Shown piece after piece: positions 1 to 24,692 of a stretch of DNA of 24,692 nucleotides. How positions within the stretch are numbered: position 1 is the stretch's first letter; every line of letters starts with the position of its first letter. The stretch comes from Clostridia bacterium. Lineage in GTDB: Bacteria > Bacillota_A > Clostridia > Christensenellales > Aristaeellaceae. The notes beneath the pieces were generated by a model that saw only the letters and a list, made by a program, of their open reading frames with translations, did not search any database and was not told the DNA's origin. A program made the position numbers and the translations under genes. The stretch lies in NCBI GenBank assembly GCA_017509065.1, contig JAFWQM010000025.1, positions 1 through 24,692 on the forward strand. Direction: 5' to 3'.

Positions 1-210
1 CCAGGGAATAATCCCTGGTGGGAAAGCTCGCTTTCCCCAGAGATTTTCCCGGCTTTCTTGGGCCAGAAGCCCTCAAACTTTCCGTAACTCCAGCGCAACA
101 GGCGCAGCTTGTTGGTATATCCCAACGATGTTATTTCGCCAATTGCGGGTCCAGGGGGATCATCCCCCTGGTCGGGGTCTGGGGCGGATAGCCCCAGGGT
201 TCCCCTTGTT
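1..210 (-). repeat. Element A, copy 1 (truncated by window edge)
   Basis: This is a hairpin-rich non-coding repeat read on the minus strand from 210 downwards, cut off by the window start. From its 5' end it has hairpin P1 (7-bp stem CTGGGGC/GCCCCAG at 179-197), hairpin P2 (CCAGGGGG/CCCCCTGG at 151-171), a block starting GGCGAA (140-135), a conserved GTTACGGAAAG block near 77-90, and a GGGAAAGC/GCTTTCCC hairpin near 20-40. The same order of blocks recurs at 17949 and 23149. It begins 48 nt past the purB stop in purB's direction. No convincing terminator lies between purB and it, so it may be part of the purB 3' UTR. I see no coding potential. Confidence 0.8.
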
Positions 211-258
211 TGATTTCTGTAGAGTTTTTTACTCTTGAAAACGTAGCAATTAACAGAA

Positions 259-1698
259 TTAAACGTTGATTTCCTGTGCTTTTGCTTCCTTGCCTTCATT
301 GGCGGCGAGCAGGGGGAAGATCACGGTGTTCAGGTATTCTTTCGTCTGCAAAGCGGCGCAGCCGATATAGTTTTCCGGCAGCAGCGCCTTTTCCAGCGCT
401 TCTTCGTCGGCCTGGAATGCGGGGTCGGCGGCGATACGGGACAGCAGGTCGCAGGGCTTGCCCTCCATTTTCACCGCGTTGGCAGCGGCGATGGAATGCA
501 ACCGGATATGCTCGTGCAGCTCCTGCCGGTCGCCGCCCCGCTCCACCGCGTCCATGAGGATGTTTTCGGTGGCCATGAAGGGCAGCTCTTCTTTCAGGTG
601 CTTTTCGATCACCTTGTCGTATACCACCAGCCCGGAAGCGATGTTCAGGTACAGGCTTAAGATGGCGTCAGCGCAAAGGAAGCCTTCCGCCAGGGACAGG
701 CGGCGGTTGGCGCTGTCGTCCAGGGTGCGCTCAAACCACTGCTCCGCGGCGGTCATGGCCCCGTTCTGGGCGTTGGAAATCAGGAAGCGGCTGAGGGCGG
801 TCATACGCTCGGAGCGCATGGGATTGCGCTTGTAGGCCATGGCGGAGGAGCCGATCTGGTTCTTTTCAAAGGGCTCCTCGATCTCCTTCTTGTGGGCCAG
901 CAGGCGGATGTCGTTGGCGAATTTGTGGGCGCTCTGGCCAATCTGGGACAGGGCGTTCAGAACGCGGGAATCCGTCTTGCGGGAATAGGTTTGCCCCGAT
1001 ACGGGGACAGCGGCGGCAAAGCCCATCTTTTCAGAAATGAGGACGTCCAGTTTCTTCACCTTTTCAAAGTCGCCGTGAAACAGTTCCAGAAAGCTGGCCT
1101 GGGTGCCGGTGGTGCCCTTGCAGCCCAGGGGCTTTAAGGTGGACAGGCAGAAGTCGATTTCCTCCAGGTCAAGGGTCAAATCATTCAGCCACAGGGTCGC
1201 CCGCTTGCCCACGGTGGTGGGTTGGGCGGACTGGAAATGGGTGAAGGCCAGGCAGGGCTGGGCGGCGTGCTGCTCCGCGAACTGAGACAGCGCCTTGATG
1301 ACCGCTACCAGCCGGGCACGAACCAGCCGCAGCGCGTCCCGCAGGATCAGCACATCAGCGTTGTCGCCCACATAGCAGGAGGTGGCGCCCAGGTGGATGA
1401 TGGGCCGGGCGGTGGGGCACTGGTCGCCCCAGGCGTGAATGTGGGCCATCACGTCGTGGCGCAGCTTCTTTTCATACGCCGCCGCCGCGTCAAAGTCGAT
1501 ATCCGTTTGGTGGGCCTTCATTTCATTGATCTGCGCGTCTGTGATCGGCAGGCCCAATGCCTGCTCTGATTCGGCTAAGATGATCCACAGCTTCCGCCAC
1601 AGGGAAAACTTGTTCTGGGCGGAGAAAAGATACTGCATTTCCCTGCTGGCATAGCGGGTGGAGAAAGGGGAGAGATAACCCTCGTAGTTTTCAGGCAT
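259..1698 (-). CDS. purB: Adenylosuccinate lyase
   Basis: The 479-residue product belongs to the fumarase/aspartase superfamily. PurB splits SAICAR to AICAR and adenylosuccinate to AMP, releasing fumarate in both steps of purine synthesis, in the cytoplasm as a homotetramer. Visible signatures are [14 protein letters not shown] (from residue 102), the catalytic-His block [14 protein letters not shown] (His144), and the mobile signature loop [11 protein letters not shown] (273-283) carrying the catalytic serine. The length and these motifs match the longer, human-like PurB type (human ADSL is about 484 residues). The start is supported by AGGAGG about 10 nt upstream of the ATG. The gene stands alone: the upstream neighbour is separated by 223 bp and the 3' side runs into element A. 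I found no convincing promoter in the upstream 223 bp. Confidence 0.97.
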
Positions 1699-1921
1699 GG
1701 CGCGTCAACCTCCTGGTCGAAGTATTCAGAAAGATATGTCAAAAATGTGGTTGAAAATGCATTGATTGTGGAATTGCCGCTTCTTTGTCTGACCTTTCTT
1801 TTTCAATTGGTCTTTCTTTGCTTACTCTTTTCTGTTGTTATCTGGCTTATCCTCTCACAGCAGGCTGTTTTGTTGGCGTTATAATCATCTATTGAAAAAA
1901 ATCTGCGAGAGTATGACGCTC

Positions 1922-3514
1922 TTAGCGCTGAACCAGTTCACTTACGTTGATTCCGGAATACTCCGCGCTGATTCCCTTGGTGCTCCCCAGAATACCGGCA
2001 TATACTAACAATTTGTAATCCGGGTTATCGGCCTCTTCAGGGGAGATTCTGAATGTCCATTGCTTATCTCCAACCTCAGCGCTGTAGAAGATATCAAAAA
2101 TTTGCTGCCGGATGACCTTTTTGCTGTTATTGTCATATACAAGAACGGTCACACCATCGCTTTCATTTCCGGTCAGGGTGACTGCGTCAAATGAAAATCG
2201 ATAAGTGTTTCCCGGCTTAATGTCTACGGGCAGTGCTTTATGTCTGTAGTTGCTACTATCCGACTTGGTAATGGACACATCATAGCTGCTCAGGAGGATC
2301 GTCTCTTCCAGAATCTCCGGATTGGGAGCATCTTTGACGCCAAGATTAGCGTAATCCTCGGTCGCTTCTGCTGAATAGCGCATCATTAATACCAAATCCG
2401 GCTTGCTCCACAAGCAGTATTCCGCGATTTCTGAAGCTGTATAGTGCCTAGGATCAATGACCTCCACCTCCTTGAAGGCGGTGGATAAAAAGGATTGCAG
2501 CGGGAGAGAAAAGCTGTCCTTGATGATCAAGATCTTCTGATTGTTCGGCGCTCCGGGATTCAGATGCTTGACATAGGGATAATCACCGCCGATATAGACA
2601 CAATACGCGTTATAGTTAAAATAATCCCGCGTTTCAATGTATTTTGAGCGAATATTGGCATCCTCAAAATCGCCCTTAAATAACTGCTTTTTATGGGGAA
2701 TGATGCAGGTCATACTGGTTTCAAATTCCGGCGTATACCAGATCAGAGGATCGGTGCCGATACACCACGCTCCTACGCGCTTCCCATGGCTGCCCAGGAA
2801 CCAATTATCCTTTGCATGCCGAATCCACAGAGCGGGATTAACAAGGGAGGTATCGATGGACGGATCTCCCTCGGCCAGCCTGTTCATAATGATCTGAAAC
2901 GCCTTCATCGCGCCATCCGGGTTCCAGTGATGATCTGTCCTGTAAAAGTATTGATCAATCTGACTGATACTATAGGATAATTCTTCTCTCAGATCAATCG
3001 TTTCAACGGAGGACCCGGTCAACGCTGCAAGCAGGTTATCAGCCATTTCGTTAGGTAAATTGAGCAGACCGACCGGAAGAACTTCCCCTTGTGTATCGAT
3101 CTTGCTGGGCGCGGCAACAAAAATAAACCGAGAACCAATCGCTTTCAGATATTCAGAGAAATTATGCAATTCGGTGCAATATTGCTTTGAGTGCTCAGCG
3201 CTCCCCTGAAAGGTCGATACTGAATTTGCAAGCATGCCATTGTCCAGCAGCACGCACTTGTTTATCTCCTTTCTGCCGCTGAGCTTCATTGACAGTCCAA
3301 AACAGTTGACCAAGTCATTCTTTTCCCATAAATTGTTAGATTCATATGCCTCAACAATCTGATCCTTCATCCCATCAAAATCAGTTCTGCCTTCAATAAA
3401 AGACTGGATAAGCGGTGATATAATCGATACATTGTTCACACCCATGACTATAATCAGTACGCAGACGAAAATGGACGCGACGAGCCTTGCAATATCCGGA
3501 AAGGCGCTTTTCAT
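1922..3514 (-). CDS. DHHW/AlgX-like (SGNH-type) polysaccharide O-acetylation protein
   Basis: The 530-residue protein has one N-terminal membrane segment (about residues 8-28) and a large extracytoplasmic part. The DHHW motif sits at 194-197. KDSFS at 332-336 offers a candidate catalytic serine (Ser334), and together with Asp194 and His196 it would make an AlgX/AlgJ-like triad; that assignment is inferred from the family. Residues from about 400 to the end look like a beta-sandwich carbohydrate-binding domain, as in AlgX. It is the last gene of the cassette, 15 nt after the MBOAT stop, with AAGGAGGA upstream of the ATG. In known systems an MBOAT protein exports the acetyl group and an AlgX/J/DHHW partner attaches it to a polysaccharide. 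The polymer here is unknown. Confidence 0.85.
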   Translation of the reverse strand: MKSAFPDIARLVASIFVCVLIIVMGVNNVSIISPLIQSFIEGRTDFDGMKDQIVEAYESNNLWEKNDLVNCFGLSMKLSGRKEINKCVLLDNGMLANSVSTFQGSAEHSKQYCTELHNFSEYLKAIGSRFIFVAAPSKIDTQGEVLPVGLLNLPNEMADNLLAALTGSSVETIDLREELSYSISQIDQYFYRTDHHWNPDGAMKAFQIIMNRLAEGDPSIDTSLVNPALWIRHAKDNWFLGSHGKRVGAWCIGTDPLIWYTPEFETSMTCIIPHKKQLFKGDFEDANIRSKYIETRDYFNYNAYCVYIGGDYPYVKHLNPGAPNNQKILIIKDSFSLPLQSFLSTAFKEVEVIDPRHYTASEIAEYCLWSKPDLVLMMRYSAEATEDYANLGVKDAPNPEILEETILLSSYDVSITKSDSSNYRHKALPVDIKPGNTYRFSFDAVTLTGNESDGVTVLVYDNNSKKVIRQQIFDIFYSAEVGDKQWTFRISPEEADNPDYKLLVYAGILGSTKGISAEYSGINVSELVQR

Positions 3515-3529
3515 ACAAAGCCTTCCTCC

Positions 3530-4963
3530 TTAGAAATTGAAGTAGACGAATGGATTGTGGGAGCTGACCACCAGACAGGATATGCTGACAACAAACAATG
3601 CGATTTCTACAATATAGTAAATACAGCATGCTGTATTGAATACGACGCCTTTTTTCCAGGGGATTCGCTCACCGAGCCATTTGAGCACTGGCACTGAAAA
3701 CAGTATGCCAAGCAGTATATACAAATGATAGTCCGACAGATAAAACTGGAACGAGCCATCCATGAGCGGCTGTCCGGCAAGACCGAACATCGTTTTCATG
3801 TAATGAAACGCAAATGCCAGCGTATCAGACCGGAACAGTACCCAGCCTATCACCACGGTCAGCAGCGTAACCACACGGTAAATCACTCGTATCGCAGGCT
3901 TTGCCGCCTTCAGCTTCTGAGGAATACTGAGCAGCTTTTCTATAGAAATGATCACACCATACATGAGACCCCAGATAATAAAAGTCCAGTTGGCGCCATG
4001 CCAGATTCCGGTCAGCAGCCATACAGCAAACAGATTGAATAATAAGCGGGCCTTACTTTTGACCTTGGATCCGCCCAGCGGAAAATACACGTAATCCCTG
4101 AACCACGAGCCCAGGGATATGTGCCATCTGCGCCAGAATTCCGTGATAGTCAAGGAAGAATATGGGTAATCAAAGTTTTCTTCTGTATCGAATCCAAGCA
4201 TAGCCGCCAAGCCGATGGCCATGTCGGAATATCCGGAGAAATCATAGTAAATCTGGAGCGTATAGCAAATTGCGCCCAGCCAGGCCATCCCAACGCTGTT
4301 GGCCCTGGTCGTAAACGTTATTTTCACTAAATTGGACAGTATATCCGCAAGGAGTATCTTCTTGTTAAAGCCCAGCACGAACCGCATCAGGCCCTGCGAA
4401 AACGCGGTGAACGTCACGTTTCTGTCGAGGAGCTTTTGTTCCATCAATGGATAGCGCCCGATAGGGCCCGAAAGAATCTGAGGGAAAAAAGATATATACA
4501 TTCCGTAGTAGAGAGGATTTCTCTGTGCGGCCGCAGTTCCTCTGTATACATCGACAGCGTAACTGATACTCTTAAAAGTAAAAAAGGAAATGCCGATAGG
4601 AATCGCGATGCTCGCATTCTGATTTGTATTTGACTGAACCGGAAGCAATGGCTTCAACACTTCCATCATGAAATCCCAATACTTATAAAAAAAGAGAATT
4701 CCGACATTCAGCGTGATAACAAAAGCAAGCAGCCACTTTCTCCCCTTGCTGCCGCTTTTAAACTCCGCCATGCCAAGAATCAGAACATAGTTCAAAAGAA
4801 ATGATATGATCAGAACGCTCAGGGATTGGATATTTCCCCAAGCGTAAAAGAACAGGCTGGCAGCCAAAATAAAATAATTCTTTATTCCTTTAGGCAGCAG
4901 ATAGTAGATGCCAAATACAACCGGAAAGAATAAAAACAAAAATTCCAAGCTTGAGAACGCCAT
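3530..4963 (-). CDS. MBOAT family O-acyltransferase (AlgI/DltB-like)
   Basis: This 477-residue polytopic membrane protein carries MBOAT hallmarks: the N-terminal FSSLEFLFLFFP segment, SYAVDVYRG (134-142), FWRRWHISLGSWFRDYVYFP (276-295) and WHGANW (321-326) with the invariant active-site His322. Family members pass an acyl group, usually acetyl, across the membrane to an extracellular acceptor such as alginate, teichoic acid or an exopolysaccharide. DltB is less likely because no dltA, dltC or dltD neighbours are present, and the next gene encodes a DHHW/AlgX-type partner as in exopolysaccharide acetylation loci. GAGGT lies 7 nt upstream of the ATG. It is probably co-transcribed with the deacetylase gene upstream (36-nt gap) and the DHHW gene downstream. 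Confidence 0.93.
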   Translation of the reverse strand: MAFSSLEFLFLFFPVVFGIYYLLPKGIKNYFILAASLFFYAWGNIQSLSVLIISFLLNYVLILGMAEFKSGSKGRKWLLAFVITLNVGILFFYKYWDFMMEVLKPLLPVQSNTNQNASIAIPIGISFFTFKSISYAVDVYRGTAAAQRNPLYYGMYISFFPQILSGPIGRYPLMEQKLLDRNVTFTAFSQGLMRFVLGFNKKILLADILSNLVKITFTTRANSVGMAWLGAICYTLQIYYDFSGYSDMAIGLAAMLGFDTEENFDYPYSSLTITEFWRRWHISLGSWFRDYVYFPLGGSKVKSKARLLFNLFAVWLLTGIWHGANWTFIIWGLMYGVIISIEKLLSIPQKLKAAKPAIRVIYRVVTLLTVVIGWVLFRSDTLAFAFHYMKTMFGLAGQPLMDGSFQFYLSDYHLYILLGILFSVPVLKWLGERIPWKKGVVFNTACCIYYIVEIALFVVSISCLVVSSHNPFVYFNF

Positions 4964-4999
4964 ATCTGATACCTCAATATGCAGTAATCTTTTACATGC

Positions 5000-5770
5000 T
5001 TACTCCTCAAGATATTCCTTTTTCCTGACCGTCCAGTCGAAGATTTCTTCCTCCGGTTCCAATTCCGGCAGGTTCAGCAGTTCGCTGATGGTGACCATTT
5101 CATAGCCCTGCTCTGCCAGCCAGGAAATGATCTTCTGCAGGCAGTACCAGTCCGCTTTCCGGGCGTGGAACAGGATGATGCTGCCGTTCTGAACGTTTTT
5201 CTTTACCTCGTCCGCGTCGGTGGAGTCAACGTCCCAAAGGATGACATGGGTGTAGCCCACCTTTTCCAATTGCTTCTGATAGGCCGCGTCATGGCTGCCG
5301 AAGGGCGGGCGCAGGGTGCGCAGGGGATAGTGATAGCCCAGCAGGTGGTCGACCACATGCTGAGGATACTTGCTGTACAGAATCTGGTTGAACTGCGTTT
5401 CCTTGGTCATGCGCTTGTGGTGGTGAGTGTGGGTGCCGATTTCGCTGTCGGACGCAGCAATGGCGCGCCAAAGCTCCTTATCTGCATCGGAAAGTTTTTC
5501 TTCCTTGAGCAGGTCGCCCACGGGATAGAAGGTGATGCGCCCGCCGTAGGAGGAAATCAGCTCCCAGGCTTTTTGTACATATTCGAACTCATAGCAGTCG
5601 TCCATGGTGACGGCCACCCGGTGCTCGCTTCGGTCGCCGTTGCGGATGGCGTGGGGCCAGGGATCGTTTTCCTGCCAGTCCAGGCCCGCGCTTTCCGGCA
5701 CGGCTTCCGCAAAAGCGGAGGAAACCAGCAAACATATACAGATCAAACACAACAATATTTTTCTCATCAT
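5000..5770 (-). CDS. Secreted polysaccharide deacetylase (NodB/CE4)
   Basis: The 256-residue product starts with a Sec signal peptide (MMRKILLCLICICLLVSSAFA, likely cut before EA). CE4 motifs follow in order: TMDDCY (Asp57/Asp58), the zinc-binding HTHHH (His114, His118), RPPFG (154-158), LWDVDSTD (178-185) and ILFHA (His202). The metal triad and catalytic residues therefore look intact, although motif 1 has Cys-Tyr where Gly-Pro is usual. CE4 enzymes remove N- or O-acetyl groups from chitin-like polymers, peptidoglycan or exopolysaccharides. An in-frame ATG at 5887 exists, but it lies in the long hairpin at 5843-5887. The ATG at 5770 follows AAAGG at 7 nt and begins the signal peptide, so I chose it. 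It is the first gene of the acyltransferase cassette. Confidence 0.9.
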   Translation of the reverse strand: MMRKILLCLICICLLVSSAFAEAVPESAGLDWQENDPWPHAIRNGDRSEHRVAVTMDDCYEFEYVQKAWELISSYGGRITFYPVGDLLKEEKLSDADKELWRAIAASDSEIGTHTHHHKRMTKETQFNQILYSKYPQHVVDHLLGYHYPLRTLRPPFGSHDAAYQKQLEKVGYTHVILWDVDSTDADEVKKNVQNGSIILFHARKADWYCLQKIISWLAEQGYEMVTISELLNLPELEPEEEIFDWTVRKKEYLEE

Positions 5771-5842
5771 CACATTACCTTTAACAATACTGACAAGGAT
5801 ATAAACAACGAGATTCTTTTTATGGCTTTCTCGGAAAGGGGT

Positions 5843-5887
5843 GTGGGGAAAACCGCTCTTTGGCCTCCAAAGAGCAGTTTTCCCCAC
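5843..5887 (-). repeat. Long solitary hairpin between CofE-like gene and deacetylase
   Basis: GTGGGGAAAAC plus GCTCTTTGG pairs with CCAAAGAGC plus GTTTTCCCCAC: 20 base pairs, one C/A mismatch and a 3-nt loop. It lies 9 nt past the CofE-like stop (minus strand) and just ahead of the deacetylase leader. No T-run follows on either strand, so it is not a standard intrinsic terminator, though it could protect or end the CofE-like mRNA. Its stem resembles the outer stem of element B at 14480-14654. Confidence 0.85.
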
Positions 5888-5896
5888 AAAACTTCG

Positions 5897-6643
5897 TTAC
5901 TTCACCGGCCGAATCAGGATGAGGGGCGTCAGCTCGTCGCCCTGGCCGGAGGGGTTGTCCTGCATGGCGTCCTGAATTTCCTCGTCGGTGAGGGGGAAGC
6001 CCTTGCACTTACCCAGCTGGTCGCGCTGGAGGTCGTTGGCGTCCATGAGCACCACTGGAATGCCGGTCTCTTTGTAGAGTTCGTCGCATAGCTCCACGGG
6101 ATTGCTGGGGTTGATGAGCGCCATTTCCTTGTACACATCGAAGCTGGAACGGAAATAGAAGCCGTCGATGCCGCCGACGCCCTTGCCGCAGACCTTGTAG
6201 AAAACGCCGTGGATGCCGAAGGGTTTCGTAATGGCGGAGCAGAAGACCGCCAGCAGCACGCGCGGCAGGCCGCATATGTCGATAACCAATTGCAGCTTAT
6301 AGGGCTCGTGCATGCCCACACCGGTCGTGTTGATGCCGGCGAAGCGCCAAAGCAGGTTGGCCCAGAAGCCGGGCTTCACTTCGTCGCGGGTCTTTACGCT
6401 GTTTACGCACATGCACATGACTTTCGCGCCGAAGGACAGCATATCGCCCTCCTGATACAGGGGCCGCACATACTTTTCAACCAGATCCTTCTGGCTTTCG
6501 CCGCGCTGGACGAAATGGGTCTGGATGGCGAAGCGGTCATATTTCCGGCCGTTCTTTCCGGTCACGGTGCCGCGGTCAAAATATACGATGCCGTCCTTTT
6601 CACGGCGCTGATCCTCCAGATTCCGGGAAGGGATGATGCCCAT
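5897..6643 (-). CDS. CofE-like (F420-0:gamma-glutamyl ligase family) protein
   Basis: The 248-residue protein reads as a member of the coenzyme F420-0:L-glutamate ligase (CofE) family. CofE itself adds glutamates to the F420 precursor using GTP. I recognise the family from the overall sequence (for example GFWANLLWRFAGINTTGVG, ITKPFGIHGVFYKV and GIPVVLMDANDL), not from verified catalytic residues. No other F420 gene is in the window, and most Clostridia are not known to make F420, so the true substrate is open. Start choice: an upstream in-frame ATG at 6682 overlaps the -10 box of a strong promoter. The ATG at 6643 has GGAGGT 7 nt upstream and a leader of about 30 nt, so it is preferred. Confidence 0.75.
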   Translation of the reverse strand: MGIIPSRNLEDQRREKDGIVYFDRGTVTGKNGRKYDRFAIQTHFVQRGESQKDLVEKYVRPLYQEGDMLSFGAKVMCMCVNSVKTRDEVKPGFWANLLWRFAGINTTGVGMHEPYKLQLVIDICGLPRVLLAVFCSAITKPFGIHGVFYKVCGKGVGGIDGFYFRSSFDVYKEMALINPSNPVELCDELYKETGIPVVLMDANDLQRDQLGKCKGFPLTDEEIQDAMQDNPSGQGDELTPLILIRPVK

Positions 6644-6680
6644 AGCCGTTACCTCCATAATAAGGAAAGAATTCTTTGCC

Positions 6681-6710
6681 ATTGTACACCCGGGCGGGTC
6701 TATTTGTCAA
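6681..6710 (-). promoter_or_regulatory. Sigma-A promoter of the CofE-like gene
   Basis: On the minus strand, TTGACA (6710-6705) and TACAAT (6686-6681) are separated by 18 nt. This is a near-consensus sigma-A promoter whose transcript would start near 6674. It shows that the ATG at 6682 cannot be the start. Confidence 0.8.
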
Positions 6711-6747
6711 TCATTCCGCATATAGCTTCTTGGAAGGAGGGGAGCAA

Positions 6748-6996
6748 ATGAACGAAGCGCACTGGATGCTGCTGGGGCTGACTGCCGCGCTGACCGCGGC
6801 GCTCGTGATCATCTCCCTGTCCGCCCGTCCCCAAAGCCGCCTGTACTGCTGGACGCGGCGGGTTTTCTGGGCGGCGGCGCTGCTGATCCTCAGCGGTGAA
6901 ATCGGCGGCGTGGGGCTGAACGTATTCACCCTGGCAGCGGTGATTGGGCTGGGTTTTCCGGGGTATGCCGCGGTTTCTGCGCTGTCCTTTTTCTGA
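6748..6996 (+). CDS. bofA: BofA-like inhibitor of pro-sigma-K processing
   Basis: The 82-residue, two-helix membrane protein has membrane segments at about residues 6-25 and 38-82. The C-terminal block GLNVFTLAAVIGLGFPGYAAV matches the BofA pattern of Asn-containing helix followed by G-x-G-x-PG. In Bacillus, BofA sits in the outer forespore membrane and inhibits the SpoIVFB protease until the engulfed forespore signals. AAGGAGGGG lies 6 nt before the ATG. The gene is divergent from the CofE-like gene and converges tail-to-tail with gerAC, leaving a single base between the stops. A CATATAGCT sequence at 6719-6727 is only a weak mother-cell (sigma-E) -10 candidate. The family call rests on the C-terminal motif and size. 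Confidence 0.8.
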   Translation: MNEAHWMLLGLTAALTAALVIISLSARPQSRLYCWTRRVFWAAALLILSGEIGGVGLNVFTLAAVIGLGFPGYAAVSALSFF

Positions 6997-6997
6997 T

Positions 6998-8113
6998 TCA
7001 GTTTTCCATGCAGCGCAAATCTACCTGCACATCCACGTCCGCGCTGCAATAGGCGTCCCGCCATCGCGCCTCTTCCCAGTCCTGCACCGTGGCAAACTGC
7101 CGCACGGCATGACAGCCGAAGCCGAATCCGTCACAGCGCAGGGCCTGCAGGTGCCGGATAACAGCAGTGATATCCTGAACCAACTGCCGAGTGATGAAGG
7201 CTTCATCCGGGGGTTGGCCGGGCGAATACTTTCCTTCGCAGAACACCCGGACAGACAAAAGGACAGGCTCCCGCATGAGCTCCACCCTGATCCCAGCGGG
7301 CCTGGACGCCAGTACGCGGACGGCGTTGTCCTGCCCGTCCCGAAGCGAAAGAGCTTCTACATGCCCCTCCATCAGATGAAGCAGCGCCATTTCATAGCCG
7401 GTCAGGTAGCCAGACACGCAGACGCCGTCCGTTGCCGCAGCACCGAACACCTCCACCGTTTCCGCGCTTCGGCGGGGCAGCTCGCCTGCCAGACTGTCCA
7501 GGGTATTTTCATCGTGATCGGGGGTTGAAGCTGAAAAATCATTCACCGCGCCTAAGATGAACAGCGGGTCGCTGAATCCGTAGCCCAAATCCCGCACCGC
7601 GTCGCAGAGGGTTGTTTTCGGGGTGAAGCCCTTGCCCGCGTAATTGCTCAGGCTGGTTTCCGTGTAGCGGCTCAGGCGTGTGCCCACATAGGGCTTCTGC
7701 GCTTTGGAAAAGTCCGCGGCCCTGCCCTTGCACACGATCACCGCCGCCGAACAGCGAAACCGGGGCAGTGCGTCGATCTGCCGGAGCAGCCTTGCGAAAT
7801 CCTCCTGACACGCGGCGTTTTCGCCGATAATAACTTCCCTGGATTGGGAGAAGTTCAGGGACCGGGGCGTGGCCGCGTTCAGCATGGTCAAGGCGTCGGA
7901 AAAGGTGTGGCCGGAGGCTTCCACCATCAGATAGCTGTCGTCATCGCCGCCCGCCGCCGCGCTGCGCGGCGCTTTGACGGACACGGTCACCTCGCCCGTC
8001 TCGCTCCTGTCCACGGTCAGCGCGATGACCAGCAACTCTTCCTCCAGTTGCCGCGGCGAGCAGCCAGAGAGCACCAAGGCGCAGCACAGCAGAAAAGATA
8101 TAAATCGCTTCAT
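6998..8113 (-). CDS. gerAC: Ger(x)C family spore germination lipoprotein
   Basis: The 371-residue product has a lipoprotein signal: positively charged start, hydrophobic core and lipobox LSGC with Cys18 as the lipidated residue. The following region (LLVIALTVDRSETGEVTVSVKAP, FSQSREVIIGE) is typical of the GerAC subunit, which is anchored outside the inner spore membrane and needed for the nutrient receptor. It is the third gene of gerAA-gerAB-gerAC. Its ATG overlaps the gerAB stop by 4 nt (ATGA), implying translational coupling. Length is in the usual 350-400 residue range. The germinant cannot be inferred from sequence. Confidence 0.93.
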   Translation of the reverse strand: MKRFISFLLCCALVLSGCSPRQLEEELLVIALTVDRSETGEVTVSVKAPRSAAAGGDDDSYLMVEASGHTFSDALTMLNAATPRSLNFSQSREVIIGENAACQEDFARLLRQIDALPRFRCSAAVIVCKGRAADFSKAQKPYVGTRLSRYTETSLSNYAGKGFTPKTTLCDAVRDLGYGFSDPLFILGAVNDFSASTPDHDENTLDSLAGELPRRSAETVEVFGAAATDGVCVSGYLTGYEMALLHLMEGHVEALSLRDGQDNAVRVLASRPAGIRVELMREPVLLSVRVFCEGKYSPGQPPDEAFITRQLVQDITAVIRHLQALRCDGFGFGCHAVRQFATVQDWEEARWRDAYCSADVDVQVDLRCMEN

Positions 8114-9222
8114 GGGCCTGTTCCTTCCTTCCCGGTTTTTTTACCGCGCGGGACACGGAAGAAAAACAGGATAAGCGTTACCGCCAGCGTGACCGGCCCG
8201 CGGAACATGGCGATCTGCGTCAGCGTTTCTGTGATTTCCGGCAGCGGGCAGGCGGCGCAGGGAACCAGAATAAGCAGCAGCAAAAGCAGCATAAACCCGG
8301 AGGGCTCTTTCTGATCCGGCAGCAGCAGCGCAGCGGCCTGGGTGACGTGGTAGTTGAGCGCCAGGAAAAACAGCAGCAGCACGCCCAGCGCTTCCATGCT
8401 CCACGCGGGAATGGAGGGGGTCATGTTGATGGCAAGCATCAGCTGCCAGCCCAGGGTTTCGCTCCGCGCCATGGTGCGAACCGGCATGAGCAGCACGCTG
8501 ACCAGCATGGTGCCGCATCCCGCCAATATGGACAGCAAGACTGGTTTCACAGCCGTGCTCTTTTTCGTCAGCATGGGGGAAAGGGCCTGGCTGTTCTGCG
8601 GCGTCAGCAGCGGCAGCGCGCAGCAGGACACCGCGCCGCACATCCACAGCGCGCCTTTGCCGATGCTTTCCCAGCCAAAACCCAGAATCGGGAAAAAATA
8701 GGAAGCGTTGCCGTAGGGAAGAGAAGTAACCAGGCCGTAACCCAGCAGGATCAAGATGAGCCATTTCAGAAAATGCCCGAGCCGGGCAAGCGCGTCCTCC
8801 CGTCTGCCGGTATTGGCCCAGGCAAGCGCCAGCGCGGTCAGCAGCGCCATTGCCCACAGACTGTGATCCGGCATGATGTTCGTCAGGATGGCGCACAGGC
8901 ATGTAAAAATCAGCTGGGCGTTGAACAGATGCAGCAGGGCGAAGAGGAAGGAAGCGGGCTTGCTCAGGTGCTTTTCAGTGCCTGAACTCCGGGCTGTTTT
9001 CCGCGCCAGGAACAGAAGCAGCAGGGCAAAGGGAACCGTCAGCAGGATGGAAAGATAACCCGGCGTGCTCACATGATTATAAATGTAAAGCGCCAGTCCG
9101 ATAAAAATCTGCGTGTAGACTGCCAAGCCGCACAAGGCGCAACGGTCCTGGGCCAGAGCCTGCCAGCGCTGGGCCTTCATTTCCTGAACACTGTGCACCT
9201 TTGTTTCTGTTTTTCCGATCAT
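8110..9222 (-). CDS. gerAB: GerAB family spore germination permease
   Basis: The 370-residue polytopic membrane protein has about ten hydrophobic segments starting near residue 28 and resembles the GerAB/APC-superfamily permease subunit. This subunit is thought to bind the germinant and work with GerAA in ion release from the spore. The gene lies between gerAA and gerAC with 4-nt ATGA overlaps on both sides, so all three should be translated together. It has no separate promoter and depends on the sigma-G promoter upstream of gerAA. Identification rests on size, topology and operon position, since this family is poorly conserved in sequence. Confidence 0.92.
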   Translation of the reverse strand: MIGKTETKVHSVQEMKAQRWQALAQDRCALCGLAVYTQIFIGLALYIYNHVSTPGYLSILLTVPFALLLLFLARKTARSSGTEKHLSKPASFLFALLHLFNAQLIFTCLCAILTNIMPDHSLWAMALLTALALAWANTGRREDALARLGHFLKWLILILLGYGLVTSLPYGNASYFFPILGFGWESIGKGALWMCGAVSCCALPLLTPQNSQALSPMLTKKSTAVKPVLLSILAGCGTMLVSVLLMPVRTMARSETLGWQLMLAINMTPSIPAWSMEALGVLLLFFLALNYHVTQAAALLLPDQKEPSGFMLLLLLLILVPCAACPLPEITETLTQIAMFRGPVTLAVTLILFFFRVPRGKKTGKEGTGP

Positions 9223-10748
9223 TTCTTTTCCTCGCGGGGATCATCCCAGGCGCGCATCATGCCCTGGACGCGCTCGATATGAAAGGGATTCGCGATGGCT
9301 CCGCGCAGCCGCTGCCGCCAGATGGGCAGGCGCAGCGTTCGGTCGGGGTTGGCGGGCCGCTTCGGGGCAATGGGGGAAAAGTAAGGCGCTTTGAGACTGG
9401 TGACGCCGAATGCCCTAAGCAGCAGGCAGAACAACGCCAGCGCCATGGCCGGATATCCGCCCGTTCCCGCCGCCAGCAGCAGAATCAGCTGCCCGATGCG
9501 CAGGGCCAAAGTCAGCGGAAAGGTCGGCGCTGCATAGCTTCCAAGGCCGCTCAGCGCGACCACGATCAGGATCAGTGGGCTGAACAGCTCCGCTTCCACC
9601 ACGGCCTGGCCTAAGATCAATCCGCCCACGATGGACAGGCTCGCCCCCAGCGCGCCGGGAACGCGCGTGCCCGCTTCGTTGATCAGGCTGAAAATGAGCA
9701 GCATGATGAGCATGGAGGGAAACAGCGACAGCGGCACCTTCGCCTGGCTTTCCACCACCGAGGTCATCAGCGACAGGCTCAGCCCCTCGGGGTGAAAGAC
9801 CGTCAGCGCGATGAACAGCGCGGGCAGCAGCAGGGAGATTATCATGCCGGAAAGCCTGAGCAGGCGCAGGAACGTCCCATATTGCCAGCGCATGGCGGTG
9901 TCGTCCGGGGCATGGAACAGATGCAGGAAACTGACGGGGAGCGCGAGCGCGGCAGGGGCGTTTTCCATCAGCAGAACGATCTGGCCTTCCGAAAGAAAAC
10001 TCACCGCCCTGTCAGGCCGCTCGGTACAGGCGGTCTGCGGCAGGAGGGCGAAGGGATCGTCCTCGATCAATTGCTCCAGCATCCCGATGCTGGACACATA
10101 GTCGATATTGCAGCCCTCCAGCCGCCGCCTGACTTCCTCCACGTTCTCCCGCCGGGCGATGCCGTCCAGAAACATCAGGCAGACGCGGGCGGGCACTTTA
10201 TTGCCTACTGTCATCGCTTCACAGATCAGCGCCGGCGTGCGCATCATGCGGCGGATGAGCACGGTGTTGTCCCGCAGGGATTCGGTGAATCCCTCGTGCG
10301 GCCCGGCGACCACGGACTCATTGATCGGCTCGGCGATGCCGCGCTTCACAAATCCCTTCATGTCCGCGATCAGCGCGCCGGGCATCGTGTCCACGATGAT
10401 CGCCGCATCGCCGCTGAACACGCGGCCGAGCACAGCGGAAGCCTGAAACGCGGGGGAGACGGAGGCAAGGGGAAGCACGGAGTTCATGAGATAGGTATCC
10501 AGCGGCGTATCAGCCGGGCAGGCTGCAGCGCGGAGCAAAGGCTCCATCAGAAAACGCTGCACCTGCCCGCTGTCCGTCAGCCCGTCCACATACAGCAGCG
10601 CGGCGGGATGGCCCAGCGCAGTAAACTCCCGCAGCACCACGTCTTCGCTTTTTTCGCTGTGGGCTGCTTCGCGCAGCAGGGGGATGCTCTGGCGGATATC
10701 CTCCGAAATCCCCCCGTCTCTCATGGGGCGCCATGCCGTGTCCGACAA
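9219..10748 (-). CDS. gerAA: GerAA family spore germination protein
   Basis: The 509-residue protein has an N-terminal soluble domain of about 290 residues followed by membrane segments, the GerA layout. Recognisable blocks include YVDGLTDSGQVQRFLMEPLL, the SEGQIVLLMENAPAALALP region, and FSLINEAGTRVPGALGASLSIVGGLILGQAVVEA. GerAA oligomerises and is proposed to form the ion channel of the receptor. Start: no ATG suits the N-terminus. A TTG at 10748 follows AGAGG at 8 nt and lies about 24 nt from the predicted sigma-G transcript start. The next in-frame ATG (10724) lacks a ribosome site. First gene of the ger operon. Confidence 0.94.
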   Translation of the reverse strand: MSDTAWRPMRDGGISEDIRQSIPLLREAAHSEKSEDVVLREFTALGHPAALLYVDGLTDSGQVQRFLMEPLLRAAACPADTPLDTYLMNSVLPLASVSPAFQASAVLGRVFSGDAAIIVDTMPGALIADMKGFVKRGIAEPINESVVAGPHEGFTESLRDNTVLIRRMMRTPALICEAMTVGNKVPARVCLMFLDGIARRENVEEVRRRLEGCNIDYVSSIGMLEQLIEDDPFALLPQTACTERPDRAVSFLSEGQIVLLMENAPAALALPVSFLHLFHAPDDTAMRWQYGTFLRLLRLSGMIISLLLPALFIALTVFHPEGLSLSLMTSVVESQAKVPLSLFPSMLIMLLIFSLINEAGTRVPGALGASLSIVGGLILGQAVVEAELFSPLILIVVALSGLGSYAAPTFPLTLALRIGQLILLLAAGTGGYPAMALALFCLLLRAFGVTSLKAPYFSPIAPKRPANPDRTLRLPIWRQRLRGAIANPFHIERVQGMMRAWDDPREEKK

Positions 10749-10779
10749 TCAGACCGCCTCTTTCCGTAAGCTTTTCTTT

Positions 10780-10809
10780 TATTATGCTGGGGAAATGAAA
10801 GACTTATAC
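10780..10809 (-). promoter_or_regulatory. Forespore sigma-G promoter of the gerA operon
   Basis: On the minus strand, GTATA (10809-10805) and CATAATA (10786-10780) are 18 nt apart. This fits the sigma-G consensus GHATR-N17/18-CATNHTA at every defined position. It is 31 nt from the gerAA TTG codon. Confidence 0.85.
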
Positions 10810-10890
10810 AGAGGAAAAGAAGCGTCCACCCAAAAACAAAATAAGCGCCTTGGCGCGAATGCATAGAAAAAACCGCGTATAACGGACAGA

Positions 10891-10985
10891 CGGAACCGCA
10901 GCACACGCCTAAGATGCTTACTGCTGCTTCCTTCCGGACCTGACAGGGTTCACACCGCAGCATCGCACGGGGCCCATTCGCCATA
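10891..10985 (-). ncRNA. ffs: Signal recognition particle RNA, small bacterial type
   Basis: The minus strand carries the invariant SRP RNA apical region: the GUGAACC strand and the CAGGUCCGGAAGGAAGCAGC segment with its GGAA tetraloop and asymmetric internal loop. Flanking arms pair (GAUGCU with AGCAUC, GCUGC with GCAGC). The RNA binds Ffh to target membrane and secreted proteins. The core is about 85-95 nt (about 10892-10976) with no Alu domain. Ends are approximate: the transcript probably starts near 10990 and stops near a T-run (minus strand, 10872-10867) after a weak GC-rich hairpin. Confidence 0.92.
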
Positions 10986-10997
10986 CACGGCTTTCAT

Positions 10998-11026
10998 ATT
11001 ATACCGTACTCGCCCGCAAAAAGCAA
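10998..11026 (-). promoter_or_regulatory. Promoter of the SRP RNA gene
   Basis: On the minus strand, TTGCTT (11026-11021) and a perfect TATAAT (11003-10998) have a 17-nt spacer. It points into the SRP RNA and is divergent from the GH13 promoter. Confidence 0.75.
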
Positions 11027-11043
11027 GCATTTTTATTTTTTCC

Positions 11044-11072
11044 TTTACAGGGCCGCTCCGCTGTGATAAGAT
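11044..11072 (+). promoter_or_regulatory. Promoter of the GH13 gene
   Basis: TTTACA (11044-11049) and TAAGAT (11067-11072) are separated by 17 nt, about 36 nt upstream of the GH13 ATG. Confidence 0.65.
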
Positions 11073-11108
11073 ACAGGTAAATACAACATCTGATAAGGAG
11101 GCGTTTCC

Positions 11109-12659
11109 ATGCCCGCGAAATGGCTGAAAGACACGGTATTCTATGAGATTTATCCCCAGTCTTTTTTCGACACCAACAAGGACGGCATCGGCGACATCAA
11201 CGGCATCATCGAAAAGCTGGACTACATCAAAGGTCTGGGATGCAACGCCCTGTGGATCAACCCCTGCTACGATTCCCCCTTCAAGGACGCGGGCTACGAC
11301 GTAAGGGATTATAAGAAGGTCGCTCCCCGCTACGGCACGAACAACGACCTGTACCGCCTCTTTGACCTGGCCCATCAGAAGGGCATCCGCGTGCTGCTGG
11401 ACCTCGTGCCCGGCCACACCAGCGAGGAACACGACTGGTTCAAGATGAGCTCCAAGGCAGAGCCCAACGAACTGTCCGGCCGTTACATCTGGACGAATCA
11501 CTGGATCAGAGGCTGCCGGAATATTCCCTACATCGGCGGGGAAGTGGAACGCGCAGCCACTTATCTGCTCAATTTCTTCAAGTGCCAGCCTGCCCTGAAC
11601 TACGGTTTCCTAAAGCCCGAGGAGCCCTGGCAGCAGCCCATCGACCATCCCGACGCCATCGCTACCCGAGAGGCGATCAAGGACGTGATGCGCTTCTGGC
11701 TCAGCCACGGCTGCGATGGCTTCCGCGTGGACATGGCTGCATCGCTGGTCAAGTACGACGACGAAAAGAAAACCGGCACCAGCGCCATTTGGCGCGATGT
11801 GCGCGAAATGCTGGATAAGGAATTCCCTGAAGCAGCTATGGTTTCGGAGTGGAGCGAACCTTGCCTGGCCCTGCGCTGCGGCTACGACATGGATTTTTAC
11901 CTCAGCCATTGGGGCAACGGCTATGAAAAGCTGATGCGCGAATACGCGGGCCACGATGCTTCCCAGCCCGACAACAGCTATTTCCGCAAGGATTCCGCCC
12001 ACGACATGACCCCCTTCCTGAACCAGTTCATGGACTGGTATCAGGATACCAAGGACCTGGGCTACATTTCCCTGCTCACCTGCAACCATGACACCGTGCG
12101 CCCCAGTTTCAACATGGACGTTACCGAACTGAAGCTCTGCTACGCCTTCCTGTTTACCCTGCCCGGCGTACCCTTTCTTTACTACGGCGACGAGATCGGC
12201 ATGCGCTACCAGCAGATTCCCACCAAAGAGGGCGGCTACTTCCGCACCGGCTCCCGCACGCCCATGCAGTGGACGGAAGGAAAGAACCTGGGCTTCTCCG
12301 AGGGCTGCGCGGACGCGCTGTATCTGCCCGTTGACCCGGCTGCCGACGCGCCAACCGTGGAAGCGCAGGAAAAAGACCCCGCTTCCCTGCTGAACACCGT
12401 CCGCGCCATTCTGGCGCTTCGCCATCAGGAGAAGGACTTGCAGGCTGACGCGGAACTGGAGATCATTTCCGCCGTGCCCGGCAGGCCCGTGGTCTACCGC
12501 CGGGGCGGCCTGCTGCTTGCTGTCAACGCGGCAGGGGAAGCCATGGATACCGGCGTGCACGCGGAAGGAAAGCAGGCTGTCTTTACGCTGGGAGAGGTGA
12601 AAACAGAGAATCAAAAACTGGTGCTGGGGCCTCAGTCCTTTGCGGTGCTGAAATCATGA
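11109..12659 (+). CDS. Cytoplasmic GH13 (alpha-amylase family) glycosidase
   Basis: The 516-residue protein has the (beta/alpha)8 GH13 core from FYEIYPQSFFDTNKDGIGD onwards and a C-terminal all-beta domain from about 430. Catalytic residues are visible: nucleophile Asp208 in GFRVDMA, acid/base Glu247 in VSEWSE, and the transition-state Asp328 in CNHDTVR. The first conserved region reads DLVPGHTS (98-105), with PG where V-N is usual, while its His103 is kept. There is no signal peptide, so it acts inside the cell on imported alpha-glucosides. Oligo-1,6-glucosidase-, trehalose- or maltose-type activity cannot be separated here. AAGGAGG precedes the ATG by 8 nt, and the gene has its own promoter and terminator, so it is monocistronic. 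Confidence 0.9.
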   Translation: MPAKWLKDTVFYEIYPQSFFDTNKDGIGDINGIIEKLDYIKGLGCNALWINPCYDSPFKDAGYDVRDYKKVAPRYGTNNDLYRLFDLAHQKGIRVLLDLVPGHTSEEHDWFKMSSKAEPNELSGRYIWTNHWIRGCRNIPYIGGEVERAATYLLNFFKCQPALNYGFLKPEEPWQQPIDHPDAIATREAIKDVMRFWLSHGCDGFRVDMAASLVKYDDEKKTGTSAIWRDVREMLDKEFPEAAMVSEWSEPCLALRCGYDMDFYLSHWGNGYEKLMREYAGHDASQPDNSYFRKDSAHDMTPFLNQFMDWYQDTKDLGYISLLTCNHDTVRPSFNMDVTELKLCYAFLFTLPGVPFLYYGDEIGMRYQQIPTKEGGYFRTGSRTPMQWTEGKNLGFSEGCADALYLPVDPAADAPTVEAQEKDPASLLNTVRAILALRHQEKDLQADAELEIISAVPGRPVVYRRGGLLLAVNAAGEAMDTGVHAEGKQAVFTLGEVKTENQKLVLGPQSFAVLKS

Positions 12660-12724
12660 TGTGATCCGAAAGCGCTGCCTGGACCTTCATGCATGATGAA
12701 TCATCTGGCAAATATATTTCCGGC

Positions 12725-12774
12725 TTTCAGCCGCCGCGGCAGTTTTTCGCGCCGCGGCGGCTGAAACTTTTTTT
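12725..12774 (+). terminator. Intrinsic terminator of the GH13 gene
   Basis: A perfect 16-bp stem (TTTCAGCCGCCGCGGC at 12725-12740 with its complement at 12751-12766) with a 10-nt loop is followed by a 7-T run at 12768-12774. Confidence 0.93.
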
Positions 12775-12830
12775 CAGGATGGAAAAAAATGGTTTGAACA
12801 AAAGCTGATCCTATCGGATTTTATAAAATA

Positions 12831-12844
12831 TGAAAATGTTTTCA
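12831..12844. promoter_or_regulatory. Possible cre-like operator
   Basis: TGAAAATGTTTTCA differs from the ideal CcpA cre half-site pair (TGAAAACGTTTTCA) at one central base. It is about 150 nt upstream of the HPr-like gene's -35 box, so it may serve that gene or be fortuitous. A LacI-family repressor site is the main alternative. Confidence 0.35.
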
Positions 12845-12894
12845 TTCGCCTGATTTCGCCGTTTTATGTCGTATCTGACCAATTGAAGCGTCAA

Positions 12895-12938
12895 AACCAC
12901 ATCATACATTGTATATATCTGAACCATATCATACATTG
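12895..12938. repeat. 17-bp direct repeat upstream of HPr-like gene
   Basis: AACCACATCATACATTG (12895-12911) and AACCATATCATACATTG (12922-12938) differ at one base and are 27 bp apart start to start. They sit in an AT-rich stretch 41-84 nt upstream of the -35 box and could be activator or repressor sites. The rest of the 12775-13098 stretch holds the promoter and operators listed separately and no credible gene. Confidence 0.7.
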
Positions 12939-12978
12939 CTCACAAATCGCTCTGAAAAAGACTGTACGCTTTGCCAAG

Positions 12979-13007
12979 TTGTATTTCCGCGGCGGCGGTG
13001 GTATACT
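12979..13007 (+). promoter_or_regulatory. Extended -10 promoter of the HPr-like gene
   Basis: TTGTAT (12979-12984) and TATACT (13002-13007) have a 17-nt spacer, with TGG directly before the -10 box (extended -10). The transcript would start near 13014. Confidence 0.7.
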
Positions 13008-13039
13008 ATGCCCGGCAAGTGAGAAGTGCTTGCCATCCG

Positions 13040-13055
13040 CCGGAAACGTTTCCGG
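13040..13055. promoter_or_regulatory. 16-bp perfect palindromic operator
   Basis: CCGGAAACGTTTCCGG is a perfect palindrome with the AAACGTTT core of LacI/CcpA-type sites. It lies about 26-41 nt downstream of the predicted transcript start, a roadblock position, and 44 nt before the HPr-like ATG. Confidence 0.55.
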
Positions 13056-13098
13056 AAATCAGAAAAGGAGATCGGTTCCTGTAAAGGAGATGAAAACC

Positions 13099-13365
13099 AT
13101 GATCATCCACATTCACGTTGACTCCATGAAAGCTGCGGAGAGGTTGAGCAGCATCTGCAAGAATTACGACAACGATTTCTTTCTTCGCTCCGAGAGATTC
13201 TGCATTGATCCCAAATCCACTTTGGGTATCATGGCGATGATGTATTCCGTGAGGAACCGGATGTTCCTGGATACCGGCGCGCTGAAGGAAGAGGATCTTG
13301 CGAAGTTTATGCAGGAGATTGACAGCTACCTCGTGAAAGAGGAAGAAACCGCTGTCGGACAGTAA
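13099..13365 (+). CDS. HPr-like protein without the phosphorylatable histidine
   Basis: The 88-residue protein resembles HPr in its second half: CIDPKSTLGIMAMM (from residue 35) matches the region around HPr Ser46, with Ser41 in the equivalent place. The His15 site of true HPr is missing from the N-terminal half, so it should not carry PTS phosphate. It may instead act as a regulator, like Crh, or have another role. Start: the ATG at 13099 has AAAGGAG at a 9-nt spacing, whereas the in-frame ATG at 13090 overlaps that site. A longer upstream reading frame is discounted because the promoter and palindrome fall inside it. The gene is alone and ends at a bidirectional terminator. Confidence 0.75.
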   Translation: MIIHIHVDSMKAAERLSSICKNYDNDFFLRSERFCIDPKSTLGIMAMMYSVRNRMFLDTGALKEEDLAKFMQEIDSYLVKEEETAVGQ

Positions 13366-13433
13366 CCGGCAATCAAGGGGCGCTCATTGCGCCTGATCAT
13401 CTCGACAGCCAGCCTTTCAGGCTTTCATATATC

Positions 13434-13475
13434 AAATCCCCGGCGGGCGTGCGATTCGCACCTGCCGGGGATTTT
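13434..13475. terminator. Bidirectional terminator between convergent genes
   Basis: AAATCCCCGGC pairs with GCCGGGGATTT around an inner GTGC/GCAC arm, followed by TTTT on the plus strand; on the minus strand the hairpin ends in a short T-run. It separates the HPr-like gene (plus) from the metallophosphoesterase (minus). Confidence 0.8.
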
Positions 13476-13495
13476 GCTTGCGCCGATTTACGGTC

Positions 13496-14368
13496 CTACA
13501 GTTCTTTTTTCATTGTGATCAGATGCATCTGGGGCTTTGCACCCAGACGCACCGGCAAACCGGAGGTGCCCACGCCGTTGCTCACCAGGAAATCAACGCC
13601 ATGCTCGTGATACCAGCCGGACAGGTATTTGCTTCGGTAAATGCTGGATGATTTGATGGCGCGGCCCATCACGGCCACCTGACCGCCGTGGGTGTGGCCG
13701 CAGAGGGCCAGCTGATAGAAAGGCCCGCCGGGCATGCTGAACGTCTCGGGCAGGATATCCGGCATATGGGGAAGAAACACGGTGTAATCCGCGCTCCGGC
13801 CGAGCGCGGCGGTTTTTTGCAGGTCAGGCTTCCCGCAGTAATAATCGTCGCAGGCCACGAACGCCATCCGGCTTCCTTTGCGCTCCAGGATCACGCCGTC
13901 GTTGACCAGCGGCGTCACGCCGTCCTCCCGCATGGCGGCCATCAGTTTATCCAGGTTTTCCTCCGGGGACATGCGGTCATGGTTGCCCATCACGCCCAGT
14001 ACGGCGGTCTTAGCCTGGAAACCCGGTTTCAATTCAAAAAACTGAATCGCGCTGTCAGAATTGACGGCATAGTCGCCGCCCAGCACAACCACATCTGCGT
14101 GCAGCTTGTTCACGCGCTGAACCAGGTCCCGCAGCCGCTCCTCCGGGAACAGGTCCCCGTAATGGATGTCGGAAAGATACGCGATCCGGAAGCCGTCGAA
14201 CCCTTCGGGTATTTTGGGCGACCAGTACAGTTCCTCCACCAGGTTCAGCTTTGACGCGGCATAAATCGGATAAAAAACAGGCCAGGCCGGCAGCTTGGCG
14301 ATCAGCTTTCCCAGCCAATGAATCCTGTGAGGCTGCTTCTTTTTCTCCCTGTTTACTTGTTTGGGCAT
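13496..14368 (-). CDS. YkuE-type metallophosphoesterase
   Basis: The 290-residue protein has all calcineurin-like phosphoesterase metal motifs in order: SDIHYGD (D-x-H, about 66-72), VLGGDY (GD), GNHDRM, FLPHMPD and GHTHGGQ. A basic N-terminus is followed by a weakly hydrophobic stretch (about 18-45) that could anchor or export it, as in YkuE, which is Tat-exported in Bacillus; no twin-arginine motif is evident here. Substrates of this subgroup are uncertain (phosphodiesters or UDP-sugar/lipid intermediates have been proposed). AAAGGAGG lies about 12 nt before the ATG. It has its own promoter and shares a terminator with the HPr-like gene. Confidence 0.88.
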   Translation of the reverse strand: MPKQVNREKKKQPHRIHWLGKLIAKLPAWPVFYPIYAASKLNLVEELYWSPKIPEGFDGFRIAYLSDIHYGDLFPEERLRDLVQRVNKLHADVVVLGGDYAVNSDSAIQFFELKPGFQAKTAVLGVMGNHDRMSPEENLDKLMAAMREDGVTPLVNDGVILERKGSRMAFVACDDYYCGKPDLQKTAALGRSADYTVFLPHMPDILPETFSMPGGPFYQLALCGHTHGGQVAVMGRAIKSSSIYRSKYLSGWYHEHGVDFLVSNGVGTSGLPVRLGAKPQMHLITMKKEL

Positions 14369-14403
14369 GATGCGACGCCGCCTCCTTTCCCTTCACTGCA
14401 TCC

Positions 14404-14432
14404 ATTTTACCATAATCTTTCCAATTTCGCAA
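14404..14432 (-). promoter_or_regulatory. Promoter of the metallophosphoesterase gene
   Basis: On the minus strand, TTGCGA (14432-14427), a 17-nt spacer ending in TGG (extended -10) and TAAAAT (14409-14404) lie about 36 nt before the ATG. Confidence 0.7.
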
Positions 14433-14465
14433 TCGTTCATTCCGGGCTGTACAGGGCTAACGCTT

Positions 14466-14672
14466 ACGAGATTTGATTACTGGGGGAAACCATTCTTTGC
14501 TGTCCGGGGTCTTCCGGCCTTTCCGGGGATACCACCCGGCCTTCACTGAAAATCATCCACTGGATGATTTTCCGGGCGTTGCGGCCCCTTCGCTGAAAAC
14601 CAGCCCAAGGGCAGGTTTTCCGGGTGCTTCGGCCCCAAAGAAGGTTTCCCCCAGGATTACCTAAATCGTAAC
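14466..14672. repeat. Element B: nested hairpin cluster with tandem ~47-nt units
   Basis: The outer stem is CTGGGGGAAACC plus TTCTTTG (14480-14499) paired with CAAAGAA plus GGTTTCCCCCAG (14636-14654), 19 bp with one bulged A. Short ATTT/AAAT and ACG/CGT pairs extend it outward. Inside are two full units of 47 and 48 nt (14541-14587 and 14588-14635). Each is CTTC-x-CTG, an 11-bp hairpin, then TTTTCCGGG...CGGCCC. Two shorter pieces (14495-14519 and 14520-14540) look like the same unit with the hairpin lost. The cluster fills the gap between the divergent metallophosphoesterase and galE promoters. No reading frame is credible. Confidence 0.85.
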
Positions 14673-14712
14673 CCGTGCTGCAACTTCGCGCCGCAGACGC
14701 CGTTTTTTCTCC

Positions 14713-14742
14713 TTGACAGAAAAGGGATTTCCTGTGTATTAT
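14713..14742 (+). promoter_or_regulatory. Sigma-A promoter of galE
   Basis: A perfect TTGACA (14713-14718) and TATTAT (14737-14742) are 18 nt apart, giving a leader of about 30 nt. It rules out the longer reading frame that begins at 14713. Confidence 0.85.
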
Positions 14743-14778
14743 ACAAACAGGCAACCAGCGATAAAAGGAGGGACGCAT

Positions 14779-15795
14779 ATGCGCGTACTATTGACCGGCG
14801 GCGCCGGATATATCGGCTCCCATACAGCCCTGTGCCTGCTGGAAGCGGGCCATGAAGTGGTGGTTCTGGATAACCTGGACAATGCCAGTCCCGAATCCCT
14901 GCGCCGGGTGGAAGAACTGACCGCAAAGAAAGCGCCGCTCGTGGTGGGCGACTGCACGGACGAAAAAGCCGTGAACGCGCTGTTTGAACAGTATCAGCCC
15001 ATTGACGCCGTGATTCATTTCGCCGGGCTCAAGGCCGTGGGCGAGTCCGTGGAAAAGCCGCTGAAATATTATCAGAACAACCTGGACGCCACCATGACGC
15101 TGTGCAAGGTGATGCCGAAGTTCGGCTGCAATGTGCTTGTGTTCTCCTCCTCTGCCACGGTGTACGGCACCAACCAGACCATGCCCCTGCGCGAAGACTT
15201 CCCCACCGGCTGCACCAACCCCTACGGCTGGACGAAGTGGATCAGCGAGCGTATTCTCACCGACGTGGCCAAGGCCGATCCCACCCGTTCCTTTATCCTG
15301 CTGCGTTATTTCAACCCCATCGGCGCGCATGAAAGCGGGACAATCGGGGAAGATCCTTCCGGCATCCCCAACAACCTGATGCCCTACATCTGCCAGGTGG
15401 CGTCGGGCAAGCTGGATCATCTGCGGGTGTTCGGCGACGATTATCCCACCCGGGACGGCACCGGCGAGCGGGACTATATCCACGTGATGGATCTGGCGGC
15501 GGGCCATCTGGCGGCGCTGGAATACGCGGTCAACAAAACCGGCGTGGAAATCTTCAACCTGGGCACCGGCACCCCCTACAGCGTGCTGGACATCGTGCAC
15601 GCCTTTGAAAAAGAAAACGATCTGAAAATCCCCTACGAGATCACCCCCCGCCGGGCGGGCGATATCGCCGTCTGCTATGCCGACGCCACCCGCGCTAAAG
15701 AGCTGCTCCACTGGGAAGCCAAGCGCGACCTGAACGCCATGTGCCGCGACGCCTGGAACTGGCAAAAGCAGAATCCCCGGGGATATGGAGAATAA
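14779..15795 (+). CDS. galE: UDP-glucose 4-epimerase
   Basis: The 338-residue short-chain dehydrogenase-type epimerase interconverts UDP-glucose and UDP-galactose with bound NAD, in the Leloir pathway and in supply of galactose for surface polymers. It shows the Rossmann motif GGAGYIG (7-13), the SSSATVYG block (Ser123-125), and YGWTK with Tyr149 and Lys153, the same positions as in E. coli GalE. RYFNPIGAHESG and the RDYIHVMDLA block are also typical. Length is standard. AAAGGAGG precedes the ATG by 8 nt. No galK or galT is adjacent, so the surface-polysaccharide role is at least as likely as galactose use. The GNAT gene follows with a 1-nt gap. Confidence 0.97.
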   Translation: MRVLLTGGAGYIGSHTALCLLEAGHEVVVLDNLDNASPESLRRVEELTAKKAPLVVGDCTDEKAVNALFEQYQPIDAVIHFAGLKAVGESVEKPLKYYQNNLDATMTLCKVMPKFGCNVLVFSSSATVYGTNQTMPLREDFPTGCTNPYGWTKWISERILTDVAKADPTRSFILLRYFNPIGAHESGTIGEDPSGIPNNLMPYICQVASGKLDHLRVFGDDYPTRDGTGERDYIHVMDLAAGHLAALEYAVNKTGVEIFNLGTGTPYSVLDIVHAFEKENDLKIPYEITPRRAGDIAVCYADATRAKELLHWEAKRDLNAMCRDAWNWQKQNPRGYGE

Positions 15796-15796
15796 G

Positions 15797-16327
15797 ATGA
15801 ATGAAGCTCTCCTCCTGGTACAGCCCACAGCGGAGTACCGGGATGAAATCGCCGCGTACCGGCAGGAGTTTTTGGATCATGGCGATTCCATGGACGGTAC
15901 CGGGGCGCTCGAACGCCTGGCCGATCCCATGGAATGGCTGGCATCCACGGAGAATTGCCGCCATGAGGAAACCGTGCCCCTGGGCTGGGTGCAGGCCACC
16001 CAGTTCCTCTGCGTCCGGGAAGCGGACAAACGGGTCGTGGGCATGATCCAGGTGCGGCACCGGTTCAACGAATTTCTGAAAAAGTACGGCGGACACATCG
16101 GCTATTCTGTGCGCCCCTCCGAACGGCGGAAAGGGTACGCGGGCTGGATGCTGAACGCGGTGAAACCCTTCTGCCGCTCCATCGGCCTGAACGCGATCAT
16201 GGTGACCTGCCTCAAGGATAACGAGGCCAGCCGCAAAACAATCCTCAAAAATGGCGGCGTCTATGACGCCACCGTGCATGAGCCCGTGGAAAACGAAGAA
16301 ATAGAACGTTATTGGATCAGTCTTTAA
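15797..16327 (+). CDS. GNAT family N-acetyltransferase
   Basis: The 176-residue protein has the GNAT acetyl-CoA fold: a beta strand VVGMIQVRHRFN (motif D-like), HIGYSVRPSERRKGYAGWML (motif A with the pyrophosphate-binding R-R-K-G-Y-A loop) and the LKDNEASRKTILKNGG motif B typical of the RimJ/RimL-like group. The substrate is unknown. An ATG at 15785 overlaps galE, but GGAG sits 7 nt before the ATG at 15797, which leaves one base after the galE stop, so I chose the latter. It is co-transcribed with galE and ends at a strong terminator. A functional link to UDP-galactose is not shown by the sequence. Confidence 0.9.
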   Translation: MNEALLLVQPTAEYRDEIAAYRQEFLDHGDSMDGTGALERLADPMEWLASTENCRHEETVPLGWVQATQFLCVREADKRVVGMIQVRHRFNEFLKKYGGHIGYSVRPSERRKGYAGWMLNAVKPFCRSIGLNAIMVTCLKDNEASRKTILKNGGVYDATVHEPVENEEIERYWISL

Positions 16328-16352
16328 AAGCAATACGCCAACAGAGCAATTT

Positions 16353-16403
16353 GCGTCCGGACACGTTTCCGCAGACAGGAAACGGTTCGGACGCTTTATT
16401 GTT
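16353..16403 (+). terminator. Terminator of the galE-GNAT operon
   Basis: GCGTCCGGA pairs with TTCGGACGC (one G-U), then after a small internal loop CGTTTCC pairs with GGAAACG; a T-rich tail (TTTATTGTTT) follows. Confidence 0.85.
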
Positions 16404-16411
16404 TAAAAGTT

Positions 16412-16450
16412 CTTTAGCTTTAAGCTTCTTTAAAGCTTCCTGCCTATAAT
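16412..16450 (+). promoter_or_regulatory. Promoter with direct repeats, possible response-regulator site
   Basis: A perfect TATAAT (16445-16450) lacks a recognisable -35 box. Instead CTTTA is repeated at 16412, 16418 and 16428, and AAGCTTC at 16422 and 16433 (11-bp period). One-helical-turn direct repeats over the -35 region are typical of OmpR/PhoB-type activators. The regulator is not in the window. Confidence 0.5.
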
Positions 16451-16542
16451 GGGTATTGTCGAAGGGAGACAGCCCGGAGACAAACAAGCGGAACACCTAA
16501 GCCGGCAGTTCGCCCGGCAGCGCATATAAGGAGGAAACGAAA

Positions 16543-17922
16543 ATGAAGCATCGCAAAATGGACAGAACTTACCGCGTGAAGAAGAACGGCAGTTTTTTCA
16601 GAAAGCACTGGAAGAAGATCACCCTGGTATCCGCGCTGTGTCTTTGCCTGATGGCGGCTTCCATGGTAAGCGGCCTGGCGGCGGGCCGCGGCGGACAGAT
16701 GATGATGAACGGCGGCTTTGACGGCTGGACGCAGGGCGGATGGATGGGCCTAAGTACCAATGTGACCTACGCCGAAAGCCCTTCTGAAATCGTGACCAGC
16801 AGTGTGGAAAACGCAGCCTCCGCCCTGATCGCCGACTATGAAAACGCCGTATATATTCGGATGAGCGACAGCGACAGCAAGGTAAAGATCAATGAGGTCG
16901 GCACCTACGTGATCAGTGGTGACTGCTCTGACGGCAGCATCACCGTAAAGAAGGAAACCACCGGTGTGGTGCTGGTGCTGGATGGCCTGAACCTGGCCAG
17001 CAGCGACGGCGCGGCGGTATCCATCAATAAGGATGCCCAGGTCAAGATCGTAATCAGCGGCAGCGTGACCCTCACCGACAATGAAAACCCAGCGGATGAA
17101 TCTTCCGCTGACGCCGAAACTGCCGATGCGTATGACGGCGCGGCGATCAAGGCAAAAGCGGGTTCCCAGGTGTACCTGACCGGCGACGGCACGCTGAACA
17201 TCAACGGATATGCCAAGAACGGCATCAAGGTGGGGGACACAGACTCTTCCTTTGTGATGGACGGCGAAAACCTGACCGTGAATATCGTCGCCGCCAACGA
17301 CGGCATCAACGCGGGCGCTGACCTCACCCTGCTTTCCGGCACGCTCAACGTCACAGCGAAGGATGACGCCATTCACGCTGACCGCATCCTGACCATTGGC
17401 GACCGGGACAGCGCGAGCGGGCCGTCCGTCACCGCCAGCGCTGCGGAATGCCTGGAGGGCACCGTGGTCAACATCTTCGGCGGCAATATCAGCGTGACCG
17501 CCACCGACGACGCCATCAACGGCGCGCAGAAGGATGATACGCTCATTGCCTCCGTGAATATTACCGGCGGCACAGTGAACGTGCAGAGCCAGGGCGACGG
17601 CCTGGACTGCAACGGCAACATCAACCTGCTCGGCGGCGTCATCACCATCAGCAGCGCTTCCTTCGGCGGCCAGGCGGGCATCGACTATGACGGCGCGTAC
17701 TACGTGGCGTCCGCCGTGACACTGAACAATAACAGCGGCGTGGCCGGCCCGGACGGCGGCGGAATGCGCGGCGGCATGAACGGCCAGTTCCAGCAGTCCG
17801 GCCAATTCTCAGGCTTTGGCCAGCGCGGCGGCCAAATGTCCAATCCCGGCCAGAACCAGCAGACAGACGCCGATACCTCCGCCACTCAGAGCAGACAAAC
17901 GCACGGCGGATGGAACCACTAA
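16543..17922 (+). CDS. Cthe_2159-type carbohydrate-binding domain surface protein
   Basis: The 459-residue protein has a basic N-terminus, one membrane or signal segment (about residues 27-47), and then beta-helix-like repeats from about 85 to 395. Their recurrent pattern (GTLNINGYAKNGIKV, NDGINAGADLTLLSGTLNVTAKDDAIHA, DDAINGAQ, GDGLDCNGNINLLGG) matches the Cthe_2159 family, whose founder binds polygalacturonate and cellulose and has Ca-binding loops. The C-terminal tail is rich in Gly, Gln and Met and looks disordered. There is no LPXTG signal; the N-terminal helix may anchor it. AAGGAGG is upstream of the ATG. It is a single gene behind a probable activator-dependent promoter. No intrinsic terminator precedes element A copy 2, which starts 26 nt past the stop. 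Confidence 0.87.
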   Translation: MKHRKMDRTYRVKKNGSFFRKHWKKITLVSALCLCLMAASMVSGLAAGRGGQMMMNGGFDGWTQGGWMGLSTNVTYAESPSEIVTSSVENAASALIADYENAVYIRMSDSDSKVKINEVGTYVISGDCSDGSITVKKETTGVVLVLDGLNLASSDGAAVSINKDAQVKIVISGSVTLTDNENPADESSADAETADAYDGAAIKAKAGSQVYLTGDGTLNINGYAKNGIKVGDTDSSFVMDGENLTVNIVAANDGINAGADLTLLSGTLNVTAKDDAIHADRILTIGDRDSASGPSVTASAAECLEGTVVNIFGGNISVTATDDAINGAQKDDTLIASVNITGGTVNVQSQGDGLDCNGNINLLGGVITISSASFGGQAGIDYDGAYYVASAVTLNNNSGVAGPDGGGMRGGMNGQFQQSGQFSGFGQRGGQMSNPGQNQQTDADTSATQSRQTHGGWNH

Positions 17923-17948
17923 AAGCTACCGATCAGCTTTAAATCATC

Positions 17949-18230
17949 CAACAAAGGGAACGCTGGGCGCTCCGCGCGCCCAGACCTGCGCCAAAGGACT
18001 TCGTCCTCTGGACTCCAATAGGCGAAATTACATGGTTGGGTAAAGAAAGCAACATTCGCCTGTCAATATGGGGTTACGGAAGATAGAGGCTTCTGGCCTA
18101 AGAAAGCTGAGAAAATCCCAGGGGGAAAGCTCGCTTTCCCTTGAGGATTATTCCCAGGCTTTCCCCGGACGTAAAGCGTCCGGGATGGCGGCGGAACTGG
18201 GGCGAACAGCCCCAACGTAACCTCCTGTAA
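17949..18230 (+). repeat. Element A, copy 2
   Basis: Order of parts: P1 CTGGGCGC/GCGCCCAG (17963-17983); P2 CCAAAGGA/TCCTCTGG (17991-18011, one A/C mismatch); the GGCGAA/TTCGCC arm (18021-18060); the GGGGTTACGGAAG block; the GGCTTCTGGCC arm; GGGAAAGC/GCTTTCCC (18123-18140); the 8-bp hairpin CCCGGACG/CGTCCGGG (18164-18184); and a terminal P1-like hairpin TGGGGC/GCCCCA (18198-18214). The last part is an inverted version of the 5' end, so the element has hairpin-bearing inverted ends. No coding potential. Confidence 0.85.
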
Positions 18231-18270
18231 CTCTCCTCGAAACCTGAATGATGAAACCCCAAATTATATG

Positions 18271-18295
18271 GAGCCCTTCGCGGGCTCTCTTTTTG
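18271..18295 (+). terminator. Terminator ending the 3' UTR that contains element A copy 2
   Basis: GAGCCC/GGGCTC stem with loop TTCGC, followed by TCTTTTTG. It abuts the -35 box of the nagZ promoter. It is the first convincing terminator after the carbohydrate-binding protein gene. Confidence 0.85.
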
Positions 18296-18324
18296 TTGTC
18301 AAAAACGGGCTGCTGTGGTACAAT
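18296..18324 (+). promoter_or_regulatory. Promoter of nagZ-amiE-like operon
   Basis: TTGTCA (18296-18301) and TACAAT (18319-18324) are 17 nt apart with TGG before the -10 box. Confidence 0.8.
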
Positions 18325-18366
18325 CGGAAAGCGGATCAATCTTTGACCATAAAGGAGTTTATCGTG

Positions 18367-19527
18367 ATGAAGAAGACGTGTTTTTACCGAAGCGCCGCCG
18401 CGCTGCTCGCTTCAGCGATGCTGATTTGTCCCGCGGCCGCGGAAGATGATCCCATATTGCGGAAGATGGAAAGCATGACCCTGCGGGAAAAAGTGGGCCA
18501 GCTGTTCATGATTCGCCCGGACGCGCTGGAGGGCAGGTTCGGCCCCGCCGAACTGGAGGACAACAGCATCACCGGCACCACCCGCGTTTCGGATGAAATG
18601 CGGGAAAAGTACGCTCTGTACCCGTGCGGCGGTTTCGCGCTGTTCCGCAAGAACATCCTCTCCGCCAGCCAGCTGCTTATGTTTAACGAAAGGCTGCACG
18701 GGATGGGGGAGATTTCTCCGATGCTCGGCATCGACGAAGAGGGCGGAAGGATTGCCCGCATCGCCAACCATTCCGCTGATTTTGGCGTGAAGAAGTTCCC
18801 GTCCATGGGCAGTATCGCTGCGGGCGGTGACGAGAGCAAAGCGTTTGAAGCCGGCCTGACCATCGGGCAGTACTTGAAAGCCTACGGCTTCGACGTCGAC
18901 TTCGCGCCGGTGGCCGACGTGAACACGAACCCGCGCAATCCCGTGATCGGTGACCGCGCCTTCGGCGATAATCCGGAAGTGGCTTCGGGGATGGTCCAGG
19001 CTGTCATCCGCGGGCTGCATGAGGGTGGCACGGCGTCCTGCGTCAAGCATTTTCCTGGCCACGGCGACACCGCCACCGACACCCACACCGGCTACGCGGA
19101 AACAAAAAAGACCTGGGAGGAAATCAGCAATTGCGAGATGCTTCCCTTTCGCGCCGGCATTGCCGCGGGCACGGACTTCGTGATGACCGCCCACATCTCC
19201 GCGCCGAACGTGACCGGCAGCGACGAACCCTCCACCATGTCCTATACCATCCTGACCGAAAAGCTTCGCGGAGAGCTGGGCTTTGAAGGACTCATCATCA
19301 CCGACGCCCTTTCGATGGGCGCTATCCGGGAGAAGTATTCTTCCTCCGAAGCCTGCGTCCGCTGTATCCAGGCAGGGGTGGATATCCTGCTCATGCCTTA
19401 CGATTATTTCGAGGCGTTCGACGGCGTTGTGCGGGCGGTCGAAAGCGGCGTGATTCCCGAAAGCCGGATTGACGAAAGCGTGTACCGTATTTTGAAATTC
19501 AAGATGGAGAAGATGGGCCCGGTATGA
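18367..19527 (+). CDS. nagZ: Exported beta-N-acetylhexosaminidase (GH3)
   Basis: The 386-residue protein begins with a Sec signal peptide (MKKTCFYRSAAALLASAMLI..., likely cut after AAA near residue 25). GH3 NagZ hallmarks are KHFPGHGDTATDTH (227-240), with the Asp-His dyad that acts as general acid/base, and nucleophile Asp313 in IITDALSMG. NagZ releases N-acetylglucosamine from muropeptide fragments during cell-wall turnover. An outside-the-membrane NagZ is the Bacillus arrangement, unlike the cytoplasmic enzyme of Proteobacteria. Start: ATG at 18367, 9 nt after AAAGGAG; a GTG one codon earlier is an equal alternative. The stop overlaps the next start by 4 nt. Confidence 0.93.
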   Translation: MKKTCFYRSAAALLASAMLICPAAAEDDPILRKMESMTLREKVGQLFMIRPDALEGRFGPAELEDNSITGTTRVSDEMREKYALYPCGGFALFRKNILSASQLLMFNERLHGMGEISPMLGIDEEGGRIARIANHSADFGVKKFPSMGSIAAGGDESKAFEAGLTIGQYLKAYGFDVDFAPVADVNTNPRNPVIGDRAFGDNPEVASGMVQAVIRGLHEGGTASCVKHFPGHGDTATDTHTGYAETKKTWEEISNCEMLPFRAGIAAGTDFVMTAHISAPNVTGSDEPSTMSYTILTEKLRGELGFEGLIITDALSMGAIREKYSSSEACVRCIQAGVDILLMPYDYFEAFDGVVRAVESGVIPESRIDESVYRILKFKMEKMGPV

Positions 19528-20585
19528 ATGAAGTATTGAGAGCGCGCCTTCGGCGCGAGATTGATGACATCATGGCGCGCTATCGGGCGGCGGGGTATTT
19601 CCCCTCCGCCTGCGTGCGCGTTTTTAACAGCCGGGAAACGTTGGCCTGCGCCTGCGCGGGGGAGGCGGAGGAAAACAGCCTGTTTGACGTTGCCAGCCTG
19701 ACCAAAATCGCTACGGCCACGCAGATATTTCTGCTGATCGGACAGGAAAAGCTGGGATTGCGGGATAAGCTTCCCGACGCCCTGCCCGCTCTGCGGAATG
19801 ACGCGTATCTGGCTGAACGGCTGAAATACGTTACGCTGTATCATTTGCTTACCCATACCTCCTCCCTCGCCGCCTGGTATCCTTTTTATTCCCGGCGGGG
19901 AGAAGACTTTTATGCCGTTCTGAAATACGCTTTGCTGCATACAGAGCCGACAATAGGCATGGTGTATTCCGATCTCAACTTCATGCTGCTTGGGAAAATC
20001 ATTGAGCATGTCCAGGGAAAGCCGCTGGAAGTCTGCCTGCAGGAGGATCTGGTGAGACCCCTGGGCTTGGGGAACATGACTTATCTGCCCGATCAGAGCC
20101 TGCCCATCGTTCCTTCCTGCTATGGCAATCCCATCGAAACGCGGATGTGCGCGGAGCGCGGCATTTCCTTTGACGGATTTCGGCCTGCGGGCCGGCCTGT
20201 CCGCGGCGAAGCGAATGACGGCAACTGCCATTACTATTTCCGCGGCGTTTCCGGCCACGCGGGCATCTTTGCCGACGCGGCGGCCTACGAGCGTTTGTGC
20301 CAATACTATATGAACACCGCCGATCCGCTGCTCATCGAGGCGCAGCGGGAGCAGCCGGACGCTCCGGGGCGGGGCATCGGCTTCCAGACGGGAACCAGCT
20401 ATCCCCACGGATGCGGTCACACCGGCTTCACCGGCACAGGCATTTACTTTTCACGGGACTGTGACGTGGGCGTCATCTCCTTCACCAACCGCCTGTTCTA
20501 TCCGAGCGAAAATGAAAACGCCACCTGGGAATTCCGCCGCGCCCTCCATGAAGCCGCGTTTGCTCTGACGGGACGATTTTCCTGA
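19524..20585 (+). CDS. Serine hydrolase of the beta-lactamase family, AmiE-like
   Basis: The 353-residue protein has the class C beta-lactamase/PBP-like motifs: SLTK (Ser58, Lys61), YSDLN (Tyr149, Asn152) and GHTGFTG (His300). Linked by a 4-nt ATGA overlap to nagZ, it matches the B. subtilis nagZ-amiE (ybbD-ybbE) arrangement, in which AmiE is a beta-lactamase-fold N-acetylmuramyl-L-alanine amidase that removes peptides from MurNAc. The AmiE assignment therefore rests on family plus context and is not proven. No signal peptide is visible at the N-terminus, so it appears cytoplasmic, in contrast to its exported partner. An esterase or D,D-peptidase role is the alternative. Confidence 0.8.
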   Translation: MNEVLRARLRREIDDIMARYRAAGYFPSACVRVFNSRETLACACAGEAEENSLFDVASLTKIATATQIFLLIGQEKLGLRDKLPDALPALRNDAYLAERLKYVTLYHLLTHTSSLAAWYPFYSRRGEDFYAVLKYALLHTEPTIGMVYSDLNFMLLGKIIEHVQGKPLEVCLQEDLVRPLGLGNMTYLPDQSLPIVPSCYGNPIETRMCAERGISFDGFRPAGRPVRGEANDGNCHYYFRGVSGHAGIFADAAAYERLCQYYMNTADPLLIEAQREQPDAPGRGIGFQTGTSYPHGCGHTGFTGTGIYFSRDCDVGVISFTNRLFYPSENENATWEFRRALHEAAFALTGRFS

Positions 20586-20630
20586 ATCGGTCAGCAGGGT
20601 CGCCGAATCGCTGTTATACTCACAAACTAC

Positions 20631-20659
20631 TTTACAAAATCAGCCTTTCTGATTATAAT
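20631..20659 (+). promoter_or_regulatory. Sigma-A promoter of leuS
   Basis: TTTACA (20631-20636) and a perfect TATAAT (20654-20659) are 17 nt apart. The leader of about 28 nt is too short for a T-box. Confidence 0.85.
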
Positions 20660-20693
20660 GTAACAATCCGCAATGATTGAAGGAGGCTTCCTT

Positions 20694-23108
20694 ATGCCGG
20701 TCAAGCCCTATGTACCTGCTGAGATCGAACCCAAGTGGCAAAAATACTGGGATGACCACCAGGCCTTTGCCGCGTCAAAAGACCATACCAGGCCCAAGTT
20801 TTACACTTTGATCGAATTCCCCTATCCCTCCGGCCACGGCCTGCACGTGGGGCATCCCCGCTCCAACACGGCCATGGACATTATTTCCCGCATGCGCCGG
20901 ATGCAGGGTTATAACGTGCTGTTCCCCATCGGCTGGGACGCTTTCGGCCTGCCCACGGAGAACTACGCCATCAAGAACAACATCCATCCCGCCATCGTGA
21001 CCAAGGAAAACATCGACCATTTCCGGGAGCAGCTCAAAAAGCTGGGCTTCTCCTTCGACTACAGCCGGGAAGTGGACACCACCGATCCGAATTATTACAA
21101 GTGGACCCAGTGGATTTTCCTCAAGCTCTTTGAGCATGGCATGGTGTTCAGGGACAAGACGCTGGTGAACTACTGCCCCTCCTGCAAGGTGGTGCTTTCC
21201 AACGAGGACAGCCAGGGAGGCAAATGCGACATTTGCCACGGCGACGTGATCCAGTTGCCCAAGGACGTGTGGTACCTGCGCATCACCAAGTACGCGGATA
21301 AGCTGCTGGAGGGCCTGGAAACCGTCGATTATCCCGAGAACATCAAAATGCAGCAGGTGAACTGGATCGGCAAGTCCACCGGCGCTTTTGTCAAGTTCCC
21401 GCTGTATAAGACCGACGAAAGCGTGGAAATCTACACCACCCGGCCCGACACCCTGTTCGGCGTGACCTTCATGGTCATGGCCCCTGAGCATCCGCTCATT
21501 GACAAGTATGCCGGGCAGATCACCAACATGGCTGATATCGAGGCGTACCGCGACGTGTGCGCAAAGAAGACCGAGTTTGAGCGCACCCAGCTCACCAAGG
21601 AAAAGACCGGCCTCAAGATCGAGGGTCTGTCCGCCGTGAACCCGCTGACCGGCAAGGTCGTTCCCATCTTCATATCCGACTACGTCATGATGGGCTACGG
21701 CACCGGGGCCATCATGGCCGTGCCAGCCCACGATCAGCGCGACTGGGAGTTCGCCCACAAGTTCGGCATCGACATCGTGCAGGTCATTAAAGGCGGCGAC
21801 ATCGAACAGGAAGCCTACACCGGCGACGGCGAGATGATCAACTCCGATTTCCTGAACGGCTACACCAACAAGAAAGACTCCATCGCCCGGGTGCTGGAGG
21901 AAATCGAAAAGAAGGGCATCGGCAGGGCCGGCGTCCAGTACAAGATGAAGGACTGGGCCTTCAACCGCCAGCGCTACTGGGGCGAGCCCATTCCGCTGAT
22001 TCACTGTCCCAAGTGCGGCGTGGTGGCCGTGCCTTATGAAGAGCTGCCCCTGCGCCTGCCGGAAATCGACGATTTCCAGCCCGGCACCGACGGCAAATCC
22101 CCCCTGGCTCGCATCGACAGCTTTGTGAACTGTACCTGCCCCAAGTGCGGGGGCGCTGCCCAGCGCGAAACCGACACCATGCCCCAGTGGGCGGGCTCCA
22201 GTTGGTACTTCCTGCGCTACTGCGACCCGCATAACGACCAGGCCTTCGCCAGCCAGGAAGAACTGAAATACTGGCTGCCCGTGGACTGGTACAACGGCGG
22301 CATGGAGCATGTCACCCGGCATTTGCTCTACTCCCGGTTCTGGCACCGCTTCCTCTATGACATCGGCGAAGTGCCCACCCCCGAACCGTACGCCAAGCGC
22401 ACCGCCCAGGGCATGATTCTCGGCTCCGACGGCGAAAAGATGAGCAAGAGCCGCGGCAACGTGGTGAACCCCGACGAGATCGTGGCGGAGATCGGCGCGG
22501 ACGCCTTCCGCATGTACGAAATGTTCATGGGCGCGTTCGACCAGGCCATTCCGTGGAGCACTAATGGAGCCCGCGGCTGCCGCAAGTTTCTGGACCGCGT
22601 GTGGCGCTTGCAGGAAATTCTCACCGACAGCGACGATTTCAGCGACGACCTCCGGGTGTCCATGAACCAGACGATCAAGAAGGTTTCAGAGGACTTCGAG
22701 AAAATGAAGTTCAACACCGCCATCGCCCAGATGATGACGCTGGTGAACGAAATGGTGCAGAAGGGCAGCGTCACCAAGGGCGAATACAGGACCCTGCTGC
22801 TCCTCCTCTCCCCCGTGGCTCCCCACATCTGCGAGGAAATCTGGCAGGCGCAGGGCTACGGCAAACCCGTTTACACCCAGCCCTGGCCCACCTACGATGA
22901 AAAGTATCTGGTGCGGGACGAGGTGGAAATCGCCGTGCAGATCAACGGCAAGGTGAAAGGCAAGCTGATGGTGCCCGTCACCCTCACCAAGGAAGCCGCC
23001 CAGGAAGAACTGCCCCAGAAGGACGAAGTGAAGAAGCTCATCGGCGATAAGAATATCGTCAAGTGCATCTACGTCCCCGGACGGCTGCTGAACCTGGTGG
23101 TAAAGTAA
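20694..23108 (+). CDS. leuS: Leucyl-tRNA synthetase
   Basis: The 804-residue class Ia synthetase charges tRNA-Leu with leucine. It shows the HIGH-type motif HVGH (51-54) within PYPSGHGLHVGHPRSNTAMD, a zinc-ribbon pair CPSC...CDIC, the CP1 editing domain (TTRPDTLFGVTFMV; GTGAIMAVPAHDQRDWEF with its essential Asp), a second Cys cluster CPKC...CTCPKC, and KMSKS at 582-586. The C-terminal anticodon-binding and extra domains end in NIVKCIYVPGRLLNLVVK, a usual LeuS end. Length is typical. The ATG at 20694 follows GAAGGAGG. Single gene; no intrinsic terminator was found before element A copy 3, which begins 40 nt past the stop. Confidence 0.98.
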   Translation: MPVKPYVPAEIEPKWQKYWDDHQAFAASKDHTRPKFYTLIEFPYPSGHGLHVGHPRSNTAMDIISRMRRMQGYNVLFPIGWDAFGLPTENYAIKNNIHPAIVTKENIDHFREQLKKLGFSFDYSREVDTTDPNYYKWTQWIFLKLFEHGMVFRDKTLVNYCPSCKVVLSNEDSQGGKCDICHGDVIQLPKDVWYLRITKYADKLLEGLETVDYPENIKMQQVNWIGKSTGAFVKFPLYKTDESVEIYTTRPDTLFGVTFMVMAPEHPLIDKYAGQITNMADIEAYRDVCAKKTEFERTQLTKEKTGLKIEGLSAVNPLTGKVVPIFISDYVMMGYGTGAIMAVPAHDQRDWEFAHKFGIDIVQVIKGGDIEQEAYTGDGEMINSDFLNGYTNKKDSIARVLEEIEKKGIGRAGVQYKMKDWAFNRQRYWGEPIPLIHCPKCGVVAVPYEELPLRLPEIDDFQPGTDGKSPLARIDSFVNCTCPKCGGAAQRETDTMPQWAGSSWYFLRYCDPHNDQAFASQEELKYWLPVDWYNGGMEHVTRHLLYSRFWHRFLYDIGEVPTPEPYAKRTAQGMILGSDGEKMSKSRGNVVNPDEIVAEIGADAFRMYEMFMGAFDQAIPWSTNGARGCRKFLDRVWRLQEILTDSDDFSDDLRVSMNQTIKKVSEDFEKMKFNTAIAQMMTLVNEMVQKGSVTKGEYRTLLLLLSPVAPHICEEIWQAQGYGKPVYTQPWPTYDEKYLVRDEVEIAVQINGKVKGKLMVPVTLTKEAAQEELPQKDEVKKLIGDKNIVKCIYVPGRLLNLVVK

Positions 23109-23148
23109 TATCAATCTTTAAGTAACTATTCAGGTATCAAGTTCAGCA

Positions 23149-23414
23149 GCAAAGGGAGACGCTGGGCGCTCCGCGCGCCCAGACCTGCGCCAAAGGCCTT
23201 CGGCCTCTGGACTCCCATAGGCGAATTAACTCCGTATGATAGAACAAACAACGTTCGCCTGCCGCGCTGGGGTTACGGAAAGTTAGTGGGCTTCTGGCCC
23301 AAGAAAGACAGGGAAAACCCTCAGGGGAAAGCGAGCTTTCTCCTGAGGGTTATTCCCAGGCTTTCCCCGGACGCTTCACGTCCGGGTTGGCGGCTTCGCC
23401 GCCGGGCCAGAAGC
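23149..23414 (+). repeat. Element A, copy 3
   Basis: Parts in order: P1 CTGGGCGC/GCGCCCAG (23162-23182); P2 CCAAAGGC/GCCTCTGG (23190-23210); GGCGAA/TTCGCC (23220-23259); the GGGGTTACGGAAAG block; a 17-bp hairpin with one G-U pair (23316-23332 with 23335-23351, loop GA); CCCGGACG/CGTCCGGG (23366-23386); and GGCGGC/GCCGCC (23389-23403). An 11-bp long-range stem GCTTCTGGCCC/GGGCCAGAAGC (23290-23300 with 23404-23414) encloses the last three. The 23109-23594 gap holds only this copy, copy 4 and about 80 bp of unassigned sequence. Confidence 0.85.
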
Positions 23415-23491
23415 ACAACAAGACGGAGTCCGATATCCTATCTCTCAAGCAGCAGCGGGAACAAACTCCACTTTTTTGTCAAGTATAATCC

Positions 23492-23560
23492 GCTATTGCG
23501 GGTCCAGGGTACTCAGTACCCTGGTGGGGACTGGGGTGAAACCCCAGCGTTCCCTTTGTT
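23492..23560 (-). repeat. Element A, copy 4 (inverted 5'-end fragment)
   Basis: Read on the minus strand from 23560: AACAAAGGGAACG, P1 CTGGGGT/ACCCCAG (23547-23531), P2 CCAGGGTAC/GTACCCTGG (23524-23504), then ACCCGCAATAG; similarity to copies 1-3 then stops. It faces copy 3, so the two form inverted ends of a 412-bp unit (23149-23560). Confidence 0.8.
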
Positions 23561-23594
23561 GGGTTTCTCTTAGCTGAATGGTAACATCTTTAAG

Positions 23595-23624
23595 AAGCGC
23601 TGTGCTTTCGCATGGCGCTTTTCT
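23595..23624 (+). terminator. Terminator ending the leuS 3' UTR
   Basis: AAGCGC plus TGTGC pairs with GCATG plus GCGCTT (loop TTTC, two G-U pairs), followed by TTCT. It abuts the ecfA1 -35 box and is the first clear terminator after leuS. Confidence 0.75.
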
Positions 23625-23625
23625 A

Positions 23626-23654
23626 TTGCGGACAGGGGAAAAGTATGGTATAAT
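23626..23654 (+). promoter_or_regulatory. Promoter of the ecfA operon
   Basis: TTGCGG (23626-23631), a 17-nt spacer ending in TGG and a perfect TATAAT (23649-23654) lie 50 nt before the ecfA1 ATG. Confidence 0.85.
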
Positions 23655-23704
23655 CTGCCGTGCGTTCGATCGGACGCGCAGAACACAGGGAACGAGGAAA
23701 TCCA

Positions 23705-24541
23705 ATGGCAGAACCGATTATCGCGGTGGATCATGTATCCTTCGCTTACGAAGACGGCGGGCCGATGGCGGTGCGGGACGTAACGCTGAATATCGAGCGC
23801 GGCTCTTTTCACGCTGTTTTGGGCCAGAATGGGTCGGGCAAAAGCACGCTGGCAAAGCTGATCAACGGGCTGTATTTACCCACGGAGGGGCATGTGACAG
23901 TCTGCGGCATGGATACCCAGGACGATAACAACACCTGGGAGATCCGCCGCCGCGCTGGCATGGTGTTCCAGAACCCTGACAACCAGCTGGTAGCGACCAT
24001 CGTGCGGGAGGACGTGGCCTTCGGGCTGGAGAATATCGGCGTGCCCACCGCCGAAATGCCCGCGCGCATCGAAAAAGCGCTGAAGGATGTTGGGATGCTG
24101 GACTATGCGGACCGCGCGCCGCACCTTTTGTCCGGCGGACAGAAGCAGCGCGTCGCCATTGCTGGCGTGCTGGCCATGGCCCCGGAGGCCATTATTTTTG
24201 ACGAGTCCACCGCCATGCTCGACCCCCAGGGACGGCGGGAGGTGATGCAGGCGGTGAAGCGTCTGAACAGGGAAAAGGGTATCACCGTGCTGTGGATCAC
24301 CCATTTTATGGAAGAAGCGGTGGAATGCGATCAGGCGCACGTCATGTATAAAGGAAAGATCGTGCTGTCCGGCACGCCCCGGGAGGTCTTTTCCGACGTG
24401 GAACGCATCCGCCCCTACCGCCTGGACGCGCCGCCTATGGCACGGCTGGCTGAACAATTAAGAGCGCAGGGCATGCCGCTGCAGGATGGCATCCTGACGG
24501 TGGACGAAATGGCAAAGGAGGTTGCGCGGCTGTGCAAGTGA
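23705..24541 (+). CDS. ecfA1: Energy-coupling factor transporter ATPase EcfA1
   Basis: The 278-residue ABC ATPase powers group II ECF importers of vitamins and metals together with EcfA2, EcfT and interchangeable S-components. It shows Walker A GQNGSGKST (40-48), the Q-loop with the EcfA-typical FQNPDNQ (Gln89), signature LSGGQKQR (142-149), Walker B IIFDE (Asp166, Glu167) and switch His200. The start at 23705 follows GAGG; longer in-frame starts overlap the promoter's downstream region and lack a ribosome site. ecfA2 begins inside its last codons. In Clostridia this operon often continues with ecfT and truA, which would lie beyond the window. Confidence 0.95.
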   Translation: MAEPIIAVDHVSFAYEDGGPMAVRDVTLNIERGSFHAVLGQNGSGKSTLAKLINGLYLPTEGHVTVCGMDTQDDNNTWEIRRRAGMVFQNPDNQLVATIVREDVAFGLENIGVPTAEMPARIEKALKDVGMLDYADRAPHLLSGGQKQRVAIAGVLAMAPEAIIFDESTAMLDPQGRREVMQAVKRLNREKGITVLWITHFMEEAVECDQAHVMYKGKIVLSGTPREVFSDVERIRPYRLDAPPMARLAEQLRAQGMPLQDGILTVDEMAKEVARLCK

Positions 24542-24692
24542 CATTGGAGCATGTGACCCACACCTATCAGCCCGGCAGCCCCTTTCAGGCCACCGCCATC
24601 CGGGACGTGAACGTGACCATCCGGGAGGGCGAATTCCTGGCGCTGATCGGCCACACCGGTTCCGGCAAATCCACCCTGGCCCAGCACATCAA
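24532..24692 (+). CDS. ecfA2: Energy-coupling factor transporter ATPase EcfA2 (5' part)
   Basis: A second ABC ATPase begins at GTG 24532, overlapping ecfA1 by 10 nt, with AAAGGAGG about 10 nt upstream inside ecfA1. The 53 codons present read VQVTLEHVTHTYQPGSPFQA and continue to Walker A GHTGSGKST, matching EcfA2, which typically has the long 'TYQPGSPF' N-terminal stretch. The rest is cut off by the window end. Overlap implies coupled translation, as expected for the two halves of the ATPase heterodimer. Confidence 0.9.
   Translation, partial: MQVTLEHVTHTYQPGSPFQATAIRDVNVTIREGEFLALIGHTGSGKSTLAQHI

Follow-up and report, generated by a model that had tools for sequence, protein, structure and literature searches.

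The window analysed here, a 24.7 kb stretch of DNA (24,692 nt), contains three elements of a repeat family that is probably a non-autonomous, non-coding, MITE-like mobile DNA element of one Clostridia family, in which case the covariation of its hairpins would largely be a footprint of DNA copying. The unit is a composite palindrome with mirrored halves and is often bounded by matched terminal inverted repeats. It occurs in dozens of copies per genome and is present or absent at orthologous sites. No published account of this repeat family was found in the open-licence literature.

A mirrored palindrome in dozens of copies per genome

The full unit is ~410-470 nt long and mirrored, with no evident gene inside (Table 1). 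The left half of a complete element often starts with an outer inverted repeat, followed by hairpins P1 and P2, a GGCGA arm (P3) and the GTTACGGAAAG block. The central domain consists of a closing stem (GCTTCTGGCCC/GGGCCAGAAGC) enclosing hairpins H1, H2 and H3, and the right half carries inverted counterparts of P3, P2 and P1 and then the outer repeat again, P3′ and the mirrored order being partly read by eye. Complete copies in relatives have P1-P2 on the left and inverted P2′-P1′ on the right. In the window, each of the three longer repeat stretches has a fold much more stable than those of its dinucleotide shuffles (z -6.68, -7.19 and -4.89).

A sequence-only reading of this DNA had described a family of four copies. 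Its sequences, block order and quoted stems are present where it placed them, which confirms the family, but there are three elements in the window rather than four, as the supposed fourth copy (23492-23560, minus strand) is the inverted right end of the element starting at 23149. The copies reported at 17949-18230 and 1-210 do belong to elements, the former internally deleted (a GGCGGC arm is followed by a direct jump to the right-end P1′) and the latter cut by the window edge. Pairing in P2, described as kept, is interrupted by an A-C mismatch in two of the four quoted stems (CCAAAGGA/TCCTCTGG and CCAAAGGC/GCCTCTGG).

Table 1. Coordinates of the three elements and their parts in the window
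Feature	Position	Strand	Details
Element 1, cut by window start	1..256	-	Left outer repeat class ii at ~231-256 (by eye); arm P3, GTTACGGAAAG block and part of central domain present
Element 1, P1	179-197	-	
Element 1, P2	151-171	-	
Element 1, covariance model match	1-71	-	44.2 bits, truncated
Element 2, internally deleted	17925..18257	+	Class iii outer repeat at both ends (~17925-17943 and ~18235-18257), read by eye against locus L045
Element 2, P1	17963-17983	+	
Element 2, P2	17991-18011	+	One A-C mismatch
Element 2, covariance model match	18088-18210		74.2 bits; central domain broken in H3
Element 2, right-end P1′	~18197-18214	+	
Element 3, complete	23122..23585	+	Class iii outer inverted repeat at ~23122-23141 and ~23572-23585
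Element 3, profile match	23152-23588		Model positions 1-439
Element 3, P1 hairpin	23162..23182	+	
Element 3, P2 hairpin	23190..23210	+	One A-C mismatch
Element 3, central domain	23289..23414	+	Closing stem around H1, H2 and H3; covariance model 133 bits; MFE fold
Element 3, P2′ hairpin	23504..23524	+	Inverted counterpart of P2, right half
Element 3, P1′ hairpin	23531..23547	+	Inverted counterpart of P1, right end

A pattern taken from the conserved core block matched 51 loci in the genome collection, and since 48 of these lie in seven Clostridia/Clostridiales MAGs the pattern is not due to chance; the other three (L026, L041 and L042) were dropped by eye as chance matches. One of the seven MAGs is titled as water-buffalo rumen, and the RUG names among them presumably denote rumen sets. 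Each of the seven gave 50-79 scored matches to element 3, indicating dozens of copies per genome, where up to 40 candidates were scored in each genome and one copy can yield several matches. A DNA similarity search of 150 genomes of the family matched 21, three of the seven MAGs among them, and in several of the 21 the match was confined either to the P1-P2 ends or to the centre. The sequence-only reading had proposed building a covariance model and searching relatives with it; a model of the centre found this domain, diverged in sequence, in 16 of the 150 family genomes, again including three of the seven MAGs. An order-wide scan matched 5 of 297 genomes, four of them already matched in the family scan. 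Scans of more than 40 genomes used stricter filters, and their genome counts are therefore lower bounds. There was no match in phage and plasmid records (nucleotide search with the left part of element 3) or in IMG/VR (one exact pattern). Profile searching gave 164 distinct hits, of which 88 were kept for alignment, fragments and identical repeats being left out.

Outer repeats and orthologous sites

Three classes of outer repeat were recognised, GGGCACTTTAA (i), AACAGTNATGTTCTCAAGG (ii) and GTAACTATTCAGGT (iii), and G131 and G018 carry further end motifs beyond these. The same class bounds both ends in 23 of 85 full copies (9 i/i, 13 ii/ii, with one end of one ii/ii copy also fitting class i, and 1 iii/iii); a repeat was recognised at one end only in 28 and at neither end in 34, and plainly different classes at the two ends in none of the 85. 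As background, 4000 random places gave one-sided matches at 37 (i), 5 (ii) and 7 (iii). Class i repeats form 22 close pairs, of which 15 enclose the core, six enclose other small cargos and one encloses host genes; these other cargos include palindromic ones, and in one set of loci 12 of the 30 class i ends adjoin other sequence. Transposases would probably act in trans on the interchangeable outer repeats.

The element has been gained or lost at three orthologous sites. It is missing from one genome in the comparison of L114 (2578) with L138 (flanks ~94-95% alike) and of L060 with L051 (flanks 86-89% alike), and in the comparison of L070 with L030 and L089 the unoccupied site holds ~90-130 nt of other sequence (flanks 85-89% alike). 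Further sites are occupied in two genomes. The alternative that these are old, immobile repeats, with genomes differing by loss and copies kept alike by gene conversion only, fits two observations: orthologous copies differ by entire hairpin blocks, and the fetched loci contained no gene-bearing relative. It is the least probable of the explanations weighed here, given the matched outer repeats, which also bound other cargos, and the element-free sites between alike flanks, although the latter can be read as gain or loss. The suggestion in the sequence-only reading of a palindromic mobile repeat is supported by the high copy number, the matched terminal inverted repeats, and the occupied and unoccupied orthologous sites.

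Reading the flanks of eight class i pairs by eye revealed no target-site duplication, with element ends placed only approximately, and no transposase or gene-bearing relative with the same ends was present in ~1.4 Mb of fetched loci. An IS1595-type mobiliser, suggested by the element ends, was not found, PF12762 being absent from all four genomes searched. A RAYT/REP origin was rejected, with PF01797 (Y1 transposase) in one of four genomes searched and a unit of 410-470 nt. REP/BIME repeats with RAYT (Y1) transposases have a unit of 20-40 bp; they share with this element high-copy hairpins arranged in inverted pairs, but the element is far longer. Gene context assigned with a crude ORF caller for 69 copies was tandem in 32, tail-tail in 28 and head-head in 9; a second caller, used with a baseline, gave 18, 8 and 13, respectively, with no difference from 195 element-free gaps (p 0.52), and no conclusion is based on these counts.

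Among known systems, the bacterial MITEs (Correia/NEMIS, ERIC, RUP, RPE and others) are described in the review PMC2229807 as small (~100-200 bp) and non-coding, with terminal inverted repeats, stable stem-loops and many copies, all of which are shared apart from the length. The present element differs in being longer, in having several interchangeable outer repeats and in its mirrored multi-hairpin body with a nested second element, and neither a target-site duplication nor a mobiliser was found, which leaves its membership of the MITEs incomplete. It is non-coding without a transposase gene, has terminal inverted repeats, and shows presence/absence at three orthologous sites; a MITE-like element is the best-supported account of how it works. 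Mobile double-hairpin or repetitive hairpin-forming elements also spread between genes in mitochondria; likened by description only, these share the spreading hairpins but are mitochondrial.

Covariation and strand symmetry of the hairpins

New structured RNAs are usually proposed on the strength of covariation, which is very strong in this family. Alignment A2 (24 sequences) was derived from A1 (29) by dropping five sequences, four of them for a misaligned closing stem. Alignment A4 kept model matches of 65 bits or more, which reduced 62 matches to 36 from fewer sources; opposite-strand echoes made up many of those removed. In the 36 model-aligned matches of the centre, pairing is seen in 96.7% of 1826 cells, and 44 of the 51 pairs have changed on both sides. 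Such two-sided changes occur in 400 cells, compared with 99.6 (sd 10.5) in shuffles, in an alignment fitted to the structure, which favours covariation, and with cells that represent sequences rather than events. Sliding the partners by 1-3 columns reduced the score from 0.634 to 0.07-0.13, and the closing stem, with arms ~100 nt apart, covaries at 9 of 11 pairs. Across the 88 aligned copies, pairs are Watson-Crick in nearly all cases in the short hairpins P1 (675/679), P2 (764/777), H2 (760/764) and H3 (526/532), and in the right-half hairpins P2′ (770/787) and P1′ (572/580). The paired changes on both arms that had been reported from four copies, and could not have been shown from those alone, hold at this larger scale.

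The sequence-only reading took the kept pairing to imply selection on structure. This does not follow, as template switching is a published mutational route to the same outcome: it has been proposed as a source of compensatory changes (PMC8794818), and arm homogenisation and spacer inversion by template switching are described in PMC8604942. These accounts concern a process of mutation at inverted repeats rather than a sequence family; what they share with the present element are compensatory changes, homogenised arms and inverted loops or spacers.

The two strands of the centre are nearly equivalent. G-T and A-C cells are both rare and similar in number (40 vs 26 of 1826) in the model alignment, unlike in two RNA controls from the same genomes, where G-T:A-C was 125:12 for RNase P RNA (matched in 16 of 19 genomes) and 123:6 for SRP RNA (20 sequences, 19 genomes). 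Folding energies of the two strands of the centre were -147.8 and -148.4 kcal/mol (G-T:A-C 1.2 vs 0.8), compared with -217.2 and -193.9 kcal/mol (10.4 vs 0.5) for RNase P RNA and -57.7 and -35.5 kcal/mol (20.5 vs 2.4) for SRP RNA. The full-length element is also nearly symmetric in energy (-280.8 vs -275.7), but has a G-T:A-C ratio of 2.7 on the given strand and 1.5 on the other, an excess that speaks against the DNA reading. So does a crude tally for H1 that takes no account of bulges (1551 Watson-Crick, 95 G-T, 35 A-C and 107 other). Overall, the strand-symmetric way in which paired bases change points to DNA copying between arms and not to a working RNA.

Of the Rfam models, only SRP RNA (10881-10979) matched the window at gathering score; none matched the element, and miRNA models gave only weak matches to the element, on both strands. 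Elements lie in the same orientation as neighbouring genes in 20 cases and opposite in 12 (p 0.22, crude gene caller). A structured RNA that serves the cell and has spread by transposition would account for the covariation, the low folding energies and the mild G-T excess on the given strand of the full-length alignment. This structured RNA family, the other possibility offered by the sequence-only reading, is not supported, given the strand symmetry of the centre, the inverted loops of two hairpins (see below), the Rfam result and the orientation counts, and is considered unlikely.

The apical loops of H1 and H2 occur as reverse-complement pairs of variants. Among 115 distinct centres read in one orientation, the H1 loop was TAAA in 21 and TTTA in 10, CTCG in 20 and CGAG in 9, and TGAA in 19 and TTCA in 8; the H2 loop was AAA in 51 and TTT in 30, and GAA in 13 and TTC in 7. 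The share of inverted H1 loops was reached by 0 of 2000 column shuffles, while that of H2 was reached by 1151 of 2000, the test being uninformative for H2. The loops of H3, P1 and P2 hardly vary and almost never occur inverted (at most 16:1 in H3; 32:3 in P2′), so inversion is not a general feature. In PMC8794818, loop inversion is called the strongest possible support for template switching and is extremely rare in the RNA data, whereas approximately one third of copies here have inverted loops in H1 and H2. A DNA polymerase that switches template between hairpin arms would homogenise the arms and invert the loop.

Template switching fits less easily than selection at the closing stem, given the distance between its covarying arms. 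The main rival to a footprint of DNA copying is selection on the fold as DNA, with hairpins or cruciforms serving as the substrate of a mobility enzyme and pairing kept for transposition on either strand. The closing stem and three hairpins persist in relatives with a different closing-stem sequence, and strand symmetry would be expected here too. On the other hand, no such enzyme is known, with PF01797 present in one genome of four searched, and whole hairpins are swapped, lost or interrupted by insertion of the nested element, so the fold tolerates much change; selection of this kind is judged unlikely, if less so than an RNA role.

Proposed exchange between copies and the nested element B

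Compared with their flanks, orthologous copies vary from much more similar to much less similar. L110 and L131 are identical at all but 2 of 413 positions although their flanks are ~91% alike, for which recent transfer or strong constraint could be other explanations. L062 and L068 match almost exactly on the left but have diverged on the right (94% over the whole copy; flanks 95-96%). Lower values were seen for L114 (4392) and L138 (86%; flanks 89-96%), L104 and L073 (78%; flanks 88-92%), and L046 and L137 (75%, with the nested element in one of them; flanks 90%), and in L053 and L161 whole hairpins are replaced. Gene conversion, in which copies exchange hairpins, would give this pattern. Exchange between arms and between copies would keep the hairpins nearly perfectly Watson-Crick and generate covariation without an RNA function; we infer such DNA copying from the strand symmetry, the loop inversion and the uneven likeness of orthologues.

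The nested element, element B, is ~108 nt long, has its own hairpins and lies inside palindromes. Of 86 hits, 31 with both flanks were kept, partial, repeated or flankless hits being left out, and by eye 29 of these lie in elements of the type described here and two in other palindromes (L253 and L256); none of the 31 was in plain sequence. Fifteen of the 31 came from loci fetched by element B alone, and 13 of these 15 are in the larger element. The sites used are P2, P1 or the P1-P2 spacer, P1′ and H3; copies at one place may represent one insertion, and hence few independent events. A broader and more tentative possibility is that processes specific to palindromes have assembled, and now maintain, a whole superfamily of mobile repeats: small palindromic units such as element B would settle in the hairpins of larger ones, and template switching would keep the arms complementary and flip the loops, giving textbook-grade covariation without an RNA and under little selection.

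Many copies sit at contig ends, and the repeat is therefore also a probable cause of assembly breaks. For this family, testing strand symmetry against RNase P RNA and SRP RNA of the same genomes indicates DNA, and families of this kind might be taken for new RNAs. With so many copies and related genomes available, template switching and gene conversion can be measured as they occur naturally in hairpins.

Orthologous elements and a possible recurrent site

Two orthologous copies of element A, the MITE-like mirrored palindromic repeat, occupying positions 2425-2837 of locus L110 and 2391-2803 of L131 in two genomes, differ at only 2 of 413 positions, whereas their flanks are about 9% divergent. 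By eye, apparently the same gene, at window 17919 and in the flanks of L010 and L036, precedes elements in three genomes, and these elements carry differing outer repeats; several insertions, or element replacement, may have occurred at this single place.

Other palindromes and cargos

Class i repeats (GGGCACTTTAA), which bound copies of element A, also bound palindromic cargos of other kinds. The near-perfect 22-nt inverted repeat in the window (arms TGTGGGGAAAACCGCTCTTTGG / CCAAAGAGCAGTTTTCCCCACA) belongs to a palindrome family separate from element A, and a copy of the smaller unit, element B, was seen inside a palindrome resembling it (L256).

Neighbouring genes

The GerA/GerAC genes make up a set for spore germination; the genome that carries them is from an uncultured member of the Clostridia. 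The SRP RNA family served as an RNA control in the element A analysis.

Features in the window and related loci
Feature	Position	Strand	Basis or detail
Inverted repeat	window 5842-5888		
GerA + GerAC domain genes	window 7001-10748	minus	Pfam
Small SRP RNA, bacterial	window 10881-10979	minus	Rfam RF00169, 63.8 bits
Gene preceding element	window 17919		Cthe_2159-type carbohydrate-binding protein
Class i repeat, other cargo	at or near locus position 1500		L199, L195, L203, L211, L217, L204
Class i repeat, other cargo	locus position 1120		L022
Class i-bounded palindromic cargo			begins AAAAGCCTTCCCCT
Class i-bounded palindromic cargo			contains GTCATCCCGA block
Class i-bounded palindromic cargo			short, AAGTTCTAAG type
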